A stretch of DNA of 64,000 nt, from the NCBI GenBank assembly GCA_025965695.1, contig JAOPWM010000133.1, forward strand, positions 1 through 64,000, in the 5' to 3' direction. Made by a program: the position numbers and the translations under genes. The DNA is from Blastococcus sp. GTDB taxonomy: Bacteria; Actinomycetota; Actinomycetes; Mycobacteriales; Geodermatophilaceae. The notes under the pieces were generated by a model. The model ran no database searches, was not told the origin of the DNA, and saw only the letters and a program-made list of their open reading frames with translations. Below, piece after piece: positions 1-64,000 of this stretch (its first letter is position 1; each line of letters opens with the position of its first letter).

Positions 1-300
1 GCCGCTGGGCCCGGCGGGGCCGCTGGGCCCGGCGGGGCCGGGAGGTCCTATGGTGCCGGCGGGGCCGGGAGGTCCACTGGCGCCGGCAGGGCCCTGTGCA
101 CCCGGAGAACCGGCGGCTCCCGGAGAACCTTTCTCCCCTGCGGTGGTGATCCAGCCCGTGGCCGGAAGGAGCAGCGCAAGAAGCAGTGCAAGGAGCGCGA
201 CGGCGAGCGCCGAGGCCGCTAGCCAGAACGCTCCGTCCCTTCTACGACGCGGCCGCCGAGCTCGCGACGGCGGATCAACATCATCCTCAGGCTCGGCCAT
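1..300 (-). CDS. collagen-like repeat membrane protein (N-terminal 100 residues; runs off the left edge)
   Basis: The minus frame is open from an ATG at 300 to the window edge. The start is supported by TGGGAGG about 9 bases upstream (310-316). Residues 1-23 are acidic then strongly basic (RARRPRRRRD), residues about 25-46 are a Leu/Ala-rich membrane segment, and from residue 55 a Gly-X-Y repeat begins (GEKGSPGAAGSPGAQGPAG...) and continues unbroken to the edge. This layout is that of a bacterial collagen-like protein with a cytoplasmic N-terminus, one membrane anchor and an extracellular triple-helix region. A class F sortase gene lies upstream on the same strand. Whether the missing C-terminus has a sortase signal cannot be seen. 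The GC-rich 18-base repeats at the extreme left are the coding repeats themselves. Confidence 0.85.
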   Translation of the reverse strand, partial: MAEPEDDVDPPSRARRPRRRRDGAFWLAASALAVALLALLLALLLPATGWITTAGEKGSPGAAGSPGAQGPAGASGPPGPAGTIGPPGPAGPSGPAGPSG

Positions 301-690
301 GACGAGGTGCCTCCCAGAGCAGGATCGGCATCCGGCGCGACAGGCCTGGCGGCCCATGTCACCGGACGGGTTCGGGAAGCACCTGCTCTTTGGTCCCCGC
401 TGCTCCCAGTGCGGAGAGAGATCGCGGATGGCGTCTCCAGCCGCCATTCACCCACGGCCGTTGCCGCGTTTCGTCGAATGTTCGCCGTCGGCCCGTTCAT
501 GTTCGCCGGTGGGTGTCACCGCGACGTCACGCGACCGTGACAGGCACCCAGCCGCCTCTGATGACGTACAGCCTCGTGAGTTCAGGGCCCGCACCGGCGG
601 TCCGTTGTCGGCGCATGACGGACATCCGGACCGCACGTCGCCCCGCCCGGGGTACGGCAGCTGCCCGAAGGACAGGCGAGGTATCGGAGC
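301..690. other. 390-bp intergenic region, no gene seen
   Basis: Between the sortase stop and the collagen-like start there is no open frame with convincing codon use on either strand. The only clear structure is a perfect 6+6 palindrome at 526-541. The collagen-like gene probably has its own promoter here, but no convincing -35/-10 pair was recognised. Confidence 0.5.
526..541. promoter_or_regulatory. perfect palindrome GTCACG-N4-CGTGAC
   Basis: Arms GTCACG (526-531) and CGTGAC (536-541) are separated by CGAC. The element lies about 225 bases upstream of the collagen-like start and 150 bases beyond the sortase stop. It has operator-like form, but the binding protein is unknown. A widely spaced pair with the same GTCACG/CGTGAC arms occurs upstream of the flavohemoglobin gene (52138-52165). 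Confidence 0.3.
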
Positions 691-1626
691 TCAGTACCGG
701 GTGACCAGCGTGGCATAGACCACCACGTTGCTGAGGTATGTGCGGCGGGAACGGTCGAACGTCCCTCCGCAGGTGATCAATCGAAGAACGGGTTCCGGGG
801 TCTGGCCGTAGACCGCCTCGGTGGGGAAGGAGCGCTTGGGATAGGTGCGCACCGACTCCACGGCGAAGACGGCGGTGCGGCCGTCGGCGAGGCCGACGAA
901 GATGTTGTCGGCAGGTTGAAGTTGATTGAGCCGGTAAAAGACTGCAGGCCCCTCGTACGTGTCGACGTGCCCGAGGAGAATTGCGGGTCCGGGCTCGCCG
1001 GGGGACGCAAGGTACTGATACCAACCTGCGGGAGCGTGCGGATCCGTGGGCGGCACCGCGACCGTTCCGTCCGGGTTCAGTCCCAGTGCGATGAGGTCGC
1101 TATGCACCTCGATGCGCGGAATGTCGAGGTGCACGGGAGCGGGGGCCACGGGCGGAGCTCCCCGGGGCGGAGCATTCGGCTGCTCCGGAACATCGGCGCC
1201 GGGAGTCGCCGGGACAGCCCGTGCAGCCGTCTCTGCCGGCACGAGTGACGCCGCGGAAACGTGCAGGCCCAGCACGAGCAGCACCACGCCGATTCCACCG
1301 AGGACCAGCCCGGTCGCACCGGCGGCTCGACGCCGGCCGATGTGGAGCCTGGGAAGCCCTCCGTCTGGTGCCGGCCGCAGTGGGTGACTGATCGAGAACC
1401 GTCTCAGGCGAAAATCGGTCATGGTCGGACGGGATGCCCTCCCGTCGTCGTACAGCGCTGACCCGGCACTGCCGGTCGCGATCTCGGCGGCCGGTCCGGG
1501 AGTGGCACTGGGTCCAGTCCGACCGGCCACGCCTGGGGTAGAGCCCACCGGAGTCGTGTCCTCGCAGCTGACCGGCAGGACCTCGGAAGTGGTCACGACG
1601 AGTTCCATTCTCCTGCACCCGACCAT
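691..1626 (-). CDS. class F (actinobacterial) sortase
   Basis: A membrane-anchored cysteine transpeptidase of the sortase superfamily. The C-terminal domain carries the family triad: His in LLGHVDT (about residue 220), Cys in LITCGG (about 286) and Arg in the following FDRSRR segment (292-295). A membrane segment lies at about 104-128 (GLVLGGIGVVLLVLGLHV), so the catalytic domain faces outside. The start is uncertain. The longest form (311 aa) and a Met at residue 7 lack a properly spaced ribosome site. An ATG at 1422 (MTDFRLRRF..., 243 aa) has GGGAGGG about 14 bases upstream and gives a more typical length. GC-rich third positions continue upstream of 1422, so the long form cannot be dismissed. 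The downstream same-strand neighbour is the collagen-like protein, a possible substrate. Confidence 0.85.
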   Translation of the reverse strand: MVGCRRMELVVTTSEVLPVSCEDTTPVGSTPGVAGRTGPSATPGPAAEIATGSAGSALYDDGRASRPTMTDFRLRRFSISHPLRPAPDGGLPRLHIGRRRAAGATGLVLGGIGVVLLVLGLHVSAASLVPAETAARAVPATPGADVPEQPNAPPRGAPPVAPAPVHLDIPRIEVHSDLIALGLNPDGTVAVPPTDPHAPAGWYQYLASPGEPGPAILLGHVDTYEGPAVFYRLNQLQPADNIFVGLADGRTAVFAVESVRTYPKRSFPTEAVYGQTPEPVLRLITCGGTFDRSRRTYLSNVVVYATLVTRY

Positions 1627-1876
1627 GTGGGCCGGTCACGCCGGTTGGTGCCGGGCGGCACCGCCTGCACCGCAGAGCCCGAGGGCGGCAGTCACCTCGG
1701 TCGTCGGGTCGGCCGGAGCCCCTGACGCAGCGCCCGGGGCAGCGAGGAGATCGTCACCGAACAGCGTCACCACGCCGTCAGCGGAACGTCACTCCTCCAG
1801 GCCTGCGCCGATCGTCCTAGCCCGACCCGCGACGGCGGGCATCGGTGCGCCGGCCGGCCGGACGACGGCCCCGGCC

Positions 1877-2614
1877 TCACAAGCGGACCGCCGCGGTTGC
1901 GCTTCGCCCCGGGAGGGTGTCGATGAGTCGACACATCTGCGGCGTCGGTGCGGCTCCGATCTCATCGGCCAACATGGCCTGGAACGACTCATATGCGCGG
2001 ACCGCCTCGGCAACATTTCCCTCAGCCAAGTGAACGCGCACGACCGTGCGGTGGGCACTCTCTCGTAGCGGCTCGACTCGCACAGCGGCGTACGCCGCTT
2101 GTACGGCCTCTCCATAGCGGGCGGCCGCCGCGAATTTCTCGGCCAGTGCCTCGAGGGCGTGCATACGAAGCTGCCGCAGCCGTTCACGCTCCAGCAGGAC
2201 CCAGTCGTCGTACCAGCCGGGGAGCAGCTCGCCCGGCAGCCCGAGGTTGCCCGCCGTCAGGCTGTCGGTGGCCGAGCAAGGATCCATGGCACGCCGTGCC
2301 CAGTCGGTCAGTTCATGGACGTCGACTCGCACATCGTGGGCGATCGACAACGCGTCACCGGACACCGTGATGAGTGCCGGTGCGACCTTGTGCACGCGCC
2401 ACAGGGTGGAACGCAGGCTGCCGTGCGCATGCTCTTCAGAGACGTCCGGCCACAGTTGACCTGCGATCGCCGTCCGCGCCGGCCTTCCGGAGAGGCTGAG
2501 GTGTGCGACGAGGCGCTGCACCGCTCGTGGCAGGTCCGGGGTCGAACCGGGATCAGCCCCGGCTAGGTGGAGGCTGAAGCCATCCAGCAGGCAGACTCGT
2601 GTGGCACGGTCCAT
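1877..2614 (-). CDS. SARP-type transcriptional regulator (winged helix + BTAD)
   Basis: A 245-residue protein starting MDRATRVCLLDGFSL, the usual opening of SARP/AfsR-like regulators. It has an OmpR-type winged helix (about 5-95, including RPARTAIAGQLWPD and LRSTLWRV) followed by a bacterial transcriptional activator domain (about 100-235, with helical repeats such as RYGEAVQAAYAAVRVEPLRESAH). The ATG at 2614 is preceded by AAGGGGGA. No ATPase or TPR extension is present, so it is the short class. It probably activates transcription from direct-repeat sites. The target is unknown, but the sortase and collagen-like genes lie downstream on the same strand. Confidence 0.85.
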   Translation of the reverse strand: MDRATRVCLLDGFSLHLAGADPGSTPDLPRAVQRLVAHLSLSGRPARTAIAGQLWPDVSEEHAHGSLRSTLWRVHKVAPALITVSGDALSIAHDVRVDVHELTDWARRAMDPCSATDSLTAGNLGLPGELLPGWYDDWVLLERERLRQLRMHALEALAEKFAAAARYGEAVQAAYAAVRVEPLRESAHRTVVRVHLAEGNVAEAVRAYESFQAMLADEIGAAPTPQMCRLIDTLPGRSATAAVRL

Positions 2615-2694
2615 TGGTTCCCCCTTGGCGCCGGCAGTGTCATTCGGAGGACGGGTTTTCGGGTGCCACAGGGTCAGAAATGCTTGAGCAGCCG

Positions 2695-2961
2695 CTAGTC
2701 GCTGTCAATCTGCTTCAGTGCGTCACGGACGAACTCGTGCAGCCATTCACTCACCGCATCCGTCACCTCACGCGGAGACGACGCCACGGCCACTGTGACC
2801 TCATCGCCGAGCGACGATCCGGCGGAGGTAGTGGCAGCGGTCAACCGGCTGCGGAACTGATCGGATTCACCTTCAAGCCATACACGAATGACCAGCGCAG
2901 CGCTCCGGTCGTCGTCCAAGGTCACCATCCATCGGCGCAGGCCACGGAGCGTCGTACGCAC
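2695..2961 (-). CDS. small conserved-looking hypothetical protein (88 aa)
   Basis: An acidic protein with no membrane segment and a balanced composition: a central beta-like stretch (AALVIRVWLEGE), then VTVAVASSPREVTDAVSEWLHEFV, which looks like a helix ending in an aromatic cap. The GTG start lacks a well-spaced ribosome site; the nearest AAGGAG is 18 bases upstream. An internal ATG at 2928 is an alternative. It lies 80 bases upstream of the SARP gene on the same strand and may be co-transcribed. Function is not recognised; codon use supports a real gene. Confidence 0.55.
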   Translation of the reverse strand: MRTTLRGLRRWMVTLDDDRSAALVIRVWLEGESDQFRSRLTAATTSAGSSLGDEVTVAVASSPREVTDAVSEWLHEFVRDALKQIDSD

Positions 2962-3434
2962 GGGCCCAGGGCAGCAGTGCTCCTTTGGCAGGGCTCGGCC
3001 GAACGAACCTTTCCCGTTGCATCACGTAATGGCGATTGCCCGAATGGATGACAAGACACTCCGTGCCGACTGGCCCCCGGCTCGGCCCGGCGCGTCTCGG
3101 ATCTTCCCTGCGGGTCCGACTGCACGCGATGGTGCGCTCGGCCAGCAATGCTCCCGCCTGCACCACCGCCTGTACGACATCGACCTGATGGCCGGGTGCG
3201 GGTCAACTGGCTGGGCGAGCACACACGTCACTGGGTGGCAGCTACGACGTCCGTGGGGTGCGTAACGCCCGACGGCGATGCGGCAGTGGACGGCGGCCCC
3301 CTGCACGGCCCTCGTTCCTACGGGCACCGGTGTTGTGACGTGATTGCGCCGCCTGCATGCATGCATGCCTGCGGGTCCATACGGGTAGTCCCCGCACGTG
3401 CGGACCCCCTCCGCACCCTTCTCAGGAGGTCGTC
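2962..3434. other. 473-bp intergenic region with a short GCATGC repeat
   Basis: No gene is supported on either strand. It contains a short self-complementary tract of repeated ATGC units at 3354-3368, about 70 bases before the small membrane protein. The region must hold the promoter of the downstream gene, but no clear -35/-10 pair was recognised. Confidence 0.45.
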
Positions 3435-3596
3435 ATGTTTCTGGCCGTTGCTGCTGTTCTCGCCATCCTGTGGCTCCTGGGCCTTCTGGCCTTCCACGTC
3501 ACAGCCTTCGCGATCCACCTGCTGCTGATCGCAGCGGTCATCGCCGTGATCGCCCACTTCGTCGGAGGCAGGCGGTCGGGGCGAACTCGAGTCTGA
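3435..3596 (+). CDS. lmo0937-family small membrane protein (53 aa)
   Basis: The ATG at 3435 is preceded by a strong AGGAGG five bases upstream, which decides the start against longer upstream forms. The product is almost entirely two hydrophobic helices (residues 2-19 and 22-44) with the motif ILWLLGLLAFHVTAFAIHLL and a basic tail (GGRRSGRTRV). This matches the lmo0937/DUF5670 family of tiny inner-membrane proteins, often found near stress genes. Function is unknown. It is a single-gene unit, closed by a strong hairpin 10 bases after the stop. Confidence 0.85.
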   Translation: MFLAVAAVLAILWLLGLLAFHVTAFAIHLLLIAAVIAVIAHFVGGRRSGRTRV

Positions 3597-3605
3597 CCCC
3601 CGCTA

Positions 3606-3642
3606 CGGGGCGCCCGGGGAGATACGGTGCCCGGGCGCCCCG
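3606..3642 (+). terminator. 13-bp perfect stem-loop terminator
   Basis: CGGGGCGCCCGGG (3606-3618) pairs with CCCGGGCGCCCCG (3630-3642) across an 11-base loop. It begins 10 bases after the stop of the small membrane protein. There is no U-tract, as is common for actinobacterial terminators. Confidence 0.75.
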
Positions 3643-3719
3643 TCCGGTCCGGCCAAGACGCTGACACGTGCGGGCACTCGGGTTGAGGGCGCACTCGATC
3701 GGTGGGGAGGCAGAGGCGC

Positions 3720-3899
3720 ATGACGGTCCCAGAGGCGACCTCGGAGGCGGACGTCGACACCATCGCGATGCTCTCGACCCGGGTGCATCCGGATCTTCGC
3801 AAGCGCCTGAAGCGCTATTCCGTCGAATCGGGCAAGTCCATGCAGGAGATCGTCGAAACCGCGATCACGCGCTACCTCGATGCCGAGGAGGGAAGCTGA
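3720..3899 (+). CDS. ribbon-helix-helix (CopG/Arc-type) DNA-binding protein, orphan antitoxin-like
   Basis: A 59-residue protein with a disordered N-terminus (about 1-16), a beta strand (AMLSTRVHPDL) and two helices (RKRLKRYSVESGKS and MQEIVETAITRYLD), the standard ribbon-helix-helix fold. GGGGAGG lies 9 bases before the ATG at 3720. It resembles antitoxins of type II systems. However, no PIN, RelE or other toxin frame follows: the next gene starts 143 bases downstream and is unrelated. It may be a solitary repressor or an antitoxin that has lost its toxin. Confidence 0.75.
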   Translation: MTVPEATSEADVDTIAMLSTRVHPDLRKRLKRYSVESGKSMQEIVETAITRYLDAEEGS

Positions 3900-4041
3900 A
3901 CCTGCTGTGTGACTCCGGCCCAGTGGCGCTATCGTCCCGGCGGACATCACCGCCGGCGTGACGCGTCGGTGACGACGACTCTCTACCGTCCCTGCCTCGG
4001 GTCGCTGCAGGCCTTGGATCGCCGACCGGAGCGGAGTGGCC

Positions 4042-5061
4042 ATGCCCTTGAAGAATTACGGCGTGCTCGCCGCTCGGGTGTTCGACACCCGTGCCGAGGG
4101 GGGCTCCGGCGCCCCCCATTTCCAGATCAGGGCGCGCGGCGGCGACGTCGATTTCCGGGTTGCCGTCAACGTGCTCTCGCAGCAGTCACCCTCCGAACTG
4201 CTGTACGCCGCGGACGAAGCCTTCGAGCATCCCGTCCTGAACGCTCTTCCGGACCTGCCGGACGGGTTCTCCGGTCTGCCGAGCACCCCAGGCCAGGGCG
4301 CCTTCGACTACATCAGAGGGAACCTTTTCGACCGGGAGTCGCTGCGTCCGCTGCCGGCGACCGCTCCAGGACCTGACAACGACCTCGCCGACAAGTTGCA
4401 CCACTACGTCGACCGGGCGCAGGCCGACCCATCGGCCCGGCTGTACGCGTTCGGTGAGCGGTGGGGCCCGGAGAAGGGCCTCGCGGACAAGATCTTCGGC
4501 TTCTCGCCTGGGAACGGCGTCCACGACATCCACATGAACCAGGGCAACACCGGCCAGTTCCGACGCGACGACGGTGTCTGGCAGGACGGCGGACTGCTCC
4601 TGCACTACCCCGCCGCCCAGCAGTGGGTTGCCATCTTCCTGGCCTTCCAGAGCCAGTCATGGCACACCGACGATCGCACGGGGCACACCCTCCCCGGAGT
4701 GCAGGCCGCCGGGCCGGTACCCGGACCGGGGGAACCGGATCACGCCGTGCGGATCGTCGCCGCTCTGGTGACCGATGCTGGACAGCAGCCCGGCCGGGAG
4801 ACCGTCACGCTCCTGAACACCGGGGTGCAGGACCTGGATCTCGCCGGCTGGGCGCTCCTGGACGCCCGGGAGCAGCGGATGCCCCTGCCGTCGACCCGGC
4901 TTCCCGCGGGGGAGGCGGCGCGCATCCCTGTGCAGCCTCCGTTCGGGCTCGGCGGGGAGGGCGGCCTGCTGACCCTGCTCGACCCGGCAGGTCTGAAGGT
5001 CGACGGCGTCGCCTACACCGAGCGCCAGGCGCAGTCGGAGGGCCGGACCATCGTGTTCTGA
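4042..5061 (+). CDS. DUF2278 (YukJ-like) protein with C-terminal lamin-tail domain
   Basis: A 339-residue cytoplasmic protein. Residues about 1-215 match the DUF2278 family (LKNYGVLAARVFDTR, HFQIRARGG, FDYIRGNLF, GNGVHDIHMNQGN, WVAIFLAFQSQSWHTDD). Residues about 225-339 form a beta-rich lamin-tail-like domain (TVTLLNTGVQDLDLAGWALLD, LTLLDPAGLKVDGVAY). The ATG at 4042 is preferred over the GTG at 4036 because of GGAG at 4033-4036. The biochemical role of DUF2278 is unknown; lamin-tail domains often accompany nucleases or surface proteins. It appears to be transcribed alone or with the epoxide hydrolase 92 bases downstream. Confidence 0.85.
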   Translation: MPLKNYGVLAARVFDTRAEGGSGAPHFQIRARGGDVDFRVAVNVLSQQSPSELLYAADEAFEHPVLNALPDLPDGFSGLPSTPGQGAFDYIRGNLFDRESLRPLPATAPGPDNDLADKLHHYVDRAQADPSARLYAFGERWGPEKGLADKIFGFSPGNGVHDIHMNQGNTGQFRRDDGVWQDGGLLLHYPAAQQWVAIFLAFQSQSWHTDDRTGHTLPGVQAAGPVPGPGEPDHAVRIVAALVTDAGQQPGRETVTLLNTGVQDLDLAGWALLDAREQRMPLPSTRLPAGEAARIPVQPPFGLGGEGGLLTLLDPAGLKVDGVAYTERQAQSEGRTIVF

Positions 5062-5153
5062 GGGGCCGGGAGGACGCGCGGAACGCCGGCCTCCGACCCG
5101 GCGGAGTGGCGCAGTGGGATCGCGAATCACGGCAGTCGAGAGGAGCCCCGCCG

Positions 5154-6230
5154 TTGGACGAGGACGCCCCACCCCGGGTCGAGCAGGCAGCTCTCGACGA
5201 CCTCCGGGCTCGGCTGCGGGCCTGGCGCCAGGTGGAGTTGACCGGCACTCCCGGCTGGGACCGCGGCACCGAGCCCGGCTACCTCGCAGACCTGGTGCGC
5301 TCCTGGGCCGAGGACTACGACTGGCGGATGCACGAGAAGCGGATCCGCGCGCTGCCGTGGGTTCGCACGTCGCGGGCACGGCTGGTGCACCAGCGAGCGG
5401 CGAACCCGGATGCGACCGCCGTCGTCCTGCTGCACGGGTGGCCGGACTCGGTGCTGCGCTACCAGCGGGTGCTGCCGCTGCTGACCGACGTCCACGTCGT
5501 CGTCCCGGCGCTACCCGGCTACCCGTTCGCCGCGCCCCTGGCGGAGAAGAACCTGTCCTCGGCGGACATGGCCACTGTGGTCGCAGGGGCGCTGGCGGAG
5601 CTGGGGTACGAGCGGTACGTCGTCTCGGGTGGCGACATCGGCCGCGGCGTCGCCACGGCGCTGGCCGCCGACCACACCGAGCGCGTCGCGGCACTGCACC
5701 TCACCGACGTGCCGACCGCTGCCGGGTCGACCGCTGATCCCGAGACGCAGACCGATGACCAGCGCGACCACCGGGAAAGGGGCGAGCGCTGGCGGAGCGC
5801 CGAAGGCGCTTACCTGCTGGAGCAGGCGACCAAGCCGCACACGCTCGCGGTGGCTCTCGGGGACTCCCCCGCCGGGCTCGCGGCCTGGCTGGTCGAGAAG
5901 CTGCGCTCCTGGAGCGACTGCGGCGGCGACGTCGAATCTGTCTTCCCGCGCGGGGAGCTACTCACCTGGATCACCGCGTATTGGGCGACCGGGACGATCG
6001 GGACGTCGTTCGCCCCGTACGCACGGTCGAGCCCACCGGTCAGGTGGATCGACGTGCCGACCGTGGTCAGCCAGTTCCCGGGGGAACCGGTGCGGGCGCC
6101 GCGGTCGGTCGCCGAGCGATTGTTCGACCTGCGGGTCTGGCAGGAGGGCAGCGCCGGCGGGCACTTCGCCGCGTGGGAACGGCCGGAGGAATTCGTGGAC
6201 GGGGTTCGTGCCGCGCTCGCCCTGAGCTGA
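5154..6230 (+). CDS. epoxide hydrolase (alpha/beta hydrolase with EHN domain)
   Basis: A 358-residue enzyme expected to open epoxides by Asp-His-Asp/Glu chemistry. An N-terminal EHN-type lid (about 10-75) precedes the alpha/beta hydrolase core. Visible motifs are the HGWPDS oxyanion loop, nucleophile Asp161 in GGDIG (the family usually has GGDWG) and the C-terminal GGHFAAWERPEEF with the catalytic His. The start is read as TTG at 5154, preceded by AGAGGAG eight bases upstream; no better ATG or GTG is in frame nearby. Length is normal. Substrate unknown. Confidence 0.85.
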   Translation: MDEDAPPRVEQAALDDLRARLRAWRQVELTGTPGWDRGTEPGYLADLVRSWAEDYDWRMHEKRIRALPWVRTSRARLVHQRAANPDATAVVLLHGWPDSVLRYQRVLPLLTDVHVVVPALPGYPFAAPLAEKNLSSADMATVVAGALAELGYERYVVSGGDIGRGVATALAADHTERVAALHLTDVPTAAGSTADPETQTDDQRDHRERGERWRSAEGAYLLEQATKPHTLAVALGDSPAGLAAWLVEKLRSWSDCGGDVESVFPRGELLTWITAYWATGTIGTSFAPYARSSPPVRWIDVPTVVSQFPGEPVRAPRSVAERLFDLRVWQEGSAGGHFAAWERPEEFVDGVRAALALS

Positions 6231-6355
6231 GGAGCCGGGCCCGGACGCCTGCTACGACCCCCGCCGCACAGCCTGCGTCACCGCGCGCCGAATGTAACGA
6301 GACGGGAACACGAGCGACGGTCCACTGGAACAAGTGGACGACTAAGTTCCGGGAG

Positions 6356-8914
6356 GTGCGCGCAGAGCTGACGCTCGGCGCCGAGGAGGAACTCCACCTC
6401 ATCGACCTCGGCAGCTGGGAGCTGTCCGCCCGCGCCCCACAGCTGCTGAGCCGGCTCCCCTCCTCCTCCTACGCTGCCGAGATCCAGCGGACGACGGTCG
6501 AGACCAACACCGCCGTCGTGACCTCGCTGTCCGGCCTCCGCGAGGAGTTGCTGCGGCTGCGCGCCGGACTGGTCGACGTCGCCGGCAAGGAGGGGCTCGG
6601 CGTGGCCGCGGTCGGCACGGCGCCACGCTCGACGTTCGCCGACTTCGAGCTGACCACCACCGGTCGGTACAGCCGCATGCACGAGCAGTACCGACTGCTC
6701 GTGGACGAGCAGCTGAACAGCGGCACGCAGGTGCACGACGGCGTCTCCGACCGCGACCTCGCGGTCGAGATCGCCCAGCGGGTCGCCCGCGACCTCCCGG
6801 TCCTCCTCGCGCTGTCGGCCAGCTCCCCGTTCTGGAACGGCCAGGACACCGGCTACGCCAGCATCCGCACGATCATCTGGCAGCGCTGGCCGACCGCCGG
6901 GTCCACCGGCCCGCTGGCCTCGGCCCGCGAGTACGACGACCTGATCGCCGACCTCATCGACTCCGGCGTCATCGCCGACGCGAAGATGGCCTACTTCGAC
7001 GTCCGGCCGTCCTCCCACGCGCCGACCCTCGAGCTGCGGGTCTGCGACGCCTGTCCCTTGGTCGACGACGCCGTACTCATCGCCGGAGTGTTCCGCGCCA
7101 TGGTTCGCGCGGCGGAGCTGGACATCGGGGCCGGCCGGCCGCATGTGCCGGCACCCGCCCCGCTGCATCGGGCCGGGGTCTGGCAGGCGGCCCGCGCGGG
7201 CCTGTCCCGGGATCTCGTCGACGGCGCGCGGCGTTCCCTGCCGCGACCGGCAGCTGACGTGGTCAGAGGTCTGGTGCAGCGATTGCGCCCGCAACTGGAG
7301 GAGCTCGACGACTGGGACGTCGTCACCGAGCTGACCGAGACAGCCCTGGCACGCGGCAACTCCGCCGACCGGCAGCGGACGGCGTTCGCCGAGCGGGGAG
7401 ACCTCACGGACGTCATGCGGCTCGTCGTCGAGGAGACCCACGGCCCGGCCGGCGGCCCCGAGCCCGCCGGCCCGGCCCTGCGCCGCTACCGCTCCCGCGC
7501 CGGCGACGAGGCGATCGGCTCCGGGTCGGTACCCCGGGCGGCCTACCGGAATCTGCTGGAGGTCGTGTCGGCCCTCCCTCACGAGGAGGTGGCACGGCGT
7601 GAGCGGGCCCGCGACGAGTGGCTCCGACAGCAGGGGGTCACCTTCCGGGTGGACGGCCGGGAGCAGCTCTTCGGTGTCGACCTCGTCCCTCGCGTCATCA
7701 ACCGGCACGAGTGGCGGGAATTGGGCGAGGGGCTCGTCCAGCGCAGCCGTGCGCTCGAGCTGTTCCTCCGGGACGTCTACGGGGAGCAGCGCGTGCTCGA
7801 CGACGGCGTAATCCCGCGGGACGTCGTCCTCGGCTCGCCGGGCTGGCGCGAGGAGGCCACCAGGCTGCCGGCGGACGCAGTCCGCGCACCGGTGATGGGC
7901 TTCGACATCGTCCGCACCGAGTACGGCGGCTGGCGGGTGCTCGAGGACAACGTCCGCTCCCCCAGCGGTGCCGCGTACGCCATCGCCGCGCGCCGGCTCA
8001 TCGACGCCGTCATGCCCGACCTGCCCCGCCCACCCGGACTGTCGAACCCGGCCGTCGCCTACGAGCTGCTGCGCTCGACCCTGCTCGCGCGTGTGGAGCC
8101 CGGCACGCACGCTGCCCTGCTGTCCAGCGGGCCGGAGAGTTCGGCGTGGTTCGAGCACCGGCGGCTCGCCGAGGGCGCCGGCCTTCTGCTCGTGACCGCA
8201 GACGACCTCGACGTCGTCGGCGGGCGGGTCGTGCACCGGGGTGGCGGGCAGCAGATCGGCGCCCTCTACCTGCGACTGGACGACGAATTGATCGACGTCG
8301 TCGATGAGGATCGACGGCCGGTCGGCGCCGAGCTGCTCGACGTCGCAGCTGCGGGGTCGGTCGTGTTGGCGAACGCTCCCGGCAACGGCGTGGCCGACGA
8401 CAAGGCGATGTACTGCTCGATGCCGGAGCTGATCGGTTACTACCTCGGCGAGCGTCCGCTGCTGGAGTCGGTGCCGACGTACCGGCCCAGCGACGAGGTC
8501 GAGCGCCGAGCCGTCCTGGAGCGCATCGGCGACCTGGTCACCAAACCGGTCGACGGCTACGGCGGCGCCGGGGTACTGATCGGTCCGGTGGCCACCGCGG
8601 CCGAGGTCTCCCAGCGGCGGGCCGACCTGGCCGAGCGTCCGGATGCGTTCGTGGCGCAGGAGGTCGTCTCGTTGTCCTCGGCCCCGGCTCTCGACACCGC
8701 CGGGCTGCACCCACGTCACATCGACCTGCGCGCCTTCGTCTACCTCACCGGCACGCGCACCGAGGACTGCCGGTTCGCCGACGTCGCCCTCACGCGAGTC
8801 GCCGCTCGCGACAGCCTCGTCGTCAACAGCTCACGCGGCGGCGGCGCCAAGGACACCTGGATCGTGCTCGGACCCGACGAGAGGGGACACGCGGATGTGC
8901 GGACTGGCAGGTGA
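6356..8914 (+). CDS. fused glutamate-cysteine-ligase-like (GCS2/YbdK) and circularly permuted ATP-grasp enzyme
   Basis: An 852-residue two-domain ligase. Residues about 3-365 are a GCS2-type carboxylate-amine ligase (LTLGAEEELHLID, QRTTVETNT, FDVRPSSHAPTLELRVCD). Residues about 395-850 are a type 2 circularly permuted ATP-grasp domain of the DUF404/DUF407 kind (VDLVPRVINRHEW, VMGFDIVRTEYGGWRVLEDN, KPVDGYGGAGVLIGP, HIDLRAFVYL). Both halves form amide bonds with ATP. The GTG at 6356 is the only start fitting the family N-terminus; GGGAG abuts it, so initiation may be weak. The last 20 bases overlap the amidotransferase gene. Together they suggest a small amidated peptide product; the exact substrates are not known. 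Confidence 0.88.
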   Translation: MRAELTLGAEEELHLIDLGSWELSARAPQLLSRLPSSSYAAEIQRTTVETNTAVVTSLSGLREELLRLRAGLVDVAGKEGLGVAAVGTAPRSTFADFELTTTGRYSRMHEQYRLLVDEQLNSGTQVHDGVSDRDLAVEIAQRVARDLPVLLALSASSPFWNGQDTGYASIRTIIWQRWPTAGSTGPLASAREYDDLIADLIDSGVIADAKMAYFDVRPSSHAPTLELRVCDACPLVDDAVLIAGVFRAMVRAAELDIGAGRPHVPAPAPLHRAGVWQAARAGLSRDLVDGARRSLPRPAADVVRGLVQRLRPQLEELDDWDVVTELTETALARGNSADRQRTAFAERGDLTDVMRLVVEETHGPAGGPEPAGPALRRYRSRAGDEAIGSGSVPRAAYRNLLEVVSALPHEEVARRERARDEWLRQQGVTFRVDGREQLFGVDLVPRVINRHEWRELGEGLVQRSRALELFLRDVYGEQRVLDDGVIPRDVVLGSPGWREEATRLPADAVRAPVMGFDIVRTEYGGWRVLEDNVRSPSGAAYAIAARRLIDAVMPDLPRPPGLSNPAVAYELLRSTLLARVEPGTHAALLSSGPESSAWFEHRRLAEGAGLLLVTADDLDVVGGRVVHRGGGQQIGALYLRLDDELIDVVDEDRRPVGAELLDVAAAGSVVLANAPGNGVADDKAMYCSMPELIGYYLGERPLLESVPTYRPSDEVERRAVLERIGDLVTKPVDGYGGAGVLIGPVATAAEVSQRRADLAERPDAFVAQEVVSLSSAPALDTAGLHPRHIDLRAFVYLTGTRTEDCRFADVALTRVAARDSLVVNSSRGGGAKDTWIVLGPDERGHADVRTGR

Positions 8915-10685
8915 GCTGCGCTTGGACGGAGGGCGGGTCGACGTCGCGGCGCTCGACCGGATGACTTCCTGCCTGGAGCACCGCGGGCCCGACGGCAGCG
9001 GGGTCTGGGCGCGTGGGCCGGTCGGACTGGGGCACCGGAGGCTGTCGATCATCGACCTCTCGGAGCAGGGCGCCCAACCCATGGTGGACCCGCACCTCGG
9101 GCTCACCGTCGTCTTCAACGGGATCATCTACAACTACAAGCAGTTGCGCGCGGAGCTCCAGGCGGCCGGGCACCGCTTCTTCTCGACCTCCGACACCGAG
9201 GTCGTGCTCAAGGCCTACGCCGAGTGGGGCGCCGCCTGCGTCGACTCCTTCCTCGGCATGTTCGCCTTCGCTGTCGTCGAGCACCGCACCGGCCGGCTCG
9301 TGCTGGCCCGCGACCGACTGGGCATCAAGCCGATGTACATCGACGCCCGGCCCGATCGCATCCGCTTCGCCTCCACCGTGCAGGCGCTGCTTGCCGGCGG
9401 CGGTGTCGATACGTCGATCGACCGCACGGCACTCGCGTACTACATGACCTTCCACTCCGTCGTCCCCGCGCCGCGCACGGTCCTCGCCGGCGTGCGCAAG
9501 CTGCCCCCGGCGACGGTGCGTGTCATCGAGCCGGACGGCACCAGCCGGGACACCGTCTACTGGCGCGCCGACTTCACCCGCGACGAGAGCCGGAGCGACT
9601 GGACCTCCCGGGACTGGGAGGAGGCATTGCTCGATCAGCTGCGGGTCGCCGTCGAGCGGCGGATGGTCTCCGACGTGCCCGTCGGGGTGCTGCTGTCCGG
9701 CGGCATCGACTCCAGCCTGGTCGTCGCGCTCCTGGCCGAGAAGGGGCAGACCGGCCTGGCCACGTTCAGCATCGGGTTCGAGTCCTCCGGCGGGGAGTCC
9801 GGCGACGAGTTCGAGTACTCGACGCTGGTCGCCCAGCGGTTCGGCACCGACCACCACCGCATCGCCATCGACAACTCCCGGCTGCTCCCCGGCATCGATG
9901 CCGCCGTCGGGGCGATGAGCGAGCCGATGGTCAGCCACGACTGCGTCGCCTTCTACCTGCTGTCCCAGGACGTGTCCCAGCACGTGAAGGTCGTGCAGTC
10001 CGGGCAGGGCGCCGACGAGGTTCTCGGCGGCTACGACTGGTACCCGCCGCTGGCCGACGTCCCCCGCGACGATGCGGTGGAGGCCTACTCGCGGGTCTTC
10101 TTCGACCGCCGGTGGACGGCAATGGCCGAGGTGCTGGAACCGGAGTGGCTGGTCGCGAAGGACTCCCCGACCGCGCTCATCACGGAGCTGTTCGGGCAGC
10201 CGGGCGCGCAGACCGCGGTGGACGCCGCGCTCCGCAACGACACCACGATCATGTTGGTCGACGACCCGGTGAAACGCGTGGACAACATGACGATGGCCTG
10301 GGGGCTGGAGGCCCGCGTGCCGTTCCTCGACCACGAGTTCGTCGAGCTCGCCGGCCGGATCCCGCCGGAGCTCAAGCTCGCGGACGGCGGTAAGGGGGTG
10401 CTGAAGCGGGCCGCCCGCGGGATCGTCCCCGACGAGGTGATCGACCGGCCCAAGGGATACTTCCCGGTGCCGGCGATCCGGCAGCTGGACGGCCCGTACC
10501 TGGAGCGGGTGCGCGAAGCGCTCACCGACCCGGCCGCCAAGCGCCGCGGCCTGTTCCGGCCGGACATGGTGGAGCGCATGCTGCGCGAGCCGAACGTCGC
10601 GCGGACGACGCTCGGATCCAACGCGCTGTGGCAGCTGGCGTTGCTGGAGATGTGGCTGCAGAAGGTGGAGGACCTGGCACGGTGA
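8895..10685 (+). CDS. asparagine-synthase-family amidotransferase (N-acetylglutaminylglutamine amidotransferase-like)
   Basis: A 596-residue glutamine-dependent amidotransferase. Cys2 (MCGLAGEL) is the N-terminal nucleophile of the class II glutaminase domain (about 2-200, with HRGPDGSG and RLSIIDLS). The synthetase domain has the pyrophosphate loop LLSGGIDSS and later QGADEVLGGY and EARVPFLDHEFVE. Length and composition fit the amidotransferases that cap osmolyte dipeptides, found beside ATP-grasp ligases. It overlaps the ligase gene by 20 bases and shares a GTGA overlap with the downstream peptidase, so the three are translationally coupled. A general asparagine synthetase role is less likely in this context. 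Confidence 0.87.
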   Translation: MCGLAGELRLDGGRVDVAALDRMTSCLEHRGPDGSGVWARGPVGLGHRRLSIIDLSEQGAQPMVDPHLGLTVVFNGIIYNYKQLRAELQAAGHRFFSTSDTEVVLKAYAEWGAACVDSFLGMFAFAVVEHRTGRLVLARDRLGIKPMYIDARPDRIRFASTVQALLAGGGVDTSIDRTALAYYMTFHSVVPAPRTVLAGVRKLPPATVRVIEPDGTSRDTVYWRADFTRDESRSDWTSRDWEEALLDQLRVAVERRMVSDVPVGVLLSGGIDSSLVVALLAEKGQTGLATFSIGFESSGGESGDEFEYSTLVAQRFGTDHHRIAIDNSRLLPGIDAAVGAMSEPMVSHDCVAFYLLSQDVSQHVKVVQSGQGADEVLGGYDWYPPLADVPRDDAVEAYSRVFFDRRWTAMAEVLEPEWLVAKDSPTALITELFGQPGAQTAVDAALRNDTTIMLVDDPVKRVDNMTMAWGLEARVPFLDHEFVELAGRIPPELKLADGGKGVLKRAARGIVPDEVIDRPKGYFPVPAIRQLDGPYLERVREALTDPAAKRRGLFRPDMVERMLREPNVARTTLGSNALWQLALLEMWLQKVEDLAR

Positions 10686-12637
10686 CGACGGACGCGGGCC
10701 CGGCGGCGGAGCGCGTACAGGGGGTCGGGGCACGCGACGGAGACGATCTGCGGGGAGAGGCCGCGGGGACTGCCGCGGTCGAGGCCGCGGTCGCACTCGG
10801 CGAGGGCCTCGTCGACGCCTGGGGCAGCTGGGGCCCGAACATGACGCCGGACGCCCGGCAGGTCGCCTTCATCAGCGACCGCTCCGGCACTCCGCAACTG
10901 TGGATCCAGGATGTCGTCCTCGACGGCCTCCAGCCGCCGGCCAGGCACCTGGCGCTGTCGCCGGACCCCGTCGTCTCGGTGCGGTGGGCGGCGGACAGCC
11001 GCTGGCTCGCCTGCGAGGTGGCGACCGACGGCGGGGTGCGCACCGCGGTGTGGGTGGTGCGACCCGACGGGTCCGACGCCCGGCGCATCGCCGGGGACGC
11101 CGGCCAGCACGCCGAGCTGGGGCCCTGGACCCGCAGCGGACACCGATTCGTCGTCACCTTTCCCGGGTCGGCGGCGGGCCAGCCGACGCGGTCCTACCTC
11201 GCCGATCCCGCGACCGGTCGGCTCGACGACCTGGCCTCCGGCGAGCTCATCCACGTGCTCGACGTGTCGCTCGAGGAGCGGTTCATCGTCCTCCGGGACG
11301 GCGAGCGCGGGCAGCAGTTCGTCGTCGTCGTCGACCGGCTCACCGACGAGGACTTCAGCGCGCTCCCCCACGGCGCGACCGGCTCCACCGACGTGGCGCT
11401 GCTCCGCCCGGCTCCCGACGACCACACCGGCCCGGTCTACGTGTACCTGGCCTCCGACGTCGGTCTCCCACGCCGCCAGCTGATCGGGCTGCCGTTCGGG
11501 CCGAACGGTTGGCGAGGAGAGCCGCGAACCCTGGCGGCCCGGGACGACGCCGAACTGGAGTTCGTCGACTCCGACGACGCGGGCCGGTTGCTGTTGCTCG
11601 TGTGGAACGTCGCCGGCTCCAGCGAGCTCGAGCTGTTCGACACCGCGACGCTGGCGCGCACCCCGATCGCCGGCCTGCCCGGCCTGGTGGCGGCCGACCC
11701 GGTGCTCAGCCGCGACGGGTCCAGCGTGGTCCTCGGCGTGCAGGGTCCGGAGCGCCCTCGCGAGCTGTGGCACCTGGACACCACGACGCACGCCTGGACG
11801 CGGGTGACCTCCGCCCCGCCGCTGCCGCAGCGGGCGCTGGTCGTCCCGACGCTGGAGACCTTCGTCGGACGCGATGGCCTGCCGCTGACCGGTTGGCTCT
11901 ATCGGGTGGCCGGGAACACCGGGCCGGGGCCGGCGGCGCTGAGCCTGCACGGCGGCCCGGAGGCTCAGGAGCGGCCGACGTTCGACCCGCAGCACCAGGC
12001 CCTGGCCGCTGCCGGCGTCACGGTGTTCGCGCCGAACATCCGCGGGTCGTCGGGCTTCGGCCGCGACTTCGTGCACGCCGACGACCTGAACCGCCGGTAC
12101 GACGCCTTCTCCGACGTGCTCGCCTGCGCAGAGCACCTGGTCCACACAGGTATCGCCGACGCCGCCCGGATCGCGGTCACCGGCCGGTCCTATGGCGGCT
12201 ACCTGACGCTGGCCTCGCTGGCCTTCTCGCCGGGGGTGTTCGCCGCCGGGATCGACATCTGCGGCATGTCCGACCTGGTGTCCTTCTACCGGGATTCGGA
12301 GCCGTGGATCGCCGCCGCGGCGGTGTCGAAGTACGGGCACCCCGAGCGCGAGCGCGCGCTGCTCGAGGACCTCTCGCCGCTGGCCTTCGCCGACCGGATC
12401 GACGTGCCGCTCCTCGTGGTCCACGGAGAGCACGACACCAACGTGCCGGTCAGCGAGTCGCGCCGGGTCGTCGCGGCGCTCCGGTTACTCGGCGGACCGG
12501 TCGAGTACCTGGAGCTGGAGGGCGAAGGGCACGCCTTCAGGCGGGCCGACTCCCGCAAGCGGCTGTTGCGGGCGATGCTGCGCTTCCTCACCTCGCACCT
12601 GAGCGCGACGACAGTGGGGCGCCCGGCGTCGCCCTAG
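10682..12637 (+). CDS. S9 family (prolyl oligopeptidase-type) peptidase
   Basis: A 651-residue serine peptidase starting at the GTG that overlaps the previous stop (GTGA). The N-terminal half (to about 390) is a beta-propeller of TolB/WD-like repeats (PDARQVAFISDRSGTPQLW, VRWAADSRWLACEV). The C-terminal alpha/beta hydrolase has Ser503 in GRSYGGY, Asp in VHGEHDTNVPV and His in EGEGHAFRR. No signal peptide is evident, so it should act in the cytoplasm. Being the third gene of the ligase/amidotransferase operon, it may degrade or trim the peptide made by the first two, by analogy with peptidases in dipeptide-osmolyte clusters (inference). Confidence 0.88.
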   Translation: MTTDAGPAAERVQGVGARDGDDLRGEAAGTAAVEAAVALGEGLVDAWGSWGPNMTPDARQVAFISDRSGTPQLWIQDVVLDGLQPPARHLALSPDPVVSVRWAADSRWLACEVATDGGVRTAVWVVRPDGSDARRIAGDAGQHAELGPWTRSGHRFVVTFPGSAAGQPTRSYLADPATGRLDDLASGELIHVLDVSLEERFIVLRDGERGQQFVVVVDRLTDEDFSALPHGATGSTDVALLRPAPDDHTGPVYVYLASDVGLPRRQLIGLPFGPNGWRGEPRTLAARDDAELEFVDSDDAGRLLLLVWNVAGSSELELFDTATLARTPIAGLPGLVAADPVLSRDGSSVVLGVQGPERPRELWHLDTTTHAWTRVTSAPPLPQRALVVPTLETFVGRDGLPLTGWLYRVAGNTGPGPAALSLHGGPEAQERPTFDPQHQALAAAGVTVFAPNIRGSSGFGRDFVHADDLNRRYDAFSDVLACAEHLVHTGIADAARIAVTGRSYGGYLTLASLAFSPGVFAAGIDICGMSDLVSFYRDSEPWIAAAAVSKYGHPERERALLEDLSPLAFADRIDVPLLVVHGEHDTNVPVSESRRVVAALRLLGGPVEYLELEGEGHAFRRADSRKRLLRAMLRFLTSHLSATTVGRPASP

Positions 12638-12857
12638 CGGCCGGTCTGTCGGAGCCCTGCGCGGAACCGGCGGTCGGGCCGCGAACGTCGAGCCAGTGGA
12701 CCCGGGACTGCGCCACTGCGCCCGAGGTGCGGAGAGGAACACGATGCGCAGGGCCATCCCGCGGCACGACCCTGCTCCCGGTCCGGAGCGAGCGCCCGTG
12801 GGGACCCGTCCCGGCGACCGGCGGGCGCGCTCCGGCCGGGGCAGGCTGTCCGGCTCG

Positions 12858-13664
12858 TCAGTGCGCTCCGGCCAGACGCAGCACGTATGCCCGCTCCTCC
12901 GGCCCGAACCACGGCGGCGACCCTGCGGCGGCGTTCTCCAGGAGCCGGTCGGGATGGGCGGTGGCGGCGAGCGAGACGTGGACGCGCAGGTCGCTCAGGC
13001 CCCACTTGATGAGGGCCTGCACCCAGGTGGTGACACCGAAGGCGTGCAGGGGCGCGAGCTCGGCCGGGCTGGGCTGTCGGCGCACGAGCCGCCCCTCGCC
13101 GAGCGGGCGCATGAGCAGGACGCCGAGGCCGAGCTCCTCAGCGAGCGGCAGGATCGTGCGCTCGACCTCGCGCTGCAGCGGGTTGTAGGGCACCTGGACC
13201 GTGTCGATGCGGCCGGTGGCCATGAGGTCGACGAGTTCGGGGAAGGCAGCCGAGGAGTAATGGGTGGCACCGATCAGGCCGACCCGCCCCTGAGCGCGGG
13301 CGGCCTCGAGCATCGGGAGGTGCGCGGGCCAGGCCACGAGGTTGTGGATCTGCATGAGGTCGACGCGGCCGCCGTACCAGTTCACCGCGCGGGCGAGCTG
13401 TACCACGCCCTCCTCCGGGGACGCGGTCCAGACCTTGTCGGCGACGACGACCTGGTCGCGCTTGCCGTCGAGCGCGTCGGCGAGCAGCCGCTCCGCAGCG
13501 CCGTACATGGGTGAGGTGTCGACGAGCCGGATGCCGGCCGCGATGGCGGTGTCGATGAGCTCGCGGTGCCGGCCGGCGGCAGCGGCGGCCTCGAGCCGCC
13601 GCCAGGTGCCGAGCCCGACCGCCGGCACGCTTACCCGGCCCCGGCCCAGGCTCCGGTTCTCCAT
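12858..13664 (-). CDS. aldo/keto reductase
   Basis: A 268-residue NADPH-dependent oxidoreductase. The catalytic tetrad is visible: Asp and Tyr in VDTSPMYG, Lys in VVADKVW and His in LMQIHN. The ATG at 13664 has GAGGGG five bases upstream, which decides against a longer upstream form. Residues such as GLGTWRRLEAAAAAG and the C-terminal HPDRLLENAAAG are typical. It is slightly shorter than many family members (about 280-330). It is convergent with the S9 peptidase and separated from it by 220 bases holding no gene. Substrate not predictable. Confidence 0.87.
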   Translation of the reverse strand: MENRSLGRGRVSVPAVGLGTWRRLEAAAAAGRHRELIDTAIAAGIRLVDTSPMYGAAERLLADALDGKRDQVVVADKVWTASPEEGVVQLARAVNWYGGRVDLMQIHNLVAWPAHLPMLEAARAQGRVGLIGATHYSSAAFPELVDLMATGRIDTVQVPYNPLQREVERTILPLAEELGLGVLLMRPLGEGRLVRRQPSPAELAPLHAFGVTTWVQALIKWGLSDLRVHVSLAATAHPDRLLENAAAGSPPWFGPEERAYVLRLAGAH

Positions 13665-13970
13665 GTCGGCCCCTCGCTCGGTTCGGTCTCCGGCCCCCTC
13701 ATGCCCATTCTCCCCGCCCTCGAGGAGCCGTTCGTCGAGCTGGTCCTCTGGACGTGGCGGTGGCCGTGACGAGGGCCCCCGCACAGCGCGTCCCACCTGC
13801 GGGAGCGTGTGACTGCCTGAGCCCTGCCTGTGGGGCGGCGGCCAACCCGTGGACGCTCGACCGCACCTCAACTTCTACCTCGTCCGTGCTTCCCCTGCCG
13901 TTCTGGAGGACGTCCGCGTAGCGGCTCTGCCGGGGCGCGTGCCGAGCCCGCAGCCGGGCACTGGACCGCC
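13665..13970. other. 306-bp divergent intergenic region
   Basis: This lies between the aldo/keto reductase start and the broken SDR gene. A 22-codon frame at 13701 has no ribosome site and is not called. No promoter or operator was recognised with confidence. Confidence 0.4.
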
Positions 13971-14718
13971 ATGAACCACGCGAGCTTCGACTTCACCGAC
14001 TCCGTCGTTCTGATCACCGGCGGGGGCAGCGGCATCGACCTCGCCATGACCCGCGCCTTCCTCGACGCCGGCGCAACGGTGGCGGTCACCGGCCGACGCA
14101 AGGACCGCCTCGAGCAGGCGCTGGAGGGGTATCCGGCCGAGCGCACCGCGGCCATCTCCGCCGACGTCTCCGACGGCGCCCAGGTGGCCGGCCTGGTGCG
14201 GCCGGTGGTCGACCGGTTCGGCCGGCTGGACGTCGTCGTCAGCAACGCGGCCGAGTACGCGACCGGGCCGGTCACGGAGCTCAGCGACCATCACCGACTT
14301 CGTTCGTTCCCTTGCCCTGGACCGGGGCGAGCACGGCGTGCGGCTCAACGCCGTGGCGCCCGTGTTCACGCTGACCGACCTGACCGAAGGTGTCGGGCGG
14401 GACGAGCAGTCGCTGGCGCCGTTCGTCAACCGGATCGCCCTGGGCCGTCCCGGCCGACCGGAGGACGTCGCTCTCCCGGTTCTCTTCCTGGCCAGTGACG
14501 CCGCGCGTTACGTCACCGGCGTCGTGCTCCCGGTGGACGGCGGTACCAGCGCGTCGACCGGGCAGCCGCACGTCGAGGTCCGGCCGGAGCGCCTGTGCCG
14601 CAGACCAGACCCCGGTCCGCCGAAGCAGGCGTCGGGCTTCGTCCACCGGCGGGCCGTCCGGCCCGCCTCGGGGTGTAATGCTGCAGGTCAGGCGATGACG
14701 GGAGTGGGCGGGCGGTGA
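13971..14718 (+). pseudogene. short-chain dehydrogenase/reductase, broken by an internal deletion and frame change
   Basis: From the ATG at 13971 the frame reads a normal SDR N-terminus: LITGGGSGIDLAMTRAFLDAG (NAD(P) loop), RRKDRLEQAL, ISADVSD and VVSNAAEYATGPVTEL. At about 14280-14286 the homology jumps to a different frame reading ITDFVRSLALDRGEHGVRLN, RIALGRPGRPEDVALPVLFLASD and VVLPVDGG. The middle of the fold, including the Ser and Tyr-X3-Lys catalytic residues, is missing. The product cannot be an active dehydrogenase. The stop of the second frame overlaps the start of the next gene (GTGA), implying that they once formed a coupled pair. Confidence 0.85.
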
Positions 14719-17096
14719 CTGGGACGGCTGCACCACCGCCACGGTCCCCGCAGGTCGACGTCGTCGAGTCCTGGCCCACCCGGATCCACCGGCCGCTGGA
14801 TCTGTTCCGCCTCCTCGCCCTCGTCGTCGTCCTCCTGCTGCTGACCGGACTCGCGGTGGTCGCCCGCGAGACCAGTCGTGGTGCGAGTGCCGACCTCGCG
14901 CGCCTGCTGGGTGCCCTGCCGTCGTTCTTCGCTCAGGCGTTGCGGCTTGTCTCAGCCTTCGGCGCCCTGGCCGTTCCCCTGGCGCTGATCGTGCGAGAGA
15001 TCGTGCGCGGGAGCCGGCGTCGTCTGATCGAGGCGGTTGTCACGGGACTTCTCGCGATGGGGGTGGCGCAAGGCGTCGATCGGGCAGTCGCCGCATTTCC
15101 GTCGAGCGCGCTGTACGCGGCGCTGACCCGCCTGCCCGGCGGCGCGACGCCCCAACCGATGGATACGTATCTGACCGCCCTTTTCGCATTCGCGGCGGTG
15201 GTCGGCGTCGCTCACGAAAAGCTCTGGCGCAGATTGCTCGGGGCAGTCACGGCGGTGTACGTGATCTCGGCGTTCATCGCTGCCCAGGCCACGTTGCTGT
15301 CCCTGACGTCGAGTGTGGTCCTCGGGACGGGGGTCGGCTTCGCCGTCCGCTTTGCCGCGGGCATCGTCAACGACCGCCCGGACGGGAACAGAGTCGCGCA
15401 GGCCGTGGGACGGCAGGGCTTCGACCTCGTACGCCTCGAGGCGGTCGCCGCGGACCCGGACGACCATCGTGAGTACCTGGCAACGACCCGCACCGGCGAG
15501 CAGCTCACCGTGCAGGTGTTCGATCGGGAGCTGATCGCATCGGGCGCGGCGTACAACTTCTACCGGATACTCCGGCTCCGCGCCGAACTGGCACCCGCGC
15601 CGGCGCTGTCCCTGGAAAGGGTGACCGAGCACCGTTCCCTGCTGGCGATGGCGGCGTGGACAATCGGCGTCCGGACCCCTCGTCTACTCGCGGGGCTGCC
15701 GTGCGGTGCGGACTCGATCGTGCTCGTCTACGAGTGCGCAGTCGCCACGGCGCTGCAGGACCCCACCGACCCTCAGCTCGACGAACTGTGGCGCAGCGTC
15801 GGCAAGCTGCACGTCCACCGGGTGACCCACCGCGGTCTGACGGCGGGCAAGATCCTCGTCGACCCGACGGGTCAGATCGTCTTGCCGATCCCGGTCGACG
15901 GCGCGATGTTCGCCAGCGATCTGCGGGTGAGTCTGGACAGGGCGCAACTGCTGATCACTACCGCGCAGCTGGCAGGCGCGGAGCGGGCAGTCCGCAGCGC
16001 GCGCAGCAACATGACGGACGAGGAGATGGCTGCGGTCCAACCGGTCCTGCAGCCCATCGCGCTTCCCGGAGCAACCCGCCGGGCGGTCAAACAGCACGCC
16101 GGGCTGCTCGAGTCGGTGCGTGACGAGATCCAGGCGCAGACCAATCACCGGCCGCCCGAGCTCGTCGAGGTCGAACGCATTCGGCCGCGGGCGATCCTGT
16201 CGATCGTCGCGATCATCGTCGCCGGCTACCTGATCGTCAGCCAGCTGAGCTCCGTCAACCTCGTGACGGTGCTCTCAGAGGCGCGGTGGCAGTGGCTGCC
16301 ACTCGTTCTGCTCGCGTCGGCAGTGACCTACGTCGCGGCCGCCGTGTCGCTGATGGGATATGTGCGCGAAAGGCTGTCCCTCGCCCGGACGGTCCTCGCC
16401 CAGGTCGCGGCGTCCTTCGCAGGATTCGTCACGCCCCCTGCGGTCGGCGGACTCACGATCAACATCCGATACCTGCAGAAGTCGGGGGTGGCGGCGGCGG
16501 GCATCGCCACCAGCCTGGGACTGTCCCAGGCCGTGAACGCGGCCCTGCACGTCGTTCTGCTCCTCGCCGTCGCCGCGGCGACGGGCGCCTCCACGAACGA
16601 AGGTCTCCCGGTCCCCGGATGGGCCTTCGGCGTACTGGGCGGCGTGGCCGGGTTGGGCCTGCTCGCACTGGCGATCCCGGGTGCTCGGCGCTGGCTCTCC
16701 GGCCGCCTGCTGCCACCGCTGCGCCAGTCGCTGTCACGGCTGGCCGACCTCCTCACCACTCCCCCGAAGCTCGCCCAGGCACTCCTGGGGTCGCTCGCCC
16801 TGAACGCCGCCTACATCGCGGCGTTGTGGTTCGCGGTCCGTGCGTTTCACGGGCCGATCGGACTCTCGGGGGCGGCCGTGGTCTATCTGACCGGCGCAGC
16901 CATCGGGTCCGTCGCGCCGACACCCGGCGGACTCGGCGCGGTCGAAGTAGCGCTGTCCACGGGCCTGGCCGCCATCGGTGTGCCCAGTACGGCGGCGGTG
17001 AGCGGCGTGCTGTTGTTCCGAGTCGCAACCTTCTGGCTGCCCGTCCCACTCGGCTGGCTCGCTCTGCGGTGGTTACGCCGCCGCGACGCCGTCTAG
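14715..17096 (+). CDS. flippase-like (lysylphosphatidylglycerol synthase TM/UPF0104) protein with pseudokinase-like middle domain
   Basis: A 793-residue membrane protein. Residues about 30-215 hold a first set of hydrophobic helices. Residues about 225-470 look like a protein-kinase or aminoglycoside-phosphotransferase fold (GFDLVRLEAV, LWRSVGKLHVHRVTHRGLTAGKILVD). Residues about 490-790 are the LPG-synthase transmembrane/UPF0104 domain (FVTPPAVGGLTINIRYLQKSG, GSVAPTPGGLGAVEVAL). The kinase active-site Asp and Asn appear replaced (HRGL...GKILV, then VDG), so the middle domain is probably non-catalytic. There is no C-terminal aminoacyl-transferase domain, so it is unlikely to make lysyl-PG by itself. 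The GTG start overlaps the broken SDR stop. Confidence 0.85.
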   Translation: MTGTAAPPPRSPQVDVVESWPTRIHRPLDLFRLLALVVVLLLLTGLAVVARETSRGASADLARLLGALPSFFAQALRLVSAFGALAVPLALIVREIVRGSRRRLIEAVVTGLLAMGVAQGVDRAVAAFPSSALYAALTRLPGGATPQPMDTYLTALFAFAAVVGVAHEKLWRRLLGAVTAVYVISAFIAAQATLLSLTSSVVLGTGVGFAVRFAAGIVNDRPDGNRVAQAVGRQGFDLVRLEAVAADPDDHREYLATTRTGEQLTVQVFDRELIASGAAYNFYRILRLRAELAPAPALSLERVTEHRSLLAMAAWTIGVRTPRLLAGLPCGADSIVLVYECAVATALQDPTDPQLDELWRSVGKLHVHRVTHRGLTAGKILVDPTGQIVLPIPVDGAMFASDLRVSLDRAQLLITTAQLAGAERAVRSARSNMTDEEMAAVQPVLQPIALPGATRRAVKQHAGLLESVRDEIQAQTNHRPPELVEVERIRPRAILSIVAIIVAGYLIVSQLSSVNLVTVLSEARWQWLPLVLLASAVTYVAAAVSLMGYVRERLSLARTVLAQVAASFAGFVTPPAVGGLTINIRYLQKSGVAAAGIATSLGLSQAVNAALHVVLLLAVAAATGASTNEGLPVPGWAFGVLGGVAGLGLLALAIPGARRWLSGRLLPPLRQSLSRLADLLTTPPKLAQALLGSLALNAAYIAALWFAVRAFHGPIGLSGAAVVYLTGAAIGSVAPTPGGLGAVEVALSTGLAAIGVPSTAAVSGVLLFRVATFWLPVPLGWLALRWLRRRDAV

Positions 17097-17390
17097 CACC
17101 GCACCTGCTCAATGCCGCCCGGGGAGCATCGCGCGCGCCGTGGTGACGTCTCCTTCGCCCGCCGGCCGCCCGCCGACTCGACGTCATTCGGTCGGCGCCT
17201 TCACCGTCGTCGGCGGTAGCCGGCATCGGGCCGCCGCGCGGAAATCCGGAGATCCTCTGCGGATGGTCGGTGCACACCCAGCGACGCCTCGGCGCTCGGT
17301 CGGTCACCGTGACCATCGAGACCCTTCGACACCGCGACGCCGAGTGGAACTCTGCCCGTTCCACGCCACTGCGAGGTCGGCTACCACGCC

Positions 17391-17640
17391 ATGACCGACC
17401 CGAAGCTGCTGGGATTCGAACAGCCGGCCCCGGCTGCGCCGCCACCTGTGACACGCAAACCGACAACGGCGACTACGGACTCGGCATCCGGCGCTCCGGA
17501 TCGTGGCTGTGGTGGGCCCCTATCTGAGCGGCGTCAGCGCGACGGAGGCGTACCTCCCCTCCGAGAAGATCGCTATCGCGGTGGCGATCACCTATCTGAA
17601 GGCGTCGGGCCTCGAAAGCCCCGAGAGGGGGCCGACTACG
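17391..17640 (+). pseudogene. serine hydrolase (beta-lactamase/DD-peptidase family), C-terminal remnant with frameshifts
   Basis: Three consecutive frames read as one family C-terminus. They are MTDPKLLGFEQPAPA (from 17391), then CAATCDTQTDNGDYGLGIRR with SGSWLW, then LSGVSATEAYLPSEKIAIAV with AITYL to about 17600. The motifs YGLGI-RSGSW and SATEAYLPxxKIAIAVA-TY are characteristic of secreted actinobacterial serine hydrolases. At least two frameshifts are needed to join them, and the catalytic SxxK domain is absent upstream. This is a decayed gene. Confidence 0.65.
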
Positions 17641-17911
17641 ACGTGCCCGCTTGTCGGCGGTACCCCGACACCGCCCACCCGGGGCGTGAGCCGACGTCAT
17701 CCGCGCTGGGCCCACGCTCGGAGACCCCCGGCGGATCACTTGACGGTTCAAGCAGCTGCCATAGGATCCCCGAGCGAGTGGCGGAATCGGCACGCCCGCC
17801 GCGACCACCATCTCGACGGCACGCATGGCACCGTCGACGCCGACAGCGACCTGCGTTCAGCCGTGACTCCACCAGGACGTTCGCGGCCGAGCTGACACCA
17901 CGAGGAGAACC
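17641..17911. other. non-coding stretch between serine hydrolase remnant and next gene
   Basis: No gene is supported. A 15-base string GTGGCGGAATCGGCA at 17778-17792 matches the usual D-arm of a tRNA-Leu, but no anticodon or T-arm follows in place, so it is at most a fragment. A GAGGAG ribosome site for the next gene lies at the right end. Confidence 0.4.
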
Positions 17912-18712
17912 ATGACCCGGCTCGCCGACCTGACCATCGAGGCCGATCACCGCACCTACGAGCGGCTCGCCCGCCTGGTGGGCGCGCTGACCGACGACCA
18001 GTTGACGCAGATGTCCGGTGCGTCCGAGTGGACGGTGGCCCAGGTGCTGTCCCACCTCGGCAGCGGCGCCGAGATCACCCTGGAGACGCTGCGGGCCGCG
18101 CAGGCGGGCGTCGATCGAGCCTCGGACGCCAACAACGCCGTCTGGGCCCGATGGAACGCCATGAGCCCGCGGGAGCAGGCCGACGGATACCTCCGGGCCG
18201 GCGGGGAGCTCGACCGGGCCTACGCGGCGCTGGACTCCGTACAGCGCAGCGACCTGCGCGTCCCGATGGCGTTCCTGCCAGAACCGGCCGGGATCGACCT
18301 GTTCACCGGTATGCGACTCAACGAAGCGGCGCTCCACGCCTGGGACGTCGAGGTCGTGTTCGACCCGACGACAACCATCCCCGACGACGTCGCCGCCGTT
18401 CTCGTCGAGCAGTACCTCGGCCCGCTGGCCTTTCTGCTCGGCTTCACCGCGAGGACAGCGGAGCTGAGCAGCCGCCCGATCACGCTCACCGTCCGGGCGA
18501 CGTCACCCGACAGGACCCTCGGACTCACGCTCGGGGAACAGGCGCGATTGACCGAGGCGCCCGCGCGGTCCGACGGCGAACTGCGTCTGCCGGTGGAGGC
18601 ACTGCCGAGACTGCTCACCGGCCGCCTACGCGAGTCGGACAGCGCAGGGAGCATCCGCGTGGACGGCGCCGTGTCACTGGACGACCTCCGCCGGGTGTTC
18701 CCCGGGTTCTGA
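17912..18712 (+). CDS. maleylpyruvate isomerase family mycothiol-dependent enzyme
   Basis: A 266-residue DinB-like four-helix protein with the family signature at the N-terminus (EWTVAQVLSHLGSGAEIT; the His is an expected metal ligand) and the central ALHAWDVEVVF, whose His is the third ligand. The C-terminal domain (about 185-266) ends DGAVSLDDLRRVFPGF, typical of the two-domain subgroup. The ATG at 17912 has GAGGAG five bases upstream. Such enzymes use mycothiol for isomerisation or conjugation; the substrate here is unknown. It is monocistronic as far as can be seen. Confidence 0.87.
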   Translation: MTRLADLTIEADHRTYERLARLVGALTDDQLTQMSGASEWTVAQVLSHLGSGAEITLETLRAAQAGVDRASDANNAVWARWNAMSPREQADGYLRAGGELDRAYAALDSVQRSDLRVPMAFLPEPAGIDLFTGMRLNEAALHAWDVEVVFDPTTTIPDDVAAVLVEQYLGPLAFLLGFTARTAELSSRPITLTVRATSPDRTLGLTLGEQARLTEAPARSDGELRLPVEALPRLLTGRLRESDSAGSIRVDGAVSLDDLRRVFPGF

Positions 18713-18821
18713 ATCCCCGCGGGCACCGGATGGGCGGTGGCGGCGCTGCCGGAGCGCCCCCACCGCCCGTCGGCCGGAGGGGCTCTGGTGTCCGATCACC
18801 GACCCGAGGGCCGGGCGACTC

Positions 18822-20255
18822 TCAGTCGACGCGGGCCTCCACCGCCTGCTCGTCCGCAGCCGATGCCGGACGGCCCCCGTGGCGCGATCCCAGGACCGCG
18901 TACAGCCCACCGGCCACGACGACCCCCGCCAGCCAGGACAGGTCGATGTTGCCCAGCATCTTGGCGCCGGGGCCCTGGAGCACCGTGGGGATGCCGAACT
19001 CGAAGAACCAGGTGGCGGCGATGCCGGCGAGGAACGACACCATCGCGTCCCACCGGACGTCGCCGAGACGCGAGCGCCCCGGCGGGTCGTACAGCGCCTC
19101 GATGTCGATGCGCTGACGGCGGATGAAGTAGAAGTGCACCGCCATGATCGACGCCCACGGGGCAACCCAGACGACCAGGCTGGCCAGCCAGCCGTCCAGG
19201 GCGTGCGCGAAGCTGTCCTGGAAGATCAGCACGACGGTGAAGGCCATCGCGAACGCGCCGACGAGGTAGGCCATCACCCGCCGCGAGATCTTCAGGTCCA
19301 CGGTGAGGGCACAGAGGGCACAGCTGTAGATGTTCAGGATGTTCGTCGCGATCGGCCCGTGAAGGACGAGGAGCAGCACGGGCACGGCGAGCGCGCCGAA
19401 CACCGCCACGATGAGCTTTCCCGGGTCGGCCTCCTGGCCGATGGTCGCGACCGAGGCGCCGAGGACGCCGAGCCACACGACCGGGATGAACTGCCCCAGC
19501 ACACTCGCGGCATAAAGCTTGCGAGGGGGCACCGATCGCGGGACGAACCGCGAGTAGTCGGAGGCGTATGCCAGCCAGGTGATGCCCCAGCCGATGCCGA
19601 TCGCCGTCATCACGGTGCTCATCGCGCTCAGCCGGGCGGTGCCCGTGAGGCCGGCACCGGCGTACCCCCAGTCGATGTCCAGCTTGGTCCACGCGACGAC
19701 GCTCATGACCAGCAGCACGACCAGCGTCACCGGCACGGTGTACTTCTCGAAGGCGGCGATCCACCGGAACCCGTTCGCGGCGATCCACGTCTGCAGCGCC
19801 ATGACGACGGCGACGATCGCGATCTTCATCCCCACGCCGCCGTCGACCCCGAGCTGGCCCAACAGCGCCACCACCAGGTCCAGCACGATCCAGGTGTTGA
19901 TCGCGCACCAGCCGGCGGACGTGACGCCCTGGATGATCGCCGGCAGGTACGCGCCTCGTCGGCCGAACGCGCTCCTGGTGAGCACCATCTGGCTCACGCC
20001 GGTGCGCTGTCCCATGAGCACGAAGAACCCGAAGACGGCCATGCCGACGAGGTTCCCCAGCACCAGGACCAGGACGGTGTCGGTGAGGCTCAGGCCGAGC
20101 ACGATGCCGAGCGCGCCGAGAACCCAGTTGATGGGCGCGATGTTGGCACCGGCCCAGATCCAGAACTGGTGCATGGCGGTGGATTCCCGGCGCCCGTCCG
20201 GAATCGGGTCGAGGGCGTGCTGGTCGTCGAGGTCCGGACCTGCTGCAGTCGTCAT
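18822..20255 (-). CDS. NCS1-family purine/cytosine permease
   Basis: A 477-residue membrane transporter with about 12 hydrophobic helices. The N-terminal signature (FWIWAGANIAPINWVLGALG) is that of the nucleobase-cation-symport-1 family. RTGVSQMVLTRSAFGRRG in the first cytoplasmic loop is also typical. It follows the deaminase gene by 34 bases on the same strand, forming a probable two-gene operon that imports a nucleobase such as cytosine and deaminates it. The pair is divergent from the PucR regulator, its likely controller (inference). Confidence 0.88.
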   Translation of the reverse strand: MTTAAGPDLDDQHALDPIPDGRRESTAMHQFWIWAGANIAPINWVLGALGIVLGLSLTDTVLVLVLGNLVGMAVFGFFVLMGQRTGVSQMVLTRSAFGRRGAYLPAIIQGVTSAGWCAINTWIVLDLVVALLGQLGVDGGVGMKIAIVAVVMALQTWIAANGFRWIAAFEKYTVPVTLVVLLVMSVVAWTKLDIDWGYAGAGLTGTARLSAMSTVMTAIGIGWGITWLAYASDYSRFVPRSVPPRKLYAASVLGQFIPVVWLGVLGASVATIGQEADPGKLIVAVFGALAVPVLLLVLHGPIATNILNIYSCALCALTVDLKISRRVMAYLVGAFAMAFTVVLIFQDSFAHALDGWLASLVVWVAPWASIMAVHFYFIRRQRIDIEALYDPPGRSRLGDVRWDAMVSFLAGIAATWFFEFGIPTVLQGPGAKMLGNIDLSWLAGVVVAGGLYAVLGSRHGGRPASAADEQAVEARVD

Positions 20256-20289
20256 GTCGATGTCCCTGTCGTCGATGGGAGGTGCCGGG

Positions 20290-20748
20290 TCAGGAGGGGT
20301 CCTCGACGCCGATGTCCTCGTTCCAGAGCGCCGGCTCGGCGGCGATGAACTCGGTCATCAGGTCGACGCACTCGGGACGGTCGAGGACCACGACGTCGAC
20401 GCCGTTCGCGCGCAGCCACTGCTCGCTGGCCTCGAACGTGCGGTTCTCGCCGATGACGATGCGGGGAATGCCGTAGAGCAACACCGTGCCGGCGCACATC
20501 TGACACGGCGAGAGCGTGGTGTAGAGGGTCGCGCGGTGGTACGTCGCAGCCGGCAGCCGGCCGACGTTCTCCAGGCAGTCGGTCTCACCGTGTCGGATCG
20601 CGCTGCCCAGTTGCACCCGCCGGTTACGGCCGACGCCCAGCACCTCACCGTCGACGACGAGGGCGGCGCCGATGGGAATGCCGCCCTCCTGCCGGCCGAT
20701 CCGCGCTTGCTCCTCCGCGAGTTCCATGAATGCCAGGTGCTCGTCCAT
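20290..20748 (-). CDS. nucleoside/cytosine deaminase (CMP/dCMP deaminase fold)
   Basis: A 152-residue zinc hydrolase. HGETD supplies the zinc-binding His and catalytic Glu, and PCQMCAG supplies the two Cys ligands. The ATG at 20748 is chosen because AAGGAGG lies four bases upstream. Length and the C-terminal DRPECVDLMTEFIAAEPALWNEDIG fit the cytosine/guanine deaminase group similar to yeast-type cytosine deaminases. It is first in a two-gene operon with an NCS1 permease. Exact base specificity (cytosine versus guanine or other) cannot be fixed from sequence alone. Confidence 0.87.
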   Translation of the reverse strand: MDEHLAFMELAEEQARIGRQEGGIPIGAALVVDGEVLGVGRNRRVQLGSAIRHGETDCLENVGRLPAATYHRATLYTTLSPCQMCAGTVLLYGIPRIVIGENRTFEASEQWLRANGVDVVVLDRPECVDLMTEFIAAEPALWNEDIGVEDPS

Positions 20749-20895
20749 GCGTCCTCCTTGTTGCCGCCGCCCGAGCAGACGGCGCTGAACCGGACAGGAG
20801 TCTGTGACCTGCGGCATACGCACACGCAGGGGCAGGACGTCCCCTTGTGAGCGTGATCGCTTGACGATCTGTCCAGGGACGGCGAGCGTGGGCGT
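20749..20895. promoter_or_regulatory. divergent promoter region between deaminase/permease operon and pucR-like gene
   Basis: 147 bases separate the deaminase start from the PucR-family start. The region contains an imperfect palindrome GGGGCAGGACGTCCCC (about 20830-20845), a candidate operator. No convincing -35/-10 elements were recognised. Divergent placement of a regulator and its target genes is the usual arrangement for local control. Confidence 0.35.
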
Positions 20896-22455
20896 GTGCT
20901 CGTCCCGCTGTCACACGTGCTGGCACTGCCGGAGGTCGCCGCAGCCTCCCCCGCCGTCCTGTTCGGCGACCCCGACGGGACGCTGATCCGGTGGGTGCAC
21001 TCGTCGGAGGTCTTCGAGATGGGGCCGCTGCTCACCGGTGGCGAACTCCTGCTCACCACCGGCCTCGGCCTCCGGGGAACCTCCGCCGCAGCGCAGGAGC
21101 GGTACGTCGAGGCTCTCGCCGACGCGGGCCTCGCCGCGCTGGCCCTCGAACTGGGCCGCACCTTCTCCGAAGTGCCGGAGGGCCTCCTCCGCGCGGCTGA
21201 CCGACGTCACCTCACCCTCGTCTCGCTACGGGAAGTGGTGCCCTTCGCGGTGATCGTCGAGACCTTCCACCGGCTCGTCATGGACCAGGAGATCGCCGGT
21301 CTGCGGCGAGGCGAGCGCATCTGGCGGGAGCTGACGAACGGCGTGCTGGACCGCGGGGGTCTGCACGCGCTGGTCGGGCGCATCGCCGAGCTGGCGGGTG
21401 GCGCCGCCTTCCTGGTCGCGCGCGACGGCCGGTTGGTGGCCGCATCGCATCCGGCGACCGAGGTGCCGCGGGCGACCGGCGACAACAGCCGGCCGGTGGA
21501 GTTCGGACGCGCGTCCTGGGGGACGCTGATCCTCGACACCCGGCGCGGCCAACTGCGCGGCGCAGTCCTCGACCGCGCCGCCTCCGTCGTTGCGCTGGAG
21601 CTGATGCACGCCGGCTCCGCCCAGGACACTGTGGCCCTGACGAGTGCCCTGCTGTACGACCTCGTCCACGATCGTCTTCCCTCGGGCGAGGAGCTCCGCA
21701 CCCGGTGCGAGATCGCGGGATTCCCCACTCGACGTGGCCGGCCTCTGGTCGCACTCTCCGTGGCCGCGGACCGGCGCCTGCAGCGAGCACTGCTCCGCTC
21801 GAGTGCCCAGCGAGCGTGCACGGAGATCTTCGGCGCGTGCCTCGTCGGTGAGGTGGACGACGAGGTGCTGATGGTCGTCCGGGTGCCCCGAGGAGGGGAA
21901 GCAGACCTCAGGCAACGGCTCGACACGCTCTCCAGCAAGCTCTCCGACTCCATGGAGCGCACCACCGGCCACTCGATCATCGCGGTGACGGCCGGATCCC
22001 CCGTCGACGAGATCGACGAAGTGGCCCGGTCGATCGCCCAGTCACGCGAGGTCGCCACCATCGCCCGCCGCCTGGGCACGCGCCGCAGCGCCATGCTGGC
22101 CCGCGATCTGGGGATCTACCGGCTCCTGGTGCAGCTGCAGAGCGGCCCCGAGCTGTCGGTGTTCCTCCGGGAACAGCTCGGCGTGCTGCTCGACCACGAC
22201 ACCGCTCACGGCACCGAGCTGGTGCGCACCCTCGACGCCTACTTCCGGCACGGGCTGGCCAAGACCGAGACCGCTGGCGCTCTCGGTGTCCGCCGGCAGA
22301 CGCTGTACAACAGGCTGGCCCGCATCGGGGAACTGCTCGGAGGCGACCCGCTGACCGACTACGAGCGCCGGACCGCACTCAGCGTCGCGCTGCACGCCTG
22401 GCAGCTGCGCACGGGACTCGACCCGGGACAACGACGTCCGTCGACCAGCGGCTGA
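20896..22455 (+). CDS. PucR-family transcriptional regulator
   Basis: A 519-residue regulator. The N-terminal PucR sensory domain (about 1-125) starts MLVPLSHVLALPEVAAASP and contains the GPLLTGGELLLTTG motif. A middle GGDEF-like region (about 160-400) follows. The C-terminal HTH_30 domain (about 440-500) reads LDAYFRHGLAKTETAGALGV-RRQTLYNRLARI. It begins with GTG at 20896. The family commonly controls purine, allantoin, GABA and polyamine catabolism. Both flanking transport/catabolic operons (deaminase-permease to the left, gamma-glutamyl-amine-type operon to the right) fit that role. Ligand unknown. Confidence 0.9.
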   Translation: MLVPLSHVLALPEVAAASPAVLFGDPDGTLIRWVHSSEVFEMGPLLTGGELLLTTGLGLRGTSAAAQERYVEALADAGLAALALELGRTFSEVPEGLLRAADRRHLTLVSLREVVPFAVIVETFHRLVMDQEIAGLRRGERIWRELTNGVLDRGGLHALVGRIAELAGGAAFLVARDGRLVAASHPATEVPRATGDNSRPVEFGRASWGTLILDTRRGQLRGAVLDRAASVVALELMHAGSAQDTVALTSALLYDLVHDRLPSGEELRTRCEIAGFPTRRGRPLVALSVAADRRLQRALLRSSAQRACTEIFGACLVGEVDDEVLMVVRVPRGGEADLRQRLDTLSSKLSDSMERTTGHSIIAVTAGSPVDEIDEVARSIAQSREVATIARRLGTRRSAMLARDLGIYRLLVQLQSGPELSVFLREQLGVLLDHDTAHGTELVRTLDAYFRHGLAKTETAGALGVRRQTLYNRLARIGELLGGDPLTDYERRTALSVALHAWQLRTGLDPGQRRPSTSG

Positions 22456-22561
22456 GAAGCCTCAGTCGGTCAGGGCCGACGAAGCCACGCTGTGGAGCCA
22501 CGACGGCCCGTCGGCTCGTAGGGCGCAGACTGTCCCCCCACCGGACGGGAATGGGGGGCAC

Positions 22562-23260
22562 ATGCGCCCGTTGATCGGCATCAGCACGTATCGCGAGCAG
22601 GCGCGCTGGGGAGCCTGGGACCTTCCGGCCGTCCTGTTGCCGGCGTCGTACGCGGACGCCGTCGCCGACGTGGGAGGCGAGCCGGTCCTGCTGCCGACCG
22701 GCGCCGTGAGCGCCGAGGTGGTCCGGCGGCTGGACGGGCTCGTCCTCGCCGGTGGTGCCGACGTCGATCCGGCGCGCTACGGGCATGCGGCGGGGCCCGC
22801 CACCACCGTGCTGCGCCCGGAGCGGGACGCCGCCGAGCTCGCCGTCCTCCAGGCCGCCCTGGACCGTGACCTGCCGCTGCTCGCCATCTGCCGAGGGATG
22901 CAACTGCTCAACGTCGCACTCGGCGGCGACCTGCTGCAGCACCTGCCCGACATCCCCGACACGGAGTCCCACGACCCCGGTCCGGGGCTGTTCGCGCGCC
23001 GGAAGGTCCGCACGGCCCCGGGGACCGAGCTGGACCGCCTGCTGGGGCCGACCGCAGCGGTGGACTGCCACCACCACCAGGCGCTGGACCGGGTCGCCCG
23101 GGAGCTCACGTCCTCGGCCTGGGCGGAGGACGGTCTCGTGGAGGCCGTCGAGGCAGCCGACCGAAGGTTCTGCCTGGGGGTCCAGTGGCACCCGGAGGCG
23201 GGGAATGACCGACGCCTGTTCGCGGCGCTGGTGGACGTCGCGCAGGTGCCGATCGGGTAA
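22562..23260 (+). CDS. gamma-glutamyl-gamma-aminobutyrate hydrolase family (peptidase C26) protein
   Basis: A 232-residue class I glutamine amidotransferase-like hydrolase. The nucleophile Cys lies in LLAICRGMQLLNVALGG, and His and Glu lie in VQWHPEAG. The opening PLIGISTY and DGLVLAGGADVDPARYG are typical of PuuD-like enzymes, which remove glutamate from gamma-glutamyl-GABA. It is upstream of and on the same strand as an amino-acid/polyamine permease, a glutamine-synthetase-like ligase and an aldehyde dehydrogenase. This supports the last step of a gamma-glutamylated amine pathway. Confidence 0.88.
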   Translation: MRPLIGISTYREQARWGAWDLPAVLLPASYADAVADVGGEPVLLPTGAVSAEVVRRLDGLVLAGGADVDPARYGHAAGPATTVLRPERDAAELAVLQAALDRDLPLLAICRGMQLLNVALGGDLLQHLPDIPDTESHDPGPGLFARRKVRTAPGTELDRLLGPTAAVDCHHHQALDRVARELTSSAWAEDGLVEAVEAADRRFCLGVQWHPEAGNDRRLFAALVDVAQVPIG

Positions 23261-23360
23261 CGCCGGCCCCACGGCCTTGTGGACCGTCGAGCGAGCGCCT
23301 TAGGGTCCGGATCCCGACGCATGTGCCGAGGTCAGCGAGCTGTCAGAAGGTAGGACCTGC

Positions 23361-24911
23361 ATGAGCAGCAGTGAGTCCGAGAGCCGAGCCGGCGCTCCCG
23401 AGCAGCACGACAGCGACACCTCACGTCTGCACCAGCTCGGCTACGCGCAGGAGCTGGCCCGGCACATGTCCGGGTTCTCGAACTTCGCCGTCTCATTCAC
23501 GATCATCTCGATCCTGTCCGGCTGCCTGACGCTGTACGGGTTCGGGCTGAACACCGGGGGCCCGGCGGTCATCGTCTGGGGCTGGCCGTTCGTCGGTCTC
23601 ATGACCCTGTTCGTCGGGCTGGCGATGGCCGAGGTGTGTTCGAGCTTCCCGACGGCCGGCGGCCTCTACTACTGGTCGGCGAAGCTGGCCAGGAAGAACT
23701 CCGCAGCCTGGTCCTGGTTCACCGGCTGGTTCAACTTCCTCGGCCAGGTCGCCGTCACGGCCGGGATCGACTTCGGCGCGGCCTTCTTCCTCAACGCCTT
23801 CCTCGACCTGCAGTTCGGGTTCGACGCGCGGCCCTGGCACACGATCCTGCTCTTCGGCCTGATCCTCCTGCTCCACGGCGCCCTGAACCAGTTCGGCGTC
23901 CGGGTGGTCGCGCGGCTCAACGACATCAGCGTCTGGTGGCACGTCGTCGGCGTGGCAGTCATCGTCGGCGTGCTGGCCTTCGTGCCGGACGAGCACCAGT
24001 CGGCGTCCTTCGTGTTCACCGAGTTCGTGAACAACACCGGCTGGCAGTCGAGCCTCTACGTCGCCCTGATCGGACTGCTTCTCGCGCAGTACACGCTGAC
24101 CGGTTTCGACGCGTCCGCGCACATGACCGAGGAGACCAAGGACGCCTCGGTCGCGGGGCCCCGCGGCATCGTGATGTCCATCGTCGTCTCCATCGTGGCC
24201 GGCTGGATCCTGCTGATCGGCCTGACCTTCGCCATCCAGAGCTACGACAGTGCGACGGGCACCGCGACGGGTGTGCCGCCGGCGCAGATCTTCATCGACG
24301 CCGTCGGCAACACGGGCGGCAAGTTGCTGCTGCTCATCGCCATCGGCGCGCAGCTGTTCTGCGGCATGGCCTCGGTGACCGCCAACTCGCGGATGATCTA
24401 CGCCTTCTCCCGCGACGGCGCGCTGCCCGCCTCCTCCTTCTGGCACCAGATCAACCCGCGCACGCGGACGCCGACCAACGCCATCTGGCTCGCCGCCGGC
24501 GGCGCGTTCGTGCTGGGGCTGCCGTACCTCTGGAACGCCACGGCCTACGCCGCCGTGACGTCGATCGCCGTGATCGGCCTGTACATCGCTTACGTGCTGC
24601 CCACGTTCCTGCGGCTGCGCCAGGGCGAGGAGTTCGAGCGCGGGCCGTGGCACCTGGGCCGGTGGAGCCGCCCGATCGGCATCATCGCCGTGACGTGGGT
24701 CGCCTTCATCACCGTGCTGTTCATGCTGCCGACCACCAGCCCGGTCACGCTGAGCTCCTTCAACTACACGCCGCTGGCGGTGCTGGCCGTCCTGGGCTTC
24801 GCCGGCATCTGGTGGCTGGTGTCGGCGCGCAACTGGTTCACCGGCCCGAAGGTGCAGGGTTCCCCGGAGGAGCTGGCCGCGGCGGAGCGGGAGCTGGAGA
24901 GCCTTGCCTGA
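23361..24911 (+). CDS. APC-family amino acid/polyamine permease
   Basis: A 516-residue integral membrane protein with about 12 helices. HQLGYAQELARHMSGFSNFA and SFPTAGGLYYWSAKLA are typical of the amino acid-polyamine-organocation family, eukaryotic-like GABA/choline permease branch (GFDASAHMTEETKDASVAGP). The ATG at 23361 starts after a weak AAGG. Its stop overlaps the TTG start of the ligase gene by 8 bases. It is the presumed importer for the amine or amino acid processed by the downstream enzymes. Confidence 0.89.
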   Translation: MSSSESESRAGAPEQHDSDTSRLHQLGYAQELARHMSGFSNFAVSFTIISILSGCLTLYGFGLNTGGPAVIVWGWPFVGLMTLFVGLAMAEVCSSFPTAGGLYYWSAKLARKNSAAWSWFTGWFNFLGQVAVTAGIDFGAAFFLNAFLDLQFGFDARPWHTILLFGLILLLHGALNQFGVRVVARLNDISVWWHVVGVAVIVGVLAFVPDEHQSASFVFTEFVNNTGWQSSLYVALIGLLLAQYTLTGFDASAHMTEETKDASVAGPRGIVMSIVVSIVAGWILLIGLTFAIQSYDSATGTATGVPPAQIFIDAVGNTGGKLLLLIAIGAQLFCGMASVTANSRMIYAFSRDGALPASSFWHQINPRTRTPTNAIWLAAGGAFVLGLPYLWNATAYAAVTSIAVIGLYIAYVLPTFLRLRQGEEFERGPWHLGRWSRPIGIIAVTWVAFITVLFMLPTTSPVTLSSFNYTPLAVLAVLGFAGIWWLVSARNWFTGPKVQGSPEELAAAERELESLA

Positions 24912-26268
24912 CGCGCGCTTCCCCGTGCTCACCGTCGAGGACCTCCGTCGTCAGGTCGAGTCCGGTGCCGTGGACACGGTTCTCGTCGCGATCACCGACA
25001 TGCAGGGCCGACTGCAGGGCAAGCGCCTGCACGCGCGGTACTTCCTGGACGTCGTCCTGGAGCATGCGACCGAGGGCTGTAACTACCTGCTCGCGGTGGA
25101 CGTCGACATGAACACCGTCGAGGGCTACGCGATGTCGTCGTGGTCGAGCGGCTACGGCGACTTCGTGATGCAGCCGGACCTGTCCACCCTGCGGCCGGTG
25201 CCGTGGCAGGAGGGCACGGTCATGGTGCTGGCCGACCTGCAGTGGGAGGACGGCACCCCGGTCGTCGCCTCGCCGCGCCAGGTGCTCGCCCGGCAGACGG
25301 CGCGCCTCGCCGAGGCCGGGATGGCGGCCTACGTCGGGACGGAGCTGGAGTTCCTCGTCTTCCGCGACACCTACGAGCAGGCGTGGACCGCCGGTTACCG
25401 GAACCTCACGCCGGCCAACCAGTACAACGTCGACTACTCCATGCTGGGCACCGCGCGGATCGAACCGCTACTGCGCCGGATCCGCAACGACATGACCGGT
25501 GCCGGCCTGGTCGTCGAGTCGGCCAAGGGCGAGTGCAACCTCGGCCAGCACGAGATCGCCTTCCGCTATGACGAGGCGTGCCGGGCGTGCGACGGCCACG
25601 TGATCTACAAGAACGGGGCGAAGGAGATCGCCGCACAGGAGGGCGTCGCGCTGACGTTCATGGCGAAGTTCGACGAGCGCGAGGGCAACTCCTGCCACAT
25701 CCACTGCAGCTTCCGGGGCACCGATGGCTCCATGGTGATGGCCGACGGTGACGGCATGTCCCCTCTGGGCAAGTCGTTCGTCGCGGGCCAGATCCGCTAC
25801 ATGCGCGAGCTGACGCTGCTCCTGGCGCCGAACATCAACTCCTACAAGCGCTACGTCGAGGGATCGTTCGCCCCGACGGCGCTGCGGTGGGGCCGGGACA
25901 ACCGCACCTGTGCGTTCCGGCTGGTCGGACACGGCGCCTCGCTGCGGCTGGAGAACCGCATCCCGGGCGGCGACGTGAACCCCTACCTGGCCACGGCGGC
26001 CGTGATCGCCGCCGGCTTCGCGGGTATCGAGGAGGAGCTGGAGCTCGAGCCGGCGTACGAGGGGAACGCCTACGGCGACCCCGACGCCCCTCGCGTGCCC
26101 ACGACCCTGGCCGAGGCACTCGACCTGTGGCGGGGCAGCGATTTCGCGCGCCGTACATTCGGCGACGACGTGGTCGAGCACTACGCCAACATGGCCGCCG
26201 TGGAGCTGGCGGCCTTCGGCAGGTCGGTCACCGACTGGGAGCGCTTCCGGGGGTTCGAGCGGTTGTGA
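24904..26268 (+). CDS. glutamine-synthetase family ligase (gamma-glutamyl-amine synthetase-like)
   Basis: A 454-residue ATP-dependent ligase with GS beta-grasp and catalytic domains. Visible are ITDMQGRLQGKRL, the metal-site Glu residues in GTELEFL and GECNLGQHEIAFRY, His in GNSCHIHCSF, NSYKRY, and RLENRIPGGDVNPYLA. The lack of the canonical GlnA adenylylation loop and the permease/ALDH context point to gamma-glutamylation of an amine (putrescine, ethanolamine or similar) rather than ammonia assimilation. The start is TTG at 24904, overlapping the permease stop by 8 bases. The stop overlaps the aldehyde dehydrogenase start (GTGA). Confidence 0.88.
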   Translation: MPDARFPVLTVEDLRRQVESGAVDTVLVAITDMQGRLQGKRLHARYFLDVVLEHATEGCNYLLAVDVDMNTVEGYAMSSWSSGYGDFVMQPDLSTLRPVPWQEGTVMVLADLQWEDGTPVVASPRQVLARQTARLAEAGMAAYVGTELEFLVFRDTYEQAWTAGYRNLTPANQYNVDYSMLGTARIEPLLRRIRNDMTGAGLVVESAKGECNLGQHEIAFRYDEACRACDGHVIYKNGAKEIAAQEGVALTFMAKFDEREGNSCHIHCSFRGTDGSMVMADGDGMSPLGKSFVAGQIRYMRELTLLLAPNINSYKRYVEGSFAPTALRWGRDNRTCAFRLVGHGASLRLENRIPGGDVNPYLATAAVIAAGFAGIEEELELEPAYEGNAYGDPDAPRVPTTLAEALDLWRGSDFARRTFGDDVVEHYANMAAVELAAFGRSVTDWERFRGFERL

Positions 26269-27659
26269 GCAGCACGTTGACCGTGGACGTCACGTCCTAC
26301 GACGTCGTCAACCCGGCCACCGAGCAGGTGATCACGACTGTCCCCCTGGCCGGGGTCGCGGAGACCGACGCCGCCGTCGCGCGGGCCAAGCGCGCGTTCG
26401 ACTCGTGGCGGCTCGTCGCGCCGGCCGACCGCGGGCGACTGCTGCGCCGGTTCGCGGAGCAGGTGGAGAACCACCTCGAGGAGCTCGCGCAGCTCGAGGT
26501 GCGCAACGCCGGGCACACCATCGGCAACGCACGCTGGGAGGCCGGCAACGTCCGCGACGTCCTGACCTACTACAGCGCCGCCCCCGAGCGGCTGTTCGGC
26601 CGGCAGATCCCCGTGGCCGGCGGCGTGGACATCACGTTCCACGAGCCGCTCGGCGTCGTGGGCGTCATCGTCCCGTGGAACTTCCCGATGCCCATCGCCG
26701 GCTGGGCGTTCGCCCCGGCCCTGGCGGCCGGCAACACGGTGGTGCTCAAGCCCGCCGAGCTCACGCCGCTGACCGCGATGCGACTGGCGGAGCTCGCCCT
26801 GGAGGCCGGGCTCCCCCAGGACGTCCTGACCGTCCTGCCGGGCAAGGGATCGGTCGTCGGGCAGCGGCTCGTGGAGCACCCGGACGTCCGCAAGATCGTC
26901 TTCACCGGCTCGACCGCCGTCGGCAAGTCCGTGATGGCCGGCTGTGCCCACCGGGTCAAGCGGCTGACGCTCGAACTCGGCGGCAAGAGCGCGAACGTGG
27001 TCTTCGCCGACGCCGACCTGGAGAAGGCCGCGGCCACCGCGCCCTACGCCGTCTTCGACAACGCCGGGCAGGACTGCTGCGCCCGGTCCCGGATCCTCGT
27101 CCAACGTTCGGCCTACGACCGGTTCCTCGAACTGCTGGAGCCCGCCGTCAAGGGCCTGCGGGTCGAGGACCCGTCGTCCGAGACAGCGGAGATGGGGCCC
27201 CTGATCAGCCGGAGCCAATGGGACCGGGTCGCGTCCTACGTGCCGGACGACGCGCCGGTTGCCTTCCGCGGCAGCGCGCCCGACGGCCCCGGGTTCTGGT
27301 TCCCGCCGACCGTGCTCGCGCCCGTGGACCCGCAGGACCGCGCGGTCACCGAGGAGATCTTCGGTCCGGTCGTGGCGGTCGTGCCCTTCGAGGACGAGGC
27401 GGACGCCGTCCGGATCGCCAACCAGGGCGAGTACGGCCTGTCCGGCTCGATCTGGACCCGCGACCTCGGCCGGGCGCTACGCGTCTCCCGCGGTATCGAG
27501 GCGGGCAACCTGTCGGTCAACAGCCACTCGTCGGTGCGCTACTCCACGCCCTTCGGTGGCTTCAAGCAGTCCGGGCTGGGCCGCGAGCTCGGCCCGGACG
27601 CGCTGCACTCGTTCACCGACGAGAAGAACGTGTTTCTGTCTACCGAAGGGGAAGCGTGA
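26265..27659 (+). CDS. aldehyde dehydrogenase family protein
   Basis: A 464-residue NAD(P)-dependent enzyme. Visible are the substrate/cofactor loop VGVIVPWNFPM, FTGSTAVGKSVM, the general base Glu in LELGGKSANVVF and the catalytic Cys271 in GQDCCARSR. The C-terminal EIFGPVVAVVPFEDE and PFGGFKQSGLGRELG are standard. The GTG start overlaps the ligase stop and its own stop overlaps the SDR start, both by 4 bases. In context it should oxidise the aldehyde formed from the gamma-glutamylated amine. It is slightly short at the N-terminus compared with 480-500 residue relatives but complete in motifs. Confidence 0.89.
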   Translation: MSSTLTVDVTSYDVVNPATEQVITTVPLAGVAETDAAVARAKRAFDSWRLVAPADRGRLLRRFAEQVENHLEELAQLEVRNAGHTIGNARWEAGNVRDVLTYYSAAPERLFGRQIPVAGGVDITFHEPLGVVGVIVPWNFPMPIAGWAFAPALAAGNTVVLKPAELTPLTAMRLAELALEAGLPQDVLTVLPGKGSVVGQRLVEHPDVRKIVFTGSTAVGKSVMAGCAHRVKRLTLELGGKSANVVFADADLEKAAATAPYAVFDNAGQDCCARSRILVQRSAYDRFLELLEPAVKGLRVEDPSSETAEMGPLISRSQWDRVASYVPDDAPVAFRGSAPDGPGFWFPPTVLAPVDPQDRAVTEEIFGPVVAVVPFEDEADAVRIANQGEYGLSGSIWTRDLGRALRVSRGIEAGNLSVNSHSSVRYSTPFGGFKQSGLGRELGPDALHSFTDEKNVFLSTEGEA

Positions 27660-28438
27660 GCGAGCAGGTAGTGGTGCGCCGGCTGGTCGACCGGGTCGCG
27701 GTGGTGACCGGCGGGGCAAGCGGCATCGGACTGGCGACCGCCCGCCGGTTCGCCACGGAGGGGGCTCACGTCGTCATCGGGGACGTCGATCCGGTGAGCG
27801 GCAAGGCCGCCGCGGATGAGGTCGGCGGGTTGTTCGTCCAGGTCGACGTGACCTCGCCCGAGCAGGTCGACGCGCTGTTCCAGGCCGCTGTCTCCACGTA
27901 CGGCGGACTGGACGTCGCCTTCAACAACGCGGGCATCTCGCCGCCCGACGACGACTCGATCCTCACGACCGGTCTGGACGCCTGGCGCCGCGTGCAGGAG
28001 GTCAACCTCACCTCCGTGTACCTCTGCTGCAAGGCGGCGATCCCGCACATGCAGGCGCGCGGTCGTGGCTCGATCATCAACACTGCGTCCTTCGTCGCGC
28101 GCATGGGCGCTGCGACGTCGCAGATCTCCTACACGGCGTCCAAGGGCGGCGTCCTGGCGATGTCGCGGGAGCTAGGGGTGCAGTTCGCGCGGGAAGGCAT
28201 CCGCGTCAACGCGCTGTCGCCGGGACCGGTGAACACCCCGCTGCTGCGGGAACTCTTCGCGAAGGACCCGGAGCGCGCCGCCCGTCGCCTCGTCCACATC
28301 CCGATGGGCCGGTTCGCCGAGCCGGACGAGATCGCCGCCGCCGTCGCCTTCCTGGCCTCGGACGACTCCTCGTTCATGACCGCGTCGGAGTTCCTCGTGG
28401 ACGGCGGCATCAGCGGGGCCTACGTCACGCCGCTCTGA
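27656..28438 (+). CDS. short-chain dehydrogenase/reductase (3-oxoacyl-ACP reductase-like)
   Basis: A 260-residue intact SDR: cofactor loop VVTGGASGIGLA, GDVDP (NAD-preferring acidic residue), NNAGIS, Ser in INTASFVA, Tyr and Lys in YTASKGG, and C-terminal SEFLVDGGISGAY. The GTG at 27656 overlaps the aldehyde dehydrogenase stop by 4 bases, so it is the last gene of the coupled operon. It could supply an alcohol or amino-alcohol oxidation step, since no amine oxidase is encoded in the operon (inference). Confidence 0.88.
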   Translation: MSEQVVVRRLVDRVAVVTGGASGIGLATARRFATEGAHVVIGDVDPVSGKAAADEVGGLFVQVDVTSPEQVDALFQAAVSTYGGLDVAFNNAGISPPDDDSILTTGLDAWRRVQEVNLTSVYLCCKAAIPHMQARGRGSIINTASFVARMGAATSQISYTASKGGVLAMSRELGVQFAREGIRVNALSPGPVNTPLLRELFAKDPERAARRLVHIPMGRFAEPDEIAAAVAFLASDDSSFMTASEFLVDGGISGAYVTPL

Positions 28439-28712
28439 CCCCTCCGGCGGGGAGGTGCCGGCCCGGGGCGTCGGATGACCACGGTCTCGGGCGGCTCCGG
28501 CGTTCAAGGCCCGGCTCGCCGGGTACGCAGACAATGCCGGCAATCGCCCCATCGGGCGCCGGCCCCGACCGACAGAGCGGGAGTTCGGGACATTCGCTGC
28601 GTCGCGGTGTTCCAGCCGTTGCGACCCGCGGTCACGAATGACGAGCGTGAGGAACTGCTGGCGGAGCCGCCCCGCGAGCACACAGCGTTGCTGATCGAGA
28701 GCGAGTGAACCG

Positions 28713-29084
28713 GTGGACGAGAAGGCCTTCCATGCCGCCGTTGCCGAGCGTGCCGGACTCTCCAAAGAGGAAGCGCGGGACCTGACCCGGGCGACCCTGG
28801 AGGGGCTCGCCGGCCAGATCAGCGGCGGGGAGGTCCAGCAGCTCAAGGTGGCGCTGCCGGACTGGCTCGCGCCGCACCTGCCCCGTCATGACGGGCGGGC
28901 ACACCCGAAGCAGCTGACCGAGTTCGTCCGGGAGCTCAGCCGGAGGACCGGGCTGAAGGAGGAGGAGACCCGAGCCGGCCTGAGAGCGCTTCTGACCGTG
29001 CTGCACGAGGCCATGGACCGCAGGCACCTGGATCACGCGCTGTCCCAGCTCCCCAAGGACTACCGCCAGCTCGAGGCGGCCTGA
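28713..29084 (+). CDS. DUF2267 domain protein
   Basis: A 123-residue all-helical protein matching DUF2267. It has two copies of a helical pattern: FHAAVAERAGLSKEEARDLT...LPDWLAPHLP, then LTEFVRELSRRTGLKEEETRAGLRALLTVLHEAM. The GTG at 28713 is the best start though no strong ribosome site precedes it. The family is common in actinobacteria and proteobacteria, often near stress genes. Its function is not known. It stands alone, convergent with the glycan cassette to the right. Confidence 0.85.
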   Translation: MDEKAFHAAVAERAGLSKEEARDLTRATLEGLAGQISGGEVQQLKVALPDWLAPHLPRHDGRAHPKQLTEFVRELSRRTGLKEEETRAGLRALLTVLHEAMDRRHLDHALSQLPKDYRQLEAA

Positions 29085-29098
29085 AGGCGGCCGGCGGC

Positions 29099-30088
29099 TC
29101 AGAACCGGCGCGGGCCGGAGTCGCCGGCCCGCGGTGCGGCGGCCAGGTCGGCACGCAGCCACTCCACCGTCTCGGCCAGTCCGGTCCGCAATCCGGTCTG
29201 CAGCTCCCAGCCCAGCAGCTGCCGGGCCCGCGCGGCGTCCAGGGCCGATCGGTGCAGCTCTCCGGGTCGGGCAGGCTCCATGCGGGGCTCGTCGGGGGCG
29301 CCGCAGAGCCCGGCCAGCTCGGTGTGCAGCTGCCGGACCGAGGTCTCCACTCCCGTACCGATGTTGAGCCGCAGTCCCTCCACCGGTAGCTCGCAGGCCA
29401 GGAGGAAGGCGGCGGCGACGTCCTTGACGTACACGAAGTCCCGGGTCTGGCTGCCGTCGCCGTAGATGGTCGTCGGGAGCCCGGCCAGCATGCGCGCGGA
29501 GAACAGCGAGATCACCCCGGCCTCACCGGCCGGATCCTGGTGCGGGCCGTAGACGTTCGCGAGCGCCAGCGCCGTCCACCGCAGGCCGTGCAGGCGATGG
29601 AAGGTCTGCAGCCACAGCTCAGCGGCGGCCTTGCTCGCTGCATAGGGCGATTCCGGAGCAATGACTGCCGACTCCGCGACCGGTGGCGGAGTGGCCGACC
29701 CATAGATCGAGCCCCCGGAGGACGCGAAGACCACCTTGCCGACATCTGCCTGGCTCGCCGACTGGAGCACGGCGACCGTGCCGACCACGTTGCGCAGCGC
29801 GTCCTGGACCGGGTCGGCCACGGAGGCGCGGACGTCGATCGCCGCGGCCAGGTGGCAGACCACCTGGACCTCGGCCGCCCGCAACGCCGATGCGAGCACG
29901 GGATCTGCGACGTCCGCCTGCAGCAGGTCGATGTCGCCGGCGACGCCGTCCAGGTTGGCTGCAGAGCCGGTCGACAGGTCGTCGACGACGAGCACCCGAT
30001 GGCCGGCCGCGGCCAGCGCCGCGGTGACGTGCCCGCCGATGAAGCCGGCACCGCCGGTGACCGCCACCGGCACGGGTCGCCGGGTCAC
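29099..30088 (-). CDS. NAD-dependent epimerase/dehydratase (extended SDR)
   Basis: A 329-residue sugar-nucleotide-type enzyme: cofactor loop VTGGAGFIGGHVTAAL, VDDLSTGS, HLAAAIDVR, SSGGSIYG and the catalytic Tyr and Lys in SPYAASKAAAE. The GTG at 30088 overlaps the stop of the methyltransferase by 4 bases. It is the last gene of a five-gene minus-strand operon. UDP-glucose 4-epimerase-like or dehydratase activity is plausible; the exact sugar is not predictable. Confidence 0.88.
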   Translation of the reverse strand: MTRRPVPVAVTGGAGFIGGHVTAALAAAGHRVLVVDDLSTGSAANLDGVAGDIDLLQADVADPVLASALRAAEVQVVCHLAAAIDVRASVADPVQDALRNVVGTVAVLQSASQADVGKVVFASSGGSIYGSATPPPVAESAVIAPESPYAASKAAAELWLQTFHRLHGLRWTALALANVYGPHQDPAGEAGVISLFSARMLAGLPTTIYGDGSQTRDFVYVKDVAAAFLLACELPVEGLRLNIGTGVETSVRQLHTELAGLCGAPDEPRMEPARPGELHRSALDAARARQLLGWELQTGLRTGLAETVEWLRADLAAAPRAGDSGPRRF

Positions 30089-30756
30089 CGGGGCGCCCGG
30101 CCGACCAGCAGGTGGTGCGGATGCACCCGGCCGCGATCCAGGCGACGCGCTCGGACGTCCTCCAGTCCGGCCGCGACCAGCCAGCGGGCCCGCTCGTCAG
30201 GATCGGTGAACACGAACTCCGGCGATCCTTCGGTGATCTTCAGGATCCGGACCGACAGCGCCTCCTGCATGGCGTTCCACCCGGCCTTCCAGCGGGGCCG
30301 GGTGGCCATGTCCTTGACGACGAGCACCCCACCCGGGGCCAGCACCGACGCACAGGATCCCAGCAGCGACCGCTGAGCCGCCTCGTCGAGCAGGTAGAGC
30401 ACGTCCACCAGGACGACGGCATCCCACGGACCCTCCGGGACGGAGCCGGACTCGCCGACCGCGAAGTCCAGTCGGCCGCCGGTGAGCGGCTCGGCCGCCG
30501 CTGCGACCGCGATCTTGTCCGCATCGATGTCCACCCCGTGCACCTGCAGTCCCGGCGAACGTCGGGCCAGATACCCGCTGAACAGTCCGTGTCCGCAGCC
30601 CACCTCGAGCACCCTGCCCTTGGACGGGAGCACCTCGACGACCGGCGGGAACGGGCAGGTCAGCCAGCGCACGAGCACATGCAGGCGGTCCCCGAGCGGC
30701 GCCTCCCGGTAGGCGCGGAGCGCCGCCCGCGCCGCGGCATCGGGCCGGCGACTCAT
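30085..30756 (-). CDS. class I SAM-dependent methyltransferase
   Basis: A 223-residue enzyme. Motif I is VLEVGCGHGLFSGYLA, followed by VHGVDIDADK (acidic residue binding the SAM ribose) and WDAVVLVDVLYLL. The ATG at 30756 overlaps the deacetylase stop by 4 bases (ATGA). Residues about 150-205 (MATRPRWKAGWNAMQEALSV) may form the substrate lid. Set in an operon with glycosyltransferases and a sugar epimerase, it probably methylates a sugar or lipid intermediate (inference). Confidence 0.87.
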   Translation of the reverse strand: MSRRPDAAARAALRAYREAPLGDRLHVLVRWLTCPFPPVVEVLPSKGRVLEVGCGHGLFSGYLARRSPGLQVHGVDIDADKIAVAAAAEPLTGGRLDFAVGESGSVPEGPWDAVVLVDVLYLLDEAAQRSLLGSCASVLAPGGVLVVKDMATRPRWKAGWNAMQEALSVRILKITEGSPEFVFTDPDERARWLVAAGLEDVRARRLDRGRVHPHHLLVGRAPR

Positions 30757-31592
30757 GCGGCCGCCGCCACGTCGGCGAAGGTGCCCAGCCGCCAGCCGAG
30801 CCGCTCGACCATCGCCCGGGTCGACGGCGACGTCAGCATGGCCAGCTCGTCGGACCAGCGGTATCCCCAGCCGAACCGGGCGAGGTCGGGCTCCCCCGCC
30901 TCGCCCGGATGGCTGTTGACCTCGGCCGTCACCGCACCCCCGTCGGTGAGCTGCTGCAGCGCACCGGCGAACCGCTCGCCGTCCAGATGCCCTGCTTCGT
31001 CCAGCCCGGCATAGGCGTCGGTGGTGACCAGCGCGGCCCGGTCGAGCCGGCGCCGGAGCCGTCGGGCCAGCAACCGCACCCCGGTGCCCACCGGCCCACG
31101 TCGCCGGCTCCCGGGCAGCCGGACGCAGCGAATGCCGGCCTCGCGGGCCAGGTCCACCACGACGGCGGCGACCGCGGGCCACAGGTGCGTGTGCTGGTGG
31201 GTGTCCAGGTGGGTGACCGGCACCCCGATCCCCCGGACCCGGTCCAGCTGGGCGCGGAACTCCCGGGCGACGTCGTCGGCGTCTATCCGCCCGGCGGCCC
31301 CACGCGCGACCACGGTCCGGTAGGAGAGCGGGAAGCGGCCCTCCCGGTCGACGAGCGTGGGCACCTCGCGGGCCGACAACAACGGGCGGTCCTCCCCCAC
31401 GATCGCCAGGTGGGCGCCGAGGGCCAGGTCGCCGGCCTCCCGCACGGTGGTCGCGGCCTGCTCGAATGCCGTCCCGACGGCGAGCACCGACGTCGAGGTG
31501 ACCACGCCGTGGGTGTGCGCGCGCCGGACGGCGCGGCAGACCCCGGGGGTGAGGCCCATGTCGTCGGCATTCACCACCAGCAGGCGGCTCAC
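30753..31592 (-). CDS. ChbG/HpnK (YdjC-like) family deacetylase
   Basis: A 279-residue metal-dependent carbohydrate or lipid deacetylase. Visible are the metal-binding Asp pair in VNADDMGL, early His in RRAHTHGVVTSTSVL and the HLDTHQHTHLWP motif carrying further ligands. The GTG at 31592 overlaps the stop of the GT2 gene by 4 bases. Relatives remove N-acetyl groups from chitooligosaccharides or act in hopanoid glycolipid maturation (HpnK). In this operon it likely deacetylates an amino-sugar intermediate. Confidence 0.87.
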   Translation of the reverse strand: MSRLLVVNADDMGLTPGVCRAVRRAHTHGVVTSTSVLAVGTAFEQAATTVREAGDLALGAHLAIVGEDRPLLSAREVPTLVDREGRFPLSYRTVVARGAAGRIDADDVAREFRAQLDRVRGIGVPVTHLDTHQHTHLWPAVAAVVVDLAREAGIRCVRLPGSRRRGPVGTGVRLLARRLRRRLDRAALVTTDAYAGLDEAGHLDGERFAGALQQLTDGGAVTAEVNSHPGEAGEPDLARFGWGYRWSDELAMLTSPSTRAMVERLGWRLGTFADVAAAA

Positions 31593-32338
31593 CGGGCGAC
31601 CGGGGCGAGTCGGGCCAGCTCGGCCCGCAGCTGACGCATCTCCTTGAGCATCCGGCGGATGACGGCCAGGGAGGACAGCGTCGAGACCCCGCGGGAGCGG
31701 GGGAAGTAGTCCACGCCGATCTGCACGATGTGGAAGCCGAGCCTCTGGGCCCGGATGACCAGCTCGGCGTCGATGAACGAGCCTTCGCTGACCGGCCGGG
31801 CGACGTCGAGGACGCGCCGACGGACCAGCTTGAACGCGAAGTTGATGTCCCGTACGCGGGTGCCGAAGGTCACCTGCACCAGGGAGTTGTAGACGAAGGA
31901 GTAGACGGCGCGGCGAGGTCCCTCGCCGGTGCGGTCCAGCCGGTAGGCGCTGACCATGTCCGCCTCGTAGTGACGCAGCACCCGCAGGGCCCGGCCCAGC
32001 TCGAGCATCTCGAAAGGCAGGTCGGCGTCGGTGTAGAGGATGACGTCGCCGCGCACGGAGTCGAACCCGGTCTTGATGCTGCCGCCCAGCCCGCGATTGA
32101 CCGGATGGTGCACCACCCGGATCCGGGAGTCGGCCGCGGCGAGGGCATCGGCGATCTCGGGCGTGCGATCGGTGGAGCAGTCGTCGACGATCACCAGCTC
32201 GTACGCGGCGATCTCCCCGACACCGATCAGCCGTTGACACTCCTCCTCAGCGGCGCGCACGGCCCGCTCGACGTAGTCCTCCTCGTTCCACATGGGAAAG
32301 AAGATCGACAGCAGGTCGACCTTGGCCGACTCGTTCAC
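31589..32338 (-). CDS. family 2 glycosyltransferase (dolichyl-phosphate-mannose-synthase-like)
   Basis: A 249-residue cytoplasmic GT-A enzyme: SIFFPMWNEEDYVERAV, VIVDDCSTDRTPEIADAL, GLGGSIKTGFDSV and the metal site YTDADLPFEM. No C-terminal membrane helices are present, as in DPM1-type enzymes that charge polyprenyl phosphate. The GTG at 32338 has GGAGG four bases upstream and overlaps the stop of the mannosyltransferase-like gene by 4 bases. It probably makes a lipid-linked sugar donor for the neighbouring GT-C enzyme (inference). Confidence 0.87.
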   Translation of the reverse strand: MNESAKVDLLSIFFPMWNEEDYVERAVRAAEEECQRLIGVGEIAAYELVIVDDCSTDRTPEIADALAAADSRIRVVHHPVNRGLGGSIKTGFDSVRGDVILYTDADLPFEMLELGRALRVLRHYEADMVSAYRLDRTGEGPRRAVYSFVYNSLVQVTFGTRVRDINFAFKLVRRRVLDVARPVSEGSFIDAELVIRAQRLGFHIVQIGVDYFPRSRGVSTLSSLAVIRRMLKEMRQLRAELARLAPVAR

Positions 32339-33636
32339 GAGACCTCCACGCCGTTGACGTACGCGACCGTGGCGGTGCACAGCCCGACAAAAAGTACTGC
32401 GAGTACGACCGGCAGCAGCCATCGCGGGCGCCGGTCGCCGGCAAGCACCACCGCCGCGGCGGCCAGGACAGGGTAGGCGTCCAGCGCGTAACGGCCCGAA
32501 CCCATGAAGTCCTTGGTGCCGATGATCGGGATGGCCAGCGAGACCACGGTATAGGCGGCGTAGCCCCAGCCGAACCGTCGCCAGACCGTACGCACCAACA
32601 GCACCGCGCCGAGGGAGACCAGCGCCTGCGGCACCACCAGGACGACGAAGTTCCAGTGCCTGTAGTAGATATGACCGAAGAAGGGCAGCTTGAACCAGGT
32701 GCGCGGTCCCCCACCCTGGTCCCAGCCGGGGGCCCCCTGGACGGTGGCGAAGGCGAGCGGGTCGCCGAACCGGACTCCCAGGTAGACCATCCATGCGAGG
32801 AGTCCGGCGCCGGAGACCAACAGCGCGGCCTGACGCCAGCGCAGGAACCGAACTGCCTGCACCAGGTCGCGGAGCGGCACGGGCCCGGACCGCACGGTCT
32901 CAGGGGCATCAACCGGCATTCCGGCGGGGGGCCCGGGGCTCGCGCCACCGCCGACGAGCACCCCCACGCTCAGGCGGGCGGCGGCCCGGTCTTGGGCGAT
33001 CAACTCGAGCGCTCGGACGACCAGGCCCACGGCCACCGCGACCCCGACCGGCCGGCCCCCTGTCGCCAGCGCGCCGACCATCCCGGCCAGCACGTAGTGC
33101 CGACGCTCGAGCAGGGCAAACGCCCCCAGGACACTCAGCAGGAACGACGCATCGCCGTAGCCGCTGCCGTACAGGAAGAAGCTGTAGGGATAGATCAGCA
33201 GAACGGCCACGGCGACGACGGCGGTGCGGGGGTCCACCCGCGAGCGCACCCAGTCGGCGAACAGCATGACGACGCCCGCCGCACAGACGAGGGTCACCAG
33301 GCCCGCGGCCGTGGAGACATCACCGCCGAGGACCGTGCCGACTCCGCGGACCAGGAGCGGATAGGCCGGGAAGAACGCGATCGAGGACTGCTGGCCGGGC
33401 GTGTAGAAGTAGCCATCCTTCGCGATCCGGTAGTACCAGCCCGAGTCACCCTGGAACCACGCATCGAGCCACCCGGGACCGTCCAGGTACCGGTGGCCCG
33501 GGGTCGGGCCCACGGTGTGGTAGGTCACCCAGGCGAGCACCGACGCCAGCACGGCCACGAGGACGAACGCACCCAGGGCGTAGAGAGGCAGGCGGCGGAC
33601 GACGACCTCGAGCCTTCCCCCCTGCGGCTGCGTCAC
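32335..33636 (-). CDS. GT-C mannosyltransferase-like membrane protein (PIG-V related)
   Basis: A polytopic membrane protein of about 433 residues. It has a first helix at about 15-40, a periplasmic loop with the acidic motif GDSGWYYRIAKDGY, then IAFFPAYPLLVRGVG and about nine further helices. These features match PIG-V/GT39-like enzymes that use polyprenyl-phosphate sugars. The start is taken as GTG at 33636 (MTQPQGGRLE); a TTG three codons upstream is possible. It is first in a five-gene operon in which every junction overlaps by 4 bases. The promoter lies in the 146-base divergent region shared with the DMT gene. Confidence 0.83.
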   Translation of the reverse strand: MTQPQGGRLEVVVRRLPLYALGAFVLVAVLASVLAWVTYHTVGPTPGHRYLDGPGWLDAWFQGDSGWYYRIAKDGYFYTPGQQSSIAFFPAYPLLVRGVGTVLGGDVSTAAGLVTLVCAAGVVMLFADWVRSRVDPRTAVVAVAVLLIYPYSFFLYGSGYGDASFLLSVLGAFALLERRHYVLAGMVGALATGGRPVGVAVAVGLVVRALELIAQDRAAARLSVGVLVGGGASPGPPAGMPVDAPETVRSGPVPLRDLVQAVRFLRWRQAALLVSGAGLLAWMVYLGVRFGDPLAFATVQGAPGWDQGGGPRTWFKLPFFGHIYYRHWNFVVLVVPQALVSLGAVLLVRTVWRRFGWGYAAYTVVSLAIPIIGTKDFMGSGRYALDAYPVLAAAAVVLAGDRRPRWLLPVVLAVLFVGLCTATVAYVNGVEVS

Positions 33637-33735
33637 GACCGGCAACCTATGTCAGCGGAGAAATCGAGCACAGGGAGACTCGCAATACGCACCAGATCGT
33701 GGACGGGAATCTGCCCAGTCCACCATGGACCTCCA

Positions 33736-33760
33736 GCGGCCGGTCACTGCGACCGGCCGC
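33736..33760 (+). promoter_or_regulatory. perfect 10-bp hairpin just upstream of a ribosome-binding site
   Basis: GCGGCCGGTC (33736-33745) pairs with GACCGGCCGC (33751-33760) around the loop ACTGC. It ends 10 bases before the AAGGAGG (33771-33777) of the downstream DMT-type gene. In the transcript it would form a stable leader hairpin. It could instead be a DNA palindrome bound by a regulator of the divergent genes. Confidence 0.45.
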
Positions 33761-33782
33761 CACGCACACGAAGGAGGACGCG

Positions 33783-34661
33783 GTGCTGCTGTCGGTGCTC
33801 GCCGTCGCCGGGGCGGCGCTCTGTTACGGCGCGTCCGCCGTCTTGCAGGCGTCGGCCGTCGCCCGGTCCCGCCGGACCGACCTGACCGGGTTGCTCGGCG
33901 GCCTCGCCCGTGACCCGCGCTACCTGTGCGGCCTCCTCCTGGTCGCCGGTGGCTTCCTGCTGTCCGTGGTCGCCATCCGCGCGCTACCGCTGTTCGTGGT
34001 GCAGGCCGGGCGCGCGTCCAGCCTCGGGGTCACCGCCGTGCTGGCCGCACTCGTGCTGGGCACGCGCCTGCACCACCGCGAGAAGCTCGCCCTCTGCGGG
34101 GTCGGCGTCGGACTCGTGGCGGTGGCGCTGGCTGCGACGCCGCAGGGACCCGCGGTCGTACCTGGCGCCGTCCGGTGGGCGGTGCTGGCCGCCGCCGTCG
34201 TACTCGCCGCCCTCACCGTCGCCGCTGCCCGAACCCGTTCCTCGGCCCGCGCGGCTGCCCTCGTCGCGGCGCTGGCAGGCAGCTGCTTCGGGTTGCTCGC
34301 GCTGGGCGCGCGTGTCCTCGGTCCGATCGCGCTGCCCGGAGTGCTCGCCGATCCCAGCGTGTACGCGGTGGGCGTGGCCAGCGCCGCCGGGCTGGTCGGC
34401 GGCGCCCTGGCCCTCCAGCGGGGCAGCGTGGTCGCGGTGACGACGACGATGGTGGCCACGGAGGCCGTCCTGGGGTCGCTGCTGGGCCTGGCGGTCGGCG
34501 ACCGACCGGCCGACGGGATGGCCTGGCTGGCCGCCGCGGGCTTTCTCGTGACAGTCGGGAGTGCCCTGCTGCTGGCCCGCTTCGGCGTCCCCGAGGCCGT
34601 CCCGGACACTCCCGGCGATGCCGACCGGGCGCCGCACCCAGCGAGGACCCGCGACGGCTGA
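33783..34661 (+). CDS. DMT/EamA-superfamily multi-helix membrane protein
   Basis: A 292-residue protein of about nine hydrophobic helices. It starts MLLSVLAVAGAALCYGASAV at the GTG at 33783, with AAGGAGG five bases upstream. GRASSLGVTAVLAALVLGT and AVTTTMVATEAVLGSLLG resemble drug/metabolite transporter repeats. The tail (about 275-292) is hydrophilic. It belongs to the same general type as the gene at 51017-52030. It is divergent from the glycan operon, which may mean shared control. Substrate unknown. Confidence 0.82.
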   Translation: MLLSVLAVAGAALCYGASAVLQASAVARSRRTDLTGLLGGLARDPRYLCGLLLVAGGFLLSVVAIRALPLFVVQAGRASSLGVTAVLAALVLGTRLHHREKLALCGVGVGLVAVALAATPQGPAVVPGAVRWAVLAAAVVLAALTVAAARTRSSARAAALVAALAGSCFGLLALGARVLGPIALPGVLADPSVYAVGVASAAGLVGGALALQRGSVVAVTTTMVATEAVLGSLLGLAVGDRPADGMAWLAAAGFLVTVGSALLLARFGVPEAVPDTPGDADRAPHPARTRDG

Positions 34662-34792
34662 GTCCCGCCTCACGACAGGACCAGGTCGGCTCGCCGATGA
34701 GTTCCGCAGCGCGACGCCGTCAGGACTGATGCAGCGCAGGGCCGTCACCATCGGCGGCGGCCACACCGTGGGACACGACCGGAAGTGACACT

Positions 34793-35626
34793 GTGGAGAC
34801 ACTGACGAGCAGGGACGGCACCACCATCGGCTATCAGCAGACGGGAGCGGGCCCCACGCTGGTCCTGGTGGTGGGGGCCTTCTGCGACCGGTCGTCCACG
34901 GCCTCGCTCACCCCACTGCTGGCACCGCACTTCACCGTCTACGAGTATGACCGGCGGGGACGCGGCTCCAGCGGGGACAGCGACCATTACTCCGTCGACG
35001 GCGAGATCGACGACCTGGCGGCTCTGATCTCGGCGGCCGGGGGCTCGGCCCTGGTGTACGGCCACTCCTCCGGCGCGGTGCTGGCCCTGGAAGCCGCGGC
35101 GCGGGGTGTCCCGATCGTGGGCCTGGCGGGGTACGAGCCGCCGTACACGGCCGCGGACGACGGCAGCGGCGGGTCCGAGGAGCTCCTCGAGGGAATACGG
35201 GCACGGATCGGTGCCGGCGACCGCGACGGCGCCGCTGCGCTGTTCATGCAGGGCGTCGGAACCCCGCCCGAGGTCGTCTCCATGATCCAGCAGGGGCCGA
35301 CCTGGCCGCGGATGCGCGAGCTCGCACCCTCACTCGTCTACGACCTCACCCTCTGCAACGGCGGGATCGTGCCCAGGGAGCGGCTGGCGCGGATCGACGT
35401 CCCCACCCTCACCATCTCGGGCGGAGCCAGTCCCGAGTGGGCCGGCCGGGCCTGCGCGACCGTGGCCGGGGCCGTGCCCGGAGCACGGCACGTGGTGCTC
35501 GACGGCCAGACCCACGCCGTCGACCAGGAGGCGCTCGCGCCGGTGCTCATCGACAACTTCCGCCCCCTGAGCCCGGCACCCGGCGTGGGAACGATGGCTG
35601 ACGGTGCAGCGCCTCACCCGGTGTAG
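34793..35626 (+). CDS. alpha/beta hydrolase
   Basis: A 277-residue alpha/beta hydrolase with an oxyanion region VVGAFCDRSS in place of the usual HG motif, YEYDRRGRGSSGDS, nucleophile Ser in VYGHSSGAV, Asp in LARIDVPTLTISGG and His in DGQTHAVDQEALAPVL. It starts with GTG at 34793. These features fit the actinobacterial group of cytoplasmic esterase-like hydrolases. The last bases overlap the end of the LuxR remnant on the other strand. No substrate can be named. Confidence 0.85.
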   Translation: METLTSRDGTTIGYQQTGAGPTLVLVVGAFCDRSSTASLTPLLAPHFTVYEYDRRGRGSSGDSDHYSVDGEIDDLAALISAAGGSALVYGHSSGAVLALEAAARGVPIVGLAGYEPPYTAADDGSGGSEELLEGIRARIGAGDRDGAAALFMQGVGTPPEVVSMIQQGPTWPRMRELAPSLVYDLTLCNGGIVPRERLARIDVPTLTISGGASPEWAGRACATVAGAVPGARHVVLDGQTHAVDQEALAPVLIDNFRPLSPAPGVGTMADGAAPHPV

Positions 35627-35905
35627 GCGTCCTGACTGGCGCCACGTGGCGGAAGGAACAGTCCCTCGCGGAGCAGGCGGACGGCCAGCCCGGTCCGCGA
35701 CGGGACAGCCGGCAGACGCATGCATCGGTGGATGCAGTCGGCCACTGCCCGCGCGGCGATCTGCTCGTCGGAGAGCCCGCCACGAGGTATCCGACGGTCT
35801 GCAGTTCTCGGTAGGTCAGGCCGCGCGGATCCGGGTCCGGCGAGACCAGGACGACGGCTCGCAGGTGGTCGAGGTTCTCGCCGCGACAGTCCGGCAACGC
35901 TGACC
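35614..35905 (-). pseudogene. LuxR-type regulator, C-terminal HTH remnant with frameshift and small deletion
   Basis: On the minus strand one frame reads LRAVVLVSPDPDPRGLTYRE then LQTVGYLVAG. The adjoining frame reads SDEQIAARAVADCIHRCMRL and continues AVPSRTGLAVRLLREGLFLPPRG to a stop at 35614. Joined, this is the end of a GAF/LuxR-type regulator. One base is lost after GYLVAG, and residues between AAR and AVADC that form the recognition turn are missing. Nothing of the N-terminal sensor remains before the FAD oxidoreductase gene. It cannot make a working regulator. Confidence 0.65.
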
Positions 35906-35922
35906 CGCAGCAGCGCCCCGGC

Positions 35923-37368
35923 TCAGGCCTCGACGGCCGCGGCGTCCTCGTGACCGCGTGACCCGAGGTCGGCCCCCTGCCGGATGAGCTCGGCCTGCAC
36001 GGCACCGATCTCCACCCGACGAGGGGCGCAGCCGCGAGCGGCGGCCAGGGCGGCGCAGACCCCGGCGGCCTGCCCGGTCGCCATCGCGGTGGGCGTGACG
36101 CGGTAGGAGGAGTGCGCCTCATGGGTCCCTGAGATGCAGCGCCCGGCCGTCAGCAGGTCATCGACGTCGCGCGGCAGGAGGCAGCGCAGGGGGACGTCGT
36201 AGGCGTCGCCGGCCGGCACCGAGCGGAGCACCGTCCCCTTGCCGTGGGGGTTGTGGATGTCGACGGGATACGTACCGCGCGCGATGACGTCATCGAACTT
36301 CCGTGCCGTGAGGATGTCCTCGCCGGTGAGCACGTAGCCGCCGAGGATCCGGCGCGTCTCGCGGACGCCGACCTGCACGCCGCTCTGGGCCACGTAGGAG
36401 TCGGCGAAGCCGGGCACGTAGTCCCGGAGGAAGGCCGCGACCTGGCTCATCTGGCGGTGGCTGACCGCTTCCGCGCGCGTGAGTTCGAAGACGTCGGTGC
36501 CGAAGACCTGGGAGACCCGGGTCGAGTTCACTGCGACCTCGCCCGGGTGCGCGGAGCCGAAGAACAGGATGTCCTCGCGGGCGAGGTCGAGGTCGCCGGC
36601 TGCCGTCGCCTCGTCGACCAGGTCCCACAGCCCGTGCACACTGCGCCACTGGTCGGGGTGCTCGCCCACGTAGGCACCGAAAGCTGCGGCGTCGTAGCCG
36701 ACCAGCCGGAACATCAGGGTCATGGGCTGCACCAGCCCGTCCGGCTCACGTCCGATCTCGAACGGGGCCCCGGCCGCGGCCGCGACGTCCCCGTCGCCCG
36801 TGCAGTCGATCGTCGCGCGTGCGGTGACGACGACGGGCCCTGACTTGGTCTCGAACACCACCTCCGCGGCCCGGCCCGGCGTGCGGACCCCGCTGGCGAA
36901 GGCGTGCACCAGGTAGCGCACGCCGGAGGCGTCGAGCAGGTCGAGCGCGACCGTCTTGAACACCTCAGGATCGAACGGAACGGTGTAGCCGGTCGCCACC
37001 GACGGCGGGAGGGCCCCGCCGGCTTCGATCAGCCGGTCGATGACCTCGATGTGTTTTCCGGCGACGACGGGCTCCCCCTCGCCGTGGTCGGTGGGGAACA
37101 GGCCCACGTCGCCCAGCCGCGGTGGCTGCGGGCGGCGCGTGTGGAACGACATCCACGGCATCACGAGCGCCGCCGTCGCGTTGCCGCCCAGGAAGCCGTA
37201 CCGCTCGACGAGGACGACGTCGGCTCCGGCATCGGCTGCTGCCAGTGCTGCCCCGAGACCGGCCGGCCCGCCACCGACGACGAGGACGTCGGCCTCAGCT
37301 GCCTGCAACGCTGAGCGCGGGGGCAGCGTCAGCCGTCCCGCTGCGACCGGCCGGGTCAACGGCGGCAC
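35923..37368 (-). CDS. FAD-dependent oxidoreductase (FAD_oxidored family)
   Basis: A 481-residue flavoprotein. The dinucleotide loop VLVVGGGPAGLGAALAAADAG and VVLVERYGFLGGNAT lie near residue 25-65, and IDCTGDGDVAAAAGAPFE lies mid-protein. C-terminal motifs are LLTAGRCISGTHEAHSSYRV and MATGQAAGVCAAL. These match the FAD-dependent oxidoreductases related to glucose-inhibited-division-like and xanthan-lyase-neighbour proteins. The start is set at GTG 37368 because AAGGGAG lies six bases upstream. It overlaps the 3' end of the pyruvyl transferase gene by 74 bases, so they are co-transcribed. Substrate unknown. Confidence 0.86.
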   Translation of the reverse strand: MPPLTRPVAAGRLTLPPRSALQAAEADVLVVGGGPAGLGAALAAADAGADVVLVERYGFLGGNATAALVMPWMSFHTRRPQPPRLGDVGLFPTDHGEGEPVVAGKHIEVIDRLIEAGGALPPSVATGYTVPFDPEVFKTVALDLLDASGVRYLVHAFASGVRTPGRAAEVVFETKSGPVVVTARATIDCTGDGDVAAAAGAPFEIGREPDGLVQPMTLMFRLVGYDAAAFGAYVGEHPDQWRSVHGLWDLVDEATAAGDLDLAREDILFFGSAHPGEVAVNSTRVSQVFGTDVFELTRAEAVSHRQMSQVAAFLRDYVPGFADSYVAQSGVQVGVRETRRILGGYVLTGEDILTARKFDDVIARGTYPVDIHNPHGKGTVLRSVPAGDAYDVPLRCLLPRDVDDLLTAGRCISGTHEAHSSYRVTPTAMATGQAAGVCAALAAARGCAPRRVEIGAVQAELIRQGADLGSRGHEDAAAVEA

Positions 37369-38527
37369 ATCGCTCTCCCTTCTGCTGGGTCGGCGCACCG
37401 CCGGCCCCGGCGGTCGCCCGTGTCGATGTCCGGGGCAGCACGTCGAGGACGTGTTGCAGGGGTGCGGCGGCCCGGGGCTTGAGCTTCTCGATCCGGCTCC
37501 GTGTCCGTCCGGCGTTGGCCAGACGCTCGTCCCAGAGCCGGTCGACCGCCGAGAGAAGGGGCCCCACCGCGTACCGGTCGAGGCTCCCCGGCGTCGCGAT
37601 GCCGAGGGTCCGGGCGAAGTCGGCCACCTTGCCGGCGTAGGGCAGCGGCAGGAAGGGGACGTCGGAGAGGGCGGCGAAGACCAGGAAGTGCAGGCGCATG
37701 CCGACCGCGAGATCCATGTGCTGCATCAGGCCGAGCATCTCCCGGGGCCCGTACGTGCCGTGGAGGACCCGTGCCCGCTCCGGGGCCACCATGTGGGCCA
37801 GAACGGCGTGACTCTCGCGGACGTCGCCGCGCTCCATGGGAACGAACACCACCTGGCCGTCGTAGCGGTGCACCGCGAAGTCGGCCACCGCGGCGAGCGT
37901 GGAGTGGTAGACGTCCACGGCAAGGTGCGGTGCGGCCCGCCCGGGCTCGCGCACCGACATCGCGATCAGCCGTCCAGAGGTGTCCAGCCCGTTGCGGAGC
38001 AGTGCGTCGGTGGGGAACGGCTCCGGGGTGAGCAGCAGCGCAGGGTCGGCCACCACCCCGATGGGCCGCTCGACGCCGACCTCCTCCAGCACCCGCCTGC
38101 TGTCCTCGTCCCGCACGGTCACCTGGGTCATCGCGGAGACGACGTCGCGTACGGCGCGGCGGTCCTCCGCGGTCGTGAGCGGCCCGACACCGACCGCGTA
38201 GGCGATCGTCGGTACCCCGTTCCGGTGGGCCGTCCGCACGTGACGGAGATACTCCGTCGCCTCGCCGTCGTACAACAGCCCGCCCCCGCCGAGCACCAGG
38301 ACGTCCAGGGCGGCGATCTCCTCGTTGACGGCGTCACAGCGTCCCCGGCGGGCGTCGACCACCCGATCGACGGAATGAGCGGCGCGCGTGTGCGCCGCGT
38401 CGCGGGAGAAGACCACGACCTCGGCGAAGGGCAGCGCCTCGCGCAAGGAGTCGAGCACGGACGTGAGGATCGCCTCGTCGCCGATGTTGAGCCCACCGTA
38501 GGAGCCGAGCAGTCCGATGGTTGCCAT
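37295..38527 (-). CDS. polysaccharide pyruvyl transferase family protein
   Basis: A 410-residue enzyme of the CsaB-like family that transfers pyruvate from PEP to sugars as ketals. Visible are TIGLLGSYGGLNIGDEAILTS at the N-terminus, LDVLVLGGGGLLYDG, TIAYAVGVGPL, and MQHMDLAVGMRLHFLVFAAL near the C-terminus. The ATG at 38527 has AGGAG eight bases upstream. The last about 45 residues are Ala/Gly/Thr-rich and probably unstructured. They lie in the region overlapping the FAD oxidoreductase start. It probably decorates a surface polysaccharide. Confidence 0.87.
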   Translation of the reverse strand: MATIGLLGSYGGLNIGDEAILTSVLDSLREALPFAEVVVFSRDAAHTRAAHSVDRVVDARRGRCDAVNEEIAALDVLVLGGGGLLYDGEATEYLRHVRTAHRNGVPTIAYAVGVGPLTTAEDRRAVRDVVSAMTQVTVRDEDSRRVLEEVGVERPIGVVADPALLLTPEPFPTDALLRNGLDTSGRLIAMSVREPGRAAPHLAVDVYHSTLAAVADFAVHRYDGQVVFVPMERGDVRESHAVLAHMVAPERARVLHGTYGPREMLGLMQHMDLAVGMRLHFLVFAALSDVPFLPLPYAGKVADFARTLGIATPGSLDRYAVGPLLSAVDRLWDERLANAGRTRSRIEKLKPRAAAPLQHVLDVLPRTSTRATAGAGGAPTQQKGERCAAVDPAGRSGTADAAPALSVAGS

Positions 38528-38969
38528 CCCGTTCTCTCCTGTCGAGGGGCTACCGGTGGTTGCGGGTCGGAGGGACGCCGGCAGCTCGAGCGAGAAGCGA
38601 CGTGTTCGACACCGGGGACCGGGTGGTGGCCCTGGTCCTCGGTGCGGACATCGGGATCCGGACCCGGCCCGGGCGACGTTCAGGGCGTGACCGCGTCCTG
38701 CCCGTCGGTGCGGTGTTGTCCAGGATCCCCGCGGACGTTCCCGGCGCACTCGGTAGAACGGCCGATTTCGGTACGGGTTCGCTCTTTCGCCGGCGCCGTC
38801 GCGTCAGCGCCCCAGGGCGACGGGCCGGCAACGCAGACATGGGCAGACCTCCGTATGGACGCCGGCAGCGGACCGCAGCAGCGTGGGGGCGGCGGCGCCA
38901 CCGGCCGAGTTGCGGGGCCGACCGCGGGAGTGGCGTGCCCGGGCAGCCACGGAGCCGGATGGAGGAGTC
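38528..38969. other. 442-bp intergenic region, no gene seen
   Basis: No frame with convincing composition and ribosome site was found on either strand. It lies between divergent transcription units (pyruvyl transferase to the left, small protein to the right) and must hold both promoters. Confidence 0.4.
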
Positions 38970-39188
38970 GTGAGCGAGTCAGAACTCGAGGAGACAGGAA
39001 CCGGGGCGGCCGCCAAGCGCATCGGTCAGGCGCCGACGACCACGGACGTGACCGATCCGGAGCGGTCCTCCCGGAACACCGCTGCCGGCTCCGGGTCCGA
39101 GCCCGGCGAGGGTCCCGTTCACCCGGACGCCGATGAGGGGGTGGACCCCTCCGCCAGCATCGAGCCCCACAACGAGGGGCTGGTCTGA
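38970..39188 (+). CDS. small hydrophilic hypothetical protein (72 aa)
   Basis: It starts at GTG 38970 directly after GGAGGAG (38961-38967). The product is very rich in Glu, Asp, Gly, Ser and Thr (MSESELEETGTGAAAKRIG, then VTDPERSSRNTAAG, ending IEPHNEGLV), with no hydrophobic core, so it is probably disordered. It is convergent with the polymerase gene (20 bases apart). The family is not recognised; it could be a stress-related small protein. Confidence 0.55.
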   Translation: MSESELEETGTGAAAKRIGQAPTTTDVTDPERSSRNTAAGSGSEPGEGPVHPDADEGVDPSASIEPHNEGLV

Positions 39189-39209
39189 CCCACCTCGTCG
39201 GGCCAACGC

Positions 39210-40871
39210 TCAGTCGGCGTCGGCCCAGGACTCCACGACCGAGACGTCGAGGGGGAAGTCGACGGGGAACCCGCCGAACAGCAGACGGCCCGCCGTGTCC
39301 GCGGCGTGGCGTACCTCCTCGACGACGGCCTCGGCCAGGTGCTCGGGTGCGTGGACGACCACCTCGTCATGGAGGAAGAAGACGAGGTGCGGTCGCTCGC
39401 TCACCGTCCCGGTGCCGCCCAGTCGCCACAGCCGGTTGCGGAGATCGGCCAGCCAGCACAGGGTCCACTCGGCACCGGTGCCCTGGACGACGAAGTTGCG
39501 GGTGAACCGCCCCCAGGCGCGGCGGGCGCGGTCGCGCTCCTCTTTCGACCCCCCGTCGTCGGAGGGCTCGCCGAACTCGACCGGACGCTCCACCCAGGCA
39601 CCCGTGGGGGCCGGGGCCCCGCGGCCGAGCAGTGTGTGCACCACCTCGCCGCGTTCCCCCGCGCGGGCGGCCTCCTCCACCAGCGCGATGGCCCGGGGAT
39701 ACCTCCGGGCCAGCCGGGGCATCATGCGTCCGCTCTCGCCCCGGGTGCCGCCGTACATCGCCCCGAGCATGCCGACCTTGGCCTCGGCCCGGGTCGCCAC
39801 TGCGCCGCCGGCAACCATGCCCTGATAGAGGTCGGACGACCGCGCCGCCTCGGCCATGGCCGAGTCCGCGCTCATGCCCGCGAGGACGCGCGGTTCCAAC
39901 TGAGCGACGTCGGCGACGACGAAGCGCCATCCGTCGTCGGCGACCGCCGCCGGGCGCACCTGCGTGGGGACCGACAGCGCGCCGCCCCCGTTGGACGCCC
40001 ATCGCCCGGTCACCACACCACCGGGCAGGAAGTACGACCGGAACCGGCCGTCCCTGACCCAGGTGTCCAGCCAGTTCCAGCCGTTGGCCTGGAGCAGCCG
40101 GGACAGCTTCTTGTACTCGAGCAGGGCCGGGATACCGGGGTGCTCGATCTGCTCGAGCGTCCAGGAGCGGGTATCGCTCACCGGCAGCCCCGCGGCCTGC
40201 AGCGCGCGCAGGACTTCGCCGGGCGAGTCGGGATTCAGGCCCGGGGCCCGGAACGCCGCACGGATCTCCGCCGACAGCCGCTCGAGCACCGCCGGTCGCC
40301 CGCCGGGCACCGGCCGGGGGCCCAGCAGTTCGGTCAGCAGCCGCTCGTGCACGTCGGCCCGCCACGGCAACCCGGCATGCGCCATCTCGGCGGCCACGAG
40401 CGCACCGGAGGACTCGGCTGCGAGCAGCAGACCGAGCCGACCCCGCTCGCCCGATGCCGCCACGGCCGCCTGTTGACGAGCGTGCTCGGCCACTGGGTCG
40501 AGGCGGTCGGCAGGGTCCTCGAGGGGGAAGAGCGCATGGTCGGTGGCCGTGACGGGCTGCAGCGCATCCCAGCCCGGGCTCTGGGCGTCGGCGAGCAGCG
40601 ACTGGTCCACGAACGGCGACCGGCGCAGGACCGCGTGGGTGAGCCTCAGGTCCGTGCAGCGCTCCACCCGGACGCCGGCCCGGAGCAACGCCGGGTACCA
40701 CCGGGTGGTGTCGTCCCACACCCAGCGAACCGGCTCGAGCTCCCGAACACACACGAACCGGGCGAGCTCCTGGACGGCGACCCGGGTCACCTCCACCTTC
40801 GTCCCGTCGTCGGCACGCTCCTGCGCCTCCACGGCCGCCTCGCCGCGGCGCAGGAGGACGACGAGCTTCAC
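39210..40871 (-). CDS. bifunctional 3'-5' exonuclease/DNA polymerase (short actinobacterial PolA-family)
   Basis: A 553-residue family A polymerase lacking a 5' nuclease domain. Polymerase motifs are in order: motif A DVAQLEPRVLAGMSAD, motif B KVGMLGAMYGGTRGESGRM and motif C FFLHDEVVVHAPEHL. Upstream are LLEYKKLSRLLQANGW and GRWASNGGGALSVPTQVRP. The N-terminal exonuclease-like domain (about 1-200) is poorly conserved, and its DEDD residues are not obvious. It begins with GTG at 40871 with a weak ribosome site. It is divergent from pckG. Actinobacteria carry this gene in addition to polA, probably for repair. Confidence 0.88.
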   Translation of the reverse strand: MKLVVLLRRGEAAVEAQERADDGTKVEVTRVAVQELARFVCVRELEPVRWVWDDTTRWYPALLRAGVRVERCTDLRLTHAVLRRSPFVDQSLLADAQSPGWDALQPVTATDHALFPLEDPADRLDPVAEHARQQAAVAASGERGRLGLLLAAESSGALVAAEMAHAGLPWRADVHERLLTELLGPRPVPGGRPAVLERLSAEIRAAFRAPGLNPDSPGEVLRALQAAGLPVSDTRSWTLEQIEHPGIPALLEYKKLSRLLQANGWNWLDTWVRDGRFRSYFLPGGVVTGRWASNGGGALSVPTQVRPAAVADDGWRFVVADVAQLEPRVLAGMSADSAMAEAARSSDLYQGMVAGGAVATRAEAKVGMLGAMYGGTRGESGRMMPRLARRYPRAIALVEEAARAGERGEVVHTLLGRGAPAPTGAWVERPVEFGEPSDDGGSKEERDRARRAWGRFTRNFVVQGTGAEWTLCWLADLRNRLWRLGGTGTVSERPHLVFFLHDEVVVHAPEHLAEAVVEEVRHAADTAGRLLFGGFPVDFPLDVSVVESWADAD

Positions 40872-41063
40872 CCCCGGAGTGTCGCCGAGGGGTCGGACAG
40901 GGCGGTGGAGGCCGGCGCGTCGGTCCGGCCGGACCCGCGATGGCGAACCCACGCGCGACCGGAAGTAGCGTGTCGCCCCTCGGACACCGAGCCGAATCTC
41001 CACGGCCTCCAACCGCTGGAACTGGCTTGCTCGCGTCCCGCAGGAGAAGGTGGTCGAAACCTG

Positions 41064-42920
41064 ATGGAGAGGAAGCTCGTGGCTGGCATTGACGCCGTTC
41101 TCGACGAAGCCGGACTGAAGAACGATCACGTTCGGTCCTACGTGAAGCACTGGGCGCAGCTCACCGGCGCCGAGCGGATCGAGGTGATCAACGCTTCCGA
41201 CGACGCCCGGCTGCTGCGCGAGGCCGTGGAGGCCGGCGAACTCCTCCCCGCGGGCGAGGGGCGGTACTACTCGCGGAGTCACGTCAAGGACACCGCTCGC
41301 TCCGAGGAGCGCACCGTCGTCGCCACCAACAACCCCGCTGACAAGGGGATCTACAACAACTGGCGCCCGGCAGCAGAGATGCGGCCCCTCCTCGAGGAGA
41401 AGATGCGCGGCGCGTCGGCCGGCAAGACCATGTACGTCGTCCCGTACCTGATGGCACCGCCGGGCTCGCCGCTGGAGGCCTTCGCCGCCGGTGTGCAGCT
41501 CACCGACACCCGCACCGTCGTGCTGCACATGATCCGCATGGCGCGGGTCGGGGTGACCCAGATCAACGACCTCGCCGACCCGGACAGCTTCGTCCGCGCC
41601 GTGCACGTCACCGGTGACCTGGACAGCCTCGGGCAGGGAACTCCGGAGGACCAGCGCTACTTCGTCACCGTCGCCGACGAGCGGACGATCCTGCACTACG
41701 GGTCGTCCTACGGCGGCAACGCGCTGCTGGGCAAGATCGCCCATGGCCTGCGGCAGGCCGCGTACGACGGGTGGGCCTCGGGACAGTTCCTGGCCGAGCA
41801 GTTCATGCTCCTGGGGATCACCGACAAGGAGACCGGCCGGACGTACCACATCTGCGGTGGCTTCCCGAGTGCGTCGGGCAAGACGAACCTCGCGATGATG
41901 CTGCCCCCCGATGCGCTGGGCGACCGGTACAAGGTCCACTTCTACGGCGACGACATCGCCTGGCTGCGCGTCGATCCGGAGGACGGGCGGGTCTACGGCA
42001 TCAACCCCGAGTTCGGCGTGTTCGGCGTCGCGAAGGACACGAACGAGGTGACCAACCCGACAGCGGTCGACGCGATCGCCGAGGGCACCGGCACGATCTT
42101 CACCAACGTCGCCTACAACGAGACCACGGGCGAGGTCTGGTGGGAGGGCAAGACGCCCCAGCCGCCGGCCGACACCGCGGGGTGGCGGGACTGGACCGGG
42201 CAGCTCATCTCCGAACGGCCGGAGAACGTGACGGGCGCCTCGTGGGCGCACCCGAACAGCCGGTTCACCACCACCCTGGCCCGGGTGCCCAACATCGCGC
42301 CCGACTTCGAGAGGCCCAAGGGCGTCCCGATCGACGGGATCATCTTCGGCGGCCGCACCCGCGACCGGGAACCGCTCATCCGGGCCATCACCGACCTCGC
42401 CGAGGGCGTCTACGACGGCCTCACCCTCGGCGCGGAGGCGACCTTCGCCGCGGAGGGCACCGAAGGCGTCCTGCGCTACGACCCCATGTCGATGCGCCCG
42501 TTCATGGCCTACCCGGAAGGCGCCTACGCCGCGCACTGGCTGAAGATCATCGGCGCCGCGACGAACCAGCCGATCTTCGCCCACGTCAACTGGTTCCAGC
42601 GGGATCCCGAAGACGGGCACTTCCTGTGGCCGGGCTACCGCGACAACCTGCGCCCCCTGCTCTGGCTGATGCGGCTCAGGGACGGCGAGGTCACCGGAAC
42701 GCAGACCCCGGTCGGCATCATCCCCACCAAGGAGGAGCTCGAGCTCGACGGCGTCGAGATCAGCCCGGACGACCTCGACACGATCCTGACCATCGACACC
42801 GCACGCTGGCGTCAGGAGATGGCGAACCGCCAGGAGCACCTGGCCCAGTTCGACGGCCTGCCCGAGGAGATCTGGGAGGCGCACCGCCGCGTGGCAGCCG
42901 CCCTGGACGCCCAGGAGTAG
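41064..42920 (+). CDS. pckG: phosphoenolpyruvate carboxykinase (GTP)
   Basis: A 618-residue gluconeogenic enzyme interconverting oxaloacetate and PEP with GTP. Family motifs present are NNWRPAAEMRPLLEEKM, MYVVPYLMAPPGSPLEAF, GSSYGGNALLGKI, kinase-2 like HFYGDDIAWLRVD, INPEFGVFGVAKDTNEVTNP and WFQRDPEDGHFLWPGYRDN. The nucleotide loop reads ICGGFPSASGKTN. Ser271 stands where GTP-type enzymes normally have the hyper-reactive Cys (SACGKTN), although a different Cys is at 264. The ATG at 41064 is used; a GTG at 41079 with GAGAGG in front is an alternative start. It is followed by a long inverted repeat. Confidence 0.92.
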   Translation: MERKLVAGIDAVLDEAGLKNDHVRSYVKHWAQLTGAERIEVINASDDARLLREAVEAGELLPAGEGRYYSRSHVKDTARSEERTVVATNNPADKGIYNNWRPAAEMRPLLEEKMRGASAGKTMYVVPYLMAPPGSPLEAFAAGVQLTDTRTVVLHMIRMARVGVTQINDLADPDSFVRAVHVTGDLDSLGQGTPEDQRYFVTVADERTILHYGSSYGGNALLGKIAHGLRQAAYDGWASGQFLAEQFMLLGITDKETGRTYHICGGFPSASGKTNLAMMLPPDALGDRYKVHFYGDDIAWLRVDPEDGRVYGINPEFGVFGVAKDTNEVTNPTAVDAIAEGTGTIFTNVAYNETTGEVWWEGKTPQPPADTAGWRDWTGQLISERPENVTGASWAHPNSRFTTTLARVPNIAPDFERPKGVPIDGIIFGGRTRDREPLIRAITDLAEGVYDGLTLGAEATFAAEGTEGVLRYDPMSMRPFMAYPEGAYAAHWLKIIGAATNQPIFAHVNWFQRDPEDGHFLWPGYRDNLRPLLWLMRLRDGEVTGTQTPVGIIPTKEELELDGVEISPDDLDTILTIDTARWRQEMANRQEHLAQFDGLPEEIWEAHRRVAAALDAQE

Positions 42921-42948
42921 CGACCCCCCGGTGCACGAGCCGGCGGCA

Positions 42949-43013
42949 TGATCAACAGCCGGTCCGTCGGGGTCTCCGCTCGCGCGAGGGCCCCGCGGAC
43001 CGGCTGTTGATCA
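42949..43013 (+). terminator. long stem-loop after pckG (18-bp arm plus extension)
   Basis: TGATCAACAGCCGGTCCG (42949-42966) is matched by CGGACCGGCTGTTGATCA (42996-43013). The stem extends through CGGGG/CCCCG with one bulged T, leaving an 18-base loop. It begins 29 bases after the pckG stop and ends 54 bases before the next start. It is much longer than an ordinary terminator and lacks a U-tract, so it may be a dispersed repeat that also ends transcription. Confidence 0.7.
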
Positions 43014-43067
43014 ACGCTCCGGCTCGGCGGGCAGTCGGACCACGAAACCCGATGAAGGAGCCCACCT

Positions 43068-44096
43068 GTGCCCACGCCCTCGGTGCCGTTGGAGAAGCTC
43101 GGCTTCCTGACCATCGGCTCGTTCGACGGTGCCGACCCCGGGCGGGGGCATCGGGCGACGCTCGACGTCATCGAGCTGGGTGAGCGGCTCGGATTCGACA
43201 GCGCCTGGGTGCGCCACCGTCACCTGCAGTACGGCATCTCTTCGCCGATCGCCGTCCTGGCTGCCGCTTCACAGCGCACGCAGCGCATCGAACTGGGCAC
43301 GGCGGTCATCCCGCTCGGCTGGGAGAACCCCTTGCGCCTGGCCGAGGACCTCGCCACCGTCGACGTACTCTCCGGCGGCCGGCTCAACCCGGGCGTGAGC
43401 GTGGGGCCGCCCATGCACTGGGACGACGTCAAGGGAGCCCTGTACCCCGACACCGCGGACGCCGAGGACTTCAGCTACGAGCGCGTCGCGCGCCTCCTAC
43501 GGTTCGTCGGCGGGGAACCTGCCGGCACGTTCTCCGGGCGCGAGGGGGTCGTCGAGGAGTGGTCCGACCGGGTGCAGCCCCACTCCCCCGGCCTGCGCGA
43601 CCGGCTCTGGTACGGCGGTGCCAGCTCGAGCTCCGCGCGGTGGGCGGGCGAGCACGGCATGAACTTCCTGACCAGCAGCGTGGTCAGGGCCGAGGAGTCG
43701 CAGGCCTTCGACGAGATCCAGCGGTCGCACATCCGCACCTTCCGCGCCGCCCATCCCGCCACGGACGCGGCCCGCGTCTCCCAGGGCCTGGTGGTCATCC
43801 CGACCGACAGCGCCACTGCGGCCCAGCGAGCGAGATACGCCGCCTATGTCGAGGCGCGCACCCCGAGGACCACGAGCCCCCAGGGGCCGGCCCGGCTGCT
43901 GTTCGCCCCCGATCTCCTGGGCACCTCGGAGCAGATCGCCGAAGCGCTGTACGCACACGCCGGGTTCCAGGAAGTCACGGAGGTCGCCTTCGCCCTGCCC
44001 TTCAGCTTCGAGGACGAGGACTACGAGCAGATGCTCACCGACATGGCGACCCGCCTGGGCCCGGCGCTGGGCTGGCAGCCGAGCTCACCCGGCTGA
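43068..44096 (+). CDS. LLM-class (luciferase-like) flavin-dependent oxidoreductase
   Basis: A 342-residue TIM-barrel flavoprotein, probably F420- or FMN-dependent. Features are LGFLTIGSFDG at strand 1, LGERLGFDSAWVRHRHLQYG, TQRIELGTAVIPLGWENPLRLAEDLATVDVLSGGR (split here by eye into the usual barrel strands) and RLWYGGASSSSARWAGEHG. The GTG at 43068 has AAGGAG seven bases upstream. Monocistronic between the pckG hairpin and the cyclase gene. Substrate not predictable; whether it acts as a monooxygenase or F420-dependent reductase is open. Confidence 0.86.
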   Translation: MPTPSVPLEKLGFLTIGSFDGADPGRGHRATLDVIELGERLGFDSAWVRHRHLQYGISSPIAVLAAASQRTQRIELGTAVIPLGWENPLRLAEDLATVDVLSGGRLNPGVSVGPPMHWDDVKGALYPDTADAEDFSYERVARLLRFVGGEPAGTFSGREGVVEEWSDRVQPHSPGLRDRLWYGGASSSSARWAGEHGMNFLTSSVVRAEESQAFDEIQRSHIRTFRAAHPATDAARVSQGLVVIPTDSATAAQRARYAAYVEARTPRTTSPQGPARLLFAPDLLGTSEQIAEALYAHAGFQEVTEVAFALPFSFEDEDYEQMLTDMATRLGPALGWQPSSPG

Positions 44097-44179
44097 GGCG
44101 ATACGGCGGGTCCGGACGGGCCGACGGCCGGGTGCGCGCGCCCGGCGACAGGCCCCGGGTGGCGGCGTAGCGTGCCCGC

Positions 44180-46756
44180 GTGGGCCTGCCCACGGGCACC
44201 GTCACCTTCTTCATGACGGACATCGAGGGGTCGACCAGGCTGCTGGCAGACCTCGGTGACGACTACGCCCGCCTCCTCCTCGACCACCACGCCATCGTGC
44301 GGGGCGAGCTGGTCCACCACCACGGTGTCGAAGTGTCGACCGAAGGGGACTCCTTCTTCTGCGTCTTCGGCTCGGCCGTCGATGCGGTGGAGACAGCGGT
44401 CGCGGTGCAGCGCTGCCTGGCCACGCACTCGTGGCCCCGAGGGCGGCAGGTGCGGGTCCGGATGGGTCTCCACACCGGCGAGGGTGTGCCGGGCGGCGAC
44501 GGCTACGTCGGGATGGACGTGCACCGGGTCGCCCGGGTCACCGCTGCCGGGCACGGCGGGCAGATCCTGCTGACGGCGGCGACCCAGACTCTGCTGGACG
44601 GGCACTGGGCCGCCGGGATGAGCGTGGTCCGGCTGGGGGTCCACCGGCTCAAGGACCTCCCGGCCCCCGAGACGCTCTACCAGCTGCTCGCCGACGGGCT
44701 GGCCACCCGGTTCCCCCCGCTGCGCAGCCTCGAGGCGCCGGCCTACGACCTGCCGGCGGAGCCCGCGCCCATCGTCGGCCGGGAAGGCGACGCGGCCAGG
44801 GTCGCCGAGCTGATGGCGGGACACCGGCTGGTCACCCTGACCGGGCCGGGCGGCGTGGGCAAGACGCGGCTGGCGCTGCACCTCGCCGGACTGCTGCGCG
44901 GCGACTTCCCGGACGGCGTGGCCTTCGTTCCGCTCGCGGAGGTCCGCGACCCGGAGCTGGTCCCCGACGAGATCGCCCGCGCGCTGGCGCTGCCCGCGGC
45001 GTCCTACGGCGGCCCCGAGGGCATGGCCCGTCTGGCCGACCACCTCCGCGGCCGACGGGTGCTGCTCGTCATCGACAACGTCGAGCAGCTCGGCGACGGC
45101 GCCGAGGTGATCGCCCGGCTGCTCCAGGCAGCGCCGGGGCCGCGCGTCCTGGCCACCTCGCGCGGGCCGCTGCGACTGCGGGAGGAGCAGCGGTACCCGG
45201 TGGAGTCGCTGACTCGCGACGCAGCCGTGGAGGAGTTCGCGGAGCGGGCCCGCGCGGTCCGCCCCGACCTGCGCCTCGGGCCGCCGGAGCTGGACGCCGT
45301 CGCCCGGATCGTGGACGGCGTGGGGCGGCTGCCGCTGGCCGTCGAACTCGCCGCGTCGCGCGTGGGGACCCTCAGCACTGCCGAGATCGCCGACCGCCTG
45401 GGCTACCAGCTCGGACTCCTGCGCAGCGGGCCCCGTGATCTGCCACGCCGCCAGCAGACTCTGCGCAGCACGCTGCTGTGGAGCTATGACCTGCTCGACG
45501 AACCGGCACGCCGCATCTTCGCCGCGTTCGCCGTCTTCCCCGGAGGGGCGACCCTGGAAGCGATGGATCAGGTCGTGCCCCGGTTCCAGGCCGATGCCGA
45601 TCCCCTGGAGCCCATGGCGGCCCTCGTCGACCAGGGCCTGGTGCGGCGCGGTGTCGACGGCTCGGAGCGGTTCTCGACGCTGCAGGTGGTGCGGGAGCTC
45701 GCCGCCGAACTGCTCGAGGCCGGCGGGGACGGTCCCGAGGTGTGGCGGCGCGCGGCCGAGCGGCTGGCCGCACTGGCCGGGCTCGCCGGGCGGCTTCTGG
45801 TGACGGCGGATCGGGCGGACTGGCTGGACCGGCTGCAGGCCGAGCACGACAACCTGCGTGTGGCGCTGGCGTGGGCCACCGAGCACGACCCCGTGCTCGC
45901 CGCCGGCATGGCGGCACAGCTGTGGCGTTACTGGCAGATGCGGGGCTACCTGGGAGAGGGACGGATCGTGCTCGAGACCCTCCTGTTGCGGCTGGGTCCC
46001 GACGACGTGCCGGCGCGCTATGCGGCCCTGGCCGCGCTGGGCGGCGTGGCGTACTGGCAGCGCGACCTGCCGGCCGGGGAGACGGCCTGCACCGAGGCAG
46101 TCCGCCTCGCCGAACAGCTGGGCGACCCGCACGCCCTGGCGGAGTCGCTGTACAACCTCTCCTTCCCCGTGTGGCAGCAGGGCCGGCTGGACGAGGCGGG
46201 GCGGCTCGCCGATCGCAGTCAGCAACTGTTCGCCCAGCTCGGGGACGGCAACGGCACAGCCCGGACCCTCTGGCTGCACGGCATCCTGGCCGTGCTGACC
46301 GGCAGGCTGGACACGGCCGAACAGCTGCTCGAGGAGTCCGTCGAACGGCACCGCGGCAGCCCCGACGTCTTCCATCTCGGTTGGTCGCTGCGCATGCTCG
46401 GCCGGACGCAGCTGCTGCAGGGGCGGGCGGCGGCGGCCCGGCAGCGGATCGAGGAGAGCATGCGACTGCTCGCCCCGGCGGGTGACGTCTCCGCGATCCT
46501 GCTCCACCTGGCCGACTTCGCGGGCATCGCTGCTCTCGAGGGGGACGTCGACCGGGAGCTGCGGCTGGTCGGCGCCCTGCGGCACCTGAGGGGGCTGACC
46601 GGCACCGACCTCGTCGACCACCCGGTCAACGCGGTCTCCCGGATCGAGGAGACGGTCGCCCGCTCCGGCGCCGCAGGCGAGCGGCTGCTGGCCGAGGGCG
46701 CCGCGATGAGCGTCGCCGAGGTCGTGCGGTACGCACTGCGGGAGCTTTCACCCTGA
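44180..46756 (+). CDS. adenylate/guanylate cyclase-ATPase regulator (class III cyclase + NB-ARC-like + TPR-like)
   Basis: An 858-residue signalling protein. Residues about 5-175 are a class III cyclase domain with metal Asp residues in FMTDIEGSTRL and STEGDSFFCVF. The usual transition-state Asn position reads His (DVHRVARV), while the Arg is kept. Residues about 195-500 form an AAA/NB-ARC-type ATPase with Walker A GPGGVGKTRLA and Walker B VLLVIDNVEQL. The remainder (about 520-858) is a helical TPR-like repeat region. No membrane segment or HTH is present. Such fusions are frequent in actinobacteria; the signal sensed is unknown. The GTG at 44180 is the start. Confidence 0.88.
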   Translation: MGLPTGTVTFFMTDIEGSTRLLADLGDDYARLLLDHHAIVRGELVHHHGVEVSTEGDSFFCVFGSAVDAVETAVAVQRCLATHSWPRGRQVRVRMGLHTGEGVPGGDGYVGMDVHRVARVTAAGHGGQILLTAATQTLLDGHWAAGMSVVRLGVHRLKDLPAPETLYQLLADGLATRFPPLRSLEAPAYDLPAEPAPIVGREGDAARVAELMAGHRLVTLTGPGGVGKTRLALHLAGLLRGDFPDGVAFVPLAEVRDPELVPDEIARALALPAASYGGPEGMARLADHLRGRRVLLVIDNVEQLGDGAEVIARLLQAAPGPRVLATSRGPLRLREEQRYPVESLTRDAAVEEFAERARAVRPDLRLGPPELDAVARIVDGVGRLPLAVELAASRVGTLSTAEIADRLGYQLGLLRSGPRDLPRRQQTLRSTLLWSYDLLDEPARRIFAAFAVFPGGATLEAMDQVVPRFQADADPLEPMAALVDQGLVRRGVDGSERFSTLQVVRELAAELLEAGGDGPEVWRRAAERLAALAGLAGRLLVTADRADWLDRLQAEHDNLRVALAWATEHDPVLAAGMAAQLWRYWQMRGYLGEGRIVLETLLLRLGPDDVPARYAALAALGGVAYWQRDLPAGETACTEAVRLAEQLGDPHALAESLYNLSFPVWQQGRLDEAGRLADRSQQLFAQLGDGNGTARTLWLHGILAVLTGRLDTAEQLLEESVERHRGSPDVFHLGWSLRMLGRTQLLQGRAAAARQRIEESMRLLAPAGDVSAILLHLADFAGIAALEGDVDRELRLVGALRHLRGLTGTDLVDHPVNAVSRIEETVARSGAAGERLLAEGAAMSVAEVVRYALRELSP

Positions 46757-46789
46757 GCCCGTCCTCCCTTGGACTGGCACCATGACGCG

Positions 46790-48322
46790 GTGCTGCTCGC
46801 CGACGTCGTCGCCGCCTCCGCCGCGGTCACGGCCACCCGGTCCCGCACCGGCAAGGCAGGGGCGATCGCAGAGCTGCTGCGGCGGGCCGACACGGACGAG
46901 GTGGAGCCGGTCACCGCCTGGCTCGCCGGGGAACCCCGACAGGGCCGGCTCGGGGTCGGCCGGCGCACCCTGTCACAGATGGTGGGTGACCACGCCCCGG
47001 CGCCCTCGTTGAGGGTGGCCGCCGTCGACCGGACGCTGACCGAGCTCGCCGAGACCAGCGGGGCCGGCTCCGCAGCGCGGCGGAACGCGCTCCTCACCAC
47101 GCTGCTGTCCGCCGCGACCGCCGACGAACAGCAGTTCCTCGTGCGCCTGCTCACCGGAGAGCTCCGCCAGGGCGCCCTCGAAGGGGTCGTCCTGGACGCC
47201 GTCGCCACCGCAGCCGGCGTGCCCGCCGCGAGCGTCCGGCGCGCGTTCATGCTCTCCGGCCGGCTGCCCGAGACCGCAGGAACTGCGCTCGCCGGCGGGG
47301 TCGAGGCGCTGGACGCGGTGCACCTACAGGTCGGCCGTCCCGTGCGGCCCATGCTGGCCAGTCCCGGCTCGTCACTGGACGCCGCCCTCGCCGATCTGGG
47401 TACCGACGTGACCGTGGAGTTCAAGCTCGACGGCGCCCGCATCCAGGTCCACCGCGACGGCGACGTGGTCCGGGTGTGGACCCGCACGCTGCGCGAGGTG
47501 ACCGACGGCGTGCCCGAGCTCGTCGACCGGGTCCGGGCCCTGCCCTGCGAGTCCGCCGTCCTCGACGGCGAGACCCTCGCGCTGGACGACGACGGCCGGC
47601 CACGCGCGTTCCAGGACACGAAGAGCCGCTTCGGCAGTGACGCTTCCGACGACAGCGTGCTCCTCAGCCCGTTCTTCTTCGATCTCCTGCACCTCGACGG
47701 GCGCGACCTCCTCGACGAGCCGCTGCACGTCCGCCTGGACGCACTCGCCGAGTTGCTGGCCGACGACGAGCACGCGGCCCTCCGGATGCCCGGCGTCCGC
47801 AGGGCCGCACCCGAGCAGGCGGCCGAGGTGCTGGACGGCGCCCTGGATGCCGGCCACGAGGGGGTCGTCGTCAAGGCACTCGACGCGACCTACGCCGCGG
47901 GCCGGCGCGGCAAGGCGTGGCAGAAGGTCAAGCCCGTACACACCCTCGACCTCGTCGTGATCGGCGCGGAGTGGGGGTACGGCAGACGCTCGGGGAAGCT
48001 GTCGAACATCCACCTGGGTGCTCGCGACCCCGACGGTGGCGAGCCGGTCATGGTGGGCAAGACCTTCAAGGGCATGACGGACCAGCTGCTGGACTGGCAG
48101 ACGCGGAGCTTCCCGATTCACGCCCGGGAGCACACCGACTGGGGGGTGCTGCTGCGGCCGGAACTGGTGGTCGAGATCGCCCTCGACGCCGCGCAGCGCA
48201 GCACCCGCTACCCGGGCGGCGTCGCGCTGCGGTTCGCCCGCGTGCTGCGGTACCGGCCGGACAAGACCCCCGCCGAGGCCGACACCCTCGACGCCGTCCG
48301 CGCCCTGCTCGCCGGATCGTGA
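46790..48322 (+). CDS. ligB: ATP-dependent DNA ligase (LigB-type)
   Basis: A 510-residue ligase. An N-terminal DNA-binding domain (about 1-190) is followed by the nucleotidyltransferase domain with Lys212 in motif I (EFKLDGARIQVHR), motif III-like LDGETLAL, motif IV EGVVVKALDATYAAGRRGKAW and motif V WQKVKPVHTLDLVVIG. A C-terminal OB domain ends in RFARVLRYRPDKTPAEADTL. The GTG at 46790 gives the same N-terminus as other LigB proteins (MLLADVVAAS); a TTG at 46769 would add seven residues. No Ku or polymerase partner is nearby, so it is not an NHEJ module. Confidence 0.88.
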   Translation: MLLADVVAASAAVTATRSRTGKAGAIAELLRRADTDEVEPVTAWLAGEPRQGRLGVGRRTLSQMVGDHAPAPSLRVAAVDRTLTELAETSGAGSAARRNALLTTLLSAATADEQQFLVRLLTGELRQGALEGVVLDAVATAAGVPAASVRRAFMLSGRLPETAGTALAGGVEALDAVHLQVGRPVRPMLASPGSSLDAALADLGTDVTVEFKLDGARIQVHRDGDVVRVWTRTLREVTDGVPELVDRVRALPCESAVLDGETLALDDDGRPRAFQDTKSRFGSDASDDSVLLSPFFFDLLHLDGRDLLDEPLHVRLDALAELLADDEHAALRMPGVRRAAPEQAAEVLDGALDAGHEGVVVKALDATYAAGRRGKAWQKVKPVHTLDLVVIGAEWGYGRRSGKLSNIHLGARDPDGGEPVMVGKTFKGMTDQLLDWQTRSFPIHAREHTDWGVLLRPELVVEIALDAAQRSTRYPGGVALRFARVLRYRPDKTPAEADTLDAVRALLAGS

Positions 48323-48426
48323 GCCCTCGCTGAGCCGCAGGAGCGGCGGCCTCCCGAACCGGCCGGCACCGTGCTTCGCTGCTCGCACGGCGGTCGCGTG
48401 CGGCACCGCCGGGGAGGGAGTCCCCG

Positions 48427-48801
48427 ATGCCCGTCCAGCTGAACCACACGATCGTCGCCGCGCACGACAAGCAGGAGTCCGCGCGCTTCCTGGCCGCCCT
48501 GCTGGGCCTGGCGCCGCCCACCACGTTCGGGCCGTTCTCGGTGGTGCAGCTCGACAACGACGTCTCCCTCGACTTCATCGACGACCCCGAGGTGCACCCC
48601 AGGCACTACGCGTTCCTGGTGACCGAGCAGGAGTTCGACGACATCTTCGGGCGGATCCGCGCGCGGGGGCTCGACTTCTGGGCCGACCCGTTCCAGCACT
48701 CCCCCGGGGAGATCAACACCAACGACGGGGGCCGGGGCGTGTACTGGCTGGACCCGAACGGGCACGTCCTCGAGATCATCACCCGGCCCTACGGCGGGTG
48801 A
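48427..48801 (+). CDS. VOC (glyoxalase/bleomycin-resistance) family protein
   Basis: A 124-residue single-domain protein made of two beta-alpha-beta-beta-beta units. QLNHTIVAAHDKQESARFLAALLGL holds the first metal His, RHYAFLVTEQEFDDIFGRI is the middle unit, and GRGVYWLDPNGHVLEIITRPYG holds the C-terminal metal Glu. The ATG at 48427 has GGGAGGG seven bases upstream. It may act as a dioxygenase- or isomerase-like enzyme or bind a small molecule. It is convergent with the SGNH hydrolase (62 bases apart). Confidence 0.87.
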   Translation: MPVQLNHTIVAAHDKQESARFLAALLGLAPPTTFGPFSVVQLDNDVSLDFIDDPEVHPRHYAFLVTEQEFDDIFGRIRARGLDFWADPFQHSPGEINTNDGGRGVYWLDPNGHVLEIITRPYGG

Positions 48802-48863
48802 CGCCACGATGCCGAGCGAGCGGGTGCCCCGGCTCGACGAGCACGTCCCTGCCCGGGCGGGAG

Positions 48864-49712
48864 TCAGCCCAGACCGAGCACCGTCATGGCCCGGGCGGCC
48901 ATGCGGGACTCCCCCAGCGCGTTGGGGTGGACGATCACCGCATTCGTGCCCTGCAGCACCGGCTCGACCCAGCGGACGCCGAGCGGCTGGCAGGCGTCGT
49001 GGCCGTTGGAGACCCGGTTCATGTTCACGTAGGTGGCTCCGGTGGCGGCGGCAGCCCGGCGCACGGCGTCGTTGAGGGTCGCCTGGATCCCCCGCAGGTA
49101 GGGGACGTCCCCCGCCGCGATCGGCATCTTGTCGAAGCAGCCACCGCTCGCCGGCAGGATCCACGGGTACCCCAGGATGGCGACCTCCGCATCGGGCGCC
49201 GCGGTGCGAACCGCCCGGAGCGCCTTCACCAGCGACGGGTAGGTCGTGGTGCGGATCGTGTCCTCGAAGGACGAGCCGTACCGGTCCTTGCAGGGACTGC
49301 CCTGACCGACGGTCGACAGGCCGGCGGCGCCGCACTCCACGATCGAGTTGATGAAGACACCGCTGTCGTTGCCACCGATGGTCATCGTGACCAGCTCGGT
49401 GTCCACCCCCACCGCGTCGAGCTGGGGGGCGATCCCGGAGTACTGCGAGGTGAAGAAGTCCTTGGTCTCCGCCGCGCCGCAGGTCACATCGGTGAGCTGC
49501 GCGCCGGTCGCCACGGCGATGACGTGCGGGTAGTTGCTCGTCGAACGCAGGCAGGACGGCGGGGCCGCGGGGTCCGGGGGGAGGACGCCGGAGGCGGCAC
49601 TGTAGGAGTCGCCCAGTGCGACGTAGCTGATCGGCGAGGACGCCTGGGACGACGGAGCCCCGATCAGCACGAATACGAGAGCGGCAAGGACACACGCGGC
49701 AAGACGCTTCAC
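48864..49712 (-). CDS. secreted SGNH/GDSL hydrolase
   Basis: A 282-residue exported esterase or lipase. A Sec signal peptide (MKRLAACVLAALVFVLIG) ends near SSQASS at about residue 25. Catalytic blocks are Ser in VALGDSYSAASG (block I), Gly-Asn in TIGGNDSG (block III) and Asp/His in NAVIVHPNALGESRMA (block V). Paired cysteines (CLRST...VTCGAAET, ECGAAG...SPCKDRY) fit extracellular disulfides seen in Streptomyces-type SGNH lipases. The GTG at 49712 has GGAG six bases upstream. Substrate unknown. Confidence 0.9.
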   Translation of the reverse strand: MKRLAACVLAALVFVLIGAPSSQASSPISYVALGDSYSAASGVLPPDPAAPPSCLRSTSNYPHVIAVATGAQLTDVTCGAAETKDFFTSQYSGIAPQLDAVGVDTELVTMTIGGNDSGVFINSIVECGAAGLSTVGQGSPCKDRYGSSFEDTIRTTTYPSLVKALRAVRTAAPDAEVAILGYPWILPASGGCFDKMPIAAGDVPYLRGIQATLNDAVRRAAAATGATYVNMNRVSNGHDACQPLGVRWVEPVLQGTNAVIVHPNALGESRMAARAMTVLGLG

Positions 49713-50036
49713 GGGCTACTCCATCGGAGCCGAAGGAAACCTACTGACCAGTACAACGGAGGACGACGGCTCCAGTTACGGCCGTCACATCGGCTCGTCG
49801 GTCGGTAGCTCGCGACGAAGCGGCTCCGCGCACCCTGAGCAGGGTCCTGGCCCGGCGCGGTCGGGAGGACCGAAGTGTGGCGAGCGCGGGAAGTCGCCTC
49901 ACAGCTTGGGGCGAAGCGCTGCTTCCCCACGCTCGGCGCCGAGGCGGCCGGGCTCACGGCGGCGCAGCACGCGAGGAGCGGGACGCAGCGTCCTGGCAGT
50001 TCCACGCCGCCCGGGATACTCGTGGTCCTCGTCTCC
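49713..50036. other. 324-bp intergenic region, no gene supported
   Basis: Longer open frames exist on the plus strand but lack ribosome sites and family features. No hairpin or operator was recognised with confidence. It holds the promoter of the SGNH hydrolase and the 3' end of the LysE transcript. Confidence 0.4.
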
Positions 50037-50681
50037 TCAGATCCCCAGGGACACGGCGGCGCCGATACCGATCAGCGAAGCGCTGAGGAGTCGCTCGAGC
50101 CAGAACTCGACAGGGGGACGCCGGAGCCAGCCGAGGGCGGCGTCGGCAAGCCGCGCCAGGACGAGCAGCCACGTCAGTGCCACGGCGATGTCGATCGCAC
50201 ACAGCACGACGGAGTAGCCGAGCACCGGCTCGCCCGGGGGAATGAACTGCGGCAGCACCGCCACGTAGAACAGCGCGATCTTGGGGTTCAGCAGATCGCT
50301 GAGGCACCCCGCAGCGAACGCGTTCCTGGGGTTCCCCGTCCGCGGCACCTGGCTCCGCCCATCGTCCCGCCACGGCCGGCAGTCGGGCCGGCTTCGTCCG
50401 CGGAACTGCGCAACGAAGCCCGCGACACCGAGCGTCACGAGGTAGACCGCGCCGGCCGAGCGGATCAGGTCGTACGCCAGGCCCGACCGGGAGATCACCG
50501 CGGCCAGTCCGATGGCGGTGACGCTCCCCCACACCAGGGTGCCGACGGCAACGCCGGCAGCGGCGGCCGTTCCGCAGCGGGAGCCGCACCCCACCGTGTA
50601 GCGCAGCACCAGGACGTCGTCCGGCCCGGGGGTCGCCGACAGGGCCACGGTCAGGACGAGGAAGCCCACGAGGTTGCTCAC
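50037..50681 (-). CDS. LysE/RhtB-family amino acid exporter
   Basis: A 214-residue membrane protein of about six helices beginning MSNLVGFLVLTVALSATPGPD, the family signature (ATPGPD). It continues with GSRCGTAAAAGVAVGTLVWG and FAAGCLSDLLNPKIALFYVAVLPQF (the NPK motif). The GTG at 50681 has GGGGAGGGG seven bases upstream, which rules out the much longer open frame. It is divergent from the Rieske remnant. Substrate could be any small amino acid or analogue. Confidence 0.88.
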   Translation of the reverse strand: MSNLVGFLVLTVALSATPGPDDVLVLRYTVGCGSRCGTAAAAGVAVGTLVWGSVTAIGLAAVISRSGLAYDLIRSAGAVYLVTLGVAGFVAQFRGRSRPDCRPWRDDGRSQVPRTGNPRNAFAAGCLSDLLNPKIALFYVAVLPQFIPPGEPVLGYSVVLCAIDIAVALTWLLVLARLADAALGWLRRPPVEFWLERLLSASLIGIGAAVSLGI

Positions 50682-50778
50682 CGGTCCACCCCTCCCCGGG
50701 CCACGCCACCAGGAGCGCCGCCCCCTGGAGAGAGGCGCCTCGGCGCACGCGGGATGCCTCGGCCACGAATGAGGTCCG

Positions 50779-51029
50779 CCCGGCGGGGGCGTCGTCCTCC
50801 GCGACGACATCGTGCGGACCCGGCCTCCACCGGTGACCTCCACGGGGTTTCCGCGGTGTGCACGCATCAGGCCTGCACCGTCGACCCGGTGGCCGACGGG
50901 ACCGTCGACTGCCCGTGTCAGGGCAGCAGGTTCGACTCGAACCCCGGTGCGGTGCGGAACGGCCCCGCGTCGCGGCCCCTGCCGCCCATCACGGTGACCG
51001 TCCGAGCCGGGAGCGTCTACGTGTGGTGA
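50779..51029 (+). pseudogene. Rieske [2Fe-2S] protein, C-terminal remnant with frameshift
   Basis: From 50779 one frame reads PGGGVVLRDDIVRTRP. After a one-base shift near 50830 another reads DLHGVSAVCTHQACTVDPVA and then DGTVDCPCQGSRFD, NGPASRPLPPITVTVRAGSV, to a TGA at 51029. This is the C-terminal cluster domain of an actinobacterial Rieske protein. Box 1 (CTHQ) is intact. Box 2 reads CPCQGS, with the cluster-ligand His replaced by Gln (normally CPCHGS). The Tat-type N-terminus is absent. Loss of a ligand plus a frameshift argues for decay. Confidence 0.65.
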
Positions 51030-52030
51030 CGCCGCTGGCCTGACTGATCGCGGCTGCGCCGACGCTGCTGTGGCTGCTGTCCACCGGCTTCGCCGTCGGC
51101 ATCCTGACCGCCCTGGGCTGACCGCTGCCCGTCGCCGGCGGCTGCCACCGGCGATCGCGCGTCCGGCCGGGTCCGCTGCTCGCCGGTGCGGGCGAGCACG
51201 ACGACGCCGACGGCGGCGACGACGGCGGCCGGGAGCCAGACGACGGCGTGGCCGGGTTCGAGCCGCTCCCCCAGCAGCAGTCGCGCCGCCGGTACCGCGG
51301 CGAGCGGGTCGAGCAGGATGAGGGCCGGCAGCGACCAGGCCAGCGAGCCGCGCGCGTAGGCCTGCTGCCCGCCCAGCACGGCGACCACGGCCACGACGAC
51401 GGCTCCCCAGACCGCGACGCCGGCGAAGGCGTGCACCCAGCCGCCCTCCCGGAGGCTCCGGATCCCGATGGAGATGAGCACGGCGCCGATACCCGCGGCG
51501 ATCCCGGCTGCGGCCCCGCACGCGAGCGCTCCGTGGGCGCCGTGCCCGAAGAGGGTGGCCCCGGCGACGAGGGCGACGGAGAGGACGACCGCGAGGACGA
51601 CCTCGAGCGAGGACGGCGGGACCTCGAGGGCACCGCGGGCCGGCTGGGCGGTGAGCAGGAAGACCGCCAGGCCACCGGTCGTCAGCGCGGCGCCGAACAG
51701 TTCCAGCCGCAGCGGGGCCTGCCGGTTGCGGATCGCCCGCAGCCCGAGGGCCACGACCAGGGCCACCGCGAGCATCGGCTGCACCACCGCGACCGGCGCC
51801 ACCGCCAGGGCCGCCACCTGCGACGCGGTGCCGAGCATGGTGGCGGCCTGGCCCAGCATCCACCGGCGCCGTCTCACCAGGAGGCGCAGGCTCAGCCCGC
51901 CGGCCGACGTGCTGCGTTCGGCCGCCTCGTGCTGCAGGACCGCACCCACCGCGAACAGCATCGCTGCCAGCGTCGCCAGCAGCAGGCCTGCACCGGGGGC
52001 ACCCGACCGTGCGTGCGCCAGCTCGTGCAT
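51017..52030 (-). CDS. DMT/EamA-superfamily multi-helix membrane protein
   Basis: A 337-residue protein with about nine to ten hydrophobic helices: GLLLATLAAMLFAVGAVLQ, QVAALAVAPVAVVQPMLAVA, AGGIAVFL-type segments and PAAVVAAVGVVVLARTG. A hydrophilic Gln/Arg-rich tail of about 40 residues follows (SAQGGQDADGEAGGQQPQQR). The ATG at 52030 is preferred; a GTG at 52078 would add 16 residues. It is a second protein of the kind encoded at 33783-34661. Its 3' end overlaps the end of the Rieske remnant. Substrate unknown. Confidence 0.8.
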   Translation of the reverse strand: MHELAHARSGAPGAGLLLATLAAMLFAVGAVLQHEAAERSTSAGGLSLRLLVRRRRWMLGQAATMLGTASQVAALAVAPVAVVQPMLAVALVVALGLRAIRNRQAPLRLELFGAALTTGGLAVFLLTAQPARGALEVPPSSLEVVLAVVLSVALVAGATLFGHGAHGALACGAAAGIAAGIGAVLISIGIRSLREGGWVHAFAGVAVWGAVVVAVVAVLGGQQAYARGSLAWSLPALILLDPLAAVPAARLLLGERLEPGHAVVWLPAAVVAAVGVVVLARTGEQRTRPDARSPVAAAGDGQRSAQGGQDADGEAGGQQPQQRRRSRDQSGQRRHHT

Positions 52031-52137
52031 GCCATCAGGTTGCCCTACGGGTGCCTCCCCCCGACAGGGACGGACCACCGATCTGCTGCGGATGACACGC
52101 CCGGGCGCGCGTCGCTGGCCTCACATCGGGTAGAACG

Positions 52138-52165
52138 GGTCACGCGAGACAAGCGGAACGTGACC
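52138..52165. promoter_or_regulatory. inverted repeat upstream of the flavohemoglobin gene
   Basis: GGTCACG (52138-52144) and CGTGACC (52159-52165) are perfect 7-base arms 14 bases apart, ending 39 bases before the GTG of the flavohemoglobin gene. Position and symmetry suit an operator for a dimeric regulator. It does not resemble a known NsrR site closely enough to name it. Confidence 0.45.
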
Positions 52166-52204
52166 GCTGCCAGCGGGGGGCTAGTCGACTGGCAAGGAGA
52201 CCAC

Positions 52205-53458
52205 GTGCTTTCCGACAGATCCCGACCCGTGATCGAGGCGACGCTTCCCGTCGTCGCGGCGAACATCGAGGACATCGCGACGCGCTTCTACAGCCACCTG
52301 TTCAGCGCACACCCCGAACTGCTCGACGGCGTCTTCAACCGCGGCAACCAGGCCGAGAAGACCCAGCAGCTGGCCCTCGCCGGGTCGGTCGCGGTCTTCG
52401 CCAGCTCCCTGGTGCAGGTGCCCGAGCAGGTGCCCGAGCGCCTGCTCTCCCGGATCGCGCACAAGCATGCGTCCCTCGGGATCACGCCGGCGCAGTACGA
52501 CGTCGTCCACGACAACCTGTTCTGGGCGATCGTCGACGTGCTCGGCGACGCCGTCACGCCCGAGGTCGCCGCTGCGTGGGACGAGGTCTACTGGCTGATG
52601 GCCTACGCGCTGATCAACCAGGAGCGCGGCCTCTACAGCGCCCGTGGCGTGCGGCCGGAGACGGTCTGGCGCGAGTGGGAGGTCGCCGAGCGGATCCAGG
52701 AGACCGAGGACGTCGTGACGTTCCGGGTGCGACGGACCGACGACCGGCTCGTGAAGACCTCGCTGCCCGGCCAGTACGTGACCGTGCAGGTGCCGGTGCC
52801 CGACGACGTGCGTCAGCCCCGGCAGTACAGCCTGACCCGGGCCGACGACGGGGAGCACCGCGAGTTCGCGGTCAAGCGCGTACGCGGGGAGGACGGCAAG
52901 CCGGACGGTGAGGTGTCGAGCCTGCTCTTCGCGACGGTGCAGGTCGGTGACCGGCTGACGATGTCGCTGCCCTTCGGGGACGTCGTCCTCGACGACTCCC
53001 GCCCGGTCGTGTTCGCCAGCGCCGGTATCGGGGTCGCCCCGATGGCGGGCATGCTCTCCCACCTGGTGGCCGCGGGGTCGCGCCTGCCGATCACGTTCCT
53101 GCACGCAGACCTCGACGAGGCGTCCTTCGCCCTCCGCCGCCAGGTGCTCGACGACGTCCGGGCGCTGCCCGGGGCGACGGCGCACGTCTGGTACGAGCAC
53201 GGCGCGGAGAGCACGCTGCCGGTCGAGGTGCATGCGGGCCGGATGGACCTCGACGACGTCAAGCTGCCGTCCGACGCCACCTACTACCTGTGCGGTCCGT
53301 TGCCCTTCATGCAAGCGGTCCGCAGCGCCCTCATCGAGCAGGGGGTGGCACCCCGCGACATCCAGTACGAGGTGTTCGGCCCCGACCTCTGGCAGGCCGA
53401 CCTCGTCACCGAGGAGACCCCTGGCGCTGGCGACCGGAGCACCCAGGCACCCCACTGA
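52205..53458 (+). CDS. hmp: flavohemoglobin / nitric oxide dioxygenase
   Basis: A 417-residue three-domain protein. The globin domain (about 1-140) has proximal His88 in AHKHASLGI and WDEVYWLMAYALI. The FAD domain (about 155-265) has PGQYVTVQV and RQYSLTRADD. The NAD domain (about 270-400) has FASAGIGVAPM and LCGPLPFMQAV, ending in YEVFGPD. All functional motifs of Hmp are present, so it should oxidise NO to nitrate using O2 and NAD(P)H. The GTG at 52205 has AAGGAG six bases upstream. It is the first of three closely spaced genes; the inverted repeat upstream may mediate NO- or oxygen-dependent control. Confidence 0.92.
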   Translation: MLSDRSRPVIEATLPVVAANIEDIATRFYSHLFSAHPELLDGVFNRGNQAEKTQQLALAGSVAVFASSLVQVPEQVPERLLSRIAHKHASLGITPAQYDVVHDNLFWAIVDVLGDAVTPEVAAAWDEVYWLMAYALINQERGLYSARGVRPETVWREWEVAERIQETEDVVTFRVRRTDDRLVKTSLPGQYVTVQVPVPDDVRQPRQYSLTRADDGEHREFAVKRVRGEDGKPDGEVSSLLFATVQVGDRLTMSLPFGDVVLDDSRPVVFASAGIGVAPMAGMLSHLVAAGSRLPITFLHADLDEASFALRRQVLDDVRALPGATAHVWYEHGAESTLPVEVHAGRMDLDDVKLPSDATYYLCGPLPFMQAVRSALIEQGVAPRDIQYEVFGPDLWQADLVTEETPGAGDRSTQAPH

Positions 53459-53541
53459 GGTCGGCCGCCCCGTCGACCGTTCCGACCCGGCGGGCACCAC
53501 CCCGGCACCGGCCGGACGACCATCTACCGAGGAGAACGCTC

Positions 53542-54681
53542 GTGGACATTCCCGCGATGCGGGCCAACTTCGCCAAGTCCGCCGCGACCGGGGACGAGGC
53601 CCCGCTGTACTTCTACTCGCACCTGTTCCTCAGCCATCCGGAGACCCGCCAGCTGTTCCCGGTGTCGATGGCGCACCAGCGCGACCGGCTGTTCGCGGCC
53701 CTCGGCGACGTCGTGGCCCGGGTCGACGACCTCGAGGCGCTGGTACCGATCCTCCAGCAGCTCGGCCGCGACCACCGCAAGTTCGGAACGCTCGCGGCGC
53801 ACTACCCGGCCGTGGGCGGCAGCCTGCTCGCAACGCTGGAGCACTTCGACGACGAGTGGTCCCCCGAGCTGGCCAAGGACTGGACCGAGGCCTACACCCT
53901 GGTCGCCGAGGTCATGATCGAAGCGGCCGAGGAGGCTGCTGAGCAGCCGCCGTGGTGGGAGGCGGACGTGGTGGCCCACGAGCGCCGCACCATCGATGTC
54001 GGCGTCCTGCAGGTGCGCCCGCGTAAGCGCTACGACTACCTGCCGGGTCAGTCGGTCTCCCTCGAGACCGACCTGCGCCCGCGCCTCTGGCGCTACTACT
54101 CCCCCGCCAACGCACCGCGCCCGGACGGCCTCCTGGAGATCCACGTCAAGGCGCGGGACGGCGGCCCCGTCAGCTCGGCGCTGGTTCGCCGGGTCGGGGT
54201 CGGTGACGTGCTCCGTCTCGGACCCCCCATGGGGCACCTCGCCCTGGACCGCGAGAGCGACCGTGACCTCCTGCTGGTCGCCGGCGGCATGGGACTGGCG
54301 CCGTTGAAGGCCCTGATCGATCAGGTGGTGCGCAATGGACCGGCCCGACGGGTGGACCTGTTCGCCGGGTTCCGCACCGAGGACCAGATCTACGACCGCG
54401 CGGACCTGCAGCGCCTCGAGCGGGAGAACCCCTGGCTGACCGTTACGCTCGTCGTCTCCGAGGACAAGCTCTCCTCCCTGGAGCACGGGGACGTCGGTGA
54501 CGTCGTCCTGCGCAACGGCCCGTGGCTCAGCCGGGAGGTGTTCGTGGCCGGCCCCGCCGTGATGGTGGACGACACGGTGACCCGGCTCGTCCAGCACGGC
54601 GTACCGAGACAACGGATATCCAGCGAGGTCTTCGCCCCCAGCCGACCGGGGCCCAGTGTTGACGGAGAGGTGACCGAATGA
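53542..54681 (+). CDS. globin domain FAD-binding oxidoreductase (actinobacterial flavohemoglobin-like)
   Basis: A 379-residue second globin-reductase fusion, clearly different from the preceding Hmp. The globin domain (about 1-130) has proximal His78 in LGRDHRKFGTLAAHYPAVG. The linker (about 135-145) is acidic and carries PPWWEA. The FAD domain has LPGQSVSLET and RLWRYYSPANAP. The NAD domain has LLLVAGGMGLAPLKALID and VFVAGPAVMVDDTV. The Hmp-type CGP motif is replaced by VAGPAVM. It starts with GTG 53542 (GAGGAG upstream), 84 bases after hmp. Its stop overlaps the DivIVA start (ATGA). The physiological ligand may be O2 or NO; not determinable here. Confidence 0.9.
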   Translation: MDIPAMRANFAKSAATGDEAPLYFYSHLFLSHPETRQLFPVSMAHQRDRLFAALGDVVARVDDLEALVPILQQLGRDHRKFGTLAAHYPAVGGSLLATLEHFDDEWSPELAKDWTEAYTLVAEVMIEAAEEAAEQPPWWEADVVAHERRTIDVGVLQVRPRKRYDYLPGQSVSLETDLRPRLWRYYSPANAPRPDGLLEIHVKARDGGPVSSALVRRVGVGDVLRLGPPMGHLALDRESDRDLLLVAGGMGLAPLKALIDQVVRNGPARRVDLFAGFRTEDQIYDRADLQRLERENPWLTVTLVVSEDKLSSLEHGDVGDVVLRNGPWLSREVFVAGPAVMVDDTVTRLVQHGVPRQRISSEVFAPSRPGPSVDGEVTE

Positions 54682-55412
54682 CCACCGAGCATGACGCGTC
54701 CGCGACCGACGACCGGAGTTTCACACCGGCCGACTTGCAGCACGTGCAGTTCGCCCGTGCCTCCATGCTGCGTCCCGGCTACGTCGACTCGGAGGTGGAC
54801 CGGGTCCTGAGCCGCGTCGCCGAGGAGCTCGGCCGCCTCTACGCGGAGAAGGCGGCGTTGCGGGACGAGGTGCGGTCCCTGCGGGCCCAGGTCGACGGCG
54901 TCGTGACCCCCGTGGCGCCCAGCGAGCAGGCTGTGCGCATCCTGTCCGTCGCTCAGCAGACCGCGGACAACTACGTCGCGGAGGCGGAGGAGTTCAGCCG
55001 CCAGGTGACCAGTGAGGCCCGGAGCGAGTACGAGGAGCAGGTCCGCCAGGCCCGGGAGAACGCGGGGGCGATCATCCAGGCGGCCCAGGAGGCCGCCGCC
55101 CAGCTCTCCAGCGGGGCGCCGCGCGCGGACGCGACCGGTCAGCGCAGTGTCGAGGAGCTGCAGGAGCAGGTCGCCTACCTCAAGGCCTTCGCGCAGGCCT
55201 GCAGAGTCCAGCTGCGCTCGTACCTGGAGGCGCTGATCGGCGACGTGGAGACCGAGTGGGGGCGCGCCGACCCTGCCGCGCTGCCGCAGGCGCCGCAACG
55301 CCCTCCAGCCCAGCGCGCAGGGACGACGTTCGAAGCCAACACCGCCGGGGAGCCGCCGCCGGAAGACGCGGACGACCTCTCGGCGACTGCGGGGTCCCGG
55401 TCCGCGACCTGA
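54678..55412 (+). CDS. DivIVA domain-containing protein
   Basis: A 244-residue coiled-coil protein. The N-terminal DivIVA lipid-binding segment is FTPADLQHVQFARASMLRPG followed by YVDSEVDRVLSRVAEEL. Long heptad-rich helices follow (about 45-75, 90-150 and 160-195), then a Pro/Ala-rich disordered tail (about 200-244). It is not the essential Wag31, whose genes sit beside division loci, but a shorter paralogue. The ATG overlaps the stop of the globin gene by 4 bases, so translation is coupled. The link to two hemoproteins is unexpected. Confidence 0.87.
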   Translation: MTTEHDASATDDRSFTPADLQHVQFARASMLRPGYVDSEVDRVLSRVAEELGRLYAEKAALRDEVRSLRAQVDGVVTPVAPSEQAVRILSVAQQTADNYVAEAEEFSRQVTSEARSEYEEQVRQARENAGAIIQAAQEAAAQLSSGAPRADATGQRSVEELQEQVAYLKAFAQACRVQLRSYLEALIGDVETEWGRADPAALPQAPQRPPAQRAGTTFEANTAGEPPPEDADDLSATAGSRSAT

Positions 55413-55452
55413 GGCCTGTGCCCTGGCGACCCGTATCCGGGCACAAGGGCCT
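55412..55452 (+). terminator. bulged stem-loop after the globin/DivIVA operon
   Basis: AGGCCTGTGCCC (55412-55423) pairs with GGGCACAAGGGCCT (55439-55452), leaving a two-base bulge and a 15-base loop. It starts at the last base of the DivIVA stop codon and lies before the ABC transporter operon. Confidence 0.55.
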
Positions 55453-55499
55453 TACATCGCCCGGGCGGCGGTCGTAACCTCCGCCGCGGGGTGAGTCAT

Positions 55500-56534
55500 A
55501 TGACGACGGGGTCGATCGGTCATCCGTCGCGCGGTCGCGACGGACGCCGGCAGTCCGCATCGCTCGCGCTGACGGCCGTCGTGGTGCTCGCACTCGGGGC
55601 CTGCGGCGGTAAGAGCAGCGGAAGCGAGAGCGGAAGCGGGCAGTCCCAGGCGCTGACGCTCTACACCTGCGTCAACGACGCGACGATCCAGCCCGTCATC
55701 GCGGCCTTCGAGAAGGCCGAGTCCGGTAGCCACGTCGACCTGTTCCGCGCACCCACGGGTGAACTGAACGCGCGGGTGGCAGCCGACGCGCGGTCAGGGG
55801 GGCTTCGTGCCGACGTCGTCTGGGGGTGCGATCCGCTCACCGTGCAGGCATTCGTCGACCAGGGGCTGGTCGGCGGCTGGACGCCGCCGGACGCCGACGC
55901 CGTCCCCGCCGAGTTCCGTACCGACGACTACGTCGGCGCGCATGTGCTCTACATGGTGGCCGTGCACCGCACCGACGTCCCGGCGCCGCGGACCTGGGCG
56001 GACCTGGCCGGTCCGGGCTACACCGCCCTGGCCGTGCCCGACCCCTCCGTGGCCGCCTCCGCACTCGGCACGCTCGGCTACTTCGCCGCGGACCCCGCGT
56101 ACGGCGTGGACTTCTACCGGAGCCTCAAGGACCACGGTGCCGTGCAGGTGAGCACGCCCGACAACGTGACCACCGGCGTCGCCCAGGGCGTCTACGACGC
56201 GGGCATCACCACCGCTTCGTCGGCGTACGCCGCGAAGGACGACGGCTCGCCCGTGGACGTCGTGTGGCCGGAGCCCGGCGCGGTCGCGATCTACGGTCCG
56301 ATCGCGCTGGCCACGCACAGCGCCGACTCCGGGGCGGCCAAGGCGTTCATCTCCTTCGTCGTGAGCAAGGAGGGGCAGACCGTGCTGGGCGGAGCCGGCT
56401 CCTACCCGACGCTGCCGGGCGTCGGCGGGCCCACCGTCCCCGCCGGCGCCCCCGTCGTCTCCCCCGACTGGGCGGCGATCGGCGCCGACAAAGCCAGCAT
56501 CCTGGCCGACTACCAGCAGGTCTTCGGCGGCTGA
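55500..56534 (+). CDS. ABC transporter substrate-binding lipoprotein (iron/Fe3+-type)
   Basis: A 344-residue periplasmic-binding-protein-like lipoprotein. The signal peptide ends in the lipobox LGAC (Cys about residue 35), followed by a Gly/Ser linker. The mature part opens with ALTLYTCVNDATIQPVIAAFE and contains RADVVWGCDPLTVQAF and TWADLAGPGYTALAVPDPS, typical of the ferric iron/FbpA-type cluster. The ATG at 55500 is preferred over the GTG at 55491. The permease follows 3 bases after the stop. Substrate could be ferric iron or another small anion. Confidence 0.85.
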   Translation: MTTGSIGHPSRGRDGRRQSASLALTAVVVLALGACGGKSSGSESGSGQSQALTLYTCVNDATIQPVIAAFEKAESGSHVDLFRAPTGELNARVAADARSGGLRADVVWGCDPLTVQAFVDQGLVGGWTPPDADAVPAEFRTDDYVGAHVLYMVAVHRTDVPAPRTWADLAGPGYTALAVPDPSVAASALGTLGYFAADPAYGVDFYRSLKDHGAVQVSTPDNVTTGVAQGVYDAGITTASSAYAAKDDGSPVDVVWPEPGAVAIYGPIALATHSADSGAAKAFISFVVSKEGQTVLGGAGSYPTLPGVGGPTVPAGAPVVSPDWAAIGADKASILADYQQVFGG

Positions 56535-56537
56535 CCG

Positions 56538-58211
56538 ATGCGCCCCCGCGGCACGCCGACCGTGGTCCGGGCCGGCGTTCCGGTCCCGCTCGCCCTGCCG
56601 GTCGCCGTGCTCCTCGGCGTCCTCGTCGCCCTCCCCCTGCTACGCCTCGTCCAGGTGCTGTGGCAGGAAGGGGACCTCGCGGGGATCCTCGGCTCCCCCG
56701 GCCTGGGCACGGCGATCGGCCACACCGTCGTCCTCGCTGTCGCCGTCACGGTCACCGCCGTGCCGATCGGCGTCGCGCTGGCGCTGGCCCTGCGCCGACC
56801 CGACCTGCCCGGACGGGCGTTCTGGCGGGCCGCCGTGCTCCTGCCGGTGGTCGTGCCCGACTTCGTCCTCGGCTACAGCTGGACCCAGGCCTACGCCCGG
56901 GCCGGCTTCACCGACACCCTGCTCGGGCTGCACTGGGACGGCCTGCTCGGCCCCGTCGGCGTCTGGCTCGTCCTGGTGGTGAACGCGGCACCGCTGGCCT
57001 ACCTGGTCGTCGCCGTCGGGCTGGCCGCACGGTCGGAACCCGATCTGGAGCGCGCCGCCCGGGCGTCGGGCGCCGGCAGCACCACAGTCCTGGTCACCAT
57101 CACCCTCCGGCTGGTGTTGCCTGCGGTGGCGGCCGCCTCGGTGCTGGTGTTCGTCCTGACCCTCGGGACGTTCGCGATCCCGCAGGTGCTCGGCACACCT
57201 GCGGGCTTCCGCACGGTGACCACCCGGATCTACGCCGACCTCTCGATCGGGGGCGACCCGACCTCCTTCCTCGAGGCGGTGTCGCTCGCGCTGCTCCTCG
57301 TGCTCGTCGCGGTCGTCTGCGTGGCCCCGAGCGACGCCCTGCTCGGCCCCCGCCTCCGGAGTGCGCGGCCGGCCGACGCGCAGGGGCAGCAGAGCGTGCC
57401 GGGGGGGCGCGCGGCGCGCCGCGGCCAGGCCGTGGGCGTGGGCCTCTACCTGCTGCTGACCATGGCGGTTCCGCTGGCGGCGCTGGCGCTGTCGTCGGTC
57501 ACCCGAGCCCTCGGGGTGCCGCCGACGCCCGGCAACTGGACTCTCGACCACTTCCGGCAGGTGCTCACCGTCCGCACCGTGGAGGCCCTCGGTCGCAGCG
57601 TGGGCCTGGCCGTCGTCGCGGCATCGCTGCTCGTCCTCCTCGGCGGCCTGGTCGCGGTCGGCGAACGCCGCCGAGCCGGACGGGCGACGGCGACCCTGAT
57701 CACCCTCACGCTCGTCCTGCCGGGCTCCACCCTCGCGGTCGCACTGCTGATCACGTACGGGCGCTGGCTGTCGGGAACGCTGACCCTGATCCTGCTGGCC
57801 TATCTCGCCAAGCTGTGGGCCTTCGCGCACCGGCCGATCGCCGGCGCACTCGACCGGCTGCCTCCCGACGAACTGCACGCCGCGCGGGCGAGCGGGGCGG
57901 CCTTGCTCACCGCCGTCCGCACGGTGGCCCTGCGGCCGTTGGCGCCCGCCCTGCTCGGTGCGTGGCTGATCTGCTTCCTCACCGCCCTGCACGAGGTCAC
58001 GATGTCGAGCCTGCTCTACGGGCCGGGCAGCGAGACGTTGGCCGTGGTGGTGCTCAACAGCCAGGAGCTCGGCCGGATCGGACCGACGGCGGCCCTGTCC
58101 GTCGTCCTCACGGTGCTCGTGGCTGCGCCGGCGCTGCTGCTCTCACCGGTGGTCGGACGACTGCGCGTGCCACACGACGGTCCACGCGCCGAGGTGGCGC
58201 GTGTCGGCTGA
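56538..58211 (+). CDS. ABC transporter permease, two fused modules (iron-type)
   Basis: A 557-residue membrane protein with about 12 helices in two halves, each with a coupling EAA-like loop: LERAARASGAGSTTVLVTITL in the first half and LHAARASGAALLTAVRTVAL in the second. FbpB/AfuB-like permeases of ferric importers are fused in this way. It begins at ATG 56538, three bases after the binding-protein stop, and overlaps the ATPase start by 11 bases. Confidence 0.88.
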   Translation: MRPRGTPTVVRAGVPVPLALPVAVLLGVLVALPLLRLVQVLWQEGDLAGILGSPGLGTAIGHTVVLAVAVTVTAVPIGVALALALRRPDLPGRAFWRAAVLLPVVVPDFVLGYSWTQAYARAGFTDTLLGLHWDGLLGPVGVWLVLVVNAAPLAYLVVAVGLAARSEPDLERAARASGAGSTTVLVTITLRLVLPAVAAASVLVFVLTLGTFAIPQVLGTPAGFRTVTTRIYADLSIGGDPTSFLEAVSLALLLVLVAVVCVAPSDALLGPRLRSARPADAQGQQSVPGGRAARRGQAVGVGLYLLLTMAVPLAALALSSVTRALGVPPTPGNWTLDHFRQVLTVRTVEALGRSVGLAVVAASLLVLLGGLVAVGERRRAGRATATLITLTLVLPGSTLAVALLITYGRWLSGTLTLILLAYLAKLWAFAHRPIAGALDRLPPDELHAARASGAALLTAVRTVALRPLAPALLGAWLICFLTALHEVTMSSLLYGPGSETLAVVVLNSQELGRIGPTAALSVVLTVLVAAPALLLSPVVGRLRVPHDGPRAEVARVG

Positions 58212-59181
58212 GCCGGTACCGGAGGCCGCTGCCGTCGAGATTGTGGACCTCGTGGTGGAGTACGACGGGACGACGGCGCTGCGCGGGGTGAGCCTGACCG
58301 TCGGGGCGGGTGAGGTGCTCGCGCTGCTGGGCCCCTCGGGGTCGGGGAAGTCGACGCTCCTGCACGCGGTGGCCGGGTTCCTCGAGCCGCGTGCGGGCAC
58401 CATCCGGCTCGCCGGAACGACCGTGAGCGGCGACGGACGGCCCGTGCCGCCGGAGCGCCGGGAGCTCGCGGTGGTGTTCCAGAACTACGCCCTGTGGCCG
58501 CACCTGTCGGCACTGGACACCGTCGCCTACCCGCTCCGCCGCCGCGGCGCTCCCCGCGTGCAGGCCCGCGCCGAGGCGCTCGAGATCATGCGGCGGCTGC
58601 GGGTCGACCACCTGGCCCAGCGACGACCGGCGGAACTGTCCGGCGGGGAGCAGCAACGGGTGGGCCTGGCCCGTGCCCTGGCCCGTCGTCCGTCGGTGTA
58701 CCTGTTCGACGAACCGACGGCCCACCTGGACACCCATGTCCGCGGGGTCTTCCTGGACGAGCTCGTCGCCCGCCAGCAGGACAGCGGTGCCGCCGCCGTC
58801 TATGCCACGCACGACGCGGAGGAGGCTCTCGGGCTGGCCGACCGGGTCGCCCTGCTGGACCATGGGCATGTGCTGCAGGTCGGCACCCCGCAGCAGGTCT
58901 ACGACGAACCCGTGGACCTGTTCGCCGCCCGGCTCACCGGCCCTGCCTCGGCGATCGACGACGGACAGCTGCTGGTCCGCCCCGGGTGGGCCCGGCTCGG
59001 CGGCCCCCTGGAGGGCGACGTGCGCGCGGTCCGGTTCCGCGGCCCGCACTCGGACTACCTGGTGCACAGTCCCCGCGGCGAGGTCCTGATCCGCGAGGCC
59101 GGGTCCCCGCGACATGCCGTCGGCGCTCACCTGGGCTGGACCCTCGAGCACGGCTGGCCGCTGGCGGGGGGCGCGATCTGA
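58201..59181 (+). CDS. ABC transporter ATP-binding protein (iron-type)
   Basis: A 326-residue ATPase: Walker A LLGPSGSGKSTLLHAVAGF, Q-loop VFQNYALWPH, signature LSGGEQQRVGLARALAR, Walker B YLFDEPTAHLD and switch His in YATHDAEEALGLA. The C-terminal about 80 residues (LTGPASAIDDGQLLVRPGWA...) resemble the TOBE regulatory domain of FbpC/PotA-like proteins. The GTG at 58201 overlaps the permease by 11 bases. It completes a three-gene importer and is followed by a strong bidirectional terminator. Confidence 0.9.
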   Translation: MSAEPVPEAAAVEIVDLVVEYDGTTALRGVSLTVGAGEVLALLGPSGSGKSTLLHAVAGFLEPRAGTIRLAGTTVSGDGRPVPPERRELAVVFQNYALWPHLSALDTVAYPLRRRGAPRVQARAEALEIMRRLRVDHLAQRRPAELSGGEQQRVGLARALARRPSVYLFDEPTAHLDTHVRGVFLDELVARQQDSGAAAVYATHDAEEALGLADRVALLDHGHVLQVGTPQQVYDEPVDLFAARLTGPASAIDDGQLLVRPGWARLGGPLEGDVRAVRFRGPHSDYLVHSPRGEVLIREAGSPRHAVGAHLGWTLEHGWPLAGGAI

Positions 59182-59258
59182 CGGGTCGGCCGGATGGCCG
59201 GCCTGCGGTGCCCCACGGTGGGCAAGCAGCCGGCGGTGCAGGTGAACGTGCCGACGAC

Positions 59259-59297
59259 GCGACAGCGCCCCTCCCGCAGAGGGAGGGGCGCTGTCGC
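59259..59297. terminator. 17-bp perfect stem-loop, bidirectional terminator
   Basis: GCGACAGCGCCCCTCCC (59259-59275) pairs perfectly with GGGAGGGGCGCTGTCGC (59281-59297) across loop GCAGA. It lies between the convergent ABC operon and phasin-like gene and can serve both. Confidence 0.88.
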
Positions 59298-59343
59298 GCT
59301 CTGTGTCACGAACGGTCGCGCATGCGACGGCCCGGCGAGGGAC

Positions 59344-59922
59344 CTACTTGGTGTCGGCCTCGACCAGGCGCTCGACGAGCTCGTCGACCGTGCCGGTCTT
59401 CGGCAGGTCGCGCTGGGCGGCCTGGTCGGCAAGCTCGGTCTTCGTGAGGCCCTCGTAGCGCTCGCGCGCCTTGTCGTGGGCCTCCTTGCGCTCCTGTCGC
59501 TCGGCCTTGGCGGCCTCCTTGGCCTGCTGGCGCTCCGCCTGCTCGGCCTGGTCGGCCTGGTCGCGGACCGTCTGCTCGAGGGTGTCGACGCCGTTCCGGG
59601 CGGCCTCGGAGAGACCCTGGACCTGGTCACGCACCGTGGTGCGGGCCGACTCGATCTGGTGGCGCGTGACGCCGGCGACCGTGTTCGCGACCTCGGCCAG
59701 CGTGCGGGCGTAGTCGTGGTTGAGGTCGACCAGCTGCTTGATGAAAGCGAACTGACGCTCGACGGCCTCGGTGGCGTCCAGCTGGGGGAAGCTGCCCACT
59801 GTCGGCAGGTTCCGGAACTGGTCGGTGACGGAGGCGAGCCCGTCCCTCCAGCTGGCCAGCGTGCTGGAGAAGATCGTCTCGGCCTGGCGGGTTGTGGCGG
59901 CGTAGTCTGTGGGGGAGGTCAC
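59344..59922 (-). CDS. phasin-like PHA granule protein with C-terminal SAP-like motif
   Basis: A 192-residue helical protein. Residues about 5-115 match the phasin pattern (AETIFSSTLASWRDGLASV, ERQFAFIKQLVDLNHDYART, VAGVTRHQIESARTTVRDQV). Residues about 115-155 are a highly charged coiled coil rich in Glu, Gln, Lys and Arg. The C-terminal about 35 residues (LTKTELADQAAQRDLPKTGT, VDELVERLVEA) look like a SAP/Rho-N type helix-extended-helix that binds nucleic acid. The GTG at 59922 has GGAG six bases upstream and a good promoter further up. The nearby PHB depolymerase and PHA synthase support a granule role. Confidence 0.83.
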   Translation of the reverse strand: MTSPTDYAATTRQAETIFSSTLASWRDGLASVTDQFRNLPTVGSFPQLDATEAVERQFAFIKQLVDLNHDYARTLAEVANTVAGVTRHQIESARTTVRDQVQGLSEAARNGVDTLEQTVRDQADQAEQAERQQAKEAAKAERQERKEAHDKARERYEGLTKTELADQAAQRDLPKTGTVDELVERLVEADTK

Positions 59923-59960
59923 GGGGGGCTCCAGAAGTAGTAGGTCTCCGTACCGCGATA

Positions 59961-59990
59961 ACTATGCCAAGCATCTGCGCAGTATGTCAA
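59961..59990 (-). promoter_or_regulatory. sigma-70-like promoter of the phasin-like gene
   Basis: On the minus strand, TTGACA (59985-59990) is a perfect -35 and CATAGT (59961-59966) a 4/6 -10, with 18 bases between. The -10 ends 38 bases upstream of the GTG, a sensible leader length. The local sequence is unusually AT-rich for this genome. Confidence 0.6.
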
Positions 59991-60074
59991 GCGCGCTCGG
60001 CATCTCCCTGGATGTGACCGGCCGCACCCGCTGGATGTGGATGGTCGGGCGTGCCGCCGACGCTGACATGACGC

Positions 60075-60887
60075 ATGACCCTTCTGGCTTTCGATCGAAC
60101 CGGGCACGGTGAGCCGCTCCTGCTGCTCCATGGCATCGGCTCCACCCGCGACGATTTCTCCGCGCTCGTCCCTCGACTGGCGGAGCACTTCGACGTCCTG
60201 TCGGTGGACCTGCCGGGGCATGGGGAGTCGCCGATCGGCACCTGGCCGCCGACCGTGGCGGCACTGACCGATGCCGTGGAGGCCGACCTCGACGCCCGAG
60301 GCCTGCAGCGGGTACACATCCTCGGCAACTCCCTCGGCGCCCGCATCGGCATCGAACTCGCCGCCCGCCACCGGGCCCGCTCCGTGGTCGCGCTCTCCCC
60401 CTCCGGCCTGGGCCTGCCGGCCGAGCGGGTCCACCAGGGAATCCTCATGGCCACCGCGCGCACCATGACCCGGACGCTTCGACCCCTGCTCGGCGCCCTG
60501 GCGAGCTCGGCTGCCGGTCGAACCGCCCTGCTCACCGGGATGCGTGCCCGCCCGTGGGAGGCGAGCGAGACCGAGGCGCTCGCCATGCGCGGTGGATTCG
60601 CCGACTCGACCGGCTTCTGGTCCATGCTGTGGTGGGCGGTCCTGCAGGACGTCCCCACCGGCCTGCACCGCGTGGACTGCCCGGTGATGCTCGCCCAGGG
60701 CGCGGTCGACGTGGTGGGCGCCGGACAGACCCCGCGCTACCTGGCGCTGATCCCGGGGTCCCGTTTCCAGCTGTTGGCCGGCGCCGGGCACGCACCCCAG
60801 TCCGACGCCGCGGACGCCATCATCGCCCTGGTCCGCCGGACCGCCGAGCGCGCGGACACCCACGCGGCTGCCGCGCTGCCGGCCTGA
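60075..60887 (+). CDS. alpha/beta hydrolase
   Basis: A 270-residue enzyme: oxyanion motif LLLHGIGSTRDDFS, VDLPGHGESP, nucleophile Ser in ILGNSLGARIG and His in LAGAGHAPQSDAADAI. The ATG at 60075 has no clear ribosome site, so it may be expressed from a leaderless or short-leader transcript. It lies between the phasin-like gene (divergent) and PHB depolymerase-type gene, so a role in PHA monomer or oligomer hydrolysis is possible but unproven. Similar hydrolases act on many esters. Confidence 0.85.
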   Translation: MTLLAFDRTGHGEPLLLLHGIGSTRDDFSALVPRLAEHFDVLSVDLPGHGESPIGTWPPTVAALTDAVEADLDARGLQRVHILGNSLGARIGIELAARHRARSVVALSPSGLGLPAERVHQGILMATARTMTRTLRPLLGALASSAAGRTALLTGMRARPWEASETEALAMRGGFADSTGFWSMLWWAVLQDVPTGLHRVDCPVMLAQGAVDVVGAGQTPRYLALIPGSRFQLLAGAGHAPQSDAADAIIALVRRTAERADTHAAAALPA

Positions 60888-61092
60888 GCGCAGGGCAATG
60901 CCCAGCCCTTTCCGGTCGACGCGTCATCCTGCGACCGACGGCCCGGAACGGGTGGCCCGTGCCCGCTCAGCGGAGATCGCCATGCCGCGGGGGGACGCTC
61001 CGGTCCTGACCTCGGCCGGACGCGGCAACCGGATCCACCGGGGATGACACGGGCGTCACCCACCGGCAACCATCACCCGGGAGCATGCAGAC

Positions 61093-61308
61093 ATGGCAGT
61101 GACTCGAATTCTCGGCCGGTGGCGGGACCGCCGGGCCCGGAAGCTCTACCAGCGGTACGGGGCGCGGCCCTGGCCCCTGCTCGACGATCGCACCCGCGGG
61201 CACTACCGGCAGCTCGTCGTGGACGGGATCGACGGCGCCGGCCGGCCGCTGCGTCGGCGGCCCTTTCCGGACCGCCGACGCCGGCAGTCGCCTGCCTCCG
61301 ACTACTGA
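61093..61308 (+). CDS. small basic hypothetical protein (71 aa)
   Basis: It starts at ATG 61093 with GGGAG about 11 bases upstream. The product is strongly Arg-rich ([40 protein letters not shown]) with a central [13 protein letters not shown]. It may bind nucleic acid or a membrane surface; the family is not recognised. Its last 7 bases overlap the end of the convergent depolymerase gene. Confidence 0.55.
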
Positions 61309-62516
61309 GACGCGGAGCGCCCGGCCGCCGACGCCAGGAAGAACCGGATCATCTCGGCGGACGCGTCGGGACCCACGGGATCGGTGTACGAGCCGACGGG
61401 GCTTCCGCCGTACCAGGCATGCCCACCGCCGTGCACCGTCCAGTTCTCCACGAGAACCGTCCCGTCGACGTCGGCGTACACGGTCCTCGTACAGGCGCGG
61501 CCGGCCTGTCCGCCCATCCGTGTCGTGTCCGACACCGACGTCCCGCCCGTCGCCAGCCGCGCGGCCACCAGCTTCTCGGCGTTCACCGGGGCCACGATCC
61601 CGTCCTGGTCGCCGTGGAACACGATCAGCGGCACGGCGCCCGCCGGTGCCGGCGATCCGCCCGTCCGCATGGCGGCGAAGGCCGACACCATGTCGTGCGC
61701 CGCGCCGTACGCGATCCCGGAGTGGACGCCGACCCCGGTGAAGAGCTCCGGGTGGGTGGCGGCCATCACCGCCGCCATCGCCCCGCCGGCAGACAGCCCG
61801 GCGACGAACACCCGTCCCGGGTCGACGGCGTGGTCGCCCATGACCTGCCGGGTGATGCCGGCGATGATCGACGGCTCGCCCGTCCCGGCCTGCTGGTCGG
61901 CCGGGGAGAACCAGTTCCAGTACCCGCCGCTGTTGGCCGCGACGGACTGCTCCGGATAGGCGACGAGAAAGGTGTTCTGCTCGGCGAGATCGTTCATCCG
62001 GGTGCCGGCAGCGCAGTCCGCCGCGTCCTGCTTGCCGCCGTGCAGCATGACGACCAGGGGCACCGGGGCGCCGGTGTATCCCGTGGGGATGTACAGGTCA
62101 TACGAGCGGGTCCCGGCCGGCTCGGTGTGGCTGAGGTGGCGGATCTGGCCGCCCGGTGCGGCGGCTGCCTCGGCCGCGCCGGCGCGTGCTCCACCCGGAC
62201 CGCCGGTGAGCAGGCTCCCCGACAGGCCGCTCAGGGCGCCGGGCAGCCCCACACCGGACTGTCCGGCGAACGCGCCACGGAGCTTGTCGATCAGACGACC
62301 CGCTCCCGGCGCGTCGTCCATCCCCGCGATCGGCCTGGACGGGGTCCTCCGGAACGGCGGCCCGGAGCGGTCCGGGCCGGTGCCGGGTGCCCCGGGGGAC
62401 GCCGGCGTGGATCCGGCGCCGAGCGAGCGCTGCATGACCGCGAACGCTTCATTGAGCTGCCCTGCGCGGGTGAGTCGGAGTGCTTCGGACATGCCGGAGA
62501 TACGGTCGTCGTCCAC
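61302..62516 (-). CDS. phaZ: PHB depolymerase family esterase
   Basis: A 404-residue alpha/beta hydrolase of the esterase-PHB family. A long Pro/Gly/Ala-rich N-terminal region (about 1-145) starts [20 protein letters not shown], a granule-associated motif seen in intracellular relatives. The catalytic domain (about 150-400) has [20 protein letters not shown], Ser in [16 protein letters not shown], Asp in [17 protein letters not shown] and His in GGGHAWYGG. No signal peptide is present. The GTG at 62516 has AAGGGG seven bases upstream; an ATG at 62492 is an alternative. The RHH regulator lies just upstream on the same strand. Confidence 0.85.
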
Positions 62517-62610
62517 GGGAAAGCCCCTTCGGGGGTGCGGAGACGGCGGAGACCGGTCGGTCGGCGCCGTGTCGGGACTGCCTTCGCCAGCCGGTCGGCG
62601 GGCGGGTGCT

Positions 62611-63006
62611 TCAGGTGGTGCGCGAGGCCAGTGCGGCCTTGACCGCCCGCGGCGCTCGGAAGGCGCCGAGGACCTCGACCACCGAGATCGTGGCCAGGGC
62701 GAGCTCGGGTGTGACGTCGTCGGCGATGGTGGCAAGCCCCAGCACGCGGAGTGGCACGGTCTTCCCCGCATCTCGGAGTTCCTCGAGCTCACGCCGGCCG
62801 AGGTGCTGGGATCCCAGCGTCAACGTCCGGCGCGCGACCGTGTCGTCGACGGCGGTGGCCCGGGTCTCGAGCTGCCGCCGGATCGCCGTCCGGATGAAAT
62901 CCGTCCGGTTGGCGTAGAACCCCTCGTCGACCAGCAGGTCGATCTGCCCCAGGTCGACAAGACCGATGTTGATGGTGATCTTCTCGCTCTTGTCGATCTC
63001 CGCCAT
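62611..63006 (-). CDS. ribbon-helix-helix transcriptional regulator (CopG family)
   Basis: A 131-residue protein. The ribbon-helix-helix lies near the N-terminus (about 8-50: [20 protein letters not shown], then [18 protein letters not shown]). A C-terminal helical part (about 65-131) contains [20 protein letters not shown]. The ATG at 63006 has GGGAGG five bases upstream. It is followed at 95 bases by the PHB depolymerase gene and divergent from the PHA synthase-like gene. The palindromes in the intergenic region suggest autoregulation and control of PHA genes (inference). Confidence 0.85.
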
Positions 63007-63025
63007 GGGTCCTCCCTCGCTGGCA

Positions 63026-63070
63026 CCATCCTGCCACCATCCCACAGGATGGTCAACGGGAGGTTTGACC
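63026..63070. promoter_or_regulatory. two adjacent inverted repeats, candidate operator of the RHH regulator
   Basis: CCATCCTG (63026-63033) pairs with CAGGATGG (63045-63052) and, directly after, GGTCAA (63051-63056) pairs with TTGACC (63065-63070). They sit 20-64 bases upstream of the RHH start and 156 bases before the PHA synthase-like start. Tandem palindromes of this kind suit a cooperative ribbon-helix-helix binder. Confidence 0.5.
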
Positions 63071-63225
63071 TCCCCTGAGCACGGGTCGCACCCCGCGCTC
63101 CATCCGTTCTTCGGATGAAACCGACACGTCTCCGGCCGCACGTGTGGCGCACACCACTGCGGGTTACCGTCGGATGACCGGTCGCACAGGCGACGAGGCC
63201 GGCCGGCCCGCACAGAAGGACGGAC

Positions 63226-64000
63226 ATGCTGAGCATCGACAATCGCACCTCCTCCGGTCCGGCGAGGCCGTCGACCCCGGTTGCCGTCCTGAGCCGCCAC
63301 GCGGCGACGAGCACGGCCGCGAGCCTGGCCGAGATCGCTCAGGCGTCGCGTCGCGCCTGGACCGGCGCCGCCGCCCGCCGGGCGACACCACTGGACCTCG
63401 CCGAACGCGGCGCGCGGTGGTGGACCAGCATGGCCGACCGGCGTGTGCCCGGCTGGCACCTGCCGCACCGGACTGTGCTCAGCACCCCGTTCGCGTACGT
63501 GCACGACTTCTCCCCCGCCGACGCGGACACCGACGTCGTCCCCACGCTGGTGTTGCCGCCGCAGGCCGGCCACTCCTCGCACGTCGTCGACTTCGCCCCC
63601 GGCCAGAGCCAGCTCGCCGTGCTCCTCGAAGCAGGGCTCACCCAGCTCTACGCGATGGAGTGGCGCGCAGCCACTGCCGCGACCCGCGACGTCACCATCA
63701 CCGACTACCTCGACGTCATCGACCGGGCGGTGATCCAGGCAGGCGGGTGCGCCAATCTGGTCGGGGACTGCCAAGGCGGCTGGCTGGCGACGATCTACGC
63801 CGCGCTGCACCCCGAGCGTGTGCACACCCTGACCCTCGCCGGCGCGCCGATCGACTTCCATGCCGGTGAATCGCTGATCGCCGCATCCACGCATGTGCTG
63901 ACCCGCGCCATGGGCATGGCGCCCTACCGGGCACTGGTCGCCCTCAACGGCGGCAACATGTCCGGGCGGGCCGTCCTGACGAACTTCATCCTGATGCAGC
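63226..64000 (+). CDS. phaC: PHA synthase-like alpha/beta hydrolase (partial, runs off the right edge)
   Basis: The ATG at 63226, with AGAAGGA five bases upstream, opens a frame that is uninterrupted to the window end (258 codons). After about 60 Ala-rich residues the text reads PGWHLPHRTVLSTPFAYVHDF and VVPTLVLPPQAGHSSHVVDF. Cys182 in LVGDCQGGWLATIYAALHP is the PHA synthase lipase-like box (GxCxG) with Cys instead of Ser, followed by VHTLTLAGAPIDFHAG. These are features of poly-3-hydroxyalkanoate synthases. The catalytic Asp and His lie beyond the edge. It is divergent from the RHH regulator, with depolymerase and phasin genes nearby. Confidence 0.82.
   Translation, partial: MLSIDNRTSSGPARPSTPVAVLSRHAATSTAASLAEIAQASRRAWTGAAARRATPLDLAERGARWWTSMADRRVPGWHLPHRTVLSTPFAYVHDFSPADADTDVVPTLVLPPQAGHSSHVVDFAPGQSQLAVLLEAGLTQLYAMEWRAATAATRDVTITDYLDVIDRAVIQAGGCANLVGDCQGGWLATIYAALHPERVHTLTLAGAPIDFHAGESLIAASTHVLTRAMGMAPYRALVALNGGNMSGRAVLTNFILMQ

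Follow-up and report, generated by a model that had tools for sequence, protein, structure and literature searches.

What ties a gene for a DivIVA-domain protein to genes for haem- and flavin-containing enzymes? The question arises from a 64,000-nucleotide stretch of Blastococcus contig JAOPWM010000133.1 (hereafter the window), which comes from a 4.09 Mb metagenome-assembled genome (MAG) with 81.5% completeness; statements of gene absence for this MAG are weaker than those for complete relatives. Three genes follow one another on the forward strand. The first encodes an Hmp-like flavohaemoglobin of 417 aa (P0001, 52205–53458, GTG start), the second a globin-FAD-NAD protein of 379 aa that we regard as the core of the module (P0002, 53542–54681, GTG start), and the third a Wag31-like DivIVA-domain protein of 244 aa (P0003, 54678–55412, ATG start). 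The reading frames of P0002 and P0003 share a 4-bp stop/start overlap, ATGA (54678–54681). An earlier note on this DNA had described a full Hmp, followed by a different globin-FAD-NAD fusion whose stop overlaps a DivIVA gene, and the coordinates, frames and Pfam domains all agree with that description. The Globin, FAD_binding_6 and NAD_binding_1 domains scored above the Pfam cut-offs in both P0001 and P0002.

Judged by its sequence, P0001 is an ordinary relative of Hmp. The order of its Pfam domains (Globin, FAD, NAD) is that of flavohaemoglobins, and its best PDB match was 6o0a (E 2.9e-81). It retains Tyr B10 (Y29), Gln E7 (Q54), His F8 (H88), the G-helix Tyr (Y98) and the H-helix Glu (E140). 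Its score of 314 bits is under the 432-bit cut-off of the NCBIfam equivalog for NO-inducible flavohemoprotein, which places P0001, on this measure, among Hmp-like proteins outside NCBI's equivalog.

P0002 is more distant from Hmp than P0001. It scored 149 bits against the same cut-off of 432, and its closest PDB match was 1gvh (E 1.5e-27). It has the three-domain architecture by Pfam and the flavohaemoglobin fold in a predicted structure, whose globin half is of low confidence and whose top fold matches were the flavohaemoglobins 1cqx and 1gvh. Tyr B10, His F8 and the G-helix Tyr (Tyr88) are kept in P0002 and its linked relatives, and the FAD/NAD motifs are largely conserved. Gln E7 (Q46), which aligns with the Hmp Gln, is invariant in the Geodermatophilaceae set. 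The proximal His-Tyr-Glu triad of Hmp is, in turn, incomplete: His and Tyr are present, and Glu is replaced by Ala129, with Ala at this position in 57/57 linked proteins. Ser171 and Glu362 are among the residues that separate the linked P0002 relatives from other relatives. Cysteine is absent from P0002, as it is from 22 of the 57 linked proteins.

The earlier note had also held that the two globins differ in the context of the proximal His and in the NAD motif, and these differences are indeed there. Position F7 is Lys in P0001 and Asp in P0002, H23 is Glu140 in the former and Ala129 in the latter, and the nucleotide motif reads AGIGVAP in P0001 against GGMGLAP in P0002; the C-terminal motifs differ as well (YEVFGP and SEVFAP, respectively). 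Distinct roles for the two proteins, as the note proposed, are plausible and consistent with these residues. Because the haem and FAD/NAD motifs are kept, the reductase of P0002 is likely active and its globin likely binds haem and ligand. The chemistry of that globin probably differs from that of Hmp, and since Ala stands in place of the proximal-triad Glu, the globin half may lack efficient NO dioxygenase activity of its own.

The DivIVA family marks cell poles. P0003 scored 51.2 bits against the cut-off of 28 for Pfam DivIVA (PF05103), and 75 bits against the 260-bit cut-off of the NCBIfam Wag31 equivalog. Its N-terminal DivIVA domain (54723–54900, forward strand) carries the GY..EVD signature and matches the Wag31 N-terminal structure 6lfa, with the loop SMLRPGY aligned to PPIGKRGY of Wag31. 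The predicted structure (pTM 0.26) consisted of two long helices, a third C-terminal helix and a disordered tail; the C-terminal helix is conserved as YLKAFxQACRxQLRSYLEALL. In the SMLRPGY loop the hydrophobic/basic pattern persists, which is suggestive, and no more, of localisation at negatively curved membrane, poles or septum.

Is the coupling a peculiarity of this genome? A scan with P0002 over 84,980 species genomes returned 34 loci, and in all 34 the next gene on the same strand encodes a P0003 relative; the stop/start overlap (ATGA, once GTGA) was found in 34/34 distinct named-contig loci. Many of the loci are closely related and should not be tallied as independent events; it is the separate family-level groups that supply independent support. 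Of 60 genomes compared within the window's family, 26 have both a P0002 and a P0003 relative, and the remaining 34 have neither, their DivIVA matches being weaker where there are any. The weak match examined in the window's own genome is Wag31, encoded separately on another contig (C304) and adjoining sepF and ylmG. Because the same 26 genomes hold both genes and Wag31 sits elsewhere, P0003 is a second DivIVA copy, found in the family only together with P0002.

A P0002 profile (A1) was used to find relatives across the order and the phylum. The pair is present in groups f1, f4, f6, f13, f14 and f20, in Kineococcus and in Embleya; at least five family-level groups besides the window's own have it. 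Among the divergent downstream proteins, for some of which the start codon is uncertain, six of seven scored above the Pfam DivIVA cut-off, the seventh reaching 23.5 bits against 28. Another 43 globin-reductase relatives that we compared lack a recognisable DivIVA. A maximum-likelihood tree built on 103 rows placed 60 of them in one group of mostly linked proteins (support 93/53), of which 57 were linked, two unlinked and one at a contig end; none of 500 label shuffles was as clustered as the observed linkage. The two unlinked members are a second copy in one genome (G127) and a long-diverged branch linked to nitric oxide synthase (NOS). As the pair is kept in every same-subfamily relative examined bar these two, the linkage is far beyond chance. 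A single origin is likely rather than proved, since the basal node of the linked clade has moderate support. No DivIVA-globin fusion was found in the ORFs scanned.

The proposed coupling of DivIVA to a globin is therefore supported at the genomic level; the polar or septal position and the redox control of growth that the note also suggested are inferences. Loss of the linkage in other genomes, which the earlier note had named among the grounds for dropping the idea, was not what we saw, for the pair is kept across the family and beyond. The conserved unit is nonetheless smaller than the note had it: the globin-reductase and DivIVA genes form it, whereas the three-gene set with Hmp is an arrangement of the Blastococcus lineage.

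Several further observations were made on these loci. In one genus of f13, unlinked P0002 relatives form tandem duplicates (L128, G106, G118, G124, G136, G141 and G154). A locus recorded under 'Bacillus sp. AZ43' (SPQJ01000005.1, L026), with an UNVERIFIED_ORG flag, groups inside Blastococcus in the tree, and the record is likely mislabelled. Directly after the DivIVA gene, the window encodes the solute-binding protein, fused permease and ATPase of an ABC transporter (55491–59181). We rejected this transporter as a part of the module: downstream conservation is limited to the nearest relative (L024), with generic ABC ATPases elsewhere. A comparison of the linked-locus neighbourhoods gave no neighbour family common across groups beyond scattered generic ABC ATPases.

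What varies is the haemoprotein next to the pair, in a position we call slot 1. Counting NO-related partners within 700 bp in 69 distinct linked loci, we found a group-1 truncated haemoglobin (trHb1) upstream on the same strand in 28 and just downstream of DivIVA in one, Hmp on the same strand in 21 and divergent in five, a NOS oxygenase in one, and no partner in 13. By comparison, 45 of 47 unlinked loci had no partner and two had NOS. Same-strand upstream Hmp occurs in all nine sampled genomes of the window's GTDB genus, and these nine gave no trHb1 match. The small globin that occupies slot 1 in other families matches PF01152 and fits group-1 structures (3aq5, E 4.7e-23; 1idr, E 2.2e-16) better than group-2 structures. 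The 19 best trHb1 matches among 150 genomes of the order all lie beside the pair, and in the family sample trHb1 matches strongly in four genomes, each time in slot 1. Embleya carries the complete trHb-reductase-DivIVA set. Slot 1 thus looks like a swap of one NO-active haemoprotein for another. Hmp was considered as the core of the module and rejected, being a lineage-specific occupant of slot 1 that is replaced by trHb1 or nothing in other lineages.

The region upstream of the window's Hmp gene (52085–52204) contains the blocks GACACGCCCGG, GCGGAAC..GTGACCGC and AGCGGGGGGCTAGTCGACTGG, which are kept across Blastococcus. In a comparison made by eye only, none of the NO-responsive sites already known was recognised upstream of the Blastococcus Hmp. 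The trHb leaders in f14 carry conserved blocks of a different kind. In a Modestobacter MAG (L040, 1303–1952), an apparent shortened Hmp remnant, made up of the globin part and two small reductase pieces, lies just upstream of the pair; it looks like decay or an assembly error.

The NOS-linked side branch offers a second view of the partner. Bacterial NOS oxygenases need an outside reductase. On a plasmid of Micromonospora zamorensis (NZ_CP107937.1, 3742–6164; L158), found by tblastn against plasmids, a NOS oxygenase gene overlaps that of a P0002 relative by 1 bp. Five genomes of a single genus (G072, G151, G159, G172 and G178) show this NOS-globin-reductase arrangement too, and NOS oxygenase lies directly upstream in six side-branch loci; a divergent NOS stands beside the P0002 relative in G176. 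Downstream of the globin-reductase in five loci (L109, L118, L181, L182 and L183), the place of DivIVA is taken by a conserved coiled-coil protein of 200-odd aa. Those compared are 42–78% identical, and the two tested are weakly DivIVA-like (15–21 bits, one at 21.1, under the Pfam cut-off of 28). The protein downstream on the plasmid has 172 aa and an RRGY...VD motif and is likewise under the DivIVA cut-off. The window's own genome, at its 81.5% completeness, yielded no NOS. In SyNOS a single chain holds NOS, globin and reductase (PMC6104048), and the adjacent genes of the NOS branch suggest a split counterpart of it. By that analogy, the NOS branch speaks for, without proving, an involvement of the globin-reductase in NO chemistry.

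Our best reading of the locus, to which we give about an even chance, is that P0002 is a reductase serving NO-active haemoproteins, with a dedicated Wag31-like scaffold organising it at the membrane. The sequences directly show the gene content, the coupling, its conservation and the retained motifs and DivIVA domain, while electron transfer to the partner, NO as the substrate, contact with DivIVA and a membrane or polar position are inferred from them. Globin NO dioxygenases require an electron donor, which is known for only a handful of them (PMC3820574). P0002 and the DivIVA paralogue form a translationally coupled pair, usually joined by one further NO-active haemoprotein, namely a group-1 truncated haemoglobin in most lineages and Hmp in Blastococcus. 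Electrons from NAD(P)H would enter the FAD of P0002 and pass from the flavin to its own haem and to the haemoprotein of slot 1, and this feed would keep NO/O2 chemistry (NO dioxygenation) turning over. P0003 would oligomerise on curved membrane and, once assembled there, hold the enzymes in place. A broader proposal, which we advance tentatively and at somewhat below even confidence, is that a private DivIVA scaffolds a globin-reductase powering an exchangeable NO haemoprotein (trHb1, Hmp or, in the side branch, NO synthase) at a membrane site of NO processing, and that DivIVA would thus organise gas and redox enzymes beyond growth and division.

The genes might instead be merely co-expressed on one stress-response transcript, with the DivIVA paralogue protecting or remodelling the poles without touching the haemoproteins. 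Genes acting in parallel are commonly joined in operons, the Hmp/trHb slot is exchangeable, and the scanned ORFs hold no DivIVA fused to a globin. Yet the 4-bp overlap never varies within the family, in contrast to all other neighbours, and the paralogue exists there only with a P0002-type enzyme. Such exclusive pairing usually implies a shared complex or strict stoichiometry, which weakens the co-expression explanation; we consider it rather unlikely.

A sensory role, in which the globin-reductase would detect O2, NO or NAD(P)H and alter the assembly of the DivIVA paralogue, making polar growth or septation responsive to gas, also strikes us as improbable. Two features would suit such a sensor. 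In the family, translation of the DivIVA paralogue invariably comes directly after that of the globin-reductase, and no genome has the paralogue alone; and the conserved haem site has lost the proximal Glu, a combination compatible with sensing over fast turnover. Wag31 itself was reported to act through FtsI under oxidative stress (Mukherjee 2009, as cited in PMC9878328). On the other hand, the reductase motifs are largely conserved and the partner genes encode enzymes of NO metabolism, with which catalysis fits better, and the Wag31 that controls growth is a separate gene of the same genome. Finally, P0002 is very doubtful as an actinobacterial type II flavohaemoglobin (Rv0385 type), that is, a DivIVA-attached membrane disulfide/mycothione or D-lactate reductase: by the features described in PMC8883573, on which this comparison rests rather than on the Rv0385 sequence, type II proteins are actinomycete-restricted and membrane-associated and P0002 has the D(x)8GxxP pattern used there (DLLLVAGGMGLAP), but it lacks the two conserved cysteines that the disulfide-reductase model needs and has B10 Tyr and F8 His intact.

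Each component belongs to a known family. In the open-licence PMC literature we found no paper linking DivIVA with a flavohaemoglobin, truncated haemoglobin or globin, and the obligate pairing with an exchangeable NO partner appears undescribed. If the pairing is functional, group-1 truncated haemoglobins, most of which have no known electron donor, gain a candidate native reductase, and the DivIVA family acquires a role outside cell-wall growth, in positioning haem and flavin enzymes. The locus suggests a previously unnoticed, membrane-anchored nitric-oxide-processing unit in many soil actinobacteria.

The module can be set against four known systems. Hmp from E. coli (1gvh) and R. eutropha (1cqx) has the same globin-FAD-NAD order as P0001 and P0002, and P0002 resembles it in fold and likewise keeps Tyr B10, Gln E7 and His F8; P0002 differs from Hmp in the absence of the H23 Glu, in the Asp of position F7 and in its obligate pairing with DivIVA. 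In contrast to HbN/GlbN, a group-1 truncated haemoglobin, the trHb1 of slot 1 directly adjoins a dedicated flavin-globin reductase. P0003 shares the N-terminal DivIVA domain, the GY..EVD signature, the coiled coil and the C-terminal helix with Wag31/DivIVA (6lfa, 2wuk), but lies outside the division cluster, and its partner is a redox enzyme and not a set of cell-wall genes. SyNOS of Synechococcus PCC 7335 combines a NOS oxygenase, a globin and a flavin reductase (PMC6104048), as the NOS branch does in separate genes, whereas SyNOS is a single polypeptide with a mammalian-type NOS reductase and no DivIVA.
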